Part shown: positions 1 to 64,000 of the stretch, in pieces | How positions within the stretch are numbered: position 1 is the stretch's first letter | Layout of the letters: every line of letters starts with the position of its first letter | Notes under the pieces: model-generated | What the model saw: only the letters and a program-made list of their open reading frames with translations | Databases searched by the model: none | Told to the model about the DNA's origin: nothing | Made by a program: the position numbers and the translations under genes | From: Chryseobacterium arthrosphaerae | Lineage (GTDB): Bacteria > Bacteroidota > Bacteroidia > Flavobacteriales > Weeksellaceae | Direction of reading: 5' to 3' | DNA: 64,000 nucleotides | Assembly (NCBI RefSeq): GCF_001684965.1 | Contig: NZ_MAYG01000001.1 | Location: 868,001-932,000 of the forward strand

Positions 1-290
1 GGGAGCTTTCAGAAAGTAAACCTATCCTTAAGAAACTGGTAGAACAACGTGAAGAAGTAGGTGAAGTATTATTCGGGAATATTTCAGATCCTTATTTCGG
101 GGGCGATGTGGCTAAGAGACACAGGGCAATTATGGCACTGATCGTTTCCGGAGCCTATTACCTGAATCTTTACACGGGATACAATGCCAATAAGTTCTGT
201 GGGATTGATCTGAAAACAGAAGACGGAAGAAAAGAGATTGAAGGCGCTATCGTAGAGCTGATCGATTTTGCATACAGTAAAAAGAAATAA
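1..290 (+). CDS. C-terminal end of a probable TetR/AcrR-family regulator (partial)
   Basis: The reading frame is open from base 3 to the stop at 288-290, so the gene begins before the window. About 95 residues are visible. They are mostly helical and end in a pattern (hydrophobic helix, short loop with GIDLKTEDGR, then a final amphipathic helix ending in lysines) that looks like the ligand-binding end of TetR-family repressors. The DNA-binding part is outside the window, so the family call is tentative. The gene is followed by an AT-rich inverted repeat (290-357) that may end its transcript. Confidence 0.45.
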   Translation, partial: ELSESKPILKKLVEQREEVGEVLFGNISDPYFGGDVAKRHRAIMALIVSGAYYLNLYTGYNANKFCGIDLKTEDGRKEIEGAIVELIDFAYSKKK

Positions 291-363
291 AAATTAAAAG
301 TTTTCCAATTTGAGCAGAAATAAGTTTTTTGTTGACAATTTGAAAACTTTTAATTTTCAAATT
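290..363. repeat. Overlapping AT-rich inverted repeats before dnaX
   Basis: Two perfect but mutually exclusive inverted repeats lie between the upstream gene and dnaX. A 16-base arm at 290-305 matches 342-357 with a 36-base loop, and a 10-base arm at 337-346 matches 354-363. Only one can form at a time. The larger one could end the upstream transcript. No GC-rich stem or clear U-tract is present, so its role is open. Confidence 0.5.
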
Positions 364-377
364 AAAACTATATTTCT

Positions 378-385
378 TATTTTTG
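378..385 (+). promoter_or_regulatory. -7 promoter element of dnaX
   Basis: TATTTTTG fits the Bacteroidetes TAnnTTTG consensus. It ends only four bases before the dnaX ATG at 390, so a transcript from it would have almost no 5' leader. No convincing -33 TTG was found at the usual distance. Confidence 0.5.
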
Positions 386-389
386 GCCA

Positions 390-1475
390 ATGGAAAATTT
401 TATAGTATCTGCAAGAAAATATCGTCCTCAGGAGTTTGATACGGTTGTAGGACAATCCCATATTACGGATACTTTAGAACATGCAATTGAAGAAAGCCAG
501 TTAGCTCAGGCATTGCTTTTTTGCGGACCTCGTGGTGTGGGTAAAACTACTTGTGCCAGAATCCTGGCAAGAAAGATCAATGAAAAAGATGGCTCGGTTT
601 CAGAAGACGGCTTTGCTTACAATATCTATGAGCTGGATGCTGCATCCAATAACTCTGTAGATGATATCAGGGAACTGATAGACCAGGTACGCTTTGCCCC
701 TCAGGTTGGTAAATACAAGGTATATATCATAGACGAGGTGCATATGTTGTCTTCTGCCGCTTTCAATGCATTCCTTAAGACGCTTGAGGAACCGCCGGCT
801 CATGCCATCTTCATTCTGGCAACTACGGAAAAGCATAAAATCATTCCTACGATTTTATCCCGATGCCAGATCTACGATTTTAAAAGAATCGTCATTGAAG
901 ACATCCAGGCACATCTTAGAAATATTGCCCAGAAAGAAAACATCCAGTACGAAGATGATGCATTGTACCTGATCGCCCAAAAGGCAGACGGGGCATTAAG
1001 AGATGCACTTTCCATTTTCGACAGGCTTTCTACATTTTCCCAAAAAAATATCACCCTGGCAAAAGCTGCCGAAGTTCTGAATATTCTGGATTATGACCAA
1101 TATCTGAATATTGTGGACCTTGCCAAGGAAAATAAAATTCCTGAAGTGCTTTCCGCTTTTAATGATATTGTCAAGAAAGGATTTGATCCTCATATATTCA
1201 TTGCCGGATTGGGAAATCATTTCAGAGATCTGATGATGGCACAGAATACCTCTACCATTGATCTGATCGAAGTGGGGGAGAAGACCAAATCCAGATTTGT
1301 GGAGCAGGGGCAGAAATGGGCCGCCCAACAGCTGATCGATGGTATTGAGATCTGCAACCATGCAGACATTAATTATAAAAACTCAAAAAATCCAAGACTT
1401 ACGGTTGAAATTGCACTGATGCAGCTGGCTTCCCTGACAGCTAATTCAGGTGATACTAAAAAAAAAAGTTCCTGA
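390..1475 (+). CDS. dnaX: DNA polymerase III subunit gamma (unshifted dnaX product)
   Basis: Without frameshifting, translation stops at the TGA at 1473-1475, two codons after the A-run, and gives a 361-residue protein. It contains the whole ATPase and oligomerisation part (domains I-III) but lacks the helicase- and polymerase-binding domains of tau. This is how the gamma form arises in E. coli and Thermus. Whether the short form is made here cannot be decided from sequence alone. It depends on whether the A10 run is real. Confidence 0.7.
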   Translation: MENFIVSARKYRPQEFDTVVGQSHITDTLEHAIEESQLAQALLFCGPRGVGKTTCARILARKINEKDGSVSEDGFAYNIYELDAASNNSVDDIRELIDQVRFAPQVGKYKVYIIDEVHMLSSAAFNAFLKTLEEPPAHAIFILATTEKHKIIPTILSRCQIYDFKRIVIEDIQAHLRNIAQKENIQYEDDALYLIAQKADGALRDALSIFDRLSTFSQKNITLAKAAEVLNILDYDQYLNIVDLAKENKIPEVLSAFNDIVKKGFDPHIFIAGLGNHFRDLMMAQNTSTIDLIEVGEKTKSRFVEQGQKWAAQQLIDGIEICNHADINYKNSKNPRLTVEIALMQLASLTANSGDTKKKSS

Positions 1476-2089
1476 TACTGGCTCCGTTTCTCAGTGAGAA
1501 GCAGGAACTGAAAATGCCTGAAAAAGTTCAGGAGAAAAAAGAAGAGGTTAAGGCAGAACAGCCTGCTGCCCTTGAAAAAGTGCAGGAAACTTCAGTAACG
1601 AAAACAAACAAGCCATTATCAAGACCGGGAATTTCTTCCGGTTTCAGCATCAATTCTTTTCTGACGAAGGAAGAAAAGGTAGAAACAGCAGAAAATATCG
1701 CTGTGAAAGCCGAAAACCTGCCCCAGAACCATTTTACAGATACAGATCTGCAGATGGAATGGAAAATCATGCTCAAACAGCTGCAGGTAAAAAACAATTT
1801 TGTTTTCAATGCGGTAAAAACCTTCAAACTGGTAAAAGCAGACGAACATAAGATCAGGGTTTTATTCCCTTCCGACTCTGCAAAAGTGGAATTTGACAAA
1901 ATAAGCGGAGAATTTTTCAATCATTTCAGAACAAAAGTTCAGAACCACAGTATTGAGATAGAATACGAGAGAGACGTTGAAAATCTGAAGATTGAGGTTG
2001 TTACCAAAAGAAAAATTTTCGAAAAGTTTATTGAAAAAAATCCACTTTTAAAAGATCTTGATGATTTAATGAAGTTTGATTTGACATAA
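390..2089 (+). CDS. dnaX: DNA polymerase III subunit tau (dnaX, full length through a -1 frameshift)
   Basis: The gene encodes the clamp-loader ATPase and polymerase-organising subunit. Reading 390-1466 in frame, then slipping back one base on the A10 run at 1458-1467, joins the N-terminal ATPase to the second open frame ending at 2089. The product would be 566 residues, normal for tau. Visible motifs are Walker A at residues 46-53, Walker B IIDEVH at 113-118 and the SRC sensor at 157-159. The four-cysteine zinc module found in E. coli DnaX is absent. The C-terminal part has a Lys/Glu-rich linker and then a helical domain suited to polymerase binding. The second frame has no stop between the slip and its first ATG at 1514, which argues for one gene. 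A missing A in the assembly would look the same. Confidence 0.85.
1458..1509 (+). promoter_or_regulatory. Candidate dnaX recoding site: A10 run plus hairpin
   Basis: Ten A residues (1458-1467) in the phase A AAA AAA are followed at once by a perfect 8-base stem, AGTTCCTG (1467-1474) with CAGGAACT (1502-1509). A second inner stem, ACTG (1477-1480) with CAGT (1492-1495), stacks in the loop. The unshifted stop codon lies inside the stem. Slippery run, hairpin and nearby stop match the layout of known dnaX frameshift sites, although the spacer to the outer stem is shorter than the usual 5-9 bases. Confidence 0.7.
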
Positions 2090-2103
2090 TTTTTATATCT
2101 TTG
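2075..2103 (+). promoter_or_regulatory. Promoter of the aromatic leader and DAHP synthase transcript
   Basis: TTTG at 2075-2078, 17 bases, then TATCTTTG at 2096-2103. Both parts fit the Bacteroidetes consensus. The promoter overlaps the last codons of dnaX and would start a transcript near 2110, leaving about 75 bases before the leader peptide and 380 before the enzyme gene. Confidence 0.6.
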
Positions 2104-2186
2104 TCAAAGATTTCTGAGAAAAATACATTTTCAACGGGATCAAATTATAATCAGAAACGCTAAAACAAAGACATTTCCAGAATAAA

Positions 2187-2318
2187 ATGGAAAAATTATC
2201 TAACACATATCAGTCTTTTTTTGCACCCGCTAATTACTTTTTTAGCGGTTATTTTAGCTTTTCTGCTTCTTATTATAGAAATTTCAGAACGTATTACCGA
2301 TTTTACTGGTACTGTTAA
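2187..2318 (+). CDS. Aromatic-rich leader peptide (43 residues)
   Basis: This short reading frame was found by reading the long gap before the DAHP synthase gene. It starts at an ATG with an A-rich upstream context (AATAAAATG) and ends at TAA 2316-2318. Of 43 residues, 8 are Phe (11, 12, 18, 19, 23, 25, 33, 39), 9 are Tyr (8, 17, 22, 29, 30, 36, 37, 40, 42) and one is Trp (41), so 18 are aromatic. It has no Met beyond the start and no sign of being a folded protein. The next gene makes the first committed compound of aromatic amino acid synthesis. The arrangement is that of a leader peptide whose ribosome stalls when charged tRNA-Phe or tRNA-Tyr is scarce. The regulatory role is inferred. Confidence 0.75.
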   Translation: MEKLSNTYQSFFAPANYFFSGYFSFSASYYRNFRTYYRFYWYC

Positions 2319-2442
2319 CTGAATTTCTTTCCAAAAAATACAGGAGAAGTAGAGCCCTTTTATTATCCTGATTTCCTTTAAACAATTTTTTAACGGCATT
2401 TTTTGAAAAGAATTATAAATTAAATTTTATAATCAAAGGGCT
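2227..2442 (+). promoter_or_regulatory. Candidate attenuator structures in the aroF leader
   Basis: Several pairings are possible in this leader RNA. CCGCTAA (2227-2233) pairs with TTAGCGG (2242-2248) inside the leader frame. CTGTTAA (2312-2318, covering the leader stop codon) can pair with TTAACGG (2390-2396), which is followed by a T-run and would resemble a weak terminator. CAGGA (2341-2345) pairs with TCCTG (2366-2370). AGCCCTTT (2353-2360) pairs with AAAGGGCT (2435-2442). The enclosing and long-range stems could switch with ribosome position. Which one ends transcription is not clear from sequence. Confidence 0.45.
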
Positions 2443-2488
2443 ATTGCTGTGAACTTAAAAAATATTAAAAACAATAAAATTTAGAATA

Positions 2489-3568
2489 ATGAATTTAAAA
2501 GATTTGAAAAATGAGTGGATCAACGGGCTTACACAACCCCTGATGATCGCAGGTCCATGCAGTGCGGAAAGTGAAGCTCAGATGCTTGAAACAGCCAGAA
2601 GAATTAAAGAATCCAATGCTCAGGTATCGGTTTTCCGTGCAGGAATCTGGAAACCCCGTACAAAACCTAACGGATTTGAGGGAGTAGGAGTGATCGGTTT
2701 GAACTGGCTAAAAAAAGTAAAAGAAGAATACGGCTTTAAAACAGCAACAGAAGTTGCCAATGCTCACCACGTTTTTGCTGCTCTGGAAGCTGATGTAGAT
2801 GTTCTTTGGATTGGAGCACGTTCTACAGTAAACCCTTTTACAGTACAGGAAATTGCTATGGCGTTAAGAGGTACTGATAAGCCGGTATTCGTTAAAAACC
2901 CTGTAAACCCGGATCTTGCATTATGGATTGGTGCGCTGGAAAGACTTTTGGGACAGGATATCAAAAACCTGGGAGTCATCCACAGAGGATTTTCAACATA
3001 CCAGAAAACAAAATACAGAAATAATCCAAACTGGCAGATTGCCCTTGATTTCAAAAGCCAGTTCCCGAATATCCCAATGCTGATCGACCCATCCCACATC
3101 TGCGGAAACAGAATAGGACTGGCAGATATCACCCAGGAAGCTCTTAACGTAGGTTACCAGGGAGCTATTATTGAAACACATTCCAATCCTGATGAAGCAT
3201 GGAGCGATGCTGCTCAGCAGATTACTCCGGAAGTACTTGCTGAAATGATTGGGAATTTAAAAGTAAGAAGTACAGATCTGGCAGGTTTTGAAGGGGAAAT
3301 GGGAAGGCACAGAACATTGATCTCTGATCTTGATTTCCAATTGATTGAACTTCTTTCTCAAAGGATGAAGATCTCTGAAAAGATCGGGAAACTTAAAAAA
3401 GAAAATGATATTGCCATCTTCCAGCCGGAACGTTGGAAAGTGATTACAGAATACGCTACCCAGAAAGCCAAAGAAACAGGAATGTCTCAGGAGTTTATTG
3501 AAAAGGTTTTCAAAGCGATTCACGAAGAATCTATTGAAGTTCAGAATAATATTATGATCAACAGATAA
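2489..3568 (+). CDS. Bifunctional 3-deoxy-7-phosphoheptulonate synthase / chorismate mutase
   Basis: The 359-residue protein has two parts. Residues about 1-255 form a DAHP synthase of the KDO8P-synthase-like type, with IAGPCSAES near residue 21, KPRTKP, KNPVNPD and the DPSH metal site. It condenses phosphoenolpyruvate with erythrose 4-phosphate. Residues about 265-359 are an AroQ-type chorismate mutase, with the helical LDFQLIELLSQRM and the RMK...IGKLKKEN pattern, which makes prephenate for Phe and Tyr. This fusion is common in Bacteroidetes. The gene follows a long leader with an aromatic-rich peptide, which suggests control by Phe and Tyr supply. Confidence 0.92.
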   Translation: MNLKDLKNEWINGLTQPLMIAGPCSAESEAQMLETARRIKESNAQVSVFRAGIWKPRTKPNGFEGVGVIGLNWLKKVKEEYGFKTATEVANAHHVFAALEADVDVLWIGARSTVNPFTVQEIAMALRGTDKPVFVKNPVNPDLALWIGALERLLGQDIKNLGVIHRGFSTYQKTKYRNNPNWQIALDFKSQFPNIPMLIDPSHICGNRIGLADITQEALNVGYQGAIIETHSNPDEAWSDAAQQITPEVLAEMIGNLKVRSTDLAGFEGEMGRHRTLISDLDFQLIELLSQRMKISEKIGKLKKENDIAIFQPERWKVITEYATQKAKETGMSQEFIEKVFKAIHEESIEVQNNIMINR

Positions 3569-3652
3569 TAGAGTATGGAAGACAGGAGTTAAAGGCTGGG
3601 AATTTATTTCCCTCCGAATCTTTAATGAAAGTTTTCTGAAGTCTGTACAATC

Positions 3653-3722
3653 AGGGCTTAGGTATCGGGATTTAGAAAAGCTGAAATATTTGTTTAGCCC
3701 TAATTTCCGAATCCTAAGCCCT
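3653..3722. repeat. Imperfect 23-base inverted repeat before rsgA
   Basis: The arm 3653-3675 is complementary to 3700-3722 at 19 of 23 positions, with a 24-base loop. The core AGGGCTTAGG / CCTAAGCCCT is perfect. A shorter direct copy, AGCCCTAATTT, occurs twice (from 3696 and from 3717). The right arm ends eight bases before the rsgA -7 element, so it could be a regulator site or the end of the upstream transcript. No U-tract follows. Confidence 0.5.
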
Positions 3723-3729
3723 AATTTCT

Positions 3730-3737
3730 TATATTTG
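3730..3737 (+). promoter_or_regulatory. -7 promoter element of rsgA
   Basis: TATATTTG matches TAnnTTTG exactly. It lies 14 bases before the rsgA start codon, so the transcript would have a leader of fewer than 10 bases. Confidence 0.55.
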
Positions 3738-3751
3738 CACAAGTATTATCT

Positions 3752-4678
3752 ATGAAAGGAAAAATCATTAAATCTACGGGCAGTTGGTATCAGGTTTTGG
3801 AATTGGAAACCAATAAGATTTTCGAGGCCAGAATCAGAGGGAAATTTAAATTAATTAAAACCAGACTTACCAATCCGCTTGCTGTAGGTGATTTTGTTGA
3901 GTTCCAGCTGGAGCAGGATGATATCGCATGGATTACTAAAATAGAACCACGCACCAATTACCTGATCCGTAAATCGGTCAACCTTTCAAAAGAGGCTCAT
4001 ATTATTGCTTCCAATATTGATCTTGCCTGTTTTATTTTTACCTTAAAACACCCGGAAACCTCACTGGGATTCCTTGACAGGTTTCTGGCATGCTGTGAAG
4101 CCTATAATATCACCCCATTAATCCTGTTTAACAAAATTGATGTTTTACACGAAGAAGAAATCGAAATTGTAAAAGACATCGAGTTCCTGTATCAGGAGAT
4201 TGGATATGACACTCTGGAAATATCTTCATACTCAAAGTTGAATCTTGATCAGCTTCAGGAATTGCTTAAAGATAAAACTTCCGTATTTTTCGGACACTCC
4301 GGTTGTGGGAAGTCCACATTGGTGAATGCACTGCAGCCAGGATTAAACCTTAAAACTTCAGAAATTTCCGATACCCATTTAAAAGGAAAGCATACTACAA
4401 CTTTTGCCCAGATGCACTTCTGGGACTTTGGAGGAAACGTGATCGATACTCCCGGAGTTCGTGAATTTGCCATGATTGACATTGAAAAAGAAGAAGTACA
4501 GCATTATTTTCCTGAAATTTTTAAAAAGAGGGAAGAATGTAAATTCCACAACTGCCTGCATGTCAACGAGCCAAAATGTGCGGTAATAGCCTCTCTGGAA
4601 ACAGGTGAAATTCAGCATTCCCGTTATGCCACTTATATCAAGCTTATGGACGAAGCTGAAGAAGCCTCTCAGAAATAA
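3752..4678 (+). CDS. rsgA: Ribosome small-subunit-dependent GTPase A (RsgA/YjeQ)
   Basis: RsgA is a circularly permuted GTPase that helps the final maturation of the 30S subunit. The 308-residue protein shows the expected order: an N-terminal OB fold (about 1-65), the G4 motif NKID at 127-130, then the P-loop GHSGCGKST at 181-189, the G3 motif DTPG at 232-235, and a C-terminal zinc site formed by Cys263, His266, Cys268 and Cys276. Length and motifs are normal for the family. It appears to be transcribed alone from a promoter just upstream. Confidence 0.95.
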   Translation: MKGKIIKSTGSWYQVLELETNKIFEARIRGKFKLIKTRLTNPLAVGDFVEFQLEQDDIAWITKIEPRTNYLIRKSVNLSKEAHIIASNIDLACFIFTLKHPETSLGFLDRFLACCEAYNITPLILFNKIDVLHEEEIEIVKDIEFLYQEIGYDTLEISSYSKLNLDQLQELLKDKTSVFFGHSGCGKSTLVNALQPGLNLKTSEISDTHLKGKHTTTFAQMHFWDFGGNVIDTPGVREFAMIDIEKEEVQHYFPEIFKKREECKFHNCLHVNEPKCAVIASLETGEIQHSRYATYIKLMDEAEEASQK

Positions 4679-5178
4679 CCGGACGACAATCTGTTCCCTA
4701 ACAGATTTCAAAAAAATAAGCATATATAAATTATGTGACTTTATGTCATTCGGACAAAATGTACATAATGATCTGTGAAATATGTGCCAGATAGATCAAC
4801 TGTGATATTCCTTTGATAAAAAAATTGATTTTATAAAACCTACCCGGAATGAACTTTCTTCATTATTATCCTGTATATATTTTCCGGATGATATCTGATC
4901 GGGTATCTGGGAATTAAGAGCTTGTAAAAATGATTTTTTTCTGTTTTTTAATGAAAAATTTTTTACATTTTTAAATAAGTCTTCTTTTCTGACTCACTTT
5001 TTCTGACAATAACTCTACTTTTTTCAAATTTATGTCTGCTCTTAAAATAAGGATGTCATAAAAAAGGAAGAACTCCGGTTTGTTTCATTGATTGAAATAG
5101 AAGCAATAACGTAACAATACGGTTTTATAAAGTTTTTTATGTTACGGGATTGTTAATAAAGCTATGGATTATTTGCAA

Positions 5179-5203
5179 ATAAAAAACCCAGCCGAAGCTG
5201 GGT
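5179..5203 (-). terminator. Orphan intrinsic terminator on the minus strand
   Basis: ACCCAGC (5186-5192) pairs with GCTGGGT (5197-5203) around a CGAA loop, which reads TTCG on the minus strand. An A-run at 5179-5186 becomes a U-tract on that strand. No minus-strand gene lies just upstream of it, so it may end an unannotated small RNA. Confidence 0.6.
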
Positions 5204-5204
5204 A

Positions 5205-5240
5205 AAAACTAATAACCATGAAAACTCAAATTAAACATGA
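5205..5240 (+). repeat. 36-base element, copy 1
   Basis: This stretch matches 9800-9835 at 27 of 36 positions, including a shared ACTCAAA and a conserved TA(A/G)TAACCA. Both copies are intergenic and both lie next to a hairpin terminator. They may belong to a small RNA family or a dispersed intergenic element. Confidence 0.4.
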
Positions 5241-5351
5241 GAATCGCAATAGAATAAACAATTACTGTGCCAAAGTTTGGTTCATGATTTCTTAATAAAA
5301 GTTATTTTTATGTTAAAAAAAAATTAAAATAAAAATAAAAGATATTTTTTG

Positions 5352-5359
5352 TAATTTTG
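5352..5359 (+). promoter_or_regulatory. -7 promoter element of ndk
   Basis: TAATTTTG matches TAnnTTTG and lies 24 bases before the ndk ATG. The upstream 30 bases are almost pure A and T with no clear TTG. Confidence 0.5.
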
Positions 5360-5383
5360 CGGCATTAAAAAAATTATACATTT

Positions 5384-5800
5384 ATGTCTAACATTACATT
5401 CACTATGATTAAGCCTGATGCAGTAGCAGACGGACATATCGGTGCAATATTGGGTAAGATTGCTGAAGGAGGTTTTAAAATCAAAGCTTTAAAATTAACT
5501 CAGCTTACAGTTGCTGATGCAAAAAAATTCTATGAAGTACATGCTGAAAGACCATTTTATGGAGAATTGGTAGAATTCATGAGTTCAGGTCCTATCGTTG
5601 CTGCTGTTTTAGAAAAAGACAACGCAGTAGAGGATTTCAGAACATTGATCGGTTCTACTAACCCTGCTGAAGCAGCTGAAGGTACAATCAGAAAAATGTT
5701 TGCAAGAAGCATCGGAGAAAATGCGGTTCACGGTTCAGATTCTGACGAGAATGCATTGATCGAAGCTCAGTTCCATTTTTCAGGGAGAGAGATTTTCTAA
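5384..5800 (+). CDS. ndk: Nucleoside diphosphate kinase
   Basis: Ndk transfers the gamma phosphate from ATP to nucleoside diphosphates through a phosphohistidine and so keeps the NTP and dNTP pools balanced. The 138-residue protein is of normal length. The N-terminal [10 protein letters not shown] and the active-site segment NAVHGSDS, with catalytic His116, are typical. It is transcribed alone between its own promoter and a strong terminator. Confidence 0.97.
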
Positions 5801-5824
5801 GAAAATCATCTTACAAAATAAAAG

Positions 5825-5855
5825 ATCCGGAGATAATTCTCCGGATTTTGTTTTT
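5825..5855 (+). terminator. Terminator of ndk
   Basis: ATCCGGAGA (5825-5833) pairs perfectly with TCTCCGGAT (5838-5846) around TAAT and is followed by a T-rich run. It lies 25 bases after the ndk stop. Confidence 0.85.
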
Positions 5856-5874
5856 ATATCAATAAGGCTGAATT

Positions 5875-7719
5875 TTAAAGATTATTTTCAACAGCACCTA
5901 CTTTTTCTCTGTAGAGTTCAAGCGGGCTGGTAAGAAGAACAGCAATGACCGTCATATTCTTGTCAAGTCTTTCTTTGGGAAAATCAATGTAAACACTGCC
6001 TGGTCTCGGGCTCCAGTAAAGCTTATTGTAAATTTGGTGAGAAAGTAAGGTACCTTCGCCCACAACTCTTATTCTTGCAATTTCATTTTTTATACCTTTC
6101 AGTGCAATGGGGCCTGTGGGGTTTCCTTCAACAAAAAGATAAAGGGTTTGTTTGTCCTTTGATAAGGCACTCATTCCAGGATAATGTCCTTCAGGCAATC
6201 CTTTTTCCGTTTCAAAAAAAGCCTCTGCATGCTTGCTGATCCAGTGAAAGGTTTCAGGATTCGTTTTGGAGGTTTTGCCGATATTCATGTGAAGTCCGTC
6301 AATAGTAAGGCCTGACTGAGTCAGCAGATTCTTGCCATGATGTAATGTATTCGCTAAATCATAAGCTGCCAGTTGGGTACTCTTGTCCACCAGTATTTCT
6401 GCAAGCGGACGTTCTTTCTCCTTAAAATCTTTCAGGAAAACAGGTTGTGTGTTAAAAATAAGCTCAGCAACGGTAACGTCTTTGTCAAATTTTACCTTTG
6501 ACAGATCCAATGTCAGGGTGCTGTCCCGATAATCCATATTGACCGGTGACTGATCATCTCCGACAATTTTAACGGCATCAGGCTTTGTTGCCAATCCATG
6601 AATTTTAGCGAAGTTTTTTACCTCCTCAAGATAAAGAAACAGCGATTTTTTTGAAGCTGATACGGTAGATTTTCCCTTATAGTTTTCAAAAGGAATTCCA
6701 CGGTCTGTTTCATAGATGGCTTTTTTATATCTGGAGGTCCATCGTCCAAGATCTTTCAGGATTTCCACCTGCTTTTCGGGAATGTTTCCATCGGCCTGCG
6801 GTCCAATATCAAGCAGGAGATTTCCTCCCATACTCATCACATCCGTTAATGTCCGGATGATCATATTGGAACTTTTATAATTATAGTCATGAGGCTGATA
6901 TCCCCATGAATCATTCATGGTATAGCAAAGTTCCCAGAACGGAGTATGGGGTGCTGTTACAGGAATCCCCTGTTCCGGAGTATCGTAATCACCATGCTTA
7001 TCAAGTCTTGAATTGACAATGATTTCAGGATTGTATTTTTTTAAAAGATCTAAAGTCTGTGTGGCTTTCCATTCTTCAGACGTATGTTCCCAATCTCCAT
7101 CGAACCAGAAGAGATCAGGATGATACCGGGATGAAAGCTCTGTAAGCTGGGTTTGATAATACCGGATAAAATTCTGCCATCGTTTCGGATCATTGTTGAT
7201 ATCATATCGCTTTTGCGCACGGGTGTAAATATCATAAGAGGAATGACTCCAGTCAGGCAGGGAAAAATAAAGCCCTGTCTTTAACCCCGAATTCTTAAGG
7301 CTGCTGATGAAAGGGCTTAAAACATCTTTTTGGGCTGAAGAATGGCGGGGGATGGTAATTGCATTTTCTGCATTCGAATTCCATAATGAAACTCCGTCAT
7401 GATGTTTGGTGGTAATTACTGCATATTGGGCTCCTGATTCTTTAATCAGCTTTACCCATTGGTCCGGCTGGTATTTTGAAGCGGAAAACCCGTTCAGCTG
7501 CTTCATGTAGTTTTCATGATTGATATAATTGTTGTAGAAAGACCATGATTCAGAAATTCCGTTAACAGAATAAATTCCCCAGTGAATAAAAATACCCAGT
7601 TTGGCATTTTTGAACCATTCCATTTTTTTGTTATTTTCAACAGATTGAGCTTTTATAGCACTACTGCCGACTGATAAAGCTAAGCCAAGGAAAACTGCTT
7701 GAAACAGCCTGTTTTTCAT
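5875..7719 (-). CDS. Secreted alpha-L-fucosidase (GH29)
   Basis: The 614-residue protein begins with a Sec signal peptide (residues 1-25, ending in KAQ). It has the GH29 barrel motifs HWGIYS near residue 46, KHHDG at 105-109 and WFDG at 205-208, where Asp207 is the predicted nucleophile. The last 270 residues look like beta-sandwich modules. The enzyme would release terminal alpha-L-fucose from glycans in the periplasm or outside the cell. It stands alone and convergent to ndk, and no SusC/D pair is adjacent. No T9SS sorting domain is visible. Confidence 0.9.
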   Translation of the reverse strand: MKNRLFQAVFLGLALSVGSSAIKAQSVENNKKMEWFKNAKLGIFIHWGIYSVNGISESWSFYNNYINHENYMKQLNGFSASKYQPDQWVKLIKESGAQYAVITTKHHDGVSLWNSNAENAITIPRHSSAQKDVLSPFISSLKNSGLKTGLYFSLPDWSHSSYDIYTRAQKRYDINNDPKRWQNFIRYYQTQLTELSSRYHPDLFWFDGDWEHTSEEWKATQTLDLLKKYNPEIIVNSRLDKHGDYDTPEQGIPVTAPHTPFWELCYTMNDSWGYQPHDYNYKSSNMIIRTLTDVMSMGGNLLLDIGPQADGNIPEKQVEILKDLGRWTSRYKKAIYETDRGIPFENYKGKSTVSASKKSLFLYLEEVKNFAKIHGLATKPDAVKIVGDDQSPVNMDYRDSTLTLDLSKVKFDKDVTVAELIFNTQPVFLKDFKEKERPLAEILVDKSTQLAAYDLANTLHHGKNLLTQSGLTIDGLHMNIGKTSKTNPETFHWISKHAEAFFETEKGLPEGHYPGMSALSKDKQTLYLFVEGNPTGPIALKGIKNEIARIRVVGEGTLLSHQIYNKLYWSPRPGSVYIDFPKERLDKNMTVIAVLLTSPLELYREKVGAVENNL

Positions 7720-7829
7720 TTTTTAATTTTAAGGCTAAATATAAATAAATTCTTCAAGAATAAATTATTGTATTTTTAGATCTGAAAAGAAATGGAACGT
7801 TTATTGCAAATTTCACTTAAAAAGAAGTT

Positions 7830-8051
7830 ATGAAAATTCCAGCATTATTAATGGCGAGTTTACTGGCGGTAGGAGTGTCTGCCCAGACTACGAAACCTGC
7901 AGCAAAATCCAAGAAGCCGGTAAAGAAGGTTAAAAAAGTTGTGGCTGCAGATACTGCAGAAAAGCCAAAGCCGGGTAAACCCAAACCTATTGTAAAAAAG
8001 GATACACTTGTACTTGGAGAACATGGCTGTCCGGCCTGTGGAATGGGATAA
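7830..8051 (+). CDS. Secreted Cys-containing RiPP precursor (chryseobasin-related, MNIO class)
   Basis: This 73-residue peptide has three parts. Residues 1-19 are a Sec-type signal (MKIPALLMASLLAVGVSAQ). Residues 20-58 are a basic Lys/Pro/Ala linker. The C-terminal tail ends in GEHGCPACGMG, with His65, Cys67 and Cys70. The stop is three bases from the start of a DUF692/MNIO gene, so the two are almost certainly co-translated. MNIO enzymes oxidise Cys residues in such peptides. A related ChrA/ChrH pair has been described from Chryseobacterium. That this peptide is modified, and its role (metal binding, for example), are inferred. Confidence 0.75.
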   Translation: MKIPALLMASLLAVGVSAQTTKPAAKSKKPVKKVKKVVAADTAEKPKPGKPKPIVKKDTLVLGEHGCPACGMG

Positions 8052-8054
8052 AAG

Positions 8055-9152
8055 ATGAAAAAGCCGCTCTTAGGATTATCAATGATGCCCGAGGCAGATT
8101 TTGTTTCGGCTATTTTACCTCTGCTGCAAAGTAATTCTGTAGAAGTACTGGAGTGGTCATTTGACACTTTTTATGAGGCAAAAGAACCGGAGTGGTTGGA
8201 TGAACTGCTTAATTTTTATTCAGAAAATCAGCGGTTGATCGGTCATGGGGTTTACTATTCGCTGTTTGATGCCTTATGGACTGAAAGACAGGAGAACTGG
8301 CTGAAAAAATTAAAAGAAGAAGTCCGTAAAAGAAAATACAACCATATCACGGAACATTTCGGTTTTATGAATACCGAAAATTTCCACCAGGGAGTTCCTT
8401 TGCCGGTACCCCTGCATCCGAAAACACTGCTGATAGGAAAAGACAGGCTTTACAGGCTTCAGGATGCTGTTCAGCTTCCTGTGGGTATAGAAAATCTGGC
8501 CTTTTCATTTTCCATAGAGGATGTAAAAGAGCAAGGCGTATTCCTTGATAACCTCATAGCAGATATCAATGGTTTCCTGATTCTTGATCTTCATAATATA
8601 TATTGCCAGGCCTGTAATTTTGAAGTGGAAATGGAGGATATCATCCGTTTATATCCGTTGGATAAAGTAAGGGAAATTCATCTTTCCGGGGGAAGCTGGC
8701 AGGAGAGTGTATATGCCAGAAAGATGATTCGCAGAGATACCCACGATGATCTTATTCCTGAAGAAATTTTTTCTGTTTTACCCGCTGTGATTACCCAATG
8801 TAATAATCTTGAATATGTAATTATTGAAAGACTGGGGCACACGATAAAAACGGATCAGGAAAAGAGAGCTTTCCTTGATGATTTTACCAGGGCCAGAAGA
8901 ATAATCGACGATTCGGAAATTAAAACCGGAAAGAAGATCAGATGGGGCCAAAAAGAAATGGGATTTTCAAATAGTCCTGTTGAAGACGATGCTTTATATG
9001 AAGAACAATCCAGGTTGACAAAACTTCTTTTTGACAGTTCCGGAGCAGAAATGATCAAAGAACAGAGATTCCATTATTTTAAAACAGAAAACTGGGATCC
9101 GGATATGATTCTGACAGCTCAGAATATCATTAAAAAATGGAATCCTTATTAA
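8055..9152 (+). CDS. MNIO (DUF692) family peptide-modifying iron enzyme
   Basis: The 365-residue protein carries the conserved positions of the multinuclear non-haem iron oxidative enzymes on a TIM-barrel: GHG with His64, TEHFGF with Glu100 and His101, IEN with Glu146, LDLHNIY with Asp178 and Asn181, IHLSGG with His209, DTHDD with Asp228 and His230, and Glu259. Residues about 285-365 form an extra C-terminal region not present in the shortest family members. By family knowledge (MbnB, TglH, ChrH) it should oxidatively modify the Cys residues of the neighbouring peptide. No separate partner protein gene is recognisable beside it, unlike the ChrH/ChrI case. Confidence 0.85.
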   Translation: MKKPLLGLSMMPEADFVSAILPLLQSNSVEVLEWSFDTFYEAKEPEWLDELLNFYSENQRLIGHGVYYSLFDALWTERQENWLKKLKEEVRKRKYNHITEHFGFMNTENFHQGVPLPVPLHPKTLLIGKDRLYRLQDAVQLPVGIENLAFSFSIEDVKEQGVFLDNLIADINGFLILDLHNIYCQACNFEVEMEDIIRLYPLDKVREIHLSGGSWQESVYARKMIRRDTHDDLIPEEIFSVLPAVITQCNNLEYVIIERLGHTIKTDQEKRAFLDDFTRARRIIDDSEIKTGKKIRWGQKEMGFSNSPVEDDALYEEQSRLTKLLFDSSGAEMIKEQRFHYFKTENWDPDMILTAQNIIKKWNPY

Positions 9153-9182
9153 TATCTTACTAATAATCACAAACCAAATTAT

Positions 9183-9671
9183 ATGAAAATGATAACTTTA
9201 GTTCTGATCATTACTGCCGTCCTTACCGCTCTGATAGGAGGGCTTTTTTATGCTTACTCGTGCTCTGTGGTTCTGGGACTCGGAAAACTGTCCGATGCAG
9301 AATACCTGAAAGCGATGCAGCACATCAACCGGGAAATTCTTAATCCCGTTTTTTTCTTAAGCTTTATGGGAACAGCAATTCTTCTTCCGGTATCTGCCTT
9401 TCTTTTTCGTGGGCAACCTGCTTTTATTTTCCTTTTGCTTGCATCAGCAGCTTACCTTGTAGGTGTTTTCGGGGTTACTGTGGCTGGAAATGTCCCGATG
9501 AACGATATGCTGGACCGGTTTGATATTGCCGGAGCGACCTCGGATGCCATCAAACAGATGCGTGATAATTTTGAAAGCAGATGGAATTTTCTGAATAATA
9601 TACGAACTGTTTTTTCAGTCATCAGCATTATTCTGACAGTCTGCGCCTGTATCTGGAATAAGGATGTCTGA
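9183..9671 (+). CDS. DUF1772-like integral membrane protein in the MNIO operon
   Basis: The 162-residue protein has four predicted membrane helices (about residues 3-27, 53-70, 77-100 and 138-158). The third helix is followed by GNVPMNDML, a pattern typical of the DUF1772 / anthrone-oxygenase-like membrane family. It starts 30 bases after the MNIO gene in the same direction and so probably belongs to the same operon. It could help export or membrane placement of the modified peptide, or it could be an unrelated oxidoreductase. The sequence does not decide. Confidence 0.65.
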   Translation: MKMITLVLIITAVLTALIGGLFYAYSCSVVLGLGKLSDAEYLKAMQHINREILNPVFFLSFMGTAILLPVSAFLFRGQPAFIFLLLASAAYLVGVFGVTVAGNVPMNDMLDRFDIAGATSDAIKQMRDNFESRWNFLNNIRTVFSVISIILTVCACIWNKDV

Positions 9672-9799
9672 AAATGAATGAAATACAGGTAGAAATACTT
9701 AGTGGTAAATTCAGTATTTCTACGGATGTGTGGTATGTTTTTTATTCGGACATTTGGTATAGATAGCAGCACGAATTTATACATTAAAAATTGTGAAAA

Positions 9800-9835
9800 A
9801 AAATTAGTAACCACGACTACTCAAACTCAAACAGA
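9800..9835 (+). repeat. 36-base element, copy 2
   Basis: It matches 5205-5240 at 27 of 36 positions. This copy sits directly before a plus-strand terminator, as would be expected for the 3' part of a small RNA. Confidence 0.4.
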
Positions 9836-9862
9836 AAGACAGCCTTCTGGCTGTCTTTTTTA
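9836..9862 (+). terminator. Intrinsic terminator after the MNIO operon
   Basis: AAGACAGCC (9836-9844) pairs with GGCTGTCTT (9849-9857) around TTCT and is followed by a T-run. It lies 165 bases after the last operon gene, so it could end the operon or a separate small RNA. Confidence 0.85.
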
Positions 9863-9965
9863 TAGGTATGAGAGGGGAATAACCTTTAAGAAACAGTGTT
9901 TTTCCTGTGAATGCACCATTGGTTTATTTTGATCTTTGTTTCAATAATAATTAAAATTAAAACCA

Positions 9966-10592
9966 ATGAAACATTTAGAAGAACTTTTGGCAACCGGGCT
10001 TTTATTTTCAAAGAAGCTTTATTGTATACTTTTACTTGCTGCTGTGTTTTCTGCAGCCAGCTGCAGTAAAGATGATGATGAAATCATTACGCCTGTAACG
10101 TATGCCGTGGAAAATCCTTTGAATAAATACCACGAAGCTGCTGGCTTTACAGTGACAACCAATTTTATCAATTCAGGGAATTATGAATTTGGTCTTGCTT
10201 TTTCTCCCGATGTAAAAGGAAAAATGACGGCAATAACCGTAAAACTTCCTGATACGAATGCGAGTCTGAGGGTGACCGTATGGGATTATACTGCTAAAAC
10301 CGTATTGAGAACAGAAACGGTGAATGTTACTGCTTCCAATACCTTAATCACCAAAGAAATATCAGAATTAGCTTTGGAAAAAGATAAAAAATATATGATT
10401 ACAATGAACTCCAACGACTGGTATAAAAGATCAAAACCTGATAATACCAATGCGGTGTATCCGATCACTGCAGGAAATATTAAGATTCTGGAATACAAAT
10501 GGGGAAGTGGTACTGCACAGACGTTTCCGGCTATGACTTCTCTGGATTATAATGGTGGAGATCTGAGCTTTAATTTTCAACAGGTAGACTAA
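9966..10592 (+). CDS. Surface lipoprotein with a DUF4082-like domain
   Basis: The 208-residue protein has a long N-terminus, a hydrophobic stretch and a lipobox ending at Cys33 (AASC). The next residues, SKDDDE, fit the acidic lipoprotein export signal of Bacteroidetes and point to the cell surface. The rest is beta-rich. The pattern of a stretch 'GFTVTTNF', 'GLAFSPDVKGKMTAITVKL' and 'VTVWDY' resembles DUF4082. No catalytic motif is seen. It has its own terminator and is probably transcribed alone. Function unknown. Confidence 0.6.
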   Translation: MKHLEELLATGLLFSKKLYCILLLAAVFSAASCSKDDDEIITPVTYAVENPLNKYHEAAGFTVTTNFINSGNYEFGLAFSPDVKGKMTAITVKLPDTNASLRVTVWDYTAKTVLRTETVNVTASNTLITKEISELALEKDKKYMITMNSNDWYKRSKPDNTNAVYPITAGNIKILEYKWGSGTAQTFPAMTSLDYNGGDLSFNFQQVD

Positions 10593-10622
10593 TACTAATA
10601 ACCCTATCTATTTCTTCAATAT

Positions 10623-10650
10623 AAAAGGCAGCTCCTGAGAGCTGCCTTTT
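10623..10650. terminator. Bidirectional terminator between the lipoprotein gene and rpe
   Basis: A perfect 12-base stem (10623-10634 with 10639-10650) encloses CTGA. A-run on the left and T-run on the right let it work for both converging genes. Confidence 0.85.
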
Positions 10651-10672
10651 ATACTATATTAATCTTAATGTT

Positions 10673-11323
10673 TTAAATCTTTAAAAGCTCAATAGTTCTT
10701 TCAGGGCTTTCTGCAGAAAATACAGCATTTCCGGCCACTAAAACATCTGCTCCGGCTTCAAAAAGTTTTGAAGCATTGTCAAGATTTACACCTCCGTCCA
10801 CTTCAATAAGTGCTGTAGAGTTATTGCTTAAGATAAGATCTTTCGTTTCAGCAATTTTCTTGTAAGTGTTTTCGATGAATTTCTGTCCGCCAAATCCAGG
10901 GTTTACACTCATCAACAATACAAGATCTACATCTGCAATGATATCTTCCAGCATAAGAACAGGAGTGGAAGGGTTCAGAACAACACCTGCCTTAGCTCCT
11001 TTGCTCTGGATGTGGTGAATGGTTCTGTGAAGATGGGTGCACGCTTCATAATGTACAGATACAAGATCAGCCCCATGATTGATGAATTCATCAACATATT
11101 TTTCAGGCTCAACGATCATCAGGTGAACATCCACAAATTTTTTGGCATGCTGCTGAACCGTCTTCATCACAGGAAAACCAAATGAAATGTTCGGTACAAA
11201 TCTTCCGTCCATAACATCAATATGGAACCAGTCGGCCTGAGATCTGTTCAGCATTTCAATATCTCTTTGCAGATTCCCGAAGTCTGCAGATAAAAGGGAT
11301 GGAGCAATAAGCTTCGTTTTCAT
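10673..11323 (-). CDS. rpe: Ribulose-phosphate 3-epimerase
   Basis: Rpe interconverts ribulose 5-phosphate and xylulose 5-phosphate in the pentose phosphate pathway. The 216-residue TIM-barrel is of normal length. Motifs include APSLLSADF at the start, HIDVMDGRFVPN, DVHLMI, MSVNPGFGGQKF and EVDGGVN, which hold the metal ligands and phosphate-binding loop. It begins 36 bases after the small membrane protein gene 11360-11659 on the same strand. Confidence 0.97.
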   Translation of the reverse strand: MKTKLIAPSLLSADFGNLQRDIEMLNRSQADWFHIDVMDGRFVPNISFGFPVMKTVQQHAKKFVDVHLMIVEPEKYVDEFINHGADLVSVHYEACTHLHRTIHHIQSKGAKAGVVLNPSTPVLMLEDIIADVDLVLLMSVNPGFGGQKFIENTYKKIAETKDLILSNNSTALIEVDGGVNLDNASKLFEAGADVLVAGNAVFSAESPERTIELLKI

Positions 11324-11359
11324 TTTTACTTTTTATACTTTTACTTAGATTTCAATCTT

Positions 11360-11659
11360 TTAAAATGGATTATCAACCAGAATGTGATACAGGAAAATAC
11401 TTCCGAATATCACTGTTTCTATGATGGTCAATTTGATATAATTAACTTTAATCACCAGTAATCTGTCAATTATCAATAATCCTAACGGCACGAAACTGAC
11501 AAAAAATAACATTTCAAGGATCATGTTATATGCTGAACCCGCTTTAGGGGGATCAAACAGCTTATAAACAGTTAAAAAAGCTATATAAAGAAAAAAAAGA
11601 GCTGTTAAAACTGATATAAGGGTCGGCTTCCGGATTAAATGATAAAAAAACTTTTCCAT
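11360..11659 (-). CDS. Small integral membrane protein, unknown
   Basis: This 99-residue protein has three predicted membrane helices (about residues 12-32, 43-62 and 75-93). I recognise no family. It lies one base from the end of the M42 peptidase gene and just before rpe on the same strand, so it is probably translated as part of that operon. Confidence 0.55.
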   Translation of the reverse strand: MEKFFYHLIRKPTLISVLTALFFLYIAFLTVYKLFDPPKAGSAYNMILEMLFFVSFVPLGLLIIDRLLVIKVNYIKLTIIETVIFGSIFLYHILVDNPF

Positions 11660-11660
11660 T

Positions 11661-12734
11661 TTAATGATACTTCAGTTTCATTTCCGGCTTGATCTTCAGG
11701 ATTGTTTCGTAGATCAGTTTTATCACATTCCCTACATCTTCTTTAGATACCATTTCCACTGTTGTATGCATATAGCGCAAAGGTAAGGAAATTAAAGCAC
11801 TTGGCACACCGCCATTGGAATGAGCGAAAGCATCGGTGTCAGTTCCTGTAGCTCTGCTTGCTGCTGCTCTCTGGTAAGGGATCTTTTTCGTTTTTGCCGT
11901 GTCAATGATCAGTTCACGGATGGTATGATGAATACTTGGAGCAAAGAATACAACAGGTCCTGCGCCACATTTCTGATCACCTTCCTTTTTCTTCTCGATC
12001 ATCGGGGTTGTTGTATCATGGGTAACATCCGTTACGATTGCAATATTAGGCTTGATGGTATCAGCAATCATATCAGCACCATACAGACCCACCTCTTCCT
12101 GTACGGAATTGGTAATATAAAGCCCGAAAGGGATTGATTTTTTATTCTCTTTTAAAAGTCTTGCCACTTCAGCAATCATAAAACCTCCGATTCTGTTATC
12201 CAGTGCCCTGCAGACAAAGTATCTTTCGTTCATTTCAAAGAATTCATCAGGATAGGTAATCATACATCCCACGAAAATTCCCAGATCCTCCACTTCTTTT
12301 TTGGAAGTGGCACCACAGTCGATAAAGATATTTTCAATTTTAGGAGTAGGTTCATTCTGATTGGTTCTGGTATGGATTGCAGGCCAACCGAATACTCCCT
12401 TTACAATTCCGTTTTCTCCGTGGATATGCACTACTTTCGAAGGAGCAATGGTCTGATCCGATCCTCCGTTTCTGATCACGTAGATCAGACCGTCATCCGT
12501 AATATAATTAACATACCATGAAATTTCATCAGCATGGGCTTCAATCACTACTTTGAATTCGGCTTCAGGATTAATGATTCCGTAGCATGTTCCGTAATGG
12601 TCCACTTCAATTTTATCTACATAGGGTCTGATGTAATCCATCCATACTTCCTGTCCCTTATGTTCGTAACCTGTTGGCGATGATGTGTTTAGATATTTTT
12701 CTAAAAATTTCAAAGATTTCTTTTCAAATTTCAT
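11661..12734 (-). CDS. M42-family metallo-aminopeptidase
   Basis: The 357-residue protein has the two-zinc site motifs of M42 peptidases: EAHADEI with the His and Asp ligands near residue 66, the bridging Asp in ALDNRIGG, the base and ligand pair in QEEVGLYGA, the Asp in TDVTHDT and the final His in YMHTTVE. Members form large tetrahedral shells and trim peptides in the cytosol. It has no signal peptide, which agrees. The gene is divergent from the DUF4294 gene. Confidence 0.92.
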   Translation of the reverse strand: MKFEKKSLKFLEKYLNTSSPTGYEHKGQEVWMDYIRPYVDKIEVDHYGTCYGIINPEAEFKVVIEAHADEISWYVNYITDDGLIYVIRNGGSDQTIAPSKVVHIHGENGIVKGVFGWPAIHTRTNQNEPTPKIENIFIDCGATSKKEVEDLGIFVGCMITYPDEFFEMNERYFVCRALDNRIGGFMIAEVARLLKENKKSIPFGLYITNSVQEEVGLYGADMIADTIKPNIAIVTDVTHDTTTPMIEKKKEGDQKCGAGPVVFFAPSIHHTIRELIIDTAKTKKIPYQRAAASRATGTDTDAFAHSNGGVPSALISLPLRYMHTTVEMVSKEDVGNVIKLIYETILKIKPEMKLKYH

Positions 12735-12785
12735 AAAAAGGAATGATTTTTGCGTTCAATTTTTGTTCTTATAAGTGTAAAAATA

Positions 12786-13490
12786 ATGAATTTTAGTAAG
12801 ATTATCTGTCTTTTTATTTTCTTTTTTGGAGTCAGTGTTTTCGGTCAGAAGGATGGTATTGTGGCGAAGCCACTCAACCAGTACCCGCCTGAATCCCTGA
12901 AAGTAGACGAATTCGGAAATAAATATTATTACGATGAGCAGCAAAAGATCAAGGTGTACGAAATCAATGGCGAGCCTGTGGTCGTACTGGATGAGCTGGT
13001 TTTGGTGAATAAACCGAGATTTAATAACCAACTGGACAGGAATTACTATTATTTCCTGAACAAAAAACTCTACAGGGTCTATCCGTTATTTGTAACTGCA
13101 TTGCAACAGTACAGGGATATCCAGAAAGATATGACGGATATGGATAACAAGGCCAAAAGAAAATTTGTAAGAGAAAGACAGAATATGCTTGCCGATCAGT
13201 ATGAAAAACAGCTGAGAGATCTTACCACTACTGAAGGGCAGGTATTTGCAAAGCTGATGAACAGGGCTACAGGGAAAAACGTTTATGAGATCATCAAAGA
13301 AATGAGAGGCGGATGGAGCGCCTTCTGGTGGAATGTAAAAGGTAAAATGGCTGATATTGATCTGAAAGACCGCTATGATCCGCATAAGAACAGAACTGAT
13401 GAATTTGTGGAATCACTGCTTCAGTCTAACTGGAACTCCGGTTATCTGCAGCCTTATCCGGGTGCCAATGATTTTAAAGTAAAGAAATAA
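12786..13490 (+). CDS. Secreted DUF4294-family protein
   Basis: The frame is open from a TTG at 12750, but the ATG at 12786 gives a clean signal peptide (MNFSKIICLFIFFFGVSVFG), so I chose it. The 234-residue protein has the conserved ELVLVNKPRF and the long Lys/Arg-rich helical region of DUF4294, a family almost confined to Bacteroidetes. Its job is not known. The domain has no obvious catalytic site. Export to the periplasm is predicted. Confidence 0.75.
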   Translation: MNFSKIICLFIFFFGVSVFGQKDGIVAKPLNQYPPESLKVDEFGNKYYYDEQQKIKVYEINGEPVVVLDELVLVNKPRFNNQLDRNYYYFLNKKLYRVYPLFVTALQQYRDIQKDMTDMDNKAKRKFVRERQNMLADQYEKQLRDLTTTEGQVFAKLMNRATGKNVYEIIKEMRGGWSAFWWNVKGKMADIDLKDRYDPHKNRTDEFVESLLQSNWNSGYLQPYPGANDFKVKK

Positions 13491-13499
13491 GATATAAAA

Positions 13500-13528
13500 A
13501 AATACCTGTAAGATGCTTACAGGTATTT
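13500..13528. terminator. Bidirectional terminator overlapping the NUDIX gene end
   Basis: A 13-base stem (13500-13512 with 13516-13528) has a 3-base loop and runs of A and T on the two sides. Its right arm covers the last codons and stop of the NUDIX gene. Confidence 0.8.
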
Positions 13529-13933
13529 TTCTTTTAATTTATCAAATACAATCTTGTCTACAGGAAGGGGAAAAGGGTTATCCGGCCTGTCTATTTCAAT
13601 CCATTCTGTTTTTTCTATACAGGGATCCAGGATCAGGAAATCCTCTTCATTGGTGATATTCACAATATAATAGATGGTAAGAAGCTGCTCGTTTTCTCTG
13701 AATCGGGATACCAGAAAGTTTTCCTGGGTATAAAAATGTTCTACCACCTCTACCTTTACATTAAGCTCTTCATCAAATTCACGGTGCAGACACTCGAGAA
13801 CACCTTCGCCATACTCCAGACCGCCTCCCGGAAATTTCATTAAAGGTTCACCGGCATATTCCTCAAACAAGGTCAGTACTTTTTTATCTTTTACCGCACA
13901 GGCATACACTCTAATGTTGATCTTGTCTATCAT
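13517..13933 (-). CDS. NUDIX hydrolase
   Basis: The 138-residue protein has an intact Nudix box: G-x5-E in GGLEYGE, then after seven residues REFDEE. The position that is usually Gly is Asn. The catalytic Glu residues are kept, so an active pyrophosphohydrolase is expected. The substrate cannot be told from sequence. It is transcribed toward the DUF4294 gene and shares a terminator with it. Confidence 0.85.
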   Translation of the reverse strand: MIDKINIRVYACAVKDKKVLTLFEEYAGEPLMKFPGGGLEYGEGVLECLHREFDEELNVKVEVVEHFYTQENFLVSRFRENEQLLTIYYIVNITNEEDFLILDPCIEKTEWIEIDRPDNPFPLPVDKIVFDKLKEKYL

Positions 13934-14141
13934 ATATATAATGTATAATATTTTGTATAGCTAAGGTAAGGAATTTTTGTTGAAAAAAGCTGCATAACGG
14001 AAGCAGAAAGCTGTAAGTTCGAGATCAACTGCTGTCCCCTAAAAACTCCCGGACCGCCTATCCTTATTATATATGTTATTATAAAAAAATAAAAGCAAAG
14101 CATATCCTTAAACAGCTGCACATGTATGCCAGAGGTATGCT

Positions 14142-14816
14142 CTACATTTTAATGGCATTAATCATTTCCCGTTTGCCCGGCGGCCCCTGCTTTTTCTCTA
14201 CCTGGAAGTTAAGGTCCTGAAGAATCCTTCTTACACTTCCTTTGGAAGAATAGGTAGTTAATAATCCGTTAATAGCCATTTTGTCAGACACCAGTTCAAA
14301 TAAGGGTTTTTCCCAAAGATCAGGCTGTACTCTGGCCCCGAAACAGTCGAAGTAGACCAGGTTGATTTCCGGCAAATCAATGTTCTTCAGGTCAAAAAAG
14401 TCACATTCTATCTTTTTTAAGTGGAATCCACTAATGATTTCAACTGACTTTTCCCAATCTGCCAGATGAATTTTCTGATAAATATTTTTAAACTCAGGGT
14501 TATCGAAAAGCTCAAAATATGCCAAATCGTTCACTTCGGATTCATTTATGGGGTATTTTTCGAGTGAAAAATAATTGATGACATGATTTTTGTCAGTTTT
14601 TAAATATTCATTAATTGTCACCAAAACATTCAAACCTGTTCCAAAACCGAGTTCTAAAATATTAATTTCGCAATCATTTATCAGATTCAGTCCATTTTTG
14701 ATAAACACGTGTTCGGCTTCCTGAAGTGCCCCGTGATGAGAATGGTAGTTTTCATTCAATTCATTGATAAACAGTGTTTTACTGCCGTCGTTTGTGGTCT
14801 TAATTTCTCTTTTCAA
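14142..14816 (-). CDS. mnmD: tRNA (mnm5s2U34)-methyltransferase MnmD
   Basis: The 224-residue protein matches the methyltransferase half of MnmC that stands alone in many bacteria (MnmD). It has the SAM-binding ELGFGTGLN near residue 57, the DCFGARVQPDLW motif and the C-terminal TYSSKGSVRRIL and GPPGKREM segments. It makes the last methylation of the wobble uridine side chain in some tRNAs. No FAD-dependent MnmC2 part is fused. It is divergent from ilvE with an 85-base gap. Confidence 0.9.
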   Translation of the reverse strand: MKREIKTTNDGSKTLFINELNENYHSHHGALQEAEHVFIKNGLNLINDCEINILELGFGTGLNVLVTINEYLKTDKNHVINYFSLEKYPINESEVNDLAYFELFDNPEFKNIYQKIHLADWEKSVEIISGFHLKKIECDFFDLKNIDLPEINLVYFDCFGARVQPDLWEKPLFELVSDKMAINGLLTTYSSKGSVRRILQDLNFQVEKKQGPPGKREMINAIKM

Positions 14817-14868
14817 GCTAATTTTTTGTCAAATTTACTCTAAAATTTTTATATTTAGAAAATTATGT

Positions 14869-14876
14869 TAAATTTG
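14869..14876 (+). promoter_or_regulatory. -7 promoter element of ilvE
   Basis: TAAATTTG matches TAnnTTTG and is 25 bases before the ilvE ATG. No leader peptide fits in the short space, so attenuation like that at 2187 is not present here. Confidence 0.5.
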
Positions 14877-14901
14877 TAGAACATCGTAAAAATTTTAAAA
14901 A

Positions 14902-15972
14902 ATGATAATTCAAAAAACTGAAAACTCCAGAATTTCTACATTCGACCCGAACAATTTTTCATTTGGTGGTACTTTCATTGATCATATGATCATATGCGAG
15001 TACGAAAACGGAAAATGGGGTGATGTAAAATTAGTTCCTTACGGTCCGATACCGTTTACACCTGCAATGATGGGAGTAAACTATGGACAAGCTTGTTTTG
15101 AAGGTATGAAAGCCTACAAAGACAAAGACGGGCAGGTTTTCCTTTTCAGGCCTGAAAAGAATTTTGAACGTATCAACAAGTCAGCGAAGCGTCTTGCCAT
15201 GCCTGAGGTGACTGAGGAAATGTTTTTAGACGGATTAAAAGCATTGGTAGATATCGATAGAGAATGGATTCCGCAAGGAGAGGGAATGTCATTATATATC
15301 AGACCATTGATTTTTGCTACGGAAGAAGCTTTGAAAGCGAGAGTAGCTAATAAATATATGTTTGCTATCGTTGCAACACCGGCGAAAAGCTACTATTCAG
15401 AGCCGGTTTCTGTAAAAATTTCTGACCACTATTCAAGAGCTGCCAACGGAGGGGTAGGTTCTGCTAAGGCGGCCGGAAACTATGCTGCTTCATTCTATCC
15501 TACACAATTGGCCATCGAAGAAGGATATGAGCAGATTATCTGGACAGATGATGCTACCCACGAATATTTTGAAGAAAGTGGTACCATGAACGTGTTTGTA
15601 AGAATCAACGATACAATCTATACGCCGCCAACTTCTGAGAAAATCCTTGACGGAGTAACAAGAGACAGCTTCATTCAACTGGCTAAGAAAAGAGGAATTG
15701 AAGTGAAAGTAGAGCCTATCGCAGTGAAAACAGTGATTGAAGCTTTAAAAGCAGGTTCTCTTAAGGAAGTATGGGGAGTAGGAACTGCTGTGGTAACCAC
15801 TCAATTCCAGGCTTTAGGATATCAGGGCGAGAAATTGGAGCTTCCAAGATTATCTGATGAAGAAAGCTATGCTGCGATCCTTAAAAAAGACCTTGTAGAT
15901 CTGCAAAACAACCTTTCTGAAGATCCTTTCGGATGGAGAGTGGTGGTAGATCATGTACTTGAAACAGTTTAA
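14902..15972 (+). CDS. ilvE: Branched-chain amino acid aminotransferase
   Basis: This class IV PLP enzyme exchanges amino groups between Leu, Ile or Val and 2-oxoglutarate. The 356-residue protein is of the longer BCAT type. It shows GQACFEGMKAY near residue 62, the PLP lysine Lys189 in GSAKAAGNY, and EESGTMNVFV and DGVTRDS further on. It has its own promoter, and a terminator-like AAAGCCGGGAATTTTCCCGGCTTTT stem follows at about 15995-16018. Confidence 0.96.
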   Translation: MIIQKTENSRISTFDPNNFSFGGTFIDHMIICEYENGKWGDVKLVPYGPIPFTPAMMGVNYGQACFEGMKAYKDKDGQVFLFRPEKNFERINKSAKRLAMPEVTEEMFLDGLKALVDIDREWIPQGEGMSLYIRPLIFATEEALKARVANKYMFAIVATPAKSYYSEPVSVKISDHYSRAANGGVGSAKAAGNYAASFYPTQLAIEEGYEQIIWTDDATHEYFEESGTMNVFVRINDTIYTPPTSEKILDGVTRDSFIQLAKKRGIEVKVEPIAVKTVIEALKAGSLKEVWGVGTAVVTTQFQALGYQGEKLELPRLSDEESYAAILKKDLVDLQNNLSEDPFGWRVVVDHVLETV

Positions 15973-15994
15973 TCGTATTTATATACACTATAGA

Positions 15995-16020
15995 AAGCCG
16001 GGAATTTTCCCGGCTTTTGT
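15995..16020 (+). terminator. Terminator of ilvE
   Basis: An inverted repeat AAGCCGGGAA / TTCCCGGCTT, with almost no loop, is followed by TTGTTATT. It lies about 23 bases after the ilvE stop. Confidence 0.75.
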
Positions 16021-16023
16021 TAT

Positions 16024-16556
16024 TCTGTTTGTAATTGAGAATAGATTATTTTCAATCAAAAAATCCTTGGATTTTTTCAACTTACGTGTTCTCCTCAACG
16101 TAACTTTATTAACTTATAAAACTTAAGTGTCTAAAAAACTTTTGTTTCTTTTGTGGTTAGATTAACGACAGATTGTACATACACAGATGTCAGTCTATAA
16201 TTTCTGTTTATAAATTAAGCATAGATTATTTTCAATCAAAAAATCCTTGGATTTTTTCAACTTATGTGTTCTCCTCAACGCAACTTTATTAACTTATAAA
16301 ACTTAAGTGTCTAAAACTTTTGTTTCTTATGTGGTTAAATTAACGACAGATTGTACATACACAGATGTCAGTCTATAATTTCTGTTTATAAATTAAGCAT
16401 AGATTAGTTCCAACCAAAAAATCTTTGGATTTTTCAACTTACGTGTTCTTCTCAACGCAACTTTTTTAACTTATAAAACTTAAGTGTCTAAAAAAACTTT
16501 TGTTTCTCTTATGGTTGGATTTAAACCACAGATACAAACACATGCTTTATATAATT
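16024..16556. repeat. Three tandem intergenic repeats of 179, 178 and 176 bases
   Basis: The gap between ilvE and the gldI-like gene is filled by three head-to-tail copies: 16024-16202, 16203-16380 and 16381-16556. The first two are nearly identical. The third differs more, mainly at its end. Each copy has a small hairpin AAAAAATCC / GGATTTTTT near its start and several variants of CTTA(T/A)(G)TG and CTTTTGTTTCTT(A/T)TGTGGTT inside. No reading frame is kept across copies. The unit is far too long, and too uniform, for a CRISPR. It may be a dispersed noncoding repeat of this genus that was amplified here. Confidence 0.85.
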
Positions 16557-16618
16557 TACATTAATGGTTTAAAAGCTTTTGTAATTGATTCGCAAAATGT
16601 GTATTTTCGCAGAAGTTT

Positions 16619-17131
16619 ATGAAAAAAATACTCTTCATTTCAGCCATAAGCCTGTTGAGCTGTAACAGAAATACTCAGAAGGCACATCCTCCTGTAGGCG
16701 GTGTTCTGAGCCAGAAAGACCTGGATGTTTCTAAAAACAGGATGAAAAATCTGAACAGTCTGGAAAGAAGCCAGATTCAGGATTGGATCAATGGCCAGTC
16801 TGTGAAGTATTATCCTACGCAGCTGAATTACTGGGTGACGGAAGAAGGTTATGATAAAAGAGAAAGAAGGCCGGATGACAGCCGGATTTCCTATTCTTAT
16901 GAGCTGTACGATTTTGATCAGACTAAGATCTACGATCAGGCTTTTGAAAGAAGAGATGCCAGGTTTGGTCATTTTGATGAACTGAAAGCGGTGGAGAATG
17001 CTTTGCGTTTTATACATGATGGAGAGGAAGTAACGCTTTTGGTACCGTCTTCTTTGGCTTATGGAACTTTCGGAGACGAAAAGAAAATAGATAACGATAT
17101 CCCATTAATCATAAAATTAAAAGCTTTATAA
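16619..17131 (+). CDS. gldI: GldI-like peptidyl-prolyl isomerase lipoprotein
   Basis: The 170-residue protein has a lipobox ending at Cys15 (SLLSC), so it is a lipoprotein. The C-terminal part resembles an FKBP domain, with LLVPSSLAYGTFGDEKK near the end, as in the gliding protein GldI. GldI helps fold the gliding and type IX secretion machinery in Flavobacterium. Here the FKBP core is divergent and short, so activity is uncertain. A promoter resembling TTTTG-N20-TATTTTCG precedes it. The next gene begins four bases after its stop and is also an isomerase. Confidence 0.75.
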   Translation: MKKILFISAISLLSCNRNTQKAHPPVGGVLSQKDLDVSKNRMKNLNSLERSQIQDWINGQSVKYYPTQLNYWVTEEGYDKRERRPDDSRISYSYELYDFDQTKIYDQAFERRDARFGHFDELKAVENALRFIHDGEEVTLLVPSSLAYGTFGDEKKIDNDIPLIIKLKAL

Positions 17132-17134
17132 TAC

Positions 17135-18250
17135 ATGAAATTGTTTAACAAGAATATAATTCTGGCAGCGGCAAGTATTTCGCTGATGAGTTGTACCCCA
17201 ATTTATAAAAAAATGAACGTAGACAAAGAAACTTACGAAGGTCTTAATGACGGACTTTATGCCAATCTTCAAACCACAAAAGGTAACATGATTGTGAAGT
17301 TTGAGGACAAGAAAGCACCAGTAACTGTAGCCAACTTTATCGGTCTTGCAGAAGGGAAAATCGATAACAAAGCTAAGGCTAAAGGAGTTCCTTACTATGA
17401 CGGAACTATTTTCCACAGAGTGATCAAAGATTTCATGATCCAGGGAGGTGATCCTCAGGGAACCGGAATGGGAGATCCCGGATATAAATTTGAAGATGAA
17501 AGAAACGACCTTAAACACACTGGGAAAGGTATTCTTTCTATGGCAAACTCAGGACCTAATACAAACGGGTCTCAGTTCTTCATTACTGAAGTAGCTACCC
17601 CTTGGTTAGACGGAAGACACACGATCTTCGGAAAAGTGGTAAAAGGTAACGATGTGATTGATGCTATTGCTAATGTTGAAAAAGGAGCTCAGGATAAGCC
17701 TAAGACAGATATTGTTTTAGAAAAAGTTTCTGTTTTCAGTAAAGGTGACGAGTACAAAAATTACGATGCTGCTAAAACTTTCAACGAAGGAAAAGCTAAA
17801 ATCGCAGAAAACAATAAAGCTTTCATCGCTAAAGAAGAAGCTGAAAAGAAGAAAAAAGAAGAAGAGTTCAAAGCAAACCAGGAAAAATTAGTTGAAAGCT
17901 TAAAAGCCGGTATGCAGAAAACAGAATCAGGTCTTTACTATAAAATCACAAAAACAGCTGACGGTAAAGCTCCAAAAGCTGGTGACAATGTATCTGTACA
18001 TTATGCGGGTAAATTGGTAGACGGAACTGAATTCGATTCTTCATTCAAGAGAAATGAGCCGATCGAAATTCCAATCGGAATGGGAAGAGTGATCAAAGGA
18101 TGGGATGAAGGGATCCTGTTATTGAAAGAAGGAGAAACTGCTACATTACTGATCCCGCCGGCAATGGCTTACGGAGAAAGAGGGGCAGGAGGAGTGATCC
18201 CGCCAAACTCATGGTTGGTTTTCGATGTTGAGCTTGTAAAAGTAAAATAA
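17135..18250 (+). CDS. Cyclophilin-FKBP fusion peptidyl-prolyl isomerase lipoprotein
   Basis: The 371-residue protein is a lipoprotein (SLMSC, Cys20). Residues about 40-205 are a cyclophilin domain with FHRVIKDFMIQGGDP, SMANSGPNTNGSQFFI and LDGRHTIFG. Residues 215-255 are a charged coiled coil. Residues about 265-371 are a full FKBP domain with VSVHYAGKLVDGTEFDSS, GWDEGILLLKEGE and AYGERGAGGVIPPN. Two unrelated isomerase folds in one chain give two different active sites, presumably acting on exported proteins. It is the second gene of an operon with the GldI-like gene. Confidence 0.93.
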   Translation: MKLFNKNIILAAASISLMSCTPIYKKMNVDKETYEGLNDGLYANLQTTKGNMIVKFEDKKAPVTVANFIGLAEGKIDNKAKAKGVPYYDGTIFHRVIKDFMIQGGDPQGTGMGDPGYKFEDERNDLKHTGKGILSMANSGPNTNGSQFFITEVATPWLDGRHTIFGKVVKGNDVIDAIANVEKGAQDKPKTDIVLEKVSVFSKGDEYKNYDAAKTFNEGKAKIAENNKAFIAKEEAEKKKKEEEFKANQEKLVESLKAGMQKTESGLYYKITKTADGKAPKAGDNVSVHYAGKLVDGTEFDSSFKRNEPIEIPIGMGRVIKGWDEGILLLKEGETATLLIPPAMAYGERGAGGVIPPNSWLVFDVELVKVK

Positions 18251-18267
18251 TTGCATCTAAAGATATG

Positions 18268-18296
18268 AAGCCGTTCCGGAAGGAGCGGCTTTTTTG
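18268..18296 (+). terminator. Terminator of the isomerase operon
   Basis: AAGCCGTTCC pairs with GGAGCGGCTT (one G-U pair) around GGAA and is followed by six T. Confidence 0.85.
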
Positions 18297-18383
18297 TTGA
18301 GAAAAGTCCCGTAGAAATACGGATGTTGTATACATGCAAATAATTTCTATCTTTATCCGGCACCTAAAAAACAAAATAAGAAT

Positions 18384-18605
18384 ATGTTTGATCTGAATTA
18401 CGATGTAATAAAACAGGAGATAGAAGCAGAAACCTGTAAAGAGCACAATCTGCATCCGGAATTTGTAAAAACCGACGAAGGCTTCGGAATAAGAGCCTGC
18501 TGCGAACCTTTCCATCAGGAGCTCGTGGCAAAATCTGAAAAAATGGTAGAGGAGGAGACTACGAAGTTTCTTGAGAAAATGATGAAGGATATTTTTAAAG
18601 AGTAA
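18384..18605 (+). CDS. Small conserved-looking cytosolic protein, unknown
   Basis: The 73-residue acidic protein has no signal peptide or membrane segment. It holds three Cys residues (18, 39, 40), with RACCEPFH in the middle, and a helical Glu/Lys-rich end. I recognise no family. An AT-rich upstream region and a strong terminator support it as a real single gene. Confidence 0.6.
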   Translation: MFDLNYDVIKQEIEAETCKEHNLHPEFVKTDEGFGIRACCEPFHQELVAKSEKMVEEETTKFLEKMMKDIFKE

Positions 18606-18625
18606 TTTGTAAAATTGTATAAAAA

Positions 18626-18652
18626 AACCGCCCTTTCAAAAAGGGCGGTTTT
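18626..18652. terminator. Terminator between the small Cys gene and the small membrane protein
   Basis: AACCGCCCTTT (18626-18636) pairs with AAAGGGCGGTT (18640-18650) around CAA, with A-run before and T-run after. It can serve both converging genes. Confidence 0.85.
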
Positions 18653-18674
18653 CAGTAAAAGAAAGATTAAAAAG

Positions 18675-18929
18675 TTATATGTTTCTGCCTGATCTTTTCT
18701 TCATTCCTGTTCCGGCCAGGGAACTGATGAATACAAGGCCAAAGCCGATATAAGCAGCAAATGCTGTCAGATATATAATTAAGCTGTTTAAGCTTGGATT
18801 TGAGGTGTATACCAATACCGAAAAGGCAGCAAAACTCAATACCAAAAGCAGGCTCCAGATATGCATTTTTGCAGCATCTTCATTTCTCTTAAAAATCATT
18901 TCAAAAAAGGCTCTCATCATTACTAACAT
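18675..18929 (-). CDS. Small membrane protein, unknown
   Basis: The 84-residue protein has two predicted membrane helices (about residues 24-42 and 48-70), with a basic tail. A Met four codons in could be the real start. No family is recognised. It faces an empty upstream region. Confidence 0.5.
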   Translation of the reverse strand: MLVMMRAFFEMIFKRNEDAAKMHIWSLLLVLSFAAFSVLVYTSNPSLNSLIIYLTAFAAYIGFGLVFISSLAGTGMKKRSGRNI

Positions 18930-19453
18930 TTTAAGGGTTATACAATTAATTATTATAAAGGCATACGCATTGCGGTAAAAAGAATGGCATATTCTTTTAC
19001 TGGGCTAAGGTTCACGATGACTTTGCCATTTATTTATATCATAATACCGGGCTTTACGTCCGGGATATATTTCAATTCTGAATCAAAAGATTCATGGGTT
19101 TTATTGATGATACCAGTCAGATACGGGGGCGCAAAACTGCTGTGAAAAATCAACGGAGGTTAATCAATCACGTTCCCGTATCTTTTACGGCATCGTAGAA
19201 AAAAAAGGATTCATATACATCAATATGAACTTGAATCAGTGGAAAACTGAAAATCCACAGAAAACCTTCTTTCTCATCCTTAGTGCTTTTTTAATTTTTT
19301 CTCAATACTGTACATGCTAATATCATGCCAAAGTGACTATTTCACTATTAACACTTTTGTTTTGACGGTTGTACCGGATTGTTTTTCAGTGTTTTTTGAT
19401 CGTTATTTCCTTAAACAAAGAAAAAGACTTATTTTTAAATGAATTTGTATACT
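18930..19453. other. Gene-free region with a 9-base inverted repeat
   Basis: About 520 bases hold no convincing gene. The only structure I see is a perfect 9-base inverted repeat, AGATACGGG (19119-19127) and CCCGTATCT (19175-19183), 47 bases apart. It is not followed by a T-run. Nothing else stands out. Confidence 0.5.
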
Positions 19454-19909
19454 ATGAAAAAAATATATACCGGGTTGGTATTTTTGTTCAGTTTCTTGGG
19501 ATTTGGACAACAACTTTCGGAAGCAGAAAAAAAGATGACTGAATTAGCAGGGATCTGGAAGACAGAAGTGCAAGGAAGTCCCCTGACTCTGGATATCAGT
19601 CTGGAAAAAAATAAAGGGAAAGAATATATTCAGATTTCATTAATCAACCTCACTGGCGAAAAATTTGTAGTCAGTGAAAGTAAAGTGGTATCACCTTCCG
19701 GGTCTGAATTTAAGATAAATATACTCAACGCAGGATTTGAACAATATAAGAACTGTAAAATCAAAGATGCTGTAATCAACCTTAAAAGGTTAGAGAATGA
19801 TTCTGTTTCCTTCAGTTATCATTCTGAGATTACAGACTGTTCCTTTGGCAATGACAATGGTTTGGAAATACCTGATATTGACGGATTGATTTTTAAAAAA
19901 GAAAAATAA
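19454..19909 (+). CDS. Small secreted protein, unknown
   Basis: The frame is open from an ATG at 19439, but the Met at 19454 gives a normal signal peptide (MKKIYTGLVFLFSFLGFGQ), so I prefer it. The mature part, about 130 residues, is probably a single beta-rich domain that begins with LAGIWKTEVQG and has two Cys. This looks like a lipocalin-type small-domain start, but I cannot name a family. The next gene begins ten bases later. Confidence 0.55.
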   Translation: MKKIYTGLVFLFSFLGFGQQLSEAEKKMTELAGIWKTEVQGSPLTLDISLEKNKGKEYIQISLINLTGEKFVVSESKVVSPSGSEFKINILNAGFEQYKNCKIKDAVINLKRLENDSVSFSYHSEITDCSFGNDNGLEIPDIDGLIFKKEK

Positions 19910-19919
19910 ACATTTCATT

Positions 19920-20435
19920 GTGATCAGGGAAGATCTAAATAAAAGCATTCAAAATTCTGTAGACCGTCTTTTACGATTGGCAAAGATGTCTTGCCGGAAT
20001 ACAATCTCCCGTAATATCTTCTATATCGTATCCGATTTTAATGAATATAAAGGAGAGAATGGCACAGAGCAAAGAGGATTGAGAAACAGAATTAATAATT
20101 CAAAAGAACTTCTTGGTTTAGATGCTGCAGTAGAAATTTTAAAGAAGGATTACCATGATCTCTATGATGTTAATTTATATGTTTTCAGATCATTTAAGAG
20201 GGAAACGATCATAGAGATTCAGTTTTACCGTAAATCCAATTTTGATGCTGATTATTTTGCTTTGATAAAGGATCATCCTCCAATGTTCCACTCTAAAATT
20301 TCAATACCGGCTTATGCATTGGAAGGCGGCAAATTTGATGTGAACTGGGAATCAGGTGGAGGATGGCATCATGCGTGGAAGAGTTTTTTATTTAAAACTT
20401 TTATGTACAGACGTAAAGCCAGGGGGGGAAATTAG
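19920..20435 (+). CDS. Cytosolic protein of unknown function
   Basis: The 171-residue frame begins with a GTG at 19920, ten bases after the previous gene. The first later Met is at residue 23, so the start is uncertain. It has no signal or membrane segment. Visible features are a helical N-terminus and a C-terminal GGGWHHAW. No family is recognised. Its small secreted neighbours (19454 and 20523) do not suggest a role. Confidence 0.5.
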   Translation: MIREDLNKSIQNSVDRLLRLAKMSCRNTISRNIFYIVSDFNEYKGENGTEQRGLRNRINNSKELLGLDAAVEILKKDYHDLYDVNLYVFRSFKRETIIEIQFYRKSNFDADYFALIKDHPPMFHSKISIPAYALEGGKFDVNWESGGGWHHAWKSFLFKTFMYRRKARGGN

Positions 20436-20522
20436 AGGTAATTAAGGTTTAAACTAAACTTGAATAATATTTATTAGAAAACAGGCTAAATCCGTTCGTA
20501 TTAAATTAATTAAAATCAATCA

Positions 20523-21197
20523 ATGAAAACGATTGTGCTATCTGTATGTTTTTTGCCGGGTTTATTCTTCACACAGAATAATAGTACAGGGATAGATTTT
20601 TCTGTTCCGGAAAACTCTTTGTACCTTAAATCAATTATAGACCGGAATCAATTTTTTGGCCTTGAAAGTATTGTTAAAAGCCCAGGAGGCATAATTTATA
20701 GATTTTGGAATACCAGAACATGTATTGAAGTTTCCAATATCAATGGAACTGTGAAAGGTAAGGTAGTATTGGCTGTTAAAAATCAGGATAATGAAAGTTA
20801 TTTTAGAAAATCTTATGAATTGAGCCATGACCAGACAGAGAATGTTTTTAATATTATTAATCAATATGATATAGATCATTTTCCCACAGATTCTAAAATA
20901 AAAGGCTGGATACAAGGTTTTGATGGTAATGTAATCGATATAGAATCTAATATAGACCAGCATTATATTTACAAAAAATATTGGACTCCCGGTTTTCAAA
21001 ATATACCTGAAAGTAAAATCATTATGAATATTACGGATGATATTGAAAAAGCCACTGCTGTGGCAGCTTTGATTAAAAAATTCGATTCAGAAATTAAAGC
21101 AATTTGCTATAGATTTTATGGGACAGCATATTCTATTTGTAAAATAATGACTAAAAAAGAGATGCGAAAATTAAAAAAGAAAAAAAACCGTCTCTAA
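20523..21197 (+). CDS. Secreted protein of unknown function
   Basis: The 224-residue protein has a signal peptide (about 1-18, ending FFTQ). The mature part has three Cys (70, 195 and 206) and ends in a very basic Lys/Arg tail. That tail is written in an A-rich stretch that also forms the left side of the terminator. No domain is recognised. Confidence 0.5.
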   Translation: MKTIVLSVCFLPGLFFTQNNSTGIDFSVPENSLYLKSIIDRNQFFGLESIVKSPGGIIYRFWNTRTCIEVSNINGTVKGKVVLAVKNQDNESYFRKSYELSHDQTENVFNIINQYDIDHFPTDSKIKGWIQGFDGNVIDIESNIDQHYIYKKYWTPGFQNIPESKIIMNITDDIEKATAVAALIKKFDSEIKAICYRFYGTAYSICKIMTKKEMRKLKKKKNRL

Positions 21198-21206
21198 AGA
21201 CGGTTT
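21183..21206. terminator. Bidirectional terminator overlapping a gene end
   Basis: AAAACCGTCT (21183-21192) pairs with AGACGGTTTT (21197-21206) around CTAA. It overlaps the stop of the plus-strand gene and lies seven bases from the end of the M28 operon on the other strand. Confidence 0.85.
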
Positions 21207-21212
21207 TATCTG

Positions 21213-22571
21213 TTACCAGTTTTTATCAATCATATAAATAATCTGCGTCATTGCGGCAGCACCTAATAAAAGCTCTCTCCGGTTCACTTTCTCAAAAGTA
21301 TCTTCTTCTGTATGATGAATATCAAAATAACGTTGCGAATCCGGCATCAGTTCAGCCGCAGGAACGCCCATATCATGAAGCGGATAAAGATCTGTTCCTG
21401 AGAACTGTTCTTCAAAGTTATACACCCCGTAAGGAAGGAATAATTTCGACCATCCCTGAATCTGTTTTCTCTTAGTCTCATCCATATCGAGGGCGATTCC
21501 TCTCGGAGCAAATCCTCCTGCATCGGATTCTATGGCAAAAAGATGCTTTTCATTCTTTTCTTTGGCTACTTTACCATATTGAATGCCACCCTTTACTCCG
21601 TTTTCTTCATTGGCAAAACAAACGACCCTGATGGTATGGTTGTTGGGGATGCCCAGCTTTTTAAAAGTCCTCAATACTTCGATGCTTTGTACAATTCCGG
21701 CTCCGTCATCATGGGCCCCTTCACCTACGTCCCAGGAATCGAGGTGTCCGCCTACAACGATGACACTCTGGTCTTTTTTACCGGTGATTTCACCGATTAC
21801 GGAATGGGAGAGTTTTTCGCCTTTCATTCCACAGTTGGAGTTCAGTTTGGCAGTGATCTTTTGATTCTTTAATAATGCTTCCAGTTCGTCAGCTGTAGTA
21901 CTGCCGACAGCTACGGCAGGTATTTTTGAAACATTGTTTTCATAGCGCATTGCTCCGGTATGGGGAACATCGTCAAAAGCTGAAGAAAGAGAACGGATAA
22001 TGGCAAATTTACCGCCTTTTTTGGCAGTTAAAGAAGCGGCAGTTGTTCTGTACTTAGCGGCATCACCATATCCCTTGAATGTTTCTATGAACGATTGGCT
22101 GAAAGGGTAGTTGAAGAACAGAATTTTATCTTTGACCTTGTCAGCAGGAAGTTTATCATATTCCTCCATAGATTTGACCATAATGATCTCGCCTGAAACA
22201 TCTTTTCCGCCGGTGCCTTCAGAATTTCCTAAAGAAAGCATTTTAAGACTTTTCCAGCTTCCGTTGGCAGTTTTGATGTGCAGCGATTCTTTCCCTCTTT
22301 CCCAGACCGGGATCATGACTTCCTGAAGCCAGACCTTATCTGCTCCGGCGTCACGGAGTTTCTGCTCAGCCCATTTTACAGACTTTTCGTAAGCTTCTGA
22401 TCCGCTTAAGCGGTGGCCGATGGTTTTTGTGAGCTCTCTCAGCTCGGTGTATCCTTTTCCGTTATTTAAAATCTCATTGGAAATTTTTTTAAACTGAACG
22501 GAATCTTCTTTAGACTGGCCGAATGCAGCCATTCCGATAAGCAATAATGAGGTTCCTAATATCTTTTTCAT
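21213..22571 (-). CDS. Secreted M28-family metallopeptidase (carboxypeptidase Q-like), copy 1
   Basis: I start it at the ATG at 22571, two bases after the upstream stop, which yields signal peptide MKKILGTSLLLIGMAAFGQ. The protein of about 452 residues has a protease-associated domain insertion and the full M28 zinc set: GGHLDSWD, AHDDGAG, the base and ligand in NEENG, the Asp in ESDAGG and the His in DIHHTEED. It resembles human carboxypeptidase Q, which frees amino acids from dipeptides. It is the last of three tandem paralogues and close to copy 2 over its whole length. Confidence 0.88.
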   Translation of the reverse strand: MKKILGTSLLLIGMAAFGQSKEDSVQFKKISNEILNNGKGYTELRELTKTIGHRLSGSEAYEKSVKWAEQKLRDAGADKVWLQEVMIPVWERGKESLHIKTANGSWKSLKMLSLGNSEGTGGKDVSGEIIMVKSMEEYDKLPADKVKDKILFFNYPFSQSFIETFKGYGDAAKYRTTAASLTAKKGGKFAIIRSLSSAFDDVPHTGAMRYENNVSKIPAVAVGSTTADELEALLKNQKITAKLNSNCGMKGEKLSHSVIGEITGKKDQSVIVVGGHLDSWDVGEGAHDDGAGIVQSIEVLRTFKKLGIPNNHTIRVVCFANEENGVKGGIQYGKVAKEKNEKHLFAIESDAGGFAPRGIALDMDETKRKQIQGWSKLFLPYGVYNFEEQFSGTDLYPLHDMGVPAAELMPDSQRYFDIHHTEEDTFEKVNRRELLLGAAAMTQIIYMIDKNW

Positions 22572-22573
22572 TG

Positions 22574-23935
22574 TTACCAATTTTTATCAATCATATAAAT
22601 AAGTTGTGTCATTACAACGGAACCGAGGAGAAGTTCTCTCCGGTTCACTTTTTCAAAAGTATCTTCAGCAGTATGGTGAATATCAAAATAACGCTGCGGA
22701 TCGGGAACCAGTTCTGCTGTGGGAACACCCATCTCATGAAGCGGTGCAATATCCGATCCTGAATATTTTCCTTCAAAATTGTAAACGCCGTAAGGTAAGA
22801 ATAAACGGCCCCAGCTTTTGATCTGGTTTCTTTGGGCGTCACCCATTTCCAGGGAAATTCCTCTCGGGGAAAATCCTCCGGCATCGGATTCTATGGCAAA
22901 AAGATGTTTTTCGTTCTTTTCTTTGGCTGTTTTTCCATATTGTTTGCCGCCTTTGGTGCCGTTTTCTTCGTTGGCAAAGCAAACTGCTCTGATCGTGTGG
23001 TTATTTTGAAGTCCTAATTTTTTAAAGGTTCTTAAGACTTCAATACTCTGTACAATTCCGGCTCCGTCATCATGGGCCCCTTCACCTACATCCCAGGAAT
23101 CAAGATGTCCACCCATTACAATGACGCTGTTGTCTTTTTTGCCAGTAATTTCACCGATAACGGAGTGAGAAAGTTTTTCACCTTTCATCCCGCAATTGGA
23201 ATTAAGTTTGGCTGTTACTTTCTGTGTTCTTAATAAGGCTTCAAGTTCGTCTGCTGACGTATTGCCGATAGTAATAGCGGGAACTTTGGAAATATGATCT
23301 TCATAACGCATATTACCTGTATGGGGAACATCGTCAAATGCCGATGAAAGAGATCTGATAATGGCAAATTTACCTCCTTTTTTAGCGGTTAAAGATGCTG
23401 CCGTTCTTCTGTAAGCACCAGCCTCGCGGTAGGCAATAAAGGTCTGTACATGCTCCTGATTAAAAGGGTAGTTAAAAAAAACGATTTTGTCTTTAATTTT
23501 CTCTGCAGGCAGCTGATCGTATTCTTCCAGTGATCTCACCATAATGATCTCACCTGAAACATCTTTTCCGCCTGTTCCTTCGGAATTACCCAAAGAAAGC
23601 ATTTTTATATTTTTCCAATTGCCATTGGACGTTTTGATGTGTAAAGATTCTTTCCCCCTTTCCCAGACAGGGATCATGACTTCCTGAAGCCATACTTTAT
23701 CTGCACCGGCATCACGGAGTTTCTGTGCTGCCCACTGTACGGATTTTTCATACGCTTCTGAGCCACTTAGACGATGGCCGATACTTTTTGTAAGTTCCTT
23801 CAGTTCAGTGTATCCTTTTCCGTTATTCAGGATCTCTGCGGATATTTTCCTGAACTGTAAAGAGTCTTCTTTAGTCTGGCCGGATAAAAAGACCAGTCCT
23901 AAAATTAATGATGAAAGGCTTGCTATCTTTTTCAT
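22574..23935 (-). CDS. Secreted M28-family metallopeptidase (carboxypeptidase Q-like), copy 2
   Basis: The start chosen is the ATG at 23935, one base after the previous stop, giving a signal peptide MKKIASLSSLILGLVFLSGQ. All catalytic and zinc residues are kept (GGHLDSWD, AHDDGAG, NEENG, ESDAGG, DIHHTAED). It is very similar to copy 1 over its whole length, so the pair arose by a fairly recent tandem duplication. The gene spacing suggests that all three copies are translated from one messenger RNA. Confidence 0.88.
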   Translation of the reverse strand: MKKIASLSSLILGLVFLSGQTKEDSLQFRKISAEILNNGKGYTELKELTKSIGHRLSGSEAYEKSVQWAAQKLRDAGADKVWLQEVMIPVWERGKESLHIKTSNGNWKNIKMLSLGNSEGTGGKDVSGEIIMVRSLEEYDQLPAEKIKDKIVFFNYPFNQEHVQTFIAYREAGAYRRTAASLTAKKGGKFAIIRSLSSAFDDVPHTGNMRYEDHISKVPAITIGNTSADELEALLRTQKVTAKLNSNCGMKGEKLSHSVIGEITGKKDNSVIVMGGHLDSWDVGEGAHDDGAGIVQSIEVLRTFKKLGLQNNHTIRAVCFANEENGTKGGKQYGKTAKEKNEKHLFAIESDAGGFSPRGISLEMGDAQRNQIKSWGRLFLPYGVYNFEGKYSGSDIAPLHEMGVPTAELVPDPQRYFDIHHTAEDTFEKVNRRELLLGSVVMTQLIYMIDKNW

Positions 23936-23936
23936 A

Positions 23937-25343
23937 TTACCAGTTTTTATCAACCATCAAAATCATCTGTGTCATGGCAACTGCACCGAGAAGAAGTTCC
24001 CTTTTATTCACTTTATCAAAAGTATCCTGTTCGGAATGATGGTAATCGAAATATCTTTGGGTGTCTACAACAAGCTCAGCCAAGGGAATGTCCAGTTTTT
24101 TTAAAGGCGAAATATCCTGGATGGCCTCTGTTTGGTCGAAATCATAAACGCCATAAGGCAGAAAATATTCTTTCCATGGGAAAATCAATCTTCTTCTTTG
24201 AGGAGACATATCTAAAGAAAACCCTCTTGGGGAATATCCTCCGGCATCTGTTCCCAGTGCAAATATGTGTTTTTCATCCCTCTTTTTTACATAAGCAGCA
24301 TACATCTCACGACCCTGACCTCCGTTTTCGCTGTTCGCATATAAAACCACCCGGATGGTATGGTTATTTTCATACCCAAGTGCTTTGAGTGTTCTTAAAA
24401 CTTCGATGCATTGGGCGACACCTGTTCCGTCATCAATAGCCCCTTCGCCAATATCCCATGAATCAAGCTGAGCACCCAGAACAATTACTTTAGAATCTTT
24501 TTTACCCTGAATTTCAGCAATGATATTCGGATTGGTGGTGTCTCCTTTTGATTCGGCAGTCATGTTGATTTTAGCCGTAACCTTTTGCTTTTTTATGGTC
24601 CTTTCCAGCTCATCTGCGGATCTTGTTCCTATTGATAAAGCAGGAATTTTAATTTTATCATCCGGCTCATAGTAAATCATTTTGGCATGCGGAGTATCAT
24701 CATTAGCGGTTGTCAGTGATCTTATAATCAATGCTTTTGCGCCTGTTTTGGCAATTACTGAAGCGGAGATTAATTTTGATTTGGCCGTCAGTAAATAAGA
24801 ATCACTGGTATTGATGATTTTCGGGTCCATAGGAACATTCACGAAAACTATTTTGTCTTTTAGCTGGCCTATTGACATGGCGTTTAGTTCCGCAGTGGAA
24901 TTGATCAAAACAATTTCCCCGGTCAGGTCTTTTCCTCCGGTTCCTTCCGAGTTTCCGAAAGAAAGCATTCTGATATTTTTCCAGTCTCCGTTTCCTGTTT
25001 TTATATGCAGGGATTCTTTTCCTCTGATCCATACCGGAGCTTTGGCTTCCTGTCTCCAGATCATATTGATGCCGATCTCCTTAAATTTTTTTTCAGCCCA
25101 TTCTACTGCTTTTGCATAGCCGGGAGTAGCGCTGAAACGGGGCCCGATGCCTTTTGTAAGTTCTCCGAGATTTTCATAAGCCTTACCATTGGTCATGATC
25201 TCGTCTGAGATCTTTCTGAATTCATCGTGATAGTTTAATTTTACAGGAATCGCTGTTTTACCTGCAGGCTTTTTCTGGATTTTTTTTTGAGAAAATAAAA
25301 ATCCACTCAAAAAGAGTGGAAGTATAATGAATATTTTTTTCAT
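23937..25343 (-). CDS. M28-family paralogue with altered catalytic site, copy 3 (first in operon)
   Basis: The 468-residue protein keeps the fold and signal peptide of its two neighbours but has changed active-site residues. The His of the GGHLD motif is Gln292 (GAQLDSWD). The general base of NEENG is Ser338 (NSENG). The Glu of ESDAGG is Gly. Asp304, Glu339, Asp366 and the late HH pair (435-436) are kept. Loss of one zinc ligand plus the base predicts a dead or changed enzyme. It is the first gene of the operon, and an extra Lys-rich stretch follows the signal peptide. Confidence 0.85.
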   Translation of the reverse strand: MKKIFIILPLFLSGFLFSQKKIQKKPAGKTAIPVKLNYHDEFRKISDEIMTNGKAYENLGELTKGIGPRFSATPGYAKAVEWAEKKFKEIGINMIWRQEAKAPVWIRGKESLHIKTGNGDWKNIRMLSFGNSEGTGGKDLTGEIVLINSTAELNAMSIGQLKDKIVFVNVPMDPKIINTSDSYLLTAKSKLISASVIAKTGAKALIIRSLTTANDDTPHAKMIYYEPDDKIKIPALSIGTRSADELERTIKKQKVTAKINMTAESKGDTTNPNIIAEIQGKKDSKVIVLGAQLDSWDIGEGAIDDGTGVAQCIEVLRTLKALGYENNHTIRVVLYANSENGGQGREMYAAYVKKRDEKHIFALGTDAGGYSPRGFSLDMSPQRRRLIFPWKEYFLPYGVYDFDQTEAIQDISPLKKLDIPLAELVVDTQRYFDYHHSEQDTFDKVNKRELLLGAVAMTQMILMVDKNW

Positions 25344-25398
25344 TTTTTATTTACCTTTCTTTTACCGATGATAAAAGTAGGGAAAAAATAGGAAATTA

Positions 25399-26643
25399 TT
25401 AAGGTTTCATATCGTACATTAACAGTGCCGTAATCAATTTTGGCTCAATAAATGTACATTTCGGAGGCATGCTCAGTTTCAGGTCTGAAATTTTAATCAT
25501 ATCGTTAAAACTTACCGGGTAGATACCGAAGCCTACTTTTCCTTCACCACTGTCAACTTTCTCTTTTAAAATATTGATTCCGTTGATATTGGAGGTTCCT
25601 TTTACATAAGAAATAAGTTCCGAGCTGTCCGGATCTTCGATCTTAAGAATATTTTTAAAAATATATTTATCTAAAAGATGGTGATCCAGGTTATCCAGAG
25701 ACATTTCTTTGGAACGCAGATCATGTTTTACGTGAAGTGAGTAGAACTTACCACCCATATACATCGAGATGTGGAATTTCTGGGAAGGGTAGTAAGGGGT
25801 TTCTCCTTTTTCATGGATCAGGAAATACTGATCAAGCTGCTTCAGGAATTCTTCATTGGAAATACCGTTCAGGTCGTGTAAGAGCCTGTTGTAATCATGG
25901 ATTTTGATAGACTGATTGGAAACGATGAAGCTGTATACGAAATTGTAAAGCTCAGTTCCGTTATGTCTTTTGTTTTTCTCTTTATGACGTTTTGCATTCA
26001 GGGCAGTAGAGCCAATCCTGTGGTGTCCGTCAGCAATATAGAATGAATCGATCTGATCAATCACCTCTTTAAACTGCTGCAGCTTCAGGCGGTTGTCTAT
26101 TCTCCAGATCTTGTGTCTGATCCCGATGGAATCTACGTGGTTAAAGATAGGAACATTTTTTTCCTCATGGTTCATCAGCAACTCAATTTTTGAGTTGGCA
26201 GGGTAGGTAAGCAGTACAGGTTCTGCCTGCAGGCTTACTTTTTCAAGGTAGTGAGCCAGTTTTTCTTTTTTCTGGGGAATGGTACTTTCGTGTCTTTTTA
26301 TTTTTCCATTCCAGAAATCTTCAATACTTGCTAGTCCGAGAAGGCCTCTGAAGATCTGTTTGTTCGGGTAGATCTGTTCATAGAGATAATACGCTGAATT
26401 GTCCTGGATCAGTTTCTTTTCTTCCAGGAGTTCTTCAAAAGTAGAACGGATTTTTCTCAGGTTCCGGTCAATATCTTTAGATTTACTTACAACGTATGGT
26501 TTGATCATATTGATGTAAGTATTTTCAACTTGAGCCTTCTCTGCGATCTCCTCCTGGGTAAAATTATCCAGTGGATGGGTAGGGAAAGTACTCTCGATGT
26601 CTCTATGAGGTCTTATTCCACGGAAAGGTTTAAAAACAGGCAT
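25399..26643 (-). CDS. DUF1015-family protein of the serine cluster
   Basis: The 414-residue protein has the DUF1015 signature, notably YIADGHHRIGSTAL in the middle and FKPFRGIRP at the start. It has no signal peptide. The gene starts two bases after the end of serA and is commonly found with serA and serC in Bacteroidetes and other groups. Its role is not established. A link to serine or phosphoserine metabolism is inferred from the position. Confidence 0.85.
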   Translation of the reverse strand: MPVFKPFRGIRPHRDIESTFPTHPLDNFTQEEIAEKAQVENTYINMIKPYVVSKSKDIDRNLRKIRSTFEELLEEKKLIQDNSAYYLYEQIYPNKQIFRGLLGLASIEDFWNGKIKRHESTIPQKKEKLAHYLEKVSLQAEPVLLTYPANSKIELLMNHEEKNVPIFNHVDSIGIRHKIWRIDNRLKLQQFKEVIDQIDSFYIADGHHRIGSTALNAKRHKEKNKRHNGTELYNFVYSFIVSNQSIKIHDYNRLLHDLNGISNEEFLKQLDQYFLIHEKGETPYYPSQKFHISMYMGGKFYSLHVKHDLRSKEMSLDNLDHHLLDKYIFKNILKIEDPDSSELISYVKGTSNINGINILKEKVDSGEGKVGFGIYPVSFNDMIKISDLKLSMPPKCTFIEPKLITALLMYDMKP

Positions 26644-26645
26644 AT

Positions 26646-27611
26646 TTATCTTATAGTTTCTTTTTGTAGCTTAATAATTTGTTCTGCAAGTTCGGTACCG
26701 ATTTTCTCTTGCGCATCTATCGTATTTCCGCCTACATGAGGGGAAAGTGAAAGTGCCGGATTCATTAATAAAGGCAGTTCGGGGCTTGGCTCATTTTCAA
26801 AAACATCCAATGCCGCTCCGGCTACTTTTCCTGAATCTATAAAATCAATCAGTGCCACTTCATTCATCACACCGCCTCGTGCAGTATTCACAATATACAC
26901 ACCGTCCTTCATTTTCTCAAACTGTGGGGTGTCTATAATGTATTCATTCGTTTTCGGAGTGTTGATACTGATAAAATCAGCTTCTCTAAGGAACGCATCC
27001 ATATCATTGGTGGAAGTGATTTCAAAGTTCACCGCCTGCCCGTCAAAAAAATGTAATGTAATTACTTCTGTTTTCGGGCTTCTTGTGAGAACCTGTATTT
27101 TCATTCCTAAAGCGATTCCTATTTTCACGACTTCCTGGCCAATGCTTCCGAAGCCGATTACTCCTAATGTTTTTCCTGAAAGTTCATAAGCATTGCTGAA
27201 TGATTTTTTCATCGCATTGAAGTGTGTTTCTCCCTCCAGAGGCATCAGCCTGTTCGATTCATGAAGAAACCTTGCCAGTGCAATAAAGTGTCCGAAAACC
27301 AATTCAGCTACTGATTTTGAAGATGCTGTAGGGGTATTGATGACCTTGATTCCTTTGCTTTTTGCATATTCAACATCAATATTATCCATCCCGATACCAC
27401 CTCTTCCAATGATTTTAAGACCAGGGCACGCATCAATCAGGTTTTGTTTTACCTTCGTTGCACTTCTTACAAGAAGAACATCCACATTATTATCGTTGAT
27501 AAAATTAATAACGTGATCCTGGGCCACTCTATTGTCCAGAACTTCAATTCCGGCTTCTTTTAAAGCGAGTTCTCCTGCTTTTGAGATTCCATCGTTTGCT
27601 AAAACTTTCAT
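26646..27611 (-). CDS. serA: D-3-phosphoglycerate dehydrogenase
   Basis: SerA oxidises 3-phosphoglycerate to phosphohydroxypyruvate, the first step of serine synthesis. The 321-residue protein is the short type without a C-terminal ACT domain. It has the NAD-binding GFGSIGQEV near residue 155, the substrate Arg in NTARGGVMNE, the Glu of the catalytic triad in FENEPSPE and the His in SPHVGGN. It lies between serC and the DUF1015 gene. Without an ACT domain, direct feedback by serine is not expected. Confidence 0.92.
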   Translation of the reverse strand: MKVLANDGISKAGELALKEAGIEVLDNRVAQDHVINFINDNNVDVLLVRSATKVKQNLIDACPGLKIIGRGGIGMDNIDVEYAKSKGIKVINTPTASSKSVAELVFGHFIALARFLHESNRLMPLEGETHFNAMKKSFSNAYELSGKTLGVIGFGSIGQEVVKIGIALGMKIQVLTRSPKTEVITLHFFDGQAVNFEITSTNDMDAFLREADFISINTPKTNEYIIDTPQFEKMKDGVYIVNTARGGVMNEVALIDFIDSGKVAGAALDVFENEPSPELPLLMNPALSLSPHVGGNTIDAQEKIGTELAEQIIKLQKETIR

Positions 27612-27725
27612 GTGTTATTTTATTACAGATGTTAGATTTAAGATGTCAGAGATCAGACTTTGAAGGTCTGCTGTCTGGTATCTGCTGTCTGATATCTTTT
27701 TATTTTTTCGGTCGCCTAATATAAG

Positions 27726-28790
27726 CTATTTTATCGACTTCATTACATCCACCAATACCTGCACACTCTCAATAGGAAGTGCGTTGTACAGGCTGGCTCT
27801 GTATCCGCCCAGGCTTCTGTGTCCGTTCAGTCCGCTGATTCCTGCAGCTTTCCAGGCATTGTCAAATTCTTCTTTTTTGCTTTCGTCTGTAATTTTGAAA
27901 GAAACATTCATCAGAGAACGGTCTTCTTTTACGCAGAACGTTTCAAAAAGAGGGTTGCTGTCGATTTCATCATACAGAAGTTTGGCTTTTGCTTCATTTC
28001 TTTGTTCTGCAGCTGCAATTCCGCCATTATTTTCCAGGTGCTGAAGCGTCAGTAAAGAAGCATAGATCGGGAACACCGGCGGGGTATTGTACATCGATTC
28101 TTTAGAAATGTGCTGTGAGTAATCCAGCATAGAAAGCATATTTTCTCTTCCGGTTTTACCAAGGATCTCTTTTTTGATCACTACCAGAGTAACCCCTGCA
28201 GGTCCCATATTCTTCTGGGCTCCGGCATAGATCAGATCAAATTTGGAAAAATCAAGCTGTCTGGAGAAAATATCAGAACTCATATCACACACCATCAGAG
28301 TATCCACTTCAGGGAAGGACTTCATCTGGGTTCCGTATATTGTATTGTTGGATGTGCAGTGGAAATAATCATATTCTGATCCCACCGTATAATCTTTAGG
28401 AATGAAAGAATAGTTTTCTTCCTTTGAAGAACCTACTACGTCTACTGTTCCTAGTTTTTTTGCTTCTTTAATAGCTCCTGCAGCCCATGTTCCCGTATCC
28501 AGGTAAGCTGCTTTTCCGCCTACTTTCATCAGGTTGTAGGGTACCATGGCAAACTGCATGCTGGCACCGCTTCCCAAATAAAGTACCTCATAATCATCAC
28601 CAAGATTCATCAATCTTTTTACAATTGCACGTGCTTCGTCCATTACAGCAACGAAATCCTTGCTTCTGTGGGAGATTTCAAGAAGGGATAGCCCGATACC
28701 ATTGAAGTCCAGGATAGCCTGTGCTGATTTTTCGAATACCTCTTGTGGTAAAATACATGGTCCTGCGCTGAAGTTGTGCTTTTTGTTCAT
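27726..28790 (-). CDS. serC: Phosphoserine aminotransferase
   Basis: SerC makes phosphoserine from phosphohydroxypyruvate and glutamate. It can also serve in pyridoxal phosphate synthesis. The 354-residue protein starts with HNFSAGPCILP, has the PLP lysine Lys193 in YAGAQKNMGPAG, and has the C-terminal GHRSLGGYRASLYNA. It is upstream of serA on the same strand, with a 114-base gap that holds short TCTGCTGTCTG repeats. Confidence 0.95.
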   Translation of the reverse strand: MNKKHNFSAGPCILPQEVFEKSAQAILDFNGIGLSLLEISHRSKDFVAVMDEARAIVKRLMNLGDDYEVLYLGSGASMQFAMVPYNLMKVGGKAAYLDTGTWAAGAIKEAKKLGTVDVVGSSKEENYSFIPKDYTVGSEYDYFHCTSNNTIYGTQMKSFPEVDTLMVCDMSSDIFSRQLDFSKFDLIYAGAQKNMGPAGVTLVVIKKEILGKTGRENMLSMLDYSQHISKESMYNTPPVFPIYASLLTLQHLENNGGIAAAEQRNEAKAKLLYDEIDSNPLFETFCVKEDRSLMNVSFKITDESKKEEFDNAWKAAGISGLNGHRSLGGYRASLYNALPIESVQVLVDVMKSIK

Positions 28791-28882
28791 ATTTTTATTT
28801 TTTGGTTGCCTCCGGAATATTTTTCATTCCTTTAGCTTTGTTTGTGGTTTTCTATTAGGTTTACTGAGGTTTTTATTAAAAA

Positions 28883-28907
28883 AAGCCGCCTCAAAAGCAT
28901 GAGACGG
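28883..28907 (-). terminator. Terminator of the ferredoxin gene
   Basis: On the minus strand CCGTCTCA pairs with TGAGGCGG (one U-G pair), followed by a run of T. It is eight bases beyond the ferredoxin stop. Confidence 0.75.
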
Positions 28908-28914
28908 AGTTCTT

Positions 28915-29265
28915 TTATTCGCCGTGTAAGAATGCTTTTTTATTAAGCAGTGCTTCTTCAGATTCTACATGGTCTTCATCAGGTACGCAGCAGTCTACCG
29001 GACATACGGCAGCACATTGCGGCTCCTCATGGAATCCTTTACATTCAGTACATTTGTCTGTAACAATGAAATAAACATCATCACTTACAGGTTCCTGAGG
29101 TGCGTTCGCATCTACAGTAAGTCCTGAAGGAAGCGTTACAGTACCTTGAAGTGTTGTACCTTCAGAAGCTTTCCAGTCTACGGCTCCTTCATATATTGCA
29201 TTATTTGGACATTCCGGTTCGCAAGCCCCGCAGTTAATGCATTCATCAGTTATTTTAATAGCCAT
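28915..29265 (-). CDS. Dicluster 4Fe-4S ferredoxin
   Basis: The 116-residue acidic protein has two [4Fe-4S] sets. The first has CINCGACEPECP near residue 9, and the second has CTEC followed by CAAVCPVDCC near residue 72-93. A loop of about 50 residues with a Gly/Thr-rich stretch separates the first set from the second. It is an electron carrier in the cytosol. The gene is divergent from the LuxC-type reductase and has a promoter TAATTTTG (29289-29296). Its electron partner cannot be inferred. Confidence 0.92.
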   Translation of the reverse strand: MAIKITDECINCGACEPECPNNAIYEGAVDWKASEGTTLQGTVTLPSGLTVDANAPQEPVSDDVYFIVTDKCTECKGFHEEPQCAAVCPVDCCVPDEDHVESEEALLNKKAFLHGE

Positions 29266-29278
29266 CGCTAATTTTTTT

Positions 29279-29296
29279 TAAATTTGCACAAAATTA
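29279..29296. promoter_or_regulatory. Divergent -7 promoter elements for ferredoxin and acyl-CoA reductase
   Basis: TAAATTTG (29279-29286) on the plus strand and TAATTTTG (complement of 29289-29296) on the minus strand both match TAnnTTTG. The two are separated by two bases, so the polymerases must compete for this site. Confidence 0.5.
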
Positions 29297-29324
29297 CAAA
29301 ATATTCCCCAATTTTAAAGTAATT

Positions 29325-30359
29325 ATGAATACCGAAAATCAAGTTTTAGGACTTATTAAATTAAGTGATTATATAAAAGCGTTTTTAGCTAAGAAAACAG
29401 AAGATTACAATGAAGATGATGCAAATATTGAATTATTGTTAAAAAGATCTGAAATAGAGAATCCGTGGTTTACGGTTGATAATCAGAAATTTGCTTTACA
29501 GCAATGGGCAGATCTTCTTACGGAAGAGCAGATCAAAAACTGGCTTAAAAAATATTCAGTCTCAAGGATTTCGAAGAGAGTGGGACTTATTCTTGCCGGA
29601 AATATTCCTCTGGTGGGTTTTCATGATGTGATTTCAGTAGTGCTGAGCAATCATATTCCTGTGATCAAACTGTCTTCAAAAGACAAATACCTGATTCCGT
29701 TTCTGTTAAAAAAATGGAAAGAATTCTCTGATGATCAGGTCCGGTTTGAGTTTGTAGAGAGGCTGGAGAATTTTGATGCAGTGATTGCTACAGGAAGTAA
29801 TAATACAGCAAGATATCTGGAATATTATTTTAAAAACCATTTAAGTATCATCCGTAAAAACAGGACTTCAATTGCTGTTTTAAAAGGAGATGAAACGGAT
29901 CAAGAGCTTCAGCTTCTGGCAAAAGATATTTTCCAGTATTTCGGGCTGGGATGCAGAAATGTAACCAGAATTTTTATTCCGGAAGATTTCGTGATCGACA
30001 GGCTTTTTGAAAACTTTTTGGGCTTCCAGGATATCATCAATCATAATAAGTATGCTAACAATTATGATTATAACAGAGCGGTTTACCTGTTGAATCAGGA
30101 TAAATTCTGGGATAATAATTTTGTGATGCTGAAGGAAGATGATAAGCTGTTCAGCCCGCTTTCCGTGATCAATTTCAGCCGGTATAAGTTTTTGGAGGAG
30201 GTGAAAGATTTTATTGCTGAAAATGAAGAAAATATTCAGTGTGTAGTGGCAAAGGATGAACTTGGGCTGAATTCAGTTTCATTTGGTGAAGCACAGAATC
30301 CCGGGCTTGATACCTATGCCGATAATGTGGATACCATGAAGTTTTTGGAATTGGTCTGA
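29325..30359 (+). CDS. LuxC-like acyl-CoA reductase
   Basis: The 344-residue protein resembles the LuxC / acyl-CoA reductase family of the aldehyde dehydrogenase superfamily. Visible parts are LILAGNIPLVGFHDV (nucleotide-binding start), KLSSKDKYLIPFLL, FDAVIATGSNNTARY, and FGLGCRNVTRIF with the probable catalytic Cys. It would reduce a fatty acyl thioester to an aldehyde. No luciferase or LuxE gene is nearby, so the substrate and pathway are unknown. Confidence 0.8.
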   Translation: MNTENQVLGLIKLSDYIKAFLAKKTEDYNEDDANIELLLKRSEIENPWFTVDNQKFALQQWADLLTEEQIKNWLKKYSVSRISKRVGLILAGNIPLVGFHDVISVVLSNHIPVIKLSSKDKYLIPFLLKKWKEFSDDQVRFEFVERLENFDAVIATGSNNTARYLEYYFKNHLSIIRKNRTSIAVLKGDETDQELQLLAKDIFQYFGLGCRNVTRIFIPEDFVIDRLFENFLGFQDIINHNKYANNYDYNRAVYLLNQDKFWDNNFVMLKEDDKLFSPLSVINFSRYKFLEEVKDFIAENEENIQCVVAKDELGLNSVSFGEAQNPGLDTYADNVDTMKFLELV

Positions 30360-30407
30360 TTTTCGTATCTTCCATCACCTATTTCACCTAATAACAAAAT
30401 GAATCAT

Positions 30408-30854
30408 ATGAAAAAATTATTTCTGGGCCTTGCGCTTATAGGCGGACAGCTGATGTTTGCACAGAAAGTTGTTGACCTTAAGGTTGAGAACAATCAGAAA
30501 AAAGAACAGCCTGCCACTATAAGCAAAGAAAAGGTAAATACTTATAATGATAATTTCCTTGCATTTATCAATGCACTGCAGTCTTCCGACCGTAAAACAA
30601 TGGACGGACTACTTTCTGATAAAGTAAAAGAGATTGTTACAGACGATGTTCTTAAAAAAGTAAAAGACGGTATTGATTACAGTAAAAAACTTGAAATACT
30701 GAAAGTGGGATATTATGTAACCATGGATGGCATCAGTCATCCTAATATCAAATATAAATATGCCGGAGATAAGTCTTCAAAAGAAGCGATCAGTGCTGTT
30801 TTTGATGATGATGGAAAAATTCTTGGCGTATTACCGGCTAAGAGTGAAAAATGA
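30408..30854 (+). CDS. Secreted protein of unknown function
   Basis: The upstream ATG at 30399 is possible, but the one at 30408 gives signal peptide MKKLFLGLALIGGQLMFAQ. The mature part of about 130 residues has a pattern of a helix with 'FLAFINALQSSDRKTMDGLLSD', suggesting a SnoaL- or DUF3887-like small fold. I cannot assign a function. Confidence 0.55.
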   Translation: MKKLFLGLALIGGQLMFAQKVVDLKVENNQKKEQPATISKEKVNTYNDNFLAFINALQSSDRKTMDGLLSDKVKEIVTDDVLKKVKDGIDYSKKLEILKVGYYVTMDGISHPNIKYKYAGDKSSKEAISAVFDDDGKILGVLPAKSEK

Positions 30855-30891
30855 AAATTAATTTCGAATTAAATTAAAAAAAATATTAACT

Positions 30892-31581
30892 ATGATGACA
30901 GATGTTTTAGTCGCTCATTCTACAGAAGTGGAAAAAGCGGATTTTTACAAGAAGACCTATTTGCATGTTGCTTTGTCTATTCTTGCATTTATTGGAGTGG
31001 AAACAGTTTTGTTGAAGACTGTGCCTGTAGAAGTTATTGCAATGATGTTTCAGGGAAGGCTTACCTGGCTTTTGATCATCGGTGTATTCTGGTTAGCTTC
31101 TATTCTGGCTTCCAAATGGTCTCTTTCGCAAAGTAAATCCACTCAGTACCTTGGGTTAGGGTTTTATATTCTGCTTGAAGCGGTTATTTTTATGCCGTTG
31201 CTTTTTATTGCTACGAATATGGCAGGAGGGGCTAATGTAATTTTCCAGGCTGCCACTTTGACCATTGCTATGTTTGCCGGTATTTCAGCGGTAGCATTTA
31301 CTTCTAAACGGGATTTTTCTTTTTTAAGAAATATCATCATCATCGGAGGTTTTATTTCTATCGGCCTGATTGTTGGCGGAATGATCTTCGGTTTTAATCT
31401 TGGATTGTGGTTCTCTGTAGGAATGGTTATACTGGCTTCTGCGACGATCTTATACCAGACAAGTAAACTGAAAGATTCATATGGAACCCATCAGTACGTA
31501 GGAGCTGCATTACAGCTTTTTGCTTCTATTATGCTGTTGTTCTGGTATATCCTGAATATTTTGATGAGCAGAAGAAGTTAA
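30892..31581 (+). CDS. Bax inhibitor-1/YccA-family membrane protein
   Basis: The 229-residue protein has seven predicted membrane helices between about residues 25 and 225 and the typical GVFWLAS and AGISAVAF segments of BI-1 family proteins. Bacterial members are ion- or calcium-leak proteins, and E. coli YccA modulates FtsH. The exact role here is unknown. A 14-base terminator stem follows. Confidence 0.8.
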   Translation: MMTDVLVAHSTEVEKADFYKKTYLHVALSILAFIGVETVLLKTVPVEVIAMMFQGRLTWLLIIGVFWLASILASKWSLSQSKSTQYLGLGFYILLEAVIFMPLLFIATNMAGGANVIFQAATLTIAMFAGISAVAFTSKRDFSFLRNIIIIGGFISIGLIVGGMIFGFNLGLWFSVGMVILASATILYQTSKLKDSYGTHQYVGAALQLFASIMLLFWYILNILMSRRS

Positions 31582-31602
31582 TCTTCTAATCTTAAACACA
31601 TA

Positions 31603-31634
31603 AAAAAATCCTGATAGTACTATCAGGATTTTTT
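31603..31634. terminator. Bidirectional terminator, 14-base stem
   Basis: AAAAAATCCTGATA (31603-31616) is perfectly complementary to 31621-31634 with GTAC between. A-run and T-run flank it, so it serves the BI-1 gene and the converging secreted protein gene. Confidence 0.9.
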
Positions 31635-31654
31635 GTTTTATACTTGTCCTGTGT

Positions 31655-32872
31655 TTATATTACGCCTGGCATTGTTGTCGTATAGGTAACGGATGCGGAG
31701 GGTACGGAAAGTGACTGAGAGGCATCATTATAATTGATATCCTGTGTCAGCGCTATAGAGAAGTTCACTGTTGATGTTGTTTTATTAGTGTAAGACACAG
31801 TCACCGTAATGGTTTGTTTAAGACCGGAGGTGGTAAGGTCTATCCCTCTTCCCTGTACGGGATTTCTGTCTCTGTTCGTATTATTATCAAGAGTTCCTGA
31901 ATTGATTGTCCCTCCGGTACTGTTTTTATTGGTATAGGATCCGGTAAGGGAGAATGCACTTGAAGGAACCGCCGTTGCGTCAGTGATTGCCGGTAAAGCA
32001 AAACCGGCAGCGAATAAATTATTAGTATTGTTAACGTTGATGGTGTATGTTGCATCCAGTTTCTGGCCTGCTGCTACGGGAATGGTAAGATCATTCAGTG
32101 TAGTGACAGAGCTTGGATTGGTGAAAGGAGGAGTGTTCACTGGAGCAGTCGTTACTTTCGATAATCCTGTAATGACATCCTGATACTTCACAATAAAGGT
32201 ATATGGATTACCGGCCTGGTTGGCTACAACGGTATCCGGGATGCCATCTCCGTTTGAATCATAGACCGCTTTATACTGGAAAACACCAGTGGTCTGAGGG
32301 TATCCCTGGGCAGTTACCAGGGGAATAGCCTGATTGTTTCCGGCATATACCTGTCCGCTGTAAGTATAATTGATTCCGTTGGTTTGCTGGGTTGCATCTG
32401 AAGTATTGATCACCATACCTCCGGCAGCAGTAATATCTGCTAACAGGTTGATGGAAGGAGGAGTTTTAGTTCCGGCCAGCGAGTTGAAGACGTAAAGATA
32501 AGTATCCTGATCGTTGGTGATCTTGGTAACTGCAGGATTGGGTGGCGGTGTAGAGCAGAGGGATCCCCATTTACCTTTGGAGGCAATCCAGTAATCAATA
32601 CATCCGGAATCTGTATTGTAATACATCATGCCGTTGTCAAGCTGATTGGTTGGAGTAATGTTGGATGCATTTGATGCCGGTGTGATGCCGCCGTTTTTCT
32701 GATCGGGAAGCTGAGGGAGCATGAATGTTTTTGCAGTTGCTGTAGCGCCGCTGCCGGTTTTTAACTGTAGTACTGCATTAGCGTGAGGAGTTGTGGTGTT
32801 GATGCCTACTTGCGCCTGTACGGCCACGAAGCATAATGTAGCCATGCAGATGGCGAGTTGTTTTTTTTTCAT
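31655..32872 (-). CDS. Large secreted beta-rich protein, unknown
   Basis: The 405-residue protein has a signal peptide ending at QAQ (about residue 21) and then the flavobacterial start motif VGINTTTPHANAVLQL, which is shared in form with 61651-62928. The rest is rich in Thr, Asn and Ser and has Asp motifs such as DSNGDGIPD that may bind calcium. There is no visible T9SS sorting domain at the end. It is probably a cell-surface or matrix protein. Confidence 0.65.
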   Translation of the reverse strand: MKKKQLAICMATLCFVAVQAQVGINTTTPHANAVLQLKTGSGATATAKTFMLPQLPDQKNGGITPASNASNITPTNQLDNGMMYYNTDSGCIDYWIASKGKWGSLCSTPPPNPAVTKITNDQDTYLYVFNSLAGTKTPPSINLLADITAAGGMVINTSDATQQTNGINYTYSGQVYAGNNQAIPLVTAQGYPQTTGVFQYKAVYDSNGDGIPDTVVANQAGNPYTFIVKYQDVITGLSKVTTAPVNTPPFTNPSSVTTLNDLTIPVAAGQKLDATYTINVNNTNNLFAAGFALPAITDATAVPSSAFSLTGSYTNKNSTGGTINSGTLDNNTNRDRNPVQGRGIDLTTSGLKQTITVTVSYTNKTTSTVNFSIALTQDINYNDASQSLSVPSASVTYTTTMPGVI

Positions 32873-32966
32873 AAATAATTTGCTTTTTGTGATTAATAAA
32901 AAAACTCTATATAAGTTTTAACAAATATAGAGCTAATTTTAACAAATTATATAGAGTATAATTTAA

Positions 32967-33215
32967 TTATTTATCAATTGATCCTAATACCTTTTGAGCG
33001 AATGAGTTTAAGGCATCCTTTTCGCTCATTCCGTTGCGGACATTGCCATGAACTTCCAAAGCACCGCAAATATTGGTAATAAGTTCTCCTGCTACATTCA
33101 GATCTTCTTCGCTGGTTCCTCTGAATTCACAGAAGCTTTCCAAAACTTCCAGTGTCTTTTCAAGGTTTTCAGGAGTCTGGTTTTGATAGAATTGTCTTAT
33201 GATCGGTAATTTCAT
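32967..33215 (-). CDS. DUF6952-type small protein in the peroxide-defence operon
   Basis: The 82-residue protein is helical, has two Cys (28 and 50), and its start overlaps the thioredoxin stop by one base. Its family is, to my memory, usually found with this peroxiredoxin/thioredoxin pair in Flavobacteriia. The job is unknown. The overlap and order imply translation coupled to the thioredoxin. Confidence 0.65.
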   Translation of the reverse strand: MKLPIIRQFYQNQTPENLEKTLEVLESFCEFRGTSEEDLNVAGELITNICGALEVHGNVRNGMSEKDALNSFAQKVLGSIDK

Positions 33216-33523
33216 TATTGTAATTCGTTAAAAAGGTTAATTAAACTTTCTGCCTGGTTAGATTGAACCTGGTTCACCAATTCACCGTTTTTGAAGATTG
33301 CGAAAGTAGGAAGGTTGTCTACTTTAGCTAATTTTCTGCTTTCAGGAAGTTTTTCTGCGTCAACATATAAAAATGGAATGCTCTCATTTTCAGAAGCCAG
33401 TTTTTTGAATTTAGGCTTCATGATTCTGCAGTTTCCGCACCATGTTGCTCCATATTGAACGACTACTTTTTCGTTGTCATTGACTATATTCTGTAATGTA
33501 TCTTCGGTTAATTCTGTGTACAT
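33215..33523 (-). CDS. Thioredoxin-family protein
   Basis: The 102-residue protein has the redox motif WCGNC (Cys29 and Cys32) in place of the usual WCGPC, plus the cis-Pro in NLPTFAIFK. It is cytosolic. It lies directly downstream of the peroxiredoxin gene and is a likely reductant for it. The Asn in the CxxC centre should shift its redox potential compared with standard thioredoxin. Confidence 0.9.
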   Translation of the reverse strand: MYTELTEDTLQNIVNDNEKVVVQYGATWCGNCRIMKPKFKKLASENESIPFLYVDAEKLPESRKLAKVDNLPTFAIFKNGELVNQVQSNQAESLINLFNELQ

Positions 33524-33692
33524 AATAGTTGTGTGTTGGTTAAATAATTGGTAATAGCTATTCTTAGGTGAACGTAAAATTTCACCTGAATAAAGTAAAG
33601 AATAAGGGTATTGGAATAATAGAAAATGAGATAAGCTTACAGCATCATGAAATTCATTTCAGTTTATCTCATTTTCATATTTTTAGAATATA

Positions 33693-34325
33693 TTAGTTCT
33701 TAGCTAGGTATTCTGCAGTAGAAGTTCTGTCAGCTTTCATAGCGTCTTTTCCTTCTTCCCAGTTTGCAGGGCATACTTCACCGTGTTTCTGAACGTGTGT
33801 GTAAGCGTCGATTAATCTTAAGAATTCTTTTACGTTTCTTCCAAGAGGCATATCGTTTACCGCTTCGTGGAAAATTTTTCCTGTTTCGTCGATAAGGTAA
33901 GTTGCTCTGTACGTTACGTTAGAACCTGTGAAAACTTCTTCTCCTTCTTCATTGTATTCGAAATCCTGATCTACGATTCCTAATGTGTTAGCCAGTTGTC
34001 TGTGTGTATCAGCCAAAAGCGGGTAAGTTACTCCTTCAATACCTCCGTTATCTTTTGGTGTGTTCAGCCATGCGAAGTGTACTTCATTGGTATCACAAGA
34101 TGCACCGATTACTTTAGTGTTTCTTTTTTCGAACTCACCTAAAGCCTCCTGGAAAGCGTGAAGCTCAGTAGGGCATACAAAAGTGAAATCTTTAGGGTAC
34201 CAGAATAAAAGAACTTTTTGTTGGTTGTTTACTGCTTCGTCAAGGATGTTGATTCTTAGATCGTCACCCATTTCAGACATTGCATCAATTGTTAAGTTTG
34301 GGAATTTTTTTCCTACTAAAGACAT
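33693..34325 (-). CDS. AhpC-type peroxiredoxin
   Basis: The 210-residue protein is a two-Cys peroxiredoxin. The peroxidatic Cys51 is in FTFVCPTELHAF and the probable resolving Cys is in EVCPANW near the end. It reduces hydrogen peroxide and organic peroxides. A promoter TTTG-N20-TATATTTG (34358-34389 on the minus strand) drives it, with thioredoxin and DUF6952 genes downstream. Confidence 0.93.
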   Translation of the reverse strand: MSLVGKKFPNLTIDAMSEMGDDLRINILDEAVNNQQKVLLFWYPKDFTFVCPTELHAFQEALGEFEKRNTKVIGASCDTNEVHFAWLNTPKDNGGIEGVTYPLLADTHRQLANTLGIVDQDFEYNEEGEEVFTGSNVTYRATYLIDETGKIFHEAVNDMPLGRNVKEFLRLIDAYTHVQKHGEVCPANWEEGKDAMKADRTSTAEYLAKN

Positions 34326-34357
34326 AATTTTCTGTTTTTATATTTAAATTTCTTATG

Positions 34358-34389
34358 CAAATATAGAAAAGATTTATCTATCGAACAAA
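34358..34389 (-). promoter_or_regulatory. Promoter of the peroxiredoxin operon
   Basis: On the minus strand TTTG (34386-34389) is 20 bases before TATATTTG (34358-34365). This is one of the best matches to the Bacteroidetes consensus in the window. Confidence 0.7.
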
Positions 34390-34439
34390 TGAATTTTGAT
34401 AAATAAAATCTATAATTGTTTTTGATAGCGGTTACATGA

Positions 34440-34463
34440 AAAAGCCCTGAAACCAGGGCTTTT
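34440..34463 (-). terminator. Terminator downstream of the aminotransferase gene
   Basis: AAAAGCCCTG (34440-34449) pairs perfectly with CAGGGCTTTT (34454-34463) around AAAC. It lies 135 bases beyond the stop of the aminotransferase on the minus strand. Confidence 0.8.
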
Positions 34464-34598
34464 GCTTATTTCAACATCAGAATATTTTCTGCTGAATTGG
34501 GTTTTTACTCCATTCAGTTTCTTCATATTTGTCTCATTTACTTTGACTTGAAGAATTTGTTTTTTAATCTTTAAGACTGTTTGCGTACCGTATGATCC

Positions 34599-35792
34599 TT
34601 AACTGTATTTTTCAAGGGTTTCTTTGATTCTTTTCATAGCCTCTCTAAGATCTTCTTCAGAAGCGGCATAGGAAAACCTGATACATTCAGGGCTTCCGAA
34701 AGAATAACCGCCCACGCATCCCACATGGGCATTTTCAAGAAGGAACATGGCAAAGTCATCTGAATTTTTGATTTCAGTTCCGTTCAATGTTTTACCGATA
34801 TAGTGAGAAATATCCGGGAAGAAGTAGAAGGCGGCTTTTGGAAGTAATACCTTGAACCCTGGAATTTCTTTGATCAGCTCATATACCAGGTCTCTTCTCT
34901 TTTTAAAGGCGTCGATCATGTATCTGTATTCGGACGGATCTGTTTTTAATGCTGTGATGGATGCTCTCTGAGCCATAGTGTTGGCTCCGCTGGTCATCTG
35001 CCCCTGAACTTTCTCACAAGCTTTAGCCAGCCATTCAGGACATGCGGAGTACCCGATTCTCCAGCCTGTCATAGCAAAGGCTTTTGACATTCCGTTGATT
35101 ACTGCGGTCTGCTCATATACCTCCGGGAACTGGGCAATAGAAGTAGTCTTTGTTTCATAATTGATGAATTCATAGATCTCATCCGAAATAACCGTTACAT
35201 TCGGATATTTCGCTATTACTTTGGCAATAGACTTCAATTCATCATAAGTGTAATATCCTCCGGATGGGTTACATGGAGAGCTGAAAAGGATGGCTTTGGT
35301 TTTGTCAGTGATCGCTTCTTCCACCTGTTCTGCCGTTACTTTAAAATCCGTTACATAGGAAGTGGGAAGCATCACAGAATTTCCGCCCATCATTTTCACC
35401 ATTTCATCATAGCTTACCCAGTAAGGTGCAGGAAGCAATACTTCGTCCCCGTCATTGATGATCGCTGCCAATACATTTAAAATAGCCTGTTTTGCCCCGT
35501 TGGAAACACAGATCTGAGTAGGCTTGTATTCTAAATTGTTATCTCTTTTTAATTTATAGGCAATCGCCTCACGCAATTCCAGAAATCCGGGAACAGGAGA
35601 GTAGTGGCTGTAGTTTTGGTTGATGGCATCGAAAGCGGCCTGTTTGATATTATCCGGAACATCAAAATCCGGTTCACCAAGAGTTAAGCTGATCACGTCT
35701 ATTCCGCTGGCTTTCATTTCCCTGGCTTTGTTTGACATTACAAAAGTCTGTGAGTATCCTAATCTTTTTACTCTATCTGAAAGTTTATCCAT
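34599..35792 (-). CDS. Pyridoxal phosphate aminotransferase (aspartate type)
   Basis: The frame is open from a TTG at 35813, but that codon is part of the TATATTTG promoter element, so the ATG at 35792 is the start. The product of about 397 residues is a class I aminotransferase with the SLGEPDF substrate loop, SNGAKQA, the NPSGG loop, the PLP Lys in GMSKAFAMTGWRIGY, and RFSYA with the substrate Arg. It probably moves amino groups between aspartate and 2-oxoglutarate. Related enzymes also act on aromatic substrates. Confidence 0.9.
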   Translation of the reverse strand: MDKLSDRVKRLGYSQTFVMSNKAREMKASGIDVISLTLGEPDFDVPDNIKQAAFDAINQNYSHYSPVPGFLELREAIAYKLKRDNNLEYKPTQICVSNGAKQAILNVLAAIINDGDEVLLPAPYWVSYDEMVKMMGGNSVMLPTSYVTDFKVTAEQVEEAITDKTKAILFSSPCNPSGGYYTYDELKSIAKVIAKYPNVTVISDEIYEFINYETKTTSIAQFPEVYEQTAVINGMSKAFAMTGWRIGYSACPEWLAKACEKVQGQMTSGANTMAQRASITALKTDPSEYRYMIDAFKKRRDLVYELIKEIPGFKVLLPKAAFYFFPDISHYIGKTLNGTEIKNSDDFAMFLLENAHVGCVGGYSFGSPECIRFSYAASEEDLREAMKRIKETLEKYS

Positions 35793-35810
35793 GTATTTTT
35801 TGAATTTTAA

Positions 35811-35818
35811 CAAATATA
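35811..35818 (-). promoter_or_regulatory. -7 promoter element of the aminotransferase
   Basis: On the minus strand TATATTTG fits TAnnTTTG. It decides the start codon, because the TTG that would extend the reading frame lies inside it. Confidence 0.6.
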
Positions 35819-36025
35819 TAATAAAAACGTTTTGTGGGGGTAATAAAGTAGGGGGACTTTTTGAAGATTTTTATCAGGTTTCTGACGATTCGACATATCG
35901 GAAATACTGTCATCTGCTTAATTTCAGGCTATAGTTTAAAATGATATTATCCAAAAACAATTCGGGAGAAAAGTACTGATTAGCACGTAATCGTTCATGT
36001 TTTTTGATATACCTCTCCTGAAAAT

Positions 36026-36055
36026 TTGAATAAAGCCAATAAAAACTTATTTTTG
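36026..36055 (+). promoter_or_regulatory. Promoter of rsmG
   Basis: TTG (36026-36028), 19 bases, TATTTTTG (36048-36055). Transcription should start near 36062, so the ATG at 36074 is the rsmG start and upstream in-frame codons are excluded. Confidence 0.7.
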
Positions 36056-36073
36056 CAGACTATAATAATTCAC

Positions 36074-36709
36074 ATGTCTACATCGTTACTATTAAAATAC
36101 TTTCCGGATCTTACAGAAACACAGTTGAAACAGTTTGCACAACTGGAGACTTTGTATAATGAATGGAATGAAAAGATCAACGTAATTTCCAGAAAAGATA
36201 TGGAATCGCTGTATGAAAAGCATATCCTGCATTCTCTTGGAATTGCAAAAGTGATGGAATTTGCTCCGGGGACCAAAGTCCTGGATATCGGAACCGGTGG
36301 CGGTTTTCCGGGAATTCCTCTGGCTATTCTTTTTCCTGAAACAGAATTTACCTTAATTGATTCTATCGGTAAGAAGATCAGTGTGGTAAACGCGGTAGCA
36401 GAAGGGGTAGGCCTTACCAATGTAACGGCTATTCACGGAAGAGCGGAAAAACTGAAAGAAAAATTCCACTTTGTAGTCAGCAGAGCTGTAACCCAGATGC
36501 CGGAGTTTTTAAGATGGCTGAAAGGAAAATTTGAAAAAGAACAGTTTAATCCCAAGCATAACGGAATTTTATATTTAAAAGGCGGAGACCTTGCAGAAGA
36601 ACTTGCCGGACTTAAATGTGAGATATTCAACCTTAAACACTATTTTGATGAAGAGTTTTTTGATACTAAAAAAGTAGTTTATGTATCAAAAGGTAATTTC
36701 AATTCCTGA
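36074..36709 (+). CDS. rsmG: 16S rRNA (guanine527-N7)-methyltransferase
   Basis: RsmG (GidB) methylates G527 of 16S rRNA. Loss of it gives low-level streptomycin resistance in many bacteria. The 211-residue protein has the SAM motif LDIGTGGGFPGIPLA near residue 75 and the SRAVTQMP segment. The longer frame from 36026 starts inside the promoter, so the Met of MSTSLLLKYF is chosen. Length is normal for the family. Confidence 0.94.
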   Translation: MSTSLLLKYFPDLTETQLKQFAQLETLYNEWNEKINVISRKDMESLYEKHILHSLGIAKVMEFAPGTKVLDIGTGGGFPGIPLAILFPETEFTLIDSIGKKISVVNAVAEGVGLTNVTAIHGRAEKLKEKFHFVVSRAVTQMPEFLRWLKGKFEKEQFNPKHNGILYLKGGDLAEELAGLKCEIFNLKHYFDEEFFDTKKVVYVSKGNFNS

Positions 36710-36771
36710 TTTCATAAGATTGGGGAATAATTTTTGCTGAATATTTATTAATAATCACAAAATTGAAGGTT

Positions 36772-37176
36772 ATGAAAAAGTTTTTAAATCTTGGATTTTC
36801 GATATTGGCAGCAGGCTTTTTTCTGGTCTCCTGTAATGACGATGATTATGAAACCATTGAATCTGTTGATAAGATCAAAATAGACAGTGTAAAGATCGTA
36901 AGCGATACTATGGATGTTTTTGCAATACAAAGCATAAAAACCTATTCTACCTATCCGTCTCAATGCGAAGGATTTTATGGCTATGATTATATTTATAACA
37001 ATAATCTCGAAAGAACGGTTACTGCCTATAAATACAGAACCAACGGGCCTTGTACCCAGGGAAATTATGTAGGAGCCAACCAGATCAATTTCAGTCCTCA
37101 GAAGAAAGGAACCTATACCTTTAAATTCTGGAACGGCGGAAACAGCTGGATCACCAAAACAATTGTGGTGGAATAA
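36772..37176 (+). CDS. Small lipoprotein, unknown
   Basis: The ATG at 36772 gives a signal peptide with lipobox LVSC (Cys21) followed by NDDDYE, an acidic start typical of surface-exposed Bacteroidetes lipoproteins. The mature part is about 110 residues with two Cys and a final beta-rich KKGTYTFKFWNGG segment. No family is recognised. Its last base overlaps the start of the next gene. Confidence 0.6.
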   Translation: MKKFLNLGFSILAAGFFLVSCNDDDYETIESVDKIKIDSVKIVSDTMDVFAIQSIKTYSTYPSQCEGFYGYDYIYNNNLERTVTAYKYRTNGPCTQGNYVGANQINFSPQKKGTYTFKFWNGGNSWITKTIVVE

Positions 37177-37712
37177 TGAAGATGACTTTTATATTTTGTT
37201 TGTTTTCTGTTCAGATGGCATTCAGCCAGAAAATCATGTGGCAGGAAGAACAAAAGCTGGTGTGGGATAATTTTAAAAGTCCTGTCAACAGAAAGAATAA
37301 TCCGGATGTTGCAGCCTATACCAATTGTGGCTGGGAATTCTCCGTTGTGAAATCCAGCAATCCGAAATCACCCGTTACCATTAAGATCCAGGCCATATTC
37401 AATGAAGATAAATCCTGGAAAGATGTAAAAAAGATCAATGATTATATTTTACTGCATGAGCAGAAGCATTTTGATATTGCTGAGCTGTTTGTAAGGAAGT
37501 TCAGAAAGGCTGTTGCCGAAAAAATCAGTACTTCAGGAGATTATAATAAATATTTTAAAACCATTTACAACGGAATATCTATCGATTATAAAAACTTCCA
37601 GATTTCTTATGACAGAGACACCCGTCATGGGATGGACAAAGAAAAGCAGGCTGAGTATAATGCTGCTATTTCTCAAGAATTAGACAATTTAAAAAGCTAT
37701 CAATCCCTTTGA
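37176..37712 (+). CDS. Secreted DUF922-type putative zinc protease
   Basis: The 178-residue protein has a signal peptide (about 1-18, ending FSQ). Near residue 93 the motif HEQKHFDIAE has the H-x3-H pattern of a metal-binding site, as in DUF922 proteins, which are predicted zinc peptidases. It overlaps the lipoprotein gene by one base and the nuclease gene by four, so it lies in a tight operon. Activity is predicted only. Confidence 0.7.
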   Translation: MKMTFIFCLFSVQMAFSQKIMWQEEQKLVWDNFKSPVNRKNNPDVAAYTNCGWEFSVVKSSNPKSPVTIKIQAIFNEDKSWKDVKKINDYILLHEQKHFDIAELFVRKFRKAVAEKISTSGDYNKYFKTIYNGISIDYKNFQISYDRDTRHGMDKEKQAEYNAAISQELDNLKSYQSL

Positions 37713-40396
37713 AATTCCTCAATAAGATCATCCACGAGCTCCTGGCGCAGGATACAGACCTTTCTGCGTTCAATATTGTGCTTCCCGGGAAACGTCCGAT
37801 TGTGTTTATCAGACAGATCCTGGAAGAAAACAATTATTCGGGATTTCTGCCCAATTTCTTTACCATAGAGGAACTGATTAATAAAATTGCAGATAAACAG
37901 CCTATCCAGGGGATTCCACTATGGCTTTTCTCATTTGATGTGTACAGGAGTCTGAACCTTATTCCAAGAGATGATTTTTCGGATTTCCTGAAGTGGTTTC
38001 CAACCCTGCAGAAAGACTGGGATGATATTCTGAAATTTTCAGACAGTGACCAGGCAGTTCTGCAGTACATGTTTGATGAGGAAAGGATCAAGGAATGGGC
38101 TCAGAACCTTGGTGAAGATGATGATGTCCCAAGAAAGAAGTTCCTTAATTTCTGGCAGAATATGAACGTTTTCCTTCCGGAACTCAAAAGCCGGTTACAG
38201 GAAAAGAACTGGGCTACCTCCGGAATGATCCATGAAACAGCTAAAGCCAGCATCGGTGATTTTGCCCAAAATACTACCGAGCAGTTTGTTTTCTGTGGTT
38301 TCAATGCCTTTACGCCGGTTGAGGAAAAGCTTGTAAGAAGTCTTTTGCAGTGGAATAAAGCGCAGTGTTTCTTTCAGGCAGACCGTTATTATTTTGATGA
38401 TGAAAGACAGGAAGCCGGGAAATTCCTCAGAAATCATAAAATGTGGAAAGAGTTCGACGATAACAGAGCTTTCCAGTGGATTGAAGATGACTTTAACCAA
38501 CCTAAGAATATCAAAGTATATGAAGTTTCCGGAAATGTAACCCAAACTAAGGTACTGCCGGAAATATTCAAAGAGATCAACAATAAAACCTATTCCAATA
38601 CTGCTGTGGTGCTGCTGGATGAAAATCTTCTTCCTGCAAGCCTTGATGTAATGCACGGGGTGGAAAACCTGAATATTACAATGGGGTTTCCGTTGAAAAA
38701 CCTGTCTTTCTCCAACGCTGTGAAAAGACTCTTTTATCTGCAGAAACAGCTCGAAAAAAATAAATCATCTTACTATTACAGGGATATTTTTCCTATTCTG
38801 GAAGAACTTCCCAAGTCGGTGGAGGATGAGCAGATCATCAATGATTTCAGGGCGAAAGTAGAAGAACGGAATATTGTCTATATTTCAAGAAAGCTTCTAC
38901 AGGAACTTTTGAACGGACTTTCTTATGCAAACCTGCTTGAAAAGGCCGTAAGTACCAATGCTTACCTGGATATGCTGATCTCATTCTGCCAGCAGGTAAA
39001 ATGGCTGGATATAGACGATATTCAGTACGAGAATGTCTCTCATTTTGAGAATGCTTTCAGGATCATCAAAAACCAGCTGACGCCGTACAATATCGAGATC
39101 AGAATGGAAACGCTGGAGATTCTGATCAATCAGCATATCAATTCCGAGAGTATAGACTTTCAGGGGGAACCTTTAAGAGGATTGCAGATCATGGGGCTGC
39201 TGGAAACCCGTCTTCTGAATTTTGAGAACGTGATCATGCTTTCTGTAAACGAAGGGAAACTGCCATTGGGAAATTCCCAGAATACCTACATTCCGTTTGA
39301 TATCCGACGCTTTTTTGACCTTCATACTTTCCTGGAAAATGACAGTATTTATGCCTATCACTTTTACAGGCTGATCCAGGATGCCCGGAATGTGCATTTG
39401 CTCTATAATGCATTAAGCTCAGGGGTCAATACCGGTGAGAAAAGCCGTTTTATTACCCAGATTGAAATGGAGAGTTCCCATCAGATCGAACACCTGATCA
39501 TCGAGAATTCTTCCGAGCCTATTGCAACCCAACCTATTGAAATTCCAAAGACGCACATTGTACAGGAGCGACTTCTGAAATGGAAAGAAAAAGTATCCGC
39601 TTCACACCTTACAAGTTATCTTTATAATCCGATAGATTTCTATTTGTCAAAGATTCTGAACACTTCGGAAACGGATGAGATCGAAGAGGAATTGTCTGTG
39701 AAGAATTACGGAAACCTTGTCCATTATTCACTTCAAGAAGTATATGAAGTTCTGAAAGGTAAGGTATTAAAAGAAAGTGATTTAAATAATTCAATTAAAG
39801 CGATAGATCAATATATAAACATCGCTATCGAGAAGCTTAAACATCAGCCTGAGTTCTACGAAAAGGGGATGAATTACATCCATAAAGCGATTGCTAAAAA
39901 GGTGATCGAAAACGTTCTCAACCATGACCTTGAACTGATAAAGCAAGGGAATAAGCTGGAGATTATTGACATTGAAAGAAGGTTTGAAAATGTGGAATTC
40001 TACCTTGACGGAAATGATAAAATTTCCTTCTTCGGATTTATAGACAGAATTGATAAACTGAACGGAACTTTAAGAATCATTGATTATAAAACGGCAAAGA
40101 TCAAAAACCTTAACGTAAAAATTGATGAAGAAAACGTTGACCGGTATTTCCACAACAGTGAAAGAAAACAGGCGCTGCAGCTTTGTATTTACCACTATGT
40201 AGTACAGCACCTTCCTGAGTTCTGGGGATTTCCGATAGAAACCGGGATCTGGAGTTTTGCCGATGCCAGGAAAGGTATGGTTTCCCTGCAGTTTGATAAG
40301 GGAGATATTGATGATGCCATGAAATCTGTAAAAAGTCTTATCCTTGAAATTCTGAATCCGGATATCAATTTTGTGGAGACGGTAAAAGCATATTAA
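37709..40396 (+). CDS. AddB-like PD-(D/E)XK nuclease of exonuclease V type
   Basis: The 895-residue protein starts at a TTG overlapping the previous stop (TTGA). The N-terminal two thirds resemble an inactivated helicase, as in AddB: IVLPGKRPIVFIRQIL takes the place of a P-loop but lacks GKT. The C-terminal part has the nuclease motif IDRIDKLNGTLRIIDYKTAK, with the active-site Asp and Lys. The domain likely resects double-strand breaks with an AddA-like helicase. No addA gene is in this window. Confidence 0.82.
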   Translation: MKFLNKIIHELLAQDTDLSAFNIVLPGKRPIVFIRQILEENNYSGFLPNFFTIEELINKIADKQPIQGIPLWLFSFDVYRSLNLIPRDDFSDFLKWFPTLQKDWDDILKFSDSDQAVLQYMFDEERIKEWAQNLGEDDDVPRKKFLNFWQNMNVFLPELKSRLQEKNWATSGMIHETAKASIGDFAQNTTEQFVFCGFNAFTPVEEKLVRSLLQWNKAQCFFQADRYYFDDERQEAGKFLRNHKMWKEFDDNRAFQWIEDDFNQPKNIKVYEVSGNVTQTKVLPEIFKEINNKTYSNTAVVLLDENLLPASLDVMHGVENLNITMGFPLKNLSFSNAVKRLFYLQKQLEKNKSSYYYRDIFPILEELPKSVEDEQIINDFRAKVEERNIVYISRKLLQELLNGLSYANLLEKAVSTNAYLDMLISFCQQVKWLDIDDIQYENVSHFENAFRIIKNQLTPYNIEIRMETLEILINQHINSESIDFQGEPLRGLQIMGLLETRLLNFENVIMLSVNEGKLPLGNSQNTYIPFDIRRFFDLHTFLENDSIYAYHFYRLIQDARNVHLLYNALSSGVNTGEKSRFITQIEMESSHQIEHLIIENSSEPIATQPIEIPKTHIVQERLLKWKEKVSASHLTSYLYNPIDFYLSKILNTSETDEIEEELSVKNYGNLVHYSLQEVYEVLKGKVLKESDLNNSIKAIDQYINIAIEKLKHQPEFYEKGMNYIHKAIAKKVIENVLNHDLELIKQGNKLEIIDIERRFENVEFYLDGNDKISFFGFIDRIDKLNGTLRIIDYKTAKIKNLNVKIDEENVDRYFHNSERKQALQLCIYHYVVQHLPEFWGFPIETGIWSFADARKGMVSLQFDKGDIDDAMKSVKSLILEILNPDINFVETVKAY

Positions 40397-40559
40397 GAAT
40401 ATTTAATATTCATAATTATACGCTTTCGATTAATAATCAATGTTTTATTTTCTGTTTATTTCTTAAAGCAAAACGGTAAATCGATCAGTACGTTTTTTAT
40501 GTATCTTTACTCTTTACTAACATTTTTAAAGTTTACAAGGAATAAACTTAGGAGTACTC

Positions 40560-42926
40560 ATGAAAAAAATCCTGATATTTTTAGCTGTTGTTGTCTCTCT
40601 TATTATCAAATCTCAGCAAAAGAATGATTCTCTGAATCTTGCTCTTCAGAATGTAACCAAAGACACCAGGTTCGGTCTGGCGCTCAGTGGCGGCGGAGCC
40701 AAAGGTTTTGCCCATATCGGTATTCTGAAAATGATCGATTCTCTGGGGATTAAGGTAGATTATATTACCGGAACCAGTATGGGAGGGATTCTGGGAGGCC
40801 TTTACGCTATGGGCTATAATGCTGACCAGCTGAAGCATACGATCTATAAAGTAGACTGGAACAGGATTCTGAGCAATAAGATCCCTTACAACAAAGTGAA
40901 TATCAGTGAAAAAGACGAATATGATAAATATATTCTTGAATTTCCTGTGGTCAAAGGAATTCCAACCCTTCCCAGTTCCTATATTGAAGGGCAGTATATG
41001 GGCGAAGTATTGAATACCCTTACTTTTAATGCCAAGCATATCAATGATTTCAGCAAACTGAGAATTCCTGTAGAACTCACGTCTTCAGATATTGAAAACG
41101 GAGGGCTGATCATGCAGAAACAGGGATCCCTACCTCTGGCTATCCGTTCAACACTGGCCATTCCTGCAGCTTTTGCTCCCGTTTATATCGATGGGAAATT
41201 ACTTGTAGACGGAGGGCTCGACAGAAATTATCCGGCCAATGAAGTCCGGGAAATGGGAGCTGATTTTGTGATCGGAGGGTATACAGGGTTCAGGCTTTTT
41301 ACCAAAAAAGAAATTGAAAACCCGATGAAGATGATCTATCAGACCCATGCCATCCGTTCAGTGGAAGATTTCAAGCACCAGAAAGAATTGTCGAACATCC
41401 TGGTAGATTTTGTGGATCCATTAGGGGATATTACCACCAAAGACTTTGCCCGTTACAGGAAGATCATTAAAATCGGCGAGATAGAAGCCAGAAAGCACCT
41501 CCCTGAATTTGTAGCTCTGGCAGAGACACAGCGCAGGTTAGGCATTCAATATGAGCACAATATGATTGAAGAAGTGAAACTCCCTACAACAAAATTCACT
41601 TTCAACGAAGAAGACGGGACGCCCATGGCAGATAAAGCTGAAATTGAAGTGATTAAGAAACAGATGGGACTTGCGGAAGGGAAGTACTATGATGTAAAAA
41701 CCGTCAACGAAGCAATAGACAGGGTTTTTGGAATGAGACAGTACGTCAAAGTGTATTATACCTATACCAATACCGGGGATGCGCTTACCATGAATATTTT
41801 TGTGAAAAGAGCTAAGAAAGGGGCCTTTAAGCTTGCCCTGCATTATGATACTGAACAGTCTGTCGGGATTATTGTCAACTATACCTACAGGAATATCATT
41901 CTGAACAGGTCCAGATTTTTGGCAACGGTTGACATTTCAGAGCGTTTTAAAGCAAGACTGGCCTATCAGCAGTTCTTAGACAGCGGAGAGCGTTTATGGC
42001 TGGATCTGGAGGCTAAAATGATCCATCTTAAGAGTAATGATCTTAACTTTAGGCTGTACGATGTAGGAAATGAGAGCAGCAGTGATAATTTTCCTAACCA
42101 TATGTACCGTAATATAACCGGTAAAATTGCCCTGAATTATAATATAAGCCCGAATGCTGTGATTTCCCTGGGTACGGAATTCAGTACAGAAAGAATGTAC
42201 AGTTTGCTGGATAAGGTAGATCAGGCCAAAATAGACAACTACAGTAAAAAGCTTTACAATCACAGCAATTTTAATACGTTCCTGAAATTCGAACAGAATA
42301 ATCTTAATAAAAGATATTTCTTCACAAAAGGAAACCATCTGCAGGTAAGCACAAGATTCTATTATGGTGACCGGTATGACCTGTATGATCTGAATACGGT
42401 ACAGCCATTGCTTTATCCCATATTAAATCCTGAAGAACCTTATTATTATCAGCCTAAGAATCTGGTTGCTTTTACGTTAAATGAAAACTTTGCCTATCCT
42501 GTCACAAGAAGGCTTGCTGCCAAAGTTAATTTGTTTCTTGGAACAAGCTTCGGCTCTAAGAAAGAAGAAAGGGTTCCTTATCTTTTTCTGAACCAGAAAT
42601 ACAACCTGGGGGGAAGCGAATATAATTATGACCTGCTAAGCCCGGAATTCAACGGTCTCAGACAGAAAGAACTGCCTATGACCTCTGTAGCGAAAGCAGG
42701 GATATCATTTCAGTACAGAATCATGAAAAGACTGTATCTTACCCCTTCATTCAGCTATGGTAAAGTAAGTGAAGAATATTCTCCGTTTGATAACAGTTTT
42801 GATATGTTCGGCTACGGAGTCAATCTGGGATATGAATCTCTTTTAGGGCCAATAAGTCTTAATATTTCAAGAAACAATCAGCTTGATTTCTCACGGATCT
42901 ATTTCAGTATCGGCTTTAAATTCTAA
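40560..42926 (+). CDS. Patatin-like phospholipase with C-terminal outer-membrane barrel
   Basis: The 788-residue protein has a short signal (about 1-18) and a patatin domain with LSGGGAKGFAHIG at 42-54, the nucleophile Ser73 in GTSMGG and Asp217 in LVDGG. Residues about 330-410 look like a POTRA-type linker, and the final 370 residues are beta-strand rich with a terminal Phe, as in the BamA/Omp85 superfamily. This layout resembles PlpD of Pseudomonas, in which the phospholipase is attached to an outer-membrane barrel. Confidence 0.88.
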   Translation: MKKILIFLAVVVSLIIKSQQKNDSLNLALQNVTKDTRFGLALSGGGAKGFAHIGILKMIDSLGIKVDYITGTSMGGILGGLYAMGYNADQLKHTIYKVDWNRILSNKIPYNKVNISEKDEYDKYILEFPVVKGIPTLPSSYIEGQYMGEVLNTLTFNAKHINDFSKLRIPVELTSSDIENGGLIMQKQGSLPLAIRSTLAIPAAFAPVYIDGKLLVDGGLDRNYPANEVREMGADFVIGGYTGFRLFTKKEIENPMKMIYQTHAIRSVEDFKHQKELSNILVDFVDPLGDITTKDFARYRKIIKIGEIEARKHLPEFVALAETQRRLGIQYEHNMIEEVKLPTTKFTFNEEDGTPMADKAEIEVIKKQMGLAEGKYYDVKTVNEAIDRVFGMRQYVKVYYTYTNTGDALTMNIFVKRAKKGAFKLALHYDTEQSVGIIVNYTYRNIILNRSRFLATVDISERFKARLAYQQFLDSGERLWLDLEAKMIHLKSNDLNFRLYDVGNESSSDNFPNHMYRNITGKIALNYNISPNAVISLGTEFSTERMYSLLDKVDQAKIDNYSKKLYNHSNFNTFLKFEQNNLNKRYFFTKGNHLQVSTRFYYGDRYDLYDLNTVQPLLYPILNPEEPYYYQPKNLVAFTLNENFAYPVTRRLAAKVNLFLGTSFGSKKEERVPYLFLNQKYNLGGSEYNYDLLSPEFNGLRQKELPMTSVAKAGISFQYRIMKRLYLTPSFSYGKVSEEYSPFDNSFDMFGYGVNLGYESLLGPISLNISRNNQLDFSRIYFSIGFKF

Positions 42927-43116
42927 GCATGATTCAAAGAAACGTTTTAAATTAAAAGTTTACATAAATAATTTTGTTGGTTTATAATCAGTATGTTGTA
43001 TTTATAAAATGATGGTGGATTTTTCGTTTGGTATTAAATGAAAAAGCACTCCATTGCTGAAGTGCCAAAAATTAACTTGAAATGATATTATAGAAAATGA
43101 AATAGTGTTCTGTCTT

Positions 43117-45072
43117 TTATAATTTTACTTTTTTATGAATAATTTTTCCGTTGGTAAGGGTCAGCTGTACCACATATACGCCGGATTCAAGGCTGGATGA
43201 TTCAAATACAGGCTTATTGATTTCCTGCTGAACAACCAGTGCACCTGAAATGCTGTAAATGCTGATATTTCTGATATCACTATTTGCTTTCACCTTAATC
43301 TGTCTGTTTTGCGTGAAGATATCTGTATTACTTTCTGTTATCTGATCTGATATTGCTTTCCTGAATTGGAGATTATAGAATGGGGTTGCCACTTCAAAAG
43401 TATAGTTTTTACCCTCCAGATCCTGCAGACTGATGCCTCCGGTTTCTCTGTACTGCTCATTGGAAACCGTTTTAACCAGATTTTTATTTTCGTCGAAAAT
43501 ATAGACTGCAGTAAGCTCTTCCTGATCAGTTTTTAACTTTAAAACCGCATTGTTCTCGGATTGTACGATTTCGTTTTCTGCAATCTCTTTGGGGGTAGCT
43601 TTGATGTAAGGAATTATTTTATTTTCATTGTTTTCCGATACTTTCAAAAGATAGACTCCGTCTTTCAAAGACGATAAACTTCGTTCACCGGCTGATCTTT
43701 TTTCTGTTTTTTCTTTATTAAAATCAGTGATTTCAAGCAGCTGCATATTTCCAAGATCCGGTTTGATCTGGGAAGAAGATAGAGTGGGTTCTTCAGTCGG
43801 AGTTGTTGCAACCTGCTTTCCAAAGATAGAACCTGCTATAGCCCACTGATTGAGCAGTCCGCCGCTTCTCAGGGTATTAAACTTGGCATTGGAAGCCAGG
43901 GTAAACGGTACAATGCCGCCTACATGGCCTATAGGTCCCCAGTAAAAAGAATCCAGCTTATATTTGTTCAGGTCCCACCACGGATAGTATCCCCGCTGAA
44001 CGTCAATCGTTTTAGAAGTATTTTCAGGTGGAATGGCCAGGTCTACTGTAGAATGCCCAAGCGTCATAGGAGTTTTATTGTACCAGTCGTAGACATCTTT
44101 AGGCTTCAGGCATTGTCTGAATTTATGGTTGGGATTATTGGTGACATCATTCACAAAATTAGTGGTGAATAGCTTTCTCCAGATCACAGGCCCCCAAAGC
44201 AGGCCTCCGTTGTCCTGTACTACATGATAGTTGTATCGATCCAGATACTCGGCAGAAATAACTTCTGAAATATCATTAGTATAGGCTTGATATCCTGTAT
44301 TATTGCAGCTGTGAAGAACATTGGCCAGAAATGAGCTGAACGGATAGATATCCTTTTCTAATACCCCTTTCTTTAAAGTTGTTTCCGACATATCATAAGG
44401 GCCGTCACCCATGTAGGCATATCTGAATTTTATATTGTCCGGGTTGGAAATACTTAATCTTTTGAGTGTAGACATGGCAGCGTGTGCCCCCTGCGAATAG
44501 CCGGCCAGAAAGTATTCATCATAACGCTTTACATTCAGTTGTGCCAAAGCTTTATTGGCAGCTGTAATGAAATCAATAGTGGCTCCGGCTTCTGTTGCGT
44601 AGTCTACATAAGGGTGAGTTCCTTCACCAGTACCCATCCCTACATAGTCAGGGGCCATTAAAATATAACCGTTCAGCACGTAAGAAAGCTCCACAACAAA
44701 TCCTGCAGTAAGGGCTCCTTTGAAATTGGAAGGAACATTATGCCTGCTGTCGGTAGTTCCGTGATCAGAGACAACGGTAGACAGCTTGAATCCTACATTG
44801 GGATACATCAGAAGTCCGGTAGCTTTTACAAGAACATTGTTTTCATTTTTGGTGTAGTACGTTATTTTATAGCCTTTCAACCCAACATTGAAACTATTGA
44901 GGTAACTTACAAAATCCGGTGCGTTCTGCTCACCCAGATTATTGGCAATGAAATTGACAACTCCCTGCGGGGTCAAATCCAGTTTCTGTTCAGCGCTTAC
45001 CAGATCCCCTGCCTGTTGGGCAAAATAGAAGGGAGCAGTAAGTCCTATTAAAAAAGTTGTGATTTTCTTCAT
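43117..45072 (-). CDS. T9SS-exported alpha/beta hydrolase (lipase-like)
   Basis: The ATG at 45072 gives a signal peptide (MKKITTFLIGLTAPFYFAQ). The body is an alpha/beta hydrolase like secretory lipases, with the nucleophile Ser in LAGYSQGAH and a late His in SFYWGPIGHVGG. The last 75 residues form a type A T9SS sorting domain (IYSISG, SLESGVYVVQLTLTNGK, HKKVKL). Export to the cell surface or medium through the gliding secretion system is expected. A promoter element TATTTTTG is at 45119-45126 on the minus strand. Confidence 0.85.
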   Translation of the reverse strand: MKKITTFLIGLTAPFYFAQQAGDLVSAEQKLDLTPQGVVNFIANNLGEQNAPDFVSYLNSFNVGLKGYKITYYTKNENNVLVKATGLLMYPNVGFKLSTVVSDHGTTDSRHNVPSNFKGALTAGFVVELSYVLNGYILMAPDYVGMGTGEGTHPYVDYATEAGATIDFITAANKALAQLNVKRYDEYFLAGYSQGAHAAMSTLKRLSISNPDNIKFRYAYMGDGPYDMSETTLKKGVLEKDIYPFSSFLANVLHSCNNTGYQAYTNDISEVISAEYLDRYNYHVVQDNGGLLWGPVIWRKLFTTNFVNDVTNNPNHKFRQCLKPKDVYDWYNKTPMTLGHSTVDLAIPPENTSKTIDVQRGYYPWWDLNKYKLDSFYWGPIGHVGGIVPFTLASNAKFNTLRSGGLLNQWAIAGSIFGKQVATTPTEEPTLSSSQIKPDLGNMQLLEITDFNKEKTEKRSAGERSLSSLKDGVYLLKVSENNENKIIPYIKATPKEIAENEIVQSENNAVLKLKTDQEELTAVYIFDENKNLVKTVSNEQYRETGGISLQDLEGKNYTFEVATPFYNLQFRKAISDQITESNTDIFTQNRQIKVKANSDIRNISIYSISGALVVQQEINKPVFESSSLESGVYVVQLTLTNGKIIHKKVKL

Positions 45073-45183
45073 GTAGTGAATTTTTATTAACGTCAAGGTA
45101 ATAACTTTATTAAATTCACAAAAATATTATGACATTAATAATTATTCATTGAATATCAATTCTCCGGAAAGTGAGTAAAATAA

Positions 45184-45211
45184 AAGAGTCTGATCCGAAG
45201 ACCAGACTCTT
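45184..45211 (-). terminator. Terminator of the acyl-CoA dehydrogenase
   Basis: AAGAGTCTG (45184-45192) pairs with CAGACTCTT (45203-45211). On the minus strand the stem ends in TTTTATTTTA. It is 21 bases beyond the stop codon. Confidence 0.85.
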
Positions 45212-45232
45212 GATGCTGTATTTTTCTTTTTC

Positions 45233-46411
45233 TTAGAAAGCGTTGATACCTGTAATGTCTAAACCGGTGATCAGTAAGTGAACGTCGTGAGTTCCTTCAT
45301 ACGTAATCACAGACTCCAGGTTGGCAGCGTGTCTCATCATCGGGAATTCACCCATGATTCCCATACCTCCAAGAATCTGTCTTGATTCTCTTGCGATGTC
45401 AATAGCCATTTTTACGTTGTTACGCTTAGCCATTGAGATTTGTGCAGGAGTTGCTTTATGATCATTCTTAAGGTTTCCTAACTGAAGGCATAATAACTGA
45501 GCTTTGGTGATCTCCGTTAAGAACTCAGCTAATTTTTTCTGTTGAAGCTGGTAAGAACCAATAGGTTTTCCAAACTGTTTTCTTTCTTTAGAATACTGAA
45601 CAGCTGTACAGTAACAGTCGATAGCCGCACCGATTACTCCCCATGAAATTCCATATCTTGCAGAATTCAGACAGGAAAGAGGTCCTTTCAGTCCAGTAAC
45701 CCCCGGAAGAAGGTTTTCTTTAGGTACCTTTACGTCATTGAATACCAGTTCCCCGGTTTTGGAAGCTCTTAAGCTCCATTTATTGTGTGTTTCCGGAGTT
45801 GTGAAGCCTTCCATTCCTCTTTCAACGATCAATCCCTGTACTTTTCCCTCCTCATTCTTTGCCCATACTACGGCAATATCGCAAAGAGGAGAGTTGGTGA
45901 TCCACATTTTAGCACCGTTCAAAAGATAATGATCACCCATATCTTTAAAATAGGTTTCCATAGAGCCCGGATCAGAACCGTGGTTAGGCTCAGTCAATCC
46001 AAAAGATCCTATCATTTCTCCTGCAGCAAGCTTAGGAAGATATTTCTTTTTCTGTTCTTCAGATCCAAATTCATTAATCGGGAACATGACCAGAGAGCTC
46101 TGTACTGAAGCAGCAGAACGTACTGCAGAATCTCCTCTTTCCAACTCCTGCATGATAAGACCGTAAGAAATCTGGTCTAATCCTGAACCACCATATTCAA
46201 CAGGAATATAAGGTCCTAAAGCCCCGATTTTCCCTAATTCTCTCATAAGGCCAGGAAGATCTGTATGATTTTGAGCTGCCTGATCAATCTGCGGCATTAC
46301 AAAACTTTCCACCCAGTCTCTTACAGATTGGCGGATCAGTTTGTGTTCTTCAGTAAGTAAAGCATCAATTCCATAATAATCAGGGATGCTTGTAAGAGGA
46401 TAATATGACAT
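45233..46411 (-). CDS. Acyl-CoA dehydrogenase, glutaryl-CoA dehydrogenase type
   Basis: This 392-residue FAD enzyme most resembles glutaryl-CoA dehydrogenases, which turn glutaryl-CoA into crotonyl-CoA in lysine and tryptophan breakdown. Supporting segments are RSAASVQSSLVMFPI, FGLTEPNHGSDPGSM, LNSARYGISWGV and the catalytic Glu in TYEGTHDVH. It stands alone between the T9SS hydrolase and the regulator gene. The substrate call rests on similarity of motifs only. Confidence 0.85.
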   Translation of the reverse strand: MSYYPLTSIPDYYGIDALLTEEHKLIRQSVRDWVESFVMPQIDQAAQNHTDLPGLMRELGKIGALGPYIPVEYGGSGLDQISYGLIMQELERGDSAVRSAASVQSSLVMFPINEFGSEEQKKKYLPKLAAGEMIGSFGLTEPNHGSDPGSMETYFKDMGDHYLLNGAKMWITNSPLCDIAVVWAKNEEGKVQGLIVERGMEGFTTPETHNKWSLRASKTGELVFNDVKVPKENLLPGVTGLKGPLSCLNSARYGISWGVIGAAIDCYCTAVQYSKERKQFGKPIGSYQLQQKKLAEFLTEITKAQLLCLQLGNLKNDHKATPAQISMAKRNNVKMAIDIARESRQILGGMGIMGEFPMMRHAANLESVITYEGTHDVHLLITGLDITGINAF

Positions 46412-46539
46412 GATTTTTTGATTTTGTTAAAAATAACATTTTTCGTGGTGTCTGGAAAATTTTTTTGAAAACTTATCTTTACGCTGGTTTTCAAAGAGAT
46501 AATGCATGATTTTCCTGTTTAATGGAGAAAATCTGTATT

Positions 46540-47328
46540 TTAAACCTCCTCATCATTGGAGATCGGGTACTGGTTGACAGCGTTGTGAACCTTGGTTTTG
46601 AATTTATACAGGTAGGGCGCTTTGTTGGCAGAGCCGTCGTAAAGCTTCTCCAGCCTGTCGAGAATATTTAAGCTTAAGATTTTTCTCTGGAAATTGTTTC
46701 TTCTGAATTTCTGCCCTAAAATGGTTTCGTAAAGAGCCTGAAGGTCTTTCATCGTAAACTTTTCCGGAAGCAGATTACTGGCTGCCACTTCCGTATTGAT
46801 GTTCATCCGCAGATATTCCAGGCCGGTTTCTATGATCCTGTCGTGGTCAAAAGCCATTTTAGGCAGTTTATTCACTTCAAACCATTCACAGCTTTCGTTG
46901 AAAGCATCAGGAAAAGTATCCGCTATTGAAAAATCAATAAGGCTGCAGTAGCCTACCGTGATGAATCTCTGAAAAATCCAGTGATCTTCCGGAACTTCTA
47001 TTCCTTTGTTTTTCAGAAGAATCTGATGTACATTGTTCTCGGTACGGTCTATTCTTCCGAAGGTATGAAACTGTTTTAAGAATAAATCTTTAAGATGCGT
47101 TCTTTCATACAAAACCCTTGCTGCAGCTTCACGAAGGTCTTCATCATTGAAAACAAAACCACCGGGAAGTGACCACAGGTCCAGATCATGATACTTGAGA
47201 AGCAGTACTTTCAGAATATTATTATGAAAGCCGAATATGGTGCAGTCTACCGAAATATGGGCTACGAAATCTTTGGTGTCAATAAGTTCCCGAAGTGTTT
47301 CTTTGCTTTTTGTGTCTTTGATTTTCAT
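46540..47328 (-). CDS. NrtR-like Nudix transcription regulator of the glucan locus
   Basis: The 262-residue protein has an N-terminal Nudix fold and a C-terminal winged helix, the layout of NrtR and the Bacteroides arabinose regulator AraR. The Nudix box is degenerate: after GGFVFNDE the usual REUxEE reads RVLYER, so two catalytic Glu residues are lost and it should bind, not cut, its ligand. The gene sits beside a sugar transporter and the SusC-GH genes, so it probably senses a sugar or sugar derivative and represses this locus. Its operator could be the palindrome at 48686-48698. Confidence 0.82.
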   Translation of the reverse strand: MKIKDTKSKETLRELIDTKDFVAHISVDCTIFGFHNNILKVLLLKYHDLDLWSLPGGFVFNDEDLREAAARVLYERTHLKDLFLKQFHTFGRIDRTENNVHQILLKNKGIEVPEDHWIFQRFITVGYCSLIDFSIADTFPDAFNESCEWFEVNKLPKMAFDHDRIIETGLEYLRMNINTEVAASNLLPEKFTMKDLQALYETILGQKFRRNNFQRKILSLNILDRLEKLYDGSANKAPYLYKFKTKVHNAVNQYPISNDEEV

Positions 47329-47351
47329 GGCAGTAAAAATAAAACTATTTT

Positions 47352-48539
47352 CTAAATTTTCCTTTTTGCGAGATTAAAATACACTAAACTAATCACAAAA
47401 AGAAGAATAATACAGGATAAAATATACAGCGGATAAAAGTTGAGCATCTGTTTTCCGAACAGTACAGCCATGATAATGGAGCTTACAGAACTGCCCAGGG
47501 AGGAGAAAATGACGATAAGGGAGGTGAAAAGATTGACTTTTTCTTTATCAACCTGTGCAATCATCTTTGAGTTGATAACAGGGTAGAGCGGCGAGAGGAA
47601 TAAGCCTATCACCGGAAATAAAAAAAGAATAAGCCTTGAATCTTCAGAGTCGAAATACTGTATACCTACAATGGTTATCAGCAAAAGGGTAATGAAAATC
47701 ATACAGGTAATATAATATCCAGGAAGTGAGAATCTTCTGATGATATTGGCCGTTACTGTTCTTCCTGCATAGGAAAACAGCGACAGGAAAGAAGTGGCCT
47801 GAAGCGCAAAAAAAGAATTTACCTTCAGATGGTTTTTATAGAAAGAAGGCAGCCATGAATTGAATCCCTGTTCCACAAAGACAATACAGAAGATCACTGC
47901 CAGAAATAATGCCACCGCCGGAGTGGTAAATCCTGAAAGCTCTGAGAAGATATTTTTATTTTCCAAAGGCTGGGCCTCTGAAATAGGGGCTTTTGAAAGA
48001 AGGAAAATGGTGATGGCAGACAAAACGGCGATCAGTAAAAAACCAAACTTCCAGAATTCGGAATACGGGCTGGAGATCAGCCACCCAAAGCCGGTATTCA
48101 CCACAAAAATTCCGATCATAAAAGAAGCTTCCACGCTGTTCATGGTCTTCGCCAGTGATTTTTCATCCGAAATATTATTCCTGATAATCCCAAAAACACA
48201 GATCTTTCCGATGGCAAAACAGGCCCCGATAATGGCAAACCACAGTTTGTAAAACCAGAAGACTTCAACAAACGGTAGAAGGCAGGAACAGACTCCAACA
48301 ATGGCCAGAGCCAGGATCAAAGCTTTTTTAGCTCCGGTTTTATTGATGAAACTTACGGCAAAAAGAGAAATAAAAGCAATAGGAAGATCTTTGAATGATT
48401 CCAGAAAGCCAAGTTCTCCGTAGGTGATATTAGCATCTGCAAGCTGCAGAATGATAAGTCCCATACAGTTTAAGACCATGGAAAAAATAAGAAAGGTCAA
48501 TTTGAGCGGAAGAGAAATTTTTGAAAGCCTGACAGTCAT
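47352..48539 (-). CDS. MFS sugar transporter (putative)
   Basis: The 395-residue protein has twelve predicted membrane helices and no signal peptide. It belongs to the major facilitator superfamily. The gene lies just upstream of the regulator gene and divergent from susC, so it probably moves glucose or a short glucan product across the inner membrane. Which one cannot be told. Confidence 0.8.
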   Translation of the reverse strand: MTVRLSKISLPLKLTFLIFSMVLNCMGLIILQLADANITYGELGFLESFKDLPIAFISLFAVSFINKTGAKKALILALAIVGVCSCLLPFVEVFWFYKLWFAIIGACFAIGKICVFGIIRNNISDEKSLAKTMNSVEASFMIGIFVVNTGFGWLISSPYSEFWKFGFLLIAVLSAITIFLLSKAPISEAQPLENKNIFSELSGFTTPAVALFLAVIFCIVFVEQGFNSWLPSFYKNHLKVNSFFALQATSFLSLFSYAGRTVTANIIRRFSLPGYYITCMIFITLLLITIVGIQYFDSEDSRLILFLFPVIGLFLSPLYPVINSKMIAQVDKEKVNLFTSLIVIFSSLGSSVSSIIMAVLFGKQMLNFYPLYILSCIILLFVISLVYFNLAKRKI

Positions 48540-48685
48540 TTTTGGGGATTAACTTGATTGAATATTTATAGGTTTTTATGAATTATTAATGCGAAGATAT
48601 AGCTTTTAACCCTCAGAAATAAAAGAAAATTTAAAATATTTATGAATGGAATGTTAATTAATTGAAAAAAAATATATTTTTATTG

Positions 48686-48698
48686 TCTCAATTTGAGA
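48686..48698. promoter_or_regulatory. Candidate operator palindrome in the transporter-susC gap
   Basis: TCTCAA T TTGAGA is a perfect 6+1+6 palindrome 18 bases before the susC start, within the divergent intergenic region. It is the only strong palindrome there apart from AT-only stretches. It could be the site of the NrtR-like regulator. Confidence 0.4.
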
Positions 48699-48716
48699 AT
48701 TAAACAATAACTGTAT

Positions 48717-51635
48717 ATGAATGTAAGAATATCAAGAAGCTTAGGAGCGGTTGCCGTCCTCTATTTTACGGCCAGCTTCAGTGCCCAGACCCAGAAGAAG
48801 GACACGCTTTCCAGGGAAAATAAAATAGACGAAATCGTAGTAATCGGTTATGGTACCCAGAAAAAAAGTAATGTAACCGGAGCTATTGCCAGTATTAAGG
48901 CCAGTGATATAGAAAATATTCCGGCCGGTAAACCCGAACAGGTATTACAGGGAAGAGCTGCAGGGGTTTCTGTAGTCACCAATTCCGGACAGCCTGGTGC
49001 GGCTGCCACGGTAAGGGTACGGGGGATTACCAGCTTCGGGGCGGGAAGTAACAGCCCTTTATGGGTGGTAGATGGTATCGTAGTGGATAACATCGGATGG
49101 CTGAATCAGTCTGATATAGAAAGTATTGAAGTACTGAAAGACGGTGCATCCTCTGCCATCTATGGAGTTTCTGCAGCCAAAGGGGTGATCCTGGTAACAA
49201 CAAAAAAAGGTAAAAAAGGAAAACTTACCCTTTCCTATAACGGATTCTATGGTTTTTCCAATGCTGCCAAAAAACTGGATCTTCTGGATGCCAGTCAATA
49301 TGCCAGAATTATTAATGAAGGTTTTGTGAATGACGGAGGCGCACCAAGATTTGCCAATCCCGATTCCTTCGGAAAAGGAACCAACTGGCAGGATACTATT
49401 TTCGGAACGGGAGAAAAAACTTCTCATGAGGTAAGCATCACCGGAGGAAATGATAAGTCAAGTTATTATACCTCATTCGGATATTTTGATCAGTCGGGGA
49501 TTGTCATGAGCGATATTTCTTATTACAAAAGAATAAACGGCAGATTCAACTCCAGTCATAAGGTAACGGATTACCTGACATTAGGGCAGACTTTTGCTTA
49601 TACCCATACAAAATCCCAGGGAGTAAGTGCCAATGAAGAATTCGGGGGACCGCTGGCCTCTGCTGTCAATCTGGATCCTATTACCCCGGAAGTGGTAACC
49701 AACTGGTCACAGGTAGATCCGAGCGGCTATACAAATCCCTATATTATCCGTGATCCCAATGGCAACCCTTATGGAATTTCAAGGTATGTAAATAATGAAA
49801 TGACGAATCCACGGGCTTTCCGTTCTATCCAGCAAGGGAATTACAGCTGGTCAGATGATTTTGTAGGAAACATATTTGCAGAGCTTAAGTTCCTTGATCA
49901 TTTCACTTTCAAAACCAGTCTGAATGGGAAGAAGTCATATTGGGGAAGCCGCACCTTTACTCCAAAATATTATTTAAGTCCCAACTACAGCAATACAAAT
50001 TTCAACAGCCTGAATAAGGTAGATGAAAATAAATTTGAGTGGAGTATGGAGAATACTTTAACCTATCAGAACAAAATCGGCGATCACAATTTTAATATTC
50101 TGGTAGGTCAGGGAGTATACCGTTATAACGTATCAGGAGGAACAAGCTTAACGTATAGTAATCTGCCTATAGAAAACTGGCAGGACGCTTCCTTTAACTT
50201 TGATATTTCTCAGGATAATATTACAGCAAAAGGATGGGACGGAATCCAGACCCGTAAAGCCTCTTACTTTGGAAGGATTATTTACGATTACGCAGATAAA
50301 TATTTATTTACAGGAACAATCCGTAGGGATGGTTCTTCAAAATTTGCAACCAATCAGCATTGGGGAACTTTCCCGTCTATGTCTTTGGGATGGAATGTAC
50401 ACAAGGAGAATTTCTGGCCGGAAAATAAAGTAGTCAACAGTATGAAGCTGAGAGGAGGTTACGGAGTGCTGGGAAATGATGAGATGGAAAACTTCAGATT
50501 TGCCAATTTTATGGTTTCAGGTAGCAATTACACCAATTCAGGAAATAATATCATCATCGGATATGCACCAAGTACGCTTGCCAATCCACACCTGAAATGG
50601 GAGCAGACCAGCCAGCTGAATATTGCAGCAGATTTTAAATTGTTCAACAACTTCACGCTTACGGCAGACTGGTATAAGAAGAAAACAACCGATATCCTGA
50701 GACAAATCAATATTCCGGGGTATGTGGGAGTTCCTAATTTACCATGGTCAAACGTAGGAGATATGCAGAATTCAGGACTTGAACTTGAGCTGGGATACAA
50801 AAAGAACTGGGAAGATTTCACCTTATCGGTGAATGCCAACTTTGCCACGATCAAAAACAAAGTACTGCGCTTAGAGGATGATATTGATTATTTCAACCTT
50901 GCTTCCTTCCAGACGATGGGGCCTGTATCAAGAGTGCAGGTAGGGCAGCCTTACGGATCATTCTATGGGCAGACCTATAGCGGTGTTTTCCAGAACCAGG
51001 CACAAGTTGACAGCTATGTGAATTCTAACGGGGAAAAATTATTACCGGATGCAAGACCTGGAGATTTCATCTGGCAGGACAACAACGGGGACGGTAAAAT
51101 TGATGAAAATGATAAAGTGAACCTGGGAAGTTCTATCCCAAAATATACATTCGGACTTACGGTTAATTTAACGTACAAAGATTTTGATTTTATGATGTTT
51201 GCACAGGGGCAGGCTGGTAACAAAATATTCCAGGGGCTGAGAAGATTAGACCTTCCCGATGCCAATTATCAGACAAGAATCCTGGATCGCTGGACAGGAG
51301 AGGGCTCTACCAACGATAATCCAAGGGTGACCCGAAATGACCCTAACCATAATTATTCATGGATGTCAAACTATTACCTTCAGAAAGGAGATTATGTGCG
51401 CCTGAAAATCGTTCAGGTGGGCTATACCCTTCCTAAGGACGTTACCAGCCGCTTTGGAATGAATAAAGTAAGACTGTATATCACCGGAGAGAATCTTCTG
51501 ACATTCACAAAATATACGGGATATGACCCGGAAATTGCAGGAAGAAACAATTCTGAGCAGGACATCATTGGAGTTGACAGAGCTTACTATCCACAGGCCA
51601 GAACTTTCATGCTTGGAGCCAATATTCAATTTTAA
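48717..51635 (+). CDS. SusC/RagA-type TonB-dependent outer-membrane transporter
   Basis: The 972-residue protein has a signal peptide (to about 24), then the TonB box region DEIVVIGYGTQKK, a plug domain with VLQGRAAGVSV and VRVRGITSFG, and a large beta-barrel that ends in NIQF. The beta-sandwich domain often present before the plug in SusC proteins is missing, so the plug starts directly. It imports oligosaccharides delivered by the SusD partner, which begins 12 bases downstream. Its glycan is inferred from the enzymes that follow. Confidence 0.93.
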   Translation: MNVRISRSLGAVAVLYFTASFSAQTQKKDTLSRENKIDEIVVIGYGTQKKSNVTGAIASIKASDIENIPAGKPEQVLQGRAAGVSVVTNSGQPGAAATVRVRGITSFGAGSNSPLWVVDGIVVDNIGWLNQSDIESIEVLKDGASSAIYGVSAAKGVILVTTKKGKKGKLTLSYNGFYGFSNAAKKLDLLDASQYARIINEGFVNDGGAPRFANPDSFGKGTNWQDTIFGTGEKTSHEVSITGGNDKSSYYTSFGYFDQSGIVMSDISYYKRINGRFNSSHKVTDYLTLGQTFAYTHTKSQGVSANEEFGGPLASAVNLDPITPEVVTNWSQVDPSGYTNPYIIRDPNGNPYGISRYVNNEMTNPRAFRSIQQGNYSWSDDFVGNIFAELKFLDHFTFKTSLNGKKSYWGSRTFTPKYYLSPNYSNTNFNSLNKVDENKFEWSMENTLTYQNKIGDHNFNILVGQGVYRYNVSGGTSLTYSNLPIENWQDASFNFDISQDNITAKGWDGIQTRKASYFGRIIYDYADKYLFTGTIRRDGSSKFATNQHWGTFPSMSLGWNVHKENFWPENKVVNSMKLRGGYGVLGNDEMENFRFANFMVSGSNYTNSGNNIIIGYAPSTLANPHLKWEQTSQLNIAADFKLFNNFTLTADWYKKKTTDILRQINIPGYVGVPNLPWSNVGDMQNSGLELELGYKKNWEDFTLSVNANFATIKNKVLRLEDDIDYFNLASFQTMGPVSRVQVGQPYGSFYGQTYSGVFQNQAQVDSYVNSNGEKLLPDARPGDFIWQDNNGDGKIDENDKVNLGSSIPKYTFGLTVNLTYKDFDFMMFAQGQAGNKIFQGLRRLDLPDANYQTRILDRWTGEGSTNDNPRVTRNDPNHNYSWMSNYYLQKGDYVRLKIVQVGYTLPKDVTSRFGMNKVRLYITGENLLTFTKYTGYDPEIAGRNNSEQDIIGVDRAYYPQARTFMLGANIQF

Positions 51636-51647
51636 TACGTAAATAAC

Positions 51648-53198
51648 ATGAAAAATAAGAGATTTATATATAAAGGACTTGCTGTAACATTGCTGGCAGG
51701 GTTAAGTTTAGGCAACATTGCCTGTAGTGGTTCCTATCTGGATGAAGTAGAAAATTCAGGAGCTTTTAAAACGGAAGAGTATTTTCAGAATGAAACGCAA
51801 TCATTTAGTGCATTGGTTTCCGTCTATGATGTTTTAAGGAAATATTCGGGAGGTTTCGAGAATACGGTGACTTTCTTTAATGCAGGATCTGATGATTTTT
51901 ATTCAGGAGGCGGAAATTCCAATGACGGAGCAGGTATTCAGGGAATCAATAATTATGCGATCAACCCTAATACAATGCCTGCAAGCTATTGGAGAGATTA
52001 TTATCAGGGGATTGCCCGTGCTACTCTTGTGATTGAAAGAGTTCCGGGAGCTTCTATGAATGAAAATATTAAAAAAAGATACATTGCTGAAGCAAAAGTG
52101 CTGCGTTCGCTGTACTATTTCGAACTTGTAAGAATGTTTGGAAATATTCCGCTGATCCTCAAAACAATAAAATATGATGACGACTACTGGAATATACCTC
52201 AGGCAAAACCAAGTGAGATCTACACCCAGATAGAAAATGATATTGTTGCTGCAATACCGGATCTGATGATGACGGCAAGCGGTAATGACAGGGGAAGAAT
52301 TACCCAGGGAACAGCCAAAGCGATATTGGGGAAAATCTATCTTTATGATAAAAAAATGCCCGAAGCAGCAGCCCAGTTGGCTGAAGTGAACGGTGCACCC
52401 GGTGGAACCAGCCAGTTCGGGTACAAACTTGTTGCGAACTACGCCGATTTGTTCAAGGTAGGGCCGGAAACGTCAGATCCTTATAAATTTTCTACAGAAT
52501 CTATCCTTGAAGTAATGCATACCAATAAAGGAAATTCTGACTGGGGATTCTGGGGACAGGGGAAAGATGAAGGAAACTCTATCAATGCAATGGTAGGACC
52601 CCGTTCTTATTCCCGGACAGATATTCCGGGTAATGATGCTCCGGATATCTATTCAGCCTGGGCATTCAATACGGTAACCGAGAACTTTGTTACTTTCATG
52701 GGAGCCGATCCCAGATTGGATGTAACGGTTTTTAATGCGAAAAAACTCGTAAGTGAAGGGAAAATCACGTACAGCCCGGCATTTGCAGATACCGGATATT
52801 TCCTGAAAAAGTATTTACCCACCAATGACCTCAGAAGTTCACTTCCCGGAGCTACAGAGCTGAATTTCAGACAGAATTATATTGCAATAAGACTGGCAGA
52901 TACCTATCTGATGGAAGCTGAAGCATTAGGAGGCGCAGGAGCAAGAGCACAGGCACTTTTGGATGCAGTACGGGCCAGAGTAGGCCTGCCGTCAGTTCCT
53001 GTTTCCCTTCAGGCCATTAAAGATGAAAGAAGGAGAGAGCTGGCGGGTGAAGGACACCGTTGGTTTGACCTCGTAAGATGGGGAGATGCACCTGCTAAAC
53101 TGGCATTCAAAGGATTTAAAGCCGGTAAAAATGAAATTTTGCCGATTCCGTTTAATGAGCTGCCCAATACGATCATGCATCAAAATCCGGGATATTAA
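51648..53198 (+). CDS. SusD/RagB-type glycan-binding lipoprotein
   Basis: The 516-residue protein has a lipobox ending at Cys26 (NIACSG) and the helical repeat fold of SusD: LRSLYYFELVRMFGNIPLI in the N-terminal half and the C-terminal signature DERRRELAGEGHRWFDLVRWG. It caps the SusC barrel and binds the substrate glycan. Only two bases separate it from the GH30 gene, so it is translated in series with the enzymes. Confidence 0.93.
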   Translation: MKNKRFIYKGLAVTLLAGLSLGNIACSGSYLDEVENSGAFKTEEYFQNETQSFSALVSVYDVLRKYSGGFENTVTFFNAGSDDFYSGGGNSNDGAGIQGINNYAINPNTMPASYWRDYYQGIARATLVIERVPGASMNENIKKRYIAEAKVLRSLYYFELVRMFGNIPLILKTIKYDDDYWNIPQAKPSEIYTQIENDIVAAIPDLMMTASGNDRGRITQGTAKAILGKIYLYDKKMPEAAAQLAEVNGAPGGTSQFGYKLVANYADLFKVGPETSDPYKFSTESILEVMHTNKGNSDWGFWGQGKDEGNSINAMVGPRSYSRTDIPGNDAPDIYSAWAFNTVTENFVTFMGADPRLDVTVFNAKKLVSEGKITYSPAFADTGYFLKKYLPTNDLRSSLPGATELNFRQNYIAIRLADTYLMEAEALGGAGARAQALLDAVRARVGLPSVPVSLQAIKDERRRELAGEGHRWFDLVRWGDAPAKLAFKGFKAGKNEILPIPFNELPNTIMHQNPGY

Positions 53199-53200
53199 AT

Positions 53201-54637
53201 ATGGAGTTTCACAACTTATATAGTTTCTTTAAAGGTACTGCACTGCTATGCGGTGTGGTACTTTTTCCTTTATCATGCAGCTCTGTTGCTCAAAGTAGAG
53301 GAAATGAAGTTCAGTATTGGCTTACCAAAGGAGATGAAAGCGTAAAATTACAGCCTCAGAAACCGGTCAGATTTGTAGCTGCTTCCAACAACTTTCAGAA
53401 TATTGAAATTGATGCTTCTCAAAAGTTTCAATATATTGACGGTTTCGGATATACACTGACGGGCGGAAGTGTTGAGGTAATCAACCGTTTATCACCTTCC
53501 AGGAGAAATGCTTTACTTCATGAACTGTTCGGGACAGGCCGGAACTCTGTTTCCATCAGCTATTTAAGACTGAGTATTGGTGCTTCAGATCTTGATGGCG
53601 AGGTCTTTTCATATGACGATCTGCCTGAAGGTCAGACTGATCCTTCTCTTTCAAAGTTTAGTCTGGAAAAGGATAAGTTCCTGATTGCTATGGTAAAAGA
53701 AATTTTAAAAATAAATCCAAACATTAAAATTATAGCAGCACCATGGTCTCCGCCGGTCTGGATGAAAGATAATGGAAAATCAAAAGGAGGAAGCTTAAAG
53801 CCGGAATTCTATGCAGCCTATGCCAGTTACTTTGTAAAATACATTCAGGAAATGAAAAAAGAAGGCATTACCATTGATGCGGTCACCCCTCAGAACGAAC
53901 CATTACATCCCGGAAATAACCCAAGCTTGTATATGCCGTCAGAAAAACAGGGGGAATTTATCAAAAATCATTTGGGGCCGGCTTTTAAAGCCAGTCATAT
54001 CAAAACAAAAATTGTGGTCTACGATCATAACTGCAACAAACCGGAATATGCTGTTGACATTCTGAAAGACCCTGAAGCCTATCCATATATAGACGGTTCA
54101 GCTTTTCATCTGTATGAAGGTGATATCTCAGCATTAAGCACCGTTCACAATGCTTTTCCTGATAAAAATCTCTATTTTACAGAGCAATGGACAGGCTCAA
54201 AAGGAACTTTCGGGGAGGATCTGAACTGGCATGTTAAGAATGTCATTATCGGATCCATGAGAAACTGGAGCAAAACTGCTTTGGAATGGAATCTGGCCAA
54301 TGATCCTCAGTACGGTCCTCATACCGACGGAGGCTGTACCGAATGCAAAGGAGCCATTACCGTTTCTGATCGTGAGCATTTCACCAGAAATGTCTCTTAT
54401 TACATCATTGCCCATGCATCCAAATTTGTTCCGGCAGGTTCTCAAAGAATCGCTTCAACACAGACGGAACATCTGTCATCGGCTGCATTTATGACTCAAT
54501 CTGGGAAAATAATCTTAATTGTTCAGAATGATCATCAGGCGGATGAGAATTTTAATATTAAATTTGCCGGTAAAACGGCTGCAGTAGCAATTCCCGGACG
54601 TTCGGCAGCTACTTATATTTTTAATCGGACATTATGA
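53201..54637 (+). CDS. GH30-family glycoside hydrolase, copy 1
   Basis: The 478-residue protein belongs to GH30 (glucosylceramidase / beta-1,6-glucanase clan A). The acid/base Glu233 is in TPQNEP and the nucleophile Glu328 in LYFTEQW. A signal peptide with a Cys (PLSCSS) suggests a lipoprotein. Many Bacteroidetes GH30 enzymes of this type hydrolyse beta-1,6-glucan, and the neighbouring enzymes support that substrate. It shows the same layout as the second GH30 at 57771-59210. Its last four bases overlap the GH3 start. Confidence 0.9.
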   Translation: MEFHNLYSFFKGTALLCGVVLFPLSCSSVAQSRGNEVQYWLTKGDESVKLQPQKPVRFVAASNNFQNIEIDASQKFQYIDGFGYTLTGGSVEVINRLSPSRRNALLHELFGTGRNSVSISYLRLSIGASDLDGEVFSYDDLPEGQTDPSLSKFSLEKDKFLIAMVKEILKINPNIKIIAAPWSPPVWMKDNGKSKGGSLKPEFYAAYASYFVKYIQEMKKEGITIDAVTPQNEPLHPGNNPSLYMPSEKQGEFIKNHLGPAFKASHIKTKIVVYDHNCNKPEYAVDILKDPEAYPYIDGSAFHLYEGDISALSTVHNAFPDKNLYFTEQWTGSKGTFGEDLNWHVKNVIIGSMRNWSKTALEWNLANDPQYGPHTDGGCTECKGAITVSDREHFTRNVSYYIIAHASKFVPAGSQRIASTQTEHLSSAAFMTQSGKIILIVQNDHQADENFNIKFAGKTAAVAIPGRSAATYIFNRTL

Positions 54638-56856
54638 AAAGAGTGTACTTCTTATTGGCATTTTCAGCTTTGGGAATGAATGTCTACGGACAGAAAACAG
54701 TAGATCAGAAAGTAGCAGAACTGCTTTCTAAAATGACCCTTGAAGAAAAAGTAGGGCAAATGGTTCAGTACAGCGGATTTGAATATGCCACAGGACCCCA
54801 GCACTCCAATTCGGCAGCGGTTTTGGAAGAGATTAAAAAAGGAAAGGTAGGCTCTATGCTGAATGTAGCCGGATCTGAAGAAACCAGGGCCTTTCAGAAA
54901 CTGGCCATGCAGTCCAGACTGAAAATCCCTTTGCTGTTCGGGCAGGATGTGATTCATGGGTATCGTACTACTTTTCCTGTTAATCTTGGCCAGGCAGCAA
55001 GTTGGGATCTGGGACTGATAGAAAAATCGGAAAGAATTGCTGCTACCGAAGCATCCGCTTATGGAATTCACTGGACTTTTGCTCCTATGGTAGATATTGC
55101 CAGAGATCCGAGATGGGGTAGAGTGATGGAAGGTTCCGGGGAAGATACATATTTGGGAACAAAAATAGGTTTGGCCAGGATTAAAGGATTCCAGGGAGCA
55201 GGTCTGGGGAGTCTTGATGCGGTCATGGCATGTGCAAAGCATTTTGCAGCGTATGGTGCGGCTGTGGGCGGAAGAGATTACAACTCGGTAGATATGAGCC
55301 TCAGACAGCTGAATGAAACCTATCTTCCTCCTTTCAAAGCGGCTGCAGAAGCAGGCGTGGCTACTTTTATGAATTCTTTTAATGATATTAATGGAATTCC
55401 GGCAACGGCCAACTCATATATTCAGAGAGATCTGCTGAAGGGAAAATGGAATTATAAAGGTTTTGTCGTTTCAGACTGGGGCAGCATCGGGGAAATGATC
55501 CCTCACGGATACGCCAGAGATTCTGCTGAAGCTGCTGAAAAAGCTGTTTTTGGGGGCAGTGATATGGATATGGAAAGCCGTGTCTATATGGCTGAACTTC
55601 CAAAACTGGTGAAAGAAGGAAAAGTTGATGCCAGATTGGTAGATGATGCGGCGGGAAGAATTCTGACCAAGAAGTTTGAAATGGGGCTCTTCGACGATCC
55701 TTACAGATTCAGTAATGAAAAAAGACAAAAAGATCAGACCAATAATCAGGAGAACAGAAAATTCGGAAGAGAATTTGGCTCTAAAAGTATTGTTCTTCTT
55801 AAAAATCAGGGAAATATTCTTCCGCTTTCAAAGACAGTGAAAACCGTTGCTCTGATAGGGCCTTTCGGGAAAGAAACTGTGGCTAACCACGGGTTCTGGT
55901 CTGTGGCTTTCAAAGATGATAACCAAAGAATTGTTTCACAGTTTGACGGAATTAAAGCGCAGCTTGACAAAAACTCAACGTTACTCTATGCAAAGGGCTG
56001 TAACGTAGATGATCAGGATAAAACCATGTTTGCAGAAGCTGTGGAAACTGCAAAAAAAGCTGATATTGTCATTATGACATTAGGCGAAGGCCATGCCATG
56101 AGTGGTGAGGCGAAAAGCAGAAGCAATATCGGTTTTTCGGGAGTACAGGAAGATCTTTTAAAAGAAATTGCAAAAACAGGAAAACCGGTTGTTTTAATGA
56201 TCAATGCGGGAAGACCTCTGATCTTCAACTGGGCTGCCGATAATATTCCTGCTATTATGTATACATGGTGGCTGGGAACGGAGGCCGGAAATTCTATTGC
56301 TGATGTTCTTTTCGGAACGGTGAATCCCGGAGGAAAACTTCCGATGAGCTTCCCGAGAACCGAAGGGCAGATCCCGATCTATTATAATCATTACAACACT
56401 GGAAGACCGGCCAAAAACAATACGGACAGAAATTATGTTTCCGCTTATATCGATCTTAATAATGATCCGGAATTCCCCTTCGGTTACGGCTTAAGCTACA
56501 CGGATTTTAAATATTCCGATATGGTATTAAGTTCTGTGAATCTTACAGGAAATCAGACTCTGAACATCAGTGTTACCGTTTCCAATACCGGAAAGTATGA
56601 TGGGGAAGAGGTGGTTCAGCTTTACATCAGGGATCTTTTCGGAAAAGTAGTAAGACCTGTAAAGGAATTGAAAGGCTTCCGGAAAGTATTCATTAAGAAA
56701 GGAGAAAGTAAAAAAGTTGACTTTACACTGACCCCGGAAGATCTGAAATTCTTCGATGATCATCTGAACTTTGACTGGGAGAGTGGAGCATTCGATATTA
56801 TGATCGGAACCGATTCGCAAAATGTACAGGCCAAAAGAATCAACTGGACAAAATAA
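54634..56856 (+). CDS. bglX: GH3 beta-glucosidase
   Basis: The 740-residue protein has the full GH3 architecture: the barrel with FGQDVIHGYRT near residue 102 and nucleophile Asp281 in VVSDWGS, then the second domain with the AVETAKKADIVIMTLGEG segment, and a C-terminal fibronectin-like domain (NTGKYDGEEVVQLYI). A signal peptide (about 1-19) places it in the periplasm. It should cut oligosaccharides from the GH30 and GH16 enzymes to glucose. Confidence 0.93.
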   Translation: MKRVYFLLAFSALGMNVYGQKTVDQKVAELLSKMTLEEKVGQMVQYSGFEYATGPQHSNSAAVLEEIKKGKVGSMLNVAGSEETRAFQKLAMQSRLKIPLLFGQDVIHGYRTTFPVNLGQAASWDLGLIEKSERIAATEASAYGIHWTFAPMVDIARDPRWGRVMEGSGEDTYLGTKIGLARIKGFQGAGLGSLDAVMACAKHFAAYGAAVGGRDYNSVDMSLRQLNETYLPPFKAAAEAGVATFMNSFNDINGIPATANSYIQRDLLKGKWNYKGFVVSDWGSIGEMIPHGYARDSAEAAEKAVFGGSDMDMESRVYMAELPKLVKEGKVDARLVDDAAGRILTKKFEMGLFDDPYRFSNEKRQKDQTNNQENRKFGREFGSKSIVLLKNQGNILPLSKTVKTVALIGPFGKETVANHGFWSVAFKDDNQRIVSQFDGIKAQLDKNSTLLYAKGCNVDDQDKTMFAEAVETAKKADIVIMTLGEGHAMSGEAKSRSNIGFSGVQEDLLKEIAKTGKPVVLMINAGRPLIFNWAADNIPAIMYTWWLGTEAGNSIADVLFGTVNPGGKLPMSFPRTEGQIPIYYNHYNTGRPAKNNTDRNYVSAYIDLNNDPEFPFGYGLSYTDFKYSDMVLSSVNLTGNQTLNISVTVSNTGKYDGEEVVQLYIRDLFGKVVRPVKELKGFRKVFIKKGESKKVDFTLTPEDLKFFDDHLNFDWESGAFDIMIGTDSQNVQAKRINWTK

Positions 56857-56924
56857 TTCAATAGGAACGGGCTTTAATCCATATAATAGAAGAGTCGGAA
56901 AAGACTTTAGTCAAAACTATAGAG

Positions 56925-57734
56925 ATGAACCTCAAAATTAAGAATATGATCAGAATAGGTGCAGCAGCTGCTTTCTTCCTTTGTGTTTTGAACTGTGCCT
57001 CACACCAATCTGCCTCTCACAGAACCCTGATCTGGAGTGATGAATTTAACGGAAAAGGCCTTCCGGATCCGTCAAAATGGAATTACGATGTAGGCGGAGG
57101 TGGCTTTGGAAATGAGGAAGCCCAGTTTTATACCAAAAACAGGCCTGAAAATGCCAGAATGGAAAAAGGAAATCTCGTAATTGAAGCCAAAAAAGAGAAT
57201 TGGGAAAAGAATAAATATACTTCAGCAAGGCTTCTGACCAAAGGAAAGTTCTCTTTTCAATATGGAACCGTTGAGGTAAGGGCGAAACTTCCCAAAGGTA
57301 GGGGAACCTGGCCTGCCATATGGATGATGAGTGAAAACATGAAGAAGTGGCCGGATGACGGAGAACTGGATATTATGGAACATGTTGGTTTTAACCAGGG
57401 CTATATTCATGCTTCGGTTCATACCAAAAAATATAACCACATCCAGGGAACACAGAAAACAGACACTTTATTTGTAAAAGATGCCAGTGAAAAATTTCAT
57501 GTCTATAAAGCAGACTGGACCCCTGAAAAAATAGAGGTCTACATTGATGATAAGAAATTTTTCACGTACGAAAATAAAGAGAAGAGCTATGAGTCCTGGC
57601 CCTTTGATCAGCCCTGTTTTATCATTTTAAATCTGGCAGTCGGCGGTTTTTGGGGTGGAAAAGAGGGCATAGATGATTCTGTTTTTCCACAGAAGTATTA
57701 TATAGACTATGTTAGGGTCTATCAAAATAAATAA
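56925..57734 (+). CDS. GH16 endo-beta-1,3-glucanase (laminarinase-type), lipoprotein
   Basis: The 269-residue protein has the GH16 active-site motif ELDIMEHVG with Glu147, Asp149 and Glu152 (nucleophile first, acid/base last). It carries a lipobox in FLCVLNCASH (Cys24), so it is likely surface-anchored. GH16 laminarinases cut beta-1,3-glucan. Next to GH30 and GH3 genes this points to beta-1,3/1,6-glucan as substrate. A Met at 56946 is an alternative start. Confidence 0.9.
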   Translation: MNLKIKNMIRIGAAAAFFLCVLNCASHQSASHRTLIWSDEFNGKGLPDPSKWNYDVGGGGFGNEEAQFYTKNRPENARMEKGNLVIEAKKENWEKNKYTSARLLTKGKFSFQYGTVEVRAKLPKGRGTWPAIWMMSENMKKWPDDGELDIMEHVGFNQGYIHASVHTKKYNHIQGTQKTDTLFVKDASEKFHVYKADWTPEKIEVYIDDKKFFTYENKEKSYESWPFDQPCFIILNLAVGGFWGGKEGIDDSVFPQKYYIDYVRVYQNK

Positions 57735-57770
57735 TGAATAGGGGACGCAATTGTCCAAAATAAAAAAATC

Positions 57771-59210
57771 ATGAGAAAACTAATTGTAAGTTGTTTTGTA
57801 GTGGGTGTTGTAGTGAATGTCAACGCTCAGAATTATTGGAAAAAGCATGAAGGCAAAACAGCTAAAGTAATCCTGACCCATGCTAAGGCGGAAGAAAGGA
57901 TGGTTGACAAAGGGTCGGTTACGTTTGAACAATTCGGACAGCCGAAAGAAACGGAAGCCTGTATTTTTATAGCACCTGATTTTAAATATCAGAAACTGAT
58001 AGGGATAGGTGGAGCTATTACAGACGCTTCAGCAGAGACTTTTTACAAAATGCCGAAGAACAGGCAAAAAGAGATTCTGGATGCGTATTTTGGTAAAAAC
58101 GGATTGGGATATACGGTGGTTCGTACCAATATGAATTCCTGTGATTTCTCCAGTGATTCCTATACTTATGTGGAAGATAATGATACGGCTCTGAAGACTT
58201 TCAATGTTGCTCATGATGAGAAATATAAGATCCCGATGATCAGAGAAGCCCAGAAAGCGATCGGAAAGAATTTCACCTTTTATTTTTCCCCGTGGAGCCC
58301 GCCGGCATGGATGAAGTCCAATAAAAGCTTATACAAAGGAGGGAGGCTCGAAAATCAGTATTACCAGACCTGGGCAGATTATTATATTAAATTCATAAGG
58401 GAATACGAAAAAAGGGGAATCAATGTCTGGGGATTAACAGTTCAGAATGAGCCTATGGCTACGCAATCCTGGGAATCCTGTATCTATACGGCTAAAGAAG
58501 AAGGAGATTTCCTGAAAAACAATCTGGGACCCACTCTCTGGAAAAACGGATACAAAGATAAGAAAGTCATGATCTGGGATCATAACAGAGATCTTATCTA
58601 TCAAAGAGCAACGACCACCCTGGCTGATCCTGAAACATCAAAGTACGCTCACGGAATCGGATACCACTGGTACGAAACCTGGAATAACAAAACCCAGCTT
58701 TTTGACAATCTGGCAGAAACACACAGAGCTTTTCCGGATAAATTCCTGGCATTTACAGAAGGCTGCAAAGAACAGTTCAAAATGGATAAAATCTACGATG
58801 TAAGCCTGGGTGAATTATACGGTAAAAACATGCTGAACGATTTCAATAAAGGAAATGCTTTATGGACAGACTGGAATATTCTGCTGGATGAAACCGGAGG
58901 CCCTAACCATAAAGGAAACTTCTGCTTTGCTCCGATTATCGCTGATACCAAAACAGGAGAAGTATACTACACCTATGAATATTATTATATAGGCCATGTA
59001 TCAAAGTACATCAAGCCCAATGCCCAGAGAATCGGAAGTTCCTCCAACAGAGCTGCTCTGACCTCTTCAGCATTTATGAATGAAAACGGACAGCTGGTAA
59101 CAGTGATCATGAATGATTCAGACAACGATATTGAAACCAATCTCTGGATCGAAGGAATGGCTGCCAGACTGAATGCTCCTGCGCATTCAATACAGACGGT
59201 GATCCTGTAA
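57771..59210 (+). CDS. GH30-family glycoside hydrolase, copy 2
   Basis: The 479-residue protein is the second GH30 enzyme of the locus. The acid/base Glu227 is in VQNEP and the nucleophile Glu330 in AFTEGC. It has a signal peptide (about 1-20). Compared with copy 1, the loop after the nucleophile differs (EGCKEQF against EQWTG), so the two probably prefer different chain lengths or linkages. It is the last gene of the run, 36 bases after the GH16 gene, and is followed by a strong GC-rich hairpin. Confidence 0.88.
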   Translation: MRKLIVSCFVVGVVVNVNAQNYWKKHEGKTAKVILTHAKAEERMVDKGSVTFEQFGQPKETEACIFIAPDFKYQKLIGIGGAITDASAETFYKMPKNRQKEILDAYFGKNGLGYTVVRTNMNSCDFSSDSYTYVEDNDTALKTFNVAHDEKYKIPMIREAQKAIGKNFTFYFSPWSPPAWMKSNKSLYKGGRLENQYYQTWADYYIKFIREYEKRGINVWGLTVQNEPMATQSWESCIYTAKEEGDFLKNNLGPTLWKNGYKDKKVMIWDHNRDLIYQRATTTLADPETSKYAHGIGYHWYETWNNKTQLFDNLAETHRAFPDKFLAFTEGCKEQFKMDKIYDVSLGELYGKNMLNDFNKGNALWTDWNILLDETGGPNHKGNFCFAPIIADTKTGEVYYTYEYYYIGHVSKYIKPNAQRIGSSSNRAALTSSAFMNENGQLVTVIMNDSDNDIETNLWIEGMAARLNAPAHSIQTVIL

Positions 59211-59235
59211 TTTCATATTAATATATTTTTTGACA

Positions 59236-59266
59236 GTATCGGCGGCCTCGAAGAGGCCGCCGATAC
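59236..59266. repeat. GC-rich 14-base perfect hairpin after the glucan locus
   Basis: GTATCGGCGGCCTC (59236-59249) pairs with GAGGCCGCCGATAC (59253-59266) around GAA. It is strikingly GC-rich for this genome. No T-run follows on either strand, so it is not a standard intrinsic terminator, although it may still pause polymerase or protect the 3' end of the glucan mRNA. Confidence 0.75.
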
Positions 59267-59394
59267 AATTTATACGGTAAGGATATTGTTTTAATGCATT
59301 GTTTATTATGATAGATCAGAGTATTGGAAAAACAATAAAATCAGAATGATTCTTAATTGCTTTCTTTAAACCCTCAGGCCAATTCTGCAAAATA

Positions 59395-59422
59395 AAAACC
59401 CATGAAACTGATCATGGGTTTT
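59395..59422 (-). terminator. Terminator of fabI
   Basis: AAAACCCATGA pairs with TCATGGGTTTT around a 6-base loop, followed on the minus strand by TATTTTG. It lies 50 bases beyond the fabI stop. Confidence 0.75.
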
Positions 59423-59472
59423 CTATGTATTGTAAACGAAACTTTGCAGTCCGTTGTTTTTATATGAATGAT

Positions 59473-60282
59473 TTATTCAGCGTCATATTTACTGATCACT
59501 TTCTGGGTAACCCCTGAGCTGCTGAAACCTCCGTCGTGGAAAAGATTCTGCATGGTTACTTTCTTCGTCAGATCAGAGAATAAGGTTACACAGTAGTCTG
59601 CGCATTCAAGAGCGGTAGCATTTCCAAGAGGAGACATATCTTCAGCATATCCAAGGAATCCTCCGAAGCCTTTTACACCGCTACCGGCAGTAGTCATGGT
59701 AGGAGACTGGGAAACTGTATTTACACGTACTTTTCTTTCACCCCAATAGTTTCCGAAAGTTCTTGCAATACTTTCCAGATAAGCTTTGTTATCAGACATA
59801 TCATTATAATCCGGGAATGTTCTCTGAGCAGCAATATAAGTAAGTGCCAGGATACTTCCCCATTCGTTCATACAGTCTTTTTCCCAGGCTACACGCATTA
59901 CTTTATGGAAAGAAACAGCTGAAATATCCCAGCCTTTTTCCAACCAGTCGTAGTTCATTTCTGTATAGTGTTTTCCTTTTCTTACATTGATAGACATTCC
60001 GATAGAGTGAAGGATAAAGTCGATTTTTCCAAATTTTGCAACAGCGGCATCAAAAAGTTTTTCAAGATCTTCTATAGAAGTAGCATCAGCACCTATCACT
60101 TCAGAACCTGTTTTTTCTGCTAAACCATTAAGTTCTCCCATTCTCAAAGCAATAGGAGCATTCGATAAGATAAATTCAGCACCTTCCTCATGGCATCTTT
60201 CAGCAACTTTCCATGCGATAGATTGTTCATTAAGGGCTCCAAAAATAATTCCCTTTTTGCCTTTAAGTAAACCGTATGACAT
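59473..60282 (-). CDS. fabI: Enoyl-ACP reductase (NADH)
   Basis: FabI reduces trans-2-enoyl-ACP in fatty acid synthesis. The 269-residue SDR-type protein has KKGIIFGALNEQSIAW at the cofactor site and the Tyr-x6-Lys pair in YNDMSDNKAYLES, preceded by LTYIAAQRTFPD, as in E. coli FabI. It has its own promoter with TACATTTG (60307-60314 on the minus strand). Confidence 0.94.
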   Translation of the reverse strand: MSYGLLKGKKGIIFGALNEQSIAWKVAERCHEEGAEFILSNAPIALRMGELNGLAEKTGSEVIGADATSIEDLEKLFDAAVAKFGKIDFILHSIGMSINVRKGKHYTEMNYDWLEKGWDISAVSFHKVMRVAWEKDCMNEWGSILALTYIAAQRTFPDYNDMSDNKAYLESIARTFGNYWGERKVRVNTVSQSPTMTTAGSGVKGFGGFLGYAEDMSPLGNATALECADYCVTLFSDLTKKVTMQNLFHDGGFSSSGVTQKVISKYDAE

Positions 60283-60402
60283 AATTTTTTAATGTTTATT
60301 ATAATACAAATGTAGCAATAATTGTGGTTATGACATAATAAAAAATGGAGCCTTATCAATTTAAGACTCCATTTTCTTGAAAATATTTATATGACTGAAA
60401 TT

Positions 60403-60702
60403 TTAATTGGTTTTCTTGTTCCATTCTGCTTTTACATCTTCCGCTGCATCCTTAGTTTTTTCCCAAGCCTCATCTGCCTTATCTTTGATGTCTTCCCAGG
60501 CATCCGATACATTAGCTTTTACCCTGTCGAACCAGTCTTCCTGGTTAGCTTCCTCATCGTTATTACGTTTTTCTTTAATATAATCCTTGGCCTTGTCTGC
60601 CAGTTCATTGATTTTCCATTTGGCGTTATCCGCTGCATTCTGTAAAGAATTTTCTACATTATTTACTGCGTTTTCCGCTTTGTTGTAATCTGAATTATTC
60701 AT
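60403..60702 (-). CDS. Helical stress-type protein, unknown
   Basis: The 99-residue protein has no signal or membrane helix. It is a run of amphipathic helices rich in Ala, Lys, Glu, Asp and Asn with the repeat VKANVSDAWEDIKDKADEAWEKTKDAAEDV. This resembles late-embryogenesis and apolipoprotein-like protective proteins. A role in desiccation or membrane stress is inferred only. Confidence 0.65.
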   Translation of the reverse strand: MNNSDYNKAENAVNNVENSLQNAADNAKWKINELADKAKDYIKEKRNNDEEANQEDWFDRVKANVSDAWEDIKDKADEAWEKTKDAAEDVKAEWNKKTN

Positions 60703-60840
60703 AATAGTATAAATTTGGTTTGGTAAACGTAATTAAACAATAACCATTCCTAAAATCAGTTGATTCTGTTAAACTTTTCATAATCTTTTGTTATACTTTT
60801 CTAAATCAGTATTAACTTTAACCTGTAAAAATTGATAATT

Positions 60841-61398
60841 ATGGAAAAAATACGTTGCGGATGGTGCGAAAAAGATGATCTGTACAGGAAATACCATGAT
60901 GAAGAGTGGGGAAGACCTGTATATGATGATGAGACAATATTTGAATTTCTGATCCTGGAAAGTTTTCAGGCCGGACTGAGCTGGTATACGATTCTTTCTA
61001 AAAGAGAAAACTTCAGAAAAGCTTTTGATAATTTTGATTACCGGAAAATGGCTGCTTATTCTGATCAGAAAACAGAAGAGCTGATGAATAATCCGGGTAT
61101 CATCCGGAACAGACTTAAAATACTGGCTGCCATTACCAATGCTCAAAGATTCATGGATGTTCAGACGGAATTTGGAAGCTTTTCCCGGTACATATGGGGA
61201 TTTGTAGACGGAAAGCCTCTTGACCGCGCGCCAGAATCTCTGGCTGATGTTCCGGCAACTACAGAAATTTCTGATGCTATTTCTAAAGATTTGAAGAAGA
61301 GAGGATTTAAGTTTATGGGATCTACTGTTGTTTATGCCCATATGCAGGCTACCGGTATGGTGAATGATCATATTGAAAGTTGTTTTACAAGAATATGA
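60841..61398 (+). CDS. tag: DNA-3-methyladenine glycosylase I
   Basis: Tag removes 3-methyladenine from alkylated DNA. The ATG at 60841 gives a 185-residue protein with the zinc ligands of the family: MEKIRCGWC with Cys6, YHDEEWG with His19, and the C-terminal His and Cys in VNDHIESCF. The central ILESFQAGLSWYTIL helix is typical. Confidence 0.95.
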   Translation: MEKIRCGWCEKDDLYRKYHDEEWGRPVYDDETIFEFLILESFQAGLSWYTILSKRENFRKAFDNFDYRKMAAYSDQKTEELMNNPGIIRNRLKILAAITNAQRFMDVQTEFGSFSRYIWGFVDGKPLDRAPESLADVPATTEISDAISKDLKKRGFKFMGSTVVYAHMQATGMVNDHIESCFTRI

Positions 61399-61604
61399 GG
61401 AATTTAAATATTAATCATATTTAAGTGATTTTTTTAGTAATAATTGAATCTGTTATTAATCACTTTAACCCGGATTTTTCTTAATAGTCATGAATGCTGT
61501 GTTTTATAACATGTTGTTATTTAAACAATTTTCAATAATTGGTGAGTAAATACGCGATTACTCACTCTTGTGTGTTTTTAATTATTGAATTGTTAATAAT
61601 ATTA

Positions 61605-61632
61605 TTGATTTATTAAAAAATATGTATATTTG
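61605..61632 (+). promoter_or_regulatory. Promoter of the YadA-head-like gene
   Basis: TTG (61605-61607), 17 bases, TATATTTG (61625-61632). Both parts match the Bacteroidetes consensus. Confidence 0.65.
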
Positions 61633-61650
61633 CATCCTCAAAAAACATAG

Positions 61651-62928
61651 ATGATGCAAAAAAAATATAAATTCTGGTTAAGCCTTCTTTCACTGCTGCT
61701 TAGTTTTGTAGTGCATGCTCAGGTGGGGATCGGATTACCGAATCCGGACCGTTCAGCGATGCTGCATATCAGCGCAATAGATAAAGGAGTCCTGTTACCC
61801 AGTATTGCTCTGACCTCAGCTACAGATAATATTACCGTACCTGCTCCGGCAGACGGGCTGATCGTATGGAATAACGGCAACGGTGGTTTTGCAGAAGCAG
61901 GATTTTATTACTGGTATCATTCAAAATGGAATAAACTTTTATCCGGTACTGCTGAAACCAGCAAAGGTGATGGAGAAAGCTGGAATCTTACCGCGACAAA
62001 TGTTGGAAATTATGGTGGGGCGAATACCAATCTTTCATTAGGAACCAAAACACGGGATGACCTCATCTTTAAGGTGAATTCTTTAAAAGCCGGGAGATTA
62101 GGCGTTGATAATTCTGTGAGTTTAGGACTCGGAGCAGATGCAGGGCAGAACGGAATTGCCATTGGAAGTTCAAGTTCAGCATTTCAAGGCATATCAATTG
62201 GTAGTGCAGCAGCAGTCTCAGCTAATGATGCATTGGCAATAGGAAATAAATCTACAGCCGGAGGATTCAGATCAACAGCCATAGGATATAATGCACAAAC
62301 AGGCAATAATGAATCTACTGCCATCGGGAACCATGCTTCGGCAACAGGTTTTCAGTCGATGGCGCTGGGATATAATGCGAAAACCAATACAAATAATGAG
62401 ACAGCTTTAGGGTATAATGCAGTTACCAATAGTGAAAACTCAACTGCAATAGGTTCGGGAGCCAATGCTTCAGGGCAATATTCAACAGCGATAGGATATG
62501 GAGCAACAACCTCACAGGCCAATACCATTGTGCTGGGGAATAATAATGTAAATGTAGGTATTGGTACGGGGGCTCCGAATATGTCTGCAAAACTGGATGT
62601 GAACGGGCAATATAAACTGGGAGAAAAGGGTACTGTACAGAAAAACCAGATTACTTTCGAAGTATGGCCCGGAGTTTCCATCAATAATATGCCGCCGGGA
62701 AAATCTACAACTGTTGAGATTGCAGTTCCGGCAGCCATGCAACCCGGGTCTGTAAGAGCTGTAGTAACAGTTTCTCCTGCAGGGGATTTTGCTGGAAATA
62801 CTTCCTTTTCAATCTCAAATCCAAGGCTGGTTTCAACGTCCAGGATTGCGATTAATCTTACCAATATATCGGGAAATGCAGACAGCTTATATTCAGGACA
62901 TTTTTATGTGATGATCAATGAGTTTTAA
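61651..62928 (+). CDS. Secreted protein with YadA-head-like repeats
   Basis: The 425-residue protein has a signal peptide (about 1-24, ending HAQ) and the flavobacterial start motif VGIGLPNPDRSAMLHI. Residues about 155-298 consist of about ten short repeats with AIG or ALG cores at 14-16 residue spacing, as in the head of YadA-type trimeric adhesins (Hep_Hag motif). The last 125 residues are a separate beta-rich domain. There is no YadA membrane anchor and no T9SS sorting domain, so its attachment route is unknown. Confidence 0.75.
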   Translation: MMQKKYKFWLSLLSLLLSFVVHAQVGIGLPNPDRSAMLHISAIDKGVLLPSIALTSATDNITVPAPADGLIVWNNGNGGFAEAGFYYWYHSKWNKLLSGTAETSKGDGESWNLTATNVGNYGGANTNLSLGTKTRDDLIFKVNSLKAGRLGVDNSVSLGLGADAGQNGIAIGSSSSAFQGISIGSAAAVSANDALAIGNKSTAGGFRSTAIGYNAQTGNNESTAIGNHASATGFQSMALGYNAKTNTNNETALGYNAVTNSENSTAIGSGANASGQYSTAIGYGATTSQANTIVLGNNNVNVGIGTGAPNMSAKLDVNGQYKLGEKGTVQKNQITFEVWPGVSINNMPPGKSTTVEIAVPAAMQPGSVRAVVTVSPAGDFAGNTSFSISNPRLVSTSRIAINLTNISGNADSLYSGHFYVMINEF

Positions 62929-63018
62929 TAGAGATAATAAGTTTTATTATAGTTGATATGGTGTTAGGGCTTCCTTTGGGAAGTCCTTTTATCTTTCCGT
63001 ACAGCGTTTTATCCTGTT

Positions 63019-63056
63019 TATTTTTGAAATAGATATCGGTAATATCATTATTTTTG
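63019..63056 (+). promoter_or_regulatory. Two tandem -7 elements before the NAD-binding gene
   Basis: TATTTTTG occurs at 63019-63026 and again at 63049-63056. The second ends four bases before the ATG at 63061, so it would give a leaderless transcript. The first gives a leader of about 30 bases. Confidence 0.45.
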
Positions 63057-63060
63057 GGAT

Positions 63061-63837
63061 ATGAAGAAAATAGGAATCATCGGCTACGGCTGGCTGGGGG
63101 AAAGAATTGCCAATGCCATGTCCGGTAAATATGAATTGTATGCCACGACCACCACACCGGATAAAGCAAACGAACTGAATGGCAGAGGGATGAATGCAGC
63201 CACAGTTTCTTTTCCGGATTTTCAGTTGGAAAAACCTTTGCCTCAATGGAACATCGTAGAGAATCTTGATGTTTTAATCATTACCATTCCGCTTTCAGAA
63301 AAAAGCTGCTGTGTAAGTTCTTTATATAACAGGATACGGAATTTATCATCATTTATCGGAGATTTTAAAGGACAGGTATTTCTGATGAGCTCCACCGGAG
63401 TCTACCCGGATCTTCCGAAAGAACTGACAGAGGAAGACATGCCCGTTGAAAAAGTTTCAGGAGAAAGGATGATAAGAAATACATATCCACAGGCCAATAT
63501 TCTGAGATTAGCCGGTTTGATGGGAGATAACAGACTGCTTAAAAATTATAATATAGCTGTTTTGGATGCTCCTGTCAATCATATTCATTATTCTGATATC
63601 TGCTCGGTGATCATAAAAATGATTGAAAATGGATCGGAAGGAAAGCTCTACAATATCAGCGCACCTCTTCACCCCTCCAAAGATGCTGTGGTTCATGCCC
63701 AGAAAAATCTGCCATTTGCCGGGGAAAAAGAACCGGAAGGCAGAAAGATTAATTCTGCAAAAATGATGACTGAACTGGATTTTGTTTTTCAGTATCCTGA
63801 TCCAAGGAAGTTTCATGAAGTTCATATGAAACATTAA
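63061..63837 (+). CDS. NAD(P)-binding epimerase/dehydratase-like protein
   Basis: The 258-residue protein has an N-terminal Rossmann fold with IIGYGWLGERIA (GxGxxG type). It resembles YeeZ-like short-chain NAD-dependent epimerase proteins, with MSSTGVYPD in the middle. The usual YxxxK catalytic pair is not clear. Substrate is unknown. It has two possible upstream promoters. Confidence 0.65.
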   Translation: MKKIGIIGYGWLGERIANAMSGKYELYATTTTPDKANELNGRGMNAATVSFPDFQLEKPLPQWNIVENLDVLIITIPLSEKSCCVSSLYNRIRNLSSFIGDFKGQVFLMSSTGVYPDLPKELTEEDMPVEKVSGERMIRNTYPQANILRLAGLMGDNRLLKNYNIAVLDAPVNHIHYSDICSVIIKMIENGSEGKLYNISAPLHPSKDAVVHAQKNLPFAGEKEPEGRKINSAKMMTELDFVFQYPDPRKFHEVHMKH

Positions 63838-63901
63838 AAGACATCACTGACTGAAAGGGAAAAATTTGCTGAATCAGCAAAATCTGCAGAAAAAATAACA
63901 A

Positions 63902-63932
63902 AAAAGCCTCTGGAAAAATCCAAAGGCTTTGT
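63902..63932. terminator. Terminator after the NAD-binding gene
   Basis: AAAGCCT and TGGA pair with TCCA and AGGCTTT with one mismatched base between the two parts. A-run on the left and T on the right suggest it works on both strands. Confidence 0.75.
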
Positions 63933-64000
63933 ATTGATTAAAACCGAATGCTTTTTATTGTAGGGTTTGAAAATATTCTTTTTCTGCAAAACTATATGCA

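Follow-up and report, generated by a model that had tools for sequence, protein, structure and literature searches.

In Chryseobacterium and two sister genera, a conserved Phe/Tyr-rich leader frame and RNA helices predicted to compete suggest a tRNA-charging sensor upstream of the DAHP synthase/chorismate mutase gene

Does the stretch between dnaX and the DAHP synthase/chorismate mutase gene of Chryseobacterium arthrosphaerae carry a regulatory leader, and by what route could such a leader act on the enzyme? We examined this question in a window of 64,000 nucleotides (contig NZ_MAYG01000001.1, positions 868,001 to 932,000), whose numbering is used throughout. The top NCBIfam models of the presumed target gene are those of DAHP synthase and chorismate mutase, all under curated cut-offs. 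A short frame with the sequence MEKLSNTYQSFFAPANYFFSGYFSFSASYYRNFRTYYRFYWYC occupies part of the gap that separates the dnaX stop (2089) from the enzyme start (2489); it holds 8 Phe, 9 Tyr and 1 Trp in 43 codons, exactly as the first-pass annotation had it. The promoter that was placed there at 2075–2103 was recovered one base further in, on the basis of its consensus only; among the 102 loci that make up the working set described below, 73 (window included) have the full form TTG-N16-21-TAnnTTTG and the other 29 a weaker match, a few of these standing at an odd distance. As in an attenuator, the predicted frame is thus short, rich in codons for the product of the pathway and directly upstream of the cognate biosynthesis gene, with a promoter of its own by consensus only. 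The neighboring dnaX (390–2089) is itself split in two frames, 390–1475 and 1514–2089, near ten consecutive A (about 1458–1467). This frame change is kept in all 84 relatives for which the two parts could be located (18 of 102 loci were not assessable), it is −1 in the seven relatives listed, and the A-run resembles a site of programmed frameshifting or slippage such as is known for dnaX elsewhere.

Table 1. Coordinates of the promoter, leader frame, RNA helices, shared segments and target gene in the window.
Feature	Position	Strand	Remarks
Bacteroidota-type promoter, TTG-N17-TATCTTTG	2076–2103	+	Consensus match only; overlaps the 3′ end of dnaX
Phe/Tyr-rich leader frame, 43 codons	2187–2318	+	Stop TAA at 2316–2318; kept in 102/102 loci
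P1, hairpin inside the leader frame	2227–2248	+	2227–2233 with 2242–2248; followed by U-rich TTATTTTAG
P2, hairpin	2278–2327	+	5′ arm S1, 2278–2287 (codons 31–34); 3′ arm 2319–2327, just past the stop
S2, near-invariant AATTTCTTTCCAAAAAA	2322–2338	+	Common to P2 (3′ arm) and P5 (5′ arm)
P3, hairpin	2341–2370	+	2341–2345 with 2366–2370; enclosed by P5
P6, 5′ strand	2353–2360	+	In the P3 loop; pairs with 2435–2442; compensatory changes in a minority of sequences
S3, near-invariant TTTTTTGAAAAGAATT	2399–2414	+	3′ arm of P5 (2325–2338 with 2399–2412)
P4, hairpin TTATAAA/TTTATAA	2412–2433	+	Directly 3′ of P5; no T-run after it
P6, 3′ strand	2435–2442	+	Pairs with 2353–2360
DAHP synthase/chorismate mutase gene, presumed target	2489–3568	+	NCBIfam matches

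The leader frame is not a product of chance: none of 2000 dinucleotide shuffles of 2104–2488 gave a forward-strand frame of 40 codons or more in which Phe, Tyr and Trp made up 40% or more, and its aromatic fraction is the highest among the 388 frames in the window that reach 35 codons. A scan of genome contigs provided a first set of related loci, the best 80 of 225, of which 78 are from Chryseobacterium and two from Weeksellaceae MAGs. In all 80, the most aromatic small upstream frame ends in a YYRFYW-type motif (with variants such as YQLYYW), followed by a few extra residues in six loci (L049, L051, L061, L066, L074 and L078); since the most aromatic frame was picked at each locus, the evidence lies in the shared sequence and not in the aromatic score. 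The working set was made up of the window, these 80 loci, 19 from g9 and two from g32, the latter two being sister genera; the g9 locus L182, cut by a contig end, was dropped. A frame with the conserved end is present in 102 of 102 loci, 81 of them Chryseobacterium-type (window included) and 21 from the sister genera. This C-terminal end reads RNFRxYYRFYWY, where x is free and the other positions are 84–100% identical. Thirteen leader positions are aromatic in 84–100% of the loci, W41 is invariant (102/102) and R38 is kept in 100 of 102. The N-terminal part is poorly conserved and its start codon may be ATG, GTG or TTG; the product of one of these codons occupies the aligned start position in 85 of 99 loci.

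Selection on the frame was assessed in 506 close pairs with 1–12 differences in the last 30 codons, pairs that are not independent of one another. Synonymous changes account for 62% of the single-base codon differences, versus 19% for random changes, and 72% of the residue-altering changes at aromatic codons lead to another aromatic residue, versus 13% expected, so that aromatic leader codons mostly change synonymously or to other aromatic codons. These comparisons indicate that the frame is real and under strong selection. Codon use is biased as well. Tyr is encoded by TAT in 81–100% of cases at six leader sites (98/98 at Y29 and 94/94 at Y36) and in 44–55% at two (Y37 and Y42), compared with only 1–29% at the enzyme's four conserved Tyr sites, as counted in 90 loci. 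TTT makes up 91–100% of the leader Phe codons, except at F33 (26%), and 12–91% at the nine Phe sites of the enzyme, a weaker contrast than that for Tyr. The Arg codon 38 (2298–2300), inside the aromatic cluster, is CGA in 98 of the 100 loci having Arg there, although the enzyme genes rarely use this codon (26 times among 1246 for Arg). The TAT preference may reflect slower decoding at low charging, and for the bias as a whole (Tyr, Phe and Arg38) RNA pairing and slow decoding could both be causes.

The enzyme itself is nearly ubiquitous in the family of the window, being found in 146 of 148 genomes (E ≤ 1e-60). Upstream DNA was taken for 71 places, plus 9 of the 30 loci listed from this 148-genome enzyme search. 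The first 60 places comprised 4 from g9 or g32 and 56 from other genera; inspection of their frame lists by eye showed the leader in g9 and g32, and the 56 loci from other genera of the family all lacked it. A dnaX-type end lies 11–90 nt before the enzyme gene in 26 of these 56 loci, which indicates that the leader region is an extra stretch in the Chryseobacterium/g9/g32 clade. The first-pass annotation had proposed to look for the aromatic frame in related genomes, and it is indeed kept in Chryseobacterium and the two sister genera, largely by synonymous or aromatic change. A covariance model (R1) comprising P5, P3 and P4 matched 42 of 148 family genomes, namely 20 of 20 from g1, 20 of 20 from g9 and 2 of 2 from g32, and none of 106 genomes from 30 other genera of the family. 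Of these matches, 41 stand 39–60 nt upstream of the enzyme gene on the same strand, and the last one is at a contig break. A search of 296 genomes across the order gave matches only in g1 (29) and g9 (7), with the reservation that R1 was built from g1, g9 and g32 members and was run with few candidates scored per genome and strict filters, by which distant relatives could be missed. From its absence in the 30 other genera sampled, we consider the element specific to one clade rather than general to Flavobacteriia. A generic platform or repeat was rejected, each matching genome having one R1 match and the genome of the window no second DNA copy (next match at E 0.008).

Several helices are conserved across these loci, as counted in 53 representatives of the 102, each below 94% similarity; for the P1 counts and the R1 model, 48 of them were used after five irregular sequences were dropped. 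The most conserved are P1, P2, P5 and P4, none of which appeared in the first-pass annotation. P1 is paired in 95.2% of cells versus 84.8% when shuffled, and 6 of its 7 pairs are changed on both sides. The lower stem of P2 (2278–2287/2319–2327) is paired in 94.3% of cells, with a C–G/U–A exchange at 2285–2321, and its inner stem (2295–2298/2308–2311) in 95.8%; the middle part (2288–2290/2314–2316) is paired in only 47.4%. P3 is paired in 86.2% of cells, and all 5 of its pairs are changed on both sides in some sequences. When pairs were ranked by G-statistic with APC, 2285–2321 came first among those at least 80% complementary, and three P1 pairs were included; many other high-ranking pairs fit no helix and look like phylogenetic noise. 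Covariation supports P1, P2 and P3. P5 and P4 are paired in 95.4% and 95.7% of cells, respectively; 6 of the 13 P5 pairs never vary and 2 are changed on both sides, and RNAalifold (alignment A1) did not predict P5, while in P4 it showed an innermost pair varying between G–U, U–A, G–C and A–U. A partner-swap test gave native versus swapped values of −9.67 versus −9.75 for P5, −3.11 versus −3.13 for P4 and −6.88 versus −6.22 for P2. Since the arms of P5 and P4 are near-invariant, covariation gives little proof of either helix, and the case for P5 is one of identity and position.

The first-pass annotation had drawn two other pairings in this region. One, in which 2312–2318 at the leader stop pairs with 2390–2396 ahead of a T-run, can be drawn in the window but is paired in 70.9% of cells versus 70.5% when shuffled among the 53 representatives, and of its seven pairs one is broken in 43 of 51 sequences and another in 28 of 53. 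The other, P6, fares better: it can be drawn and is kept by compensatory change, but only in part of Chryseobacterium; support is strong in this minority of sequences and weak in the rest. Its native mean over the 53 sequences is −8.07 kcal/mol versus −6.88 with swapped partners (standard deviation of swap means 0.27), and the best of 200 swaps, −7.65, falls short of the native strength. A duplex of −11 kcal/mol or stronger joins the P3 region to the bases after P4 in 14 of 53 sequences, ten of them at the place of P6, where the letters differ yet remain complementary (AGCCCTTT/AAAGGGCT and AGTCCTTT/AAAGGACT); in the 12 sequences from g9 and g32, the duplex of this region amounts to −2.1 to −8.7 kcal/mol. 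Shortly downstream of P4, the motif CTATTG (2441–2446) is seen again in many loci of Chryseobacterium and the sister genera. An internal promoter at P4/CTATTG was discarded, no TAnnTTTG being found there in alignments checked by eye.

P2 and P5 share S2. We computed how ribosome position would affect them, using partition-function models of the 53 sequences in three states: unmasked, with a mask over the leader that ends some 10 nt short of S2 (S1 covered), and with a mask reaching just past the stop. With nothing masked, P2 (7.3 pairs) coexists with the upper part of P5 (6.1 pairs). Masking to about 10 nt before S2 brings the mean number of lower P5 pairs from 3.3 up to 6.3; the expected total of P5 pairs gains more than 0.5 in 50 of 53 sequences, and no sequence shows a fall. 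The window itself is one of the three exceptions, with a total going only from 10.8 to 11.2. Masking just past the stop lowers P5 to 4.6 upper and 0.5 lower pairs. Since the upper pairs are present whatever the state, switching is partial: in the models, S2 is contested in a graded way between P2 and P5. Competing helices, one of them over control codons, are a further mark of attenuators that this locus is predicted to share, with a competition that is partial.

Another such mark, an intrinsic terminator made of a GC-rich hairpin and a U-tract, was not found between leader and enzyme gene. Directly before the T-run at 2399–2404, the best hairpin of the window reaches −0.9 kcal/mol, and the mean over 18 sequences is −0.7; the local CCTTTAAA..TTTAACGG stem is weak or absent. 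When an upstream partner was sought for the 13 nt before these six T, the best (−4.4 kcal/mol) lay at the 3′ arm of P1 and was judged, without shuffle control, to be due to chance. P4 was rejected as a terminator as well, being all A/U and devoid of a T-run. With this failure of the terminator test, we do not assign the locus to the classical attenuator class. The control by charged Phe- and Tyr-tRNA claimed at first is well supported in its sensing half, that is the frame, the promoter motif, the cognate gene and the ribosome-dependent helices; its switching half as drawn is unsupported, since the stem before the T-run is conserved no better than by chance and no terminator hairpin is present there. 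The best reading is that the sensing part works like a ribosome-mediated attenuator with a non-canonical output. P1, lying inside the frame with an interrupted U-tract, is a candidate RNA polymerase pause (or weak terminator).

We thus favor, with a probability of roughly two in three, a ribosome-mediated sensor of Phe and Tyr (plus one Trp) tRNA charging, which would control the DAHP synthase/chorismate mutase gene through P2 and P5. In such a sensor, P1 would probably pause RNA polymerase until the ribosome arrives, and the ribosome would next reach the aromatic codons. A stall at the late aromatic codons (about 29–40) would cover S1 and prevent P2, leaving S2 to pair fully with S3 in P5. 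A ribosome finishing the frame would cover S2 at the stop and then leave, upon which P2 would take the lower half of S2 and P5 would remain partial. We infer that formation of P5 and P4 raises enzyme expression in starvation, by an output other than a classical intrinsic terminator, for which Rho-dependent or pause-based attenuation is our first guess. Behind this scheme stand the observed conservation of frame and helices, the computed effect of ribosome position, the single R1 match per genome, the TAT preference and the Phe/Tyr leaders that other Flavobacteriales have before pheA. Several points count against it. The predicted switch is partial, the small P5 change in the window itself slightly lowers our confidence, and the P5 and P4 arms vary too little for covariation to prove much. 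A strongly starved ribosome should stall early (codons 8–25), which would leave S1 free and favor P2, not P5; and neither a switchable terminator nor a state-dependent change at the enzyme start was found.

The last point bears on translational or mRNA-stability control, in which ribosome position would set the P5/P4 fold and thereby ribosome access or mRNA decay, with no stop of transcription. The lack of a terminator before the gene fits this scheme, as does the end of P5/P4 at 39–60 nt before the start codon, and some single-sequence folds pair the enzyme start region with the U-rich leader bases after P1. However, that pairing shows no covariation (native −3.92 versus swapped −4.01 kcal/mol), and the accessibility of the enzyme start hardly differs between ribosome states, its mean unpaired probability from −15 to +3 being 0.56, 0.65 and 0.64 in the three. 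Sequestration of the start by leader bases was rejected for want of covariation and of clear state dependence, and we regard translational or stability control in general as unlikely.

A classical attenuator whose intrinsic terminator went unrecognized, for example P1 in the frame, masked by the ribosome, seems distinctly unlikely. P1 (−9.1 kcal/mol) with its U-rich tail is within the range of the his terminator of the same genome (−7.8), and is the only terminator-like site flagged by the scan between promoter and enzyme gene, besides being strongly conserved. Yet its tail is interrupted (TTATTTTAG; many loci of the sister genera have TATTTAGC or CATTTAGC), in contrast to the seven T that close the his and trp leaders; P1 also precedes most of the control codons and, as the terminator, would leave P2, P5 and P4 without a role.

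The conserved end RNFRxYYRFYWY(C/S) could instead stall the ribosome as a nascent chain, in a manner tuned by free aromatic amino acid, as TnaC arrest is tuned by Trp. Residues are conserved beyond aromaticity, as testified by W41 and by R38 with its near-constant CGA codon, but P2 is built from the same nucleotides, so that RNA pairing can explain this conservation, and a one-codon aromatic insertion occurs near W41 in a number of species; we find arrest quite improbable. It is very improbable that the frame encodes a small functional protein, with RNA helices serving mRNA stability only, for the amino-acid conservation that would favor this is set against an aromatic content matching the product of the next gene, a poorly conserved N-terminal part, varying start codons and the lack of a second DNA copy in the genome.

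If the tRNA-charging sensor is correct, the entry step of aromatic synthesis in the Chryseobacterium clade is under a leader-peptide sensor. Related genomes differ in their solution, with canonical Phe/Tyr pheA attenuators elsewhere in the order and a terminator-less DAHP synthase element here. Should its output not be an intrinsic terminator, the locus would offer a compact, testable model of ribosome-position read-out in Bacteroidota. More tentatively, we put forward as a possibility that this is a clade-specific aromatic sensor, in which the frame with its 18 aromatic codons sets the closure of a junction (P5 with P3 inside, beside P4) for terminator-less DAHP synthase control, and that it arose in the Chryseobacterium group, where no leader is seen before pheA, in contrast to the canonical pheA attenuators kept by other families of the Flavobacteriales.

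Among known RNA families, no leader, T-box or riboswitch of Rfam was matched up to E = 1 in window positions 1–8000 and six related loci, and a riboswitch or other known RNA was set aside on the same search. Bacteroid-trp (RF01692), which is linked to trp genes, gave no match in the genome of the window (E up to 1) or in window positions 1–8000. It resembles the present element as a cis-regulatory candidate of Bacteroidetes, as which it is listed in PMC2864571, and differs in that no covariance match to it exists here. In agreement with the first-pass annotation, which knew of no such leader for this gene in Flavobacteriia, none before a DAHP synthase gene in Bacteroidota is described among the literature matches listed, which were drawn from outside the subscription papers. 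The nearest likeness by description is AroR, a leader with a Phe-Tyr-Phe peptide before the aroF (DAHP synthase) operon of Corynebacterium glutamicum, where ribosome stalling under Phe limitation is reported to raise transcription (PMC11802643, citing Neshat et al. 2014; PMC4046766). Both are leader peptides before a DAHP synthase gene; by these descriptions, AroR has one Phe-Tyr-Phe motif, whereas the Chryseobacterium leader has 18 aromatic codons, no recognizable terminator and a host in another phylum.

For flavobacteria, PMC9723704 reports hints that leader peptides attenuate amino acid operons, and describes a structured 5′ element ahead of pheA in Flavobacteriaceae that is present in other genera. 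We found a prephenate dehydratase match in 31 of 60 sampled genomes of the order. Among the 30 loci listed for these, the 7 pheA loci of the family of the window have no aromatic-rich leader, one of them (L202) showing only a 13-codon frame that overlaps the gene. Of the 23 listed pheA loci in other families, the 14 with the clearest Phe/Tyr-rich frames were inspected (L205, L211, L212, L215–L218, L221–L223 and L226–L229), and in 13 of them a hairpin of −7.4 to −18 kcal/mol is accompanied by a T-run, L215 being the exception. These leaders resemble the present one in placing a Phe/Tyr-rich peptide before an aromatic pathway gene in the same order, and differ in the gene and in their terminator-like hairpins.

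The genome of the window also has a His leader, MKPIFLALHHYHHHIC (HHYHHH), before hisG (L191), followed by a hairpin with seven T (−7.8 kcal/mol), and a Trp leader, MFNMSNNIWWWLSNSSSGLEGLSCY (WWW), before trpE (L192), followed by a hairpin with seven T (−14.5 kcal/mol). Like the Phe/Tyr leader, both are control-codon peptides before the cognate gene; unlike it, they end in T7 terminators. In pheL and trpL of Escherichia coli, downstream pairing competes with a hairpin whose 5′ arm contains the control codons, and the terminator is the 3:4 hairpin with its U-tract. The Chryseobacterium leader shares with them the control codons on the 5′ arm of a competing hairpin and has, where their terminator would be compared, the all-A/U hairpin P4, which no T-run follows.
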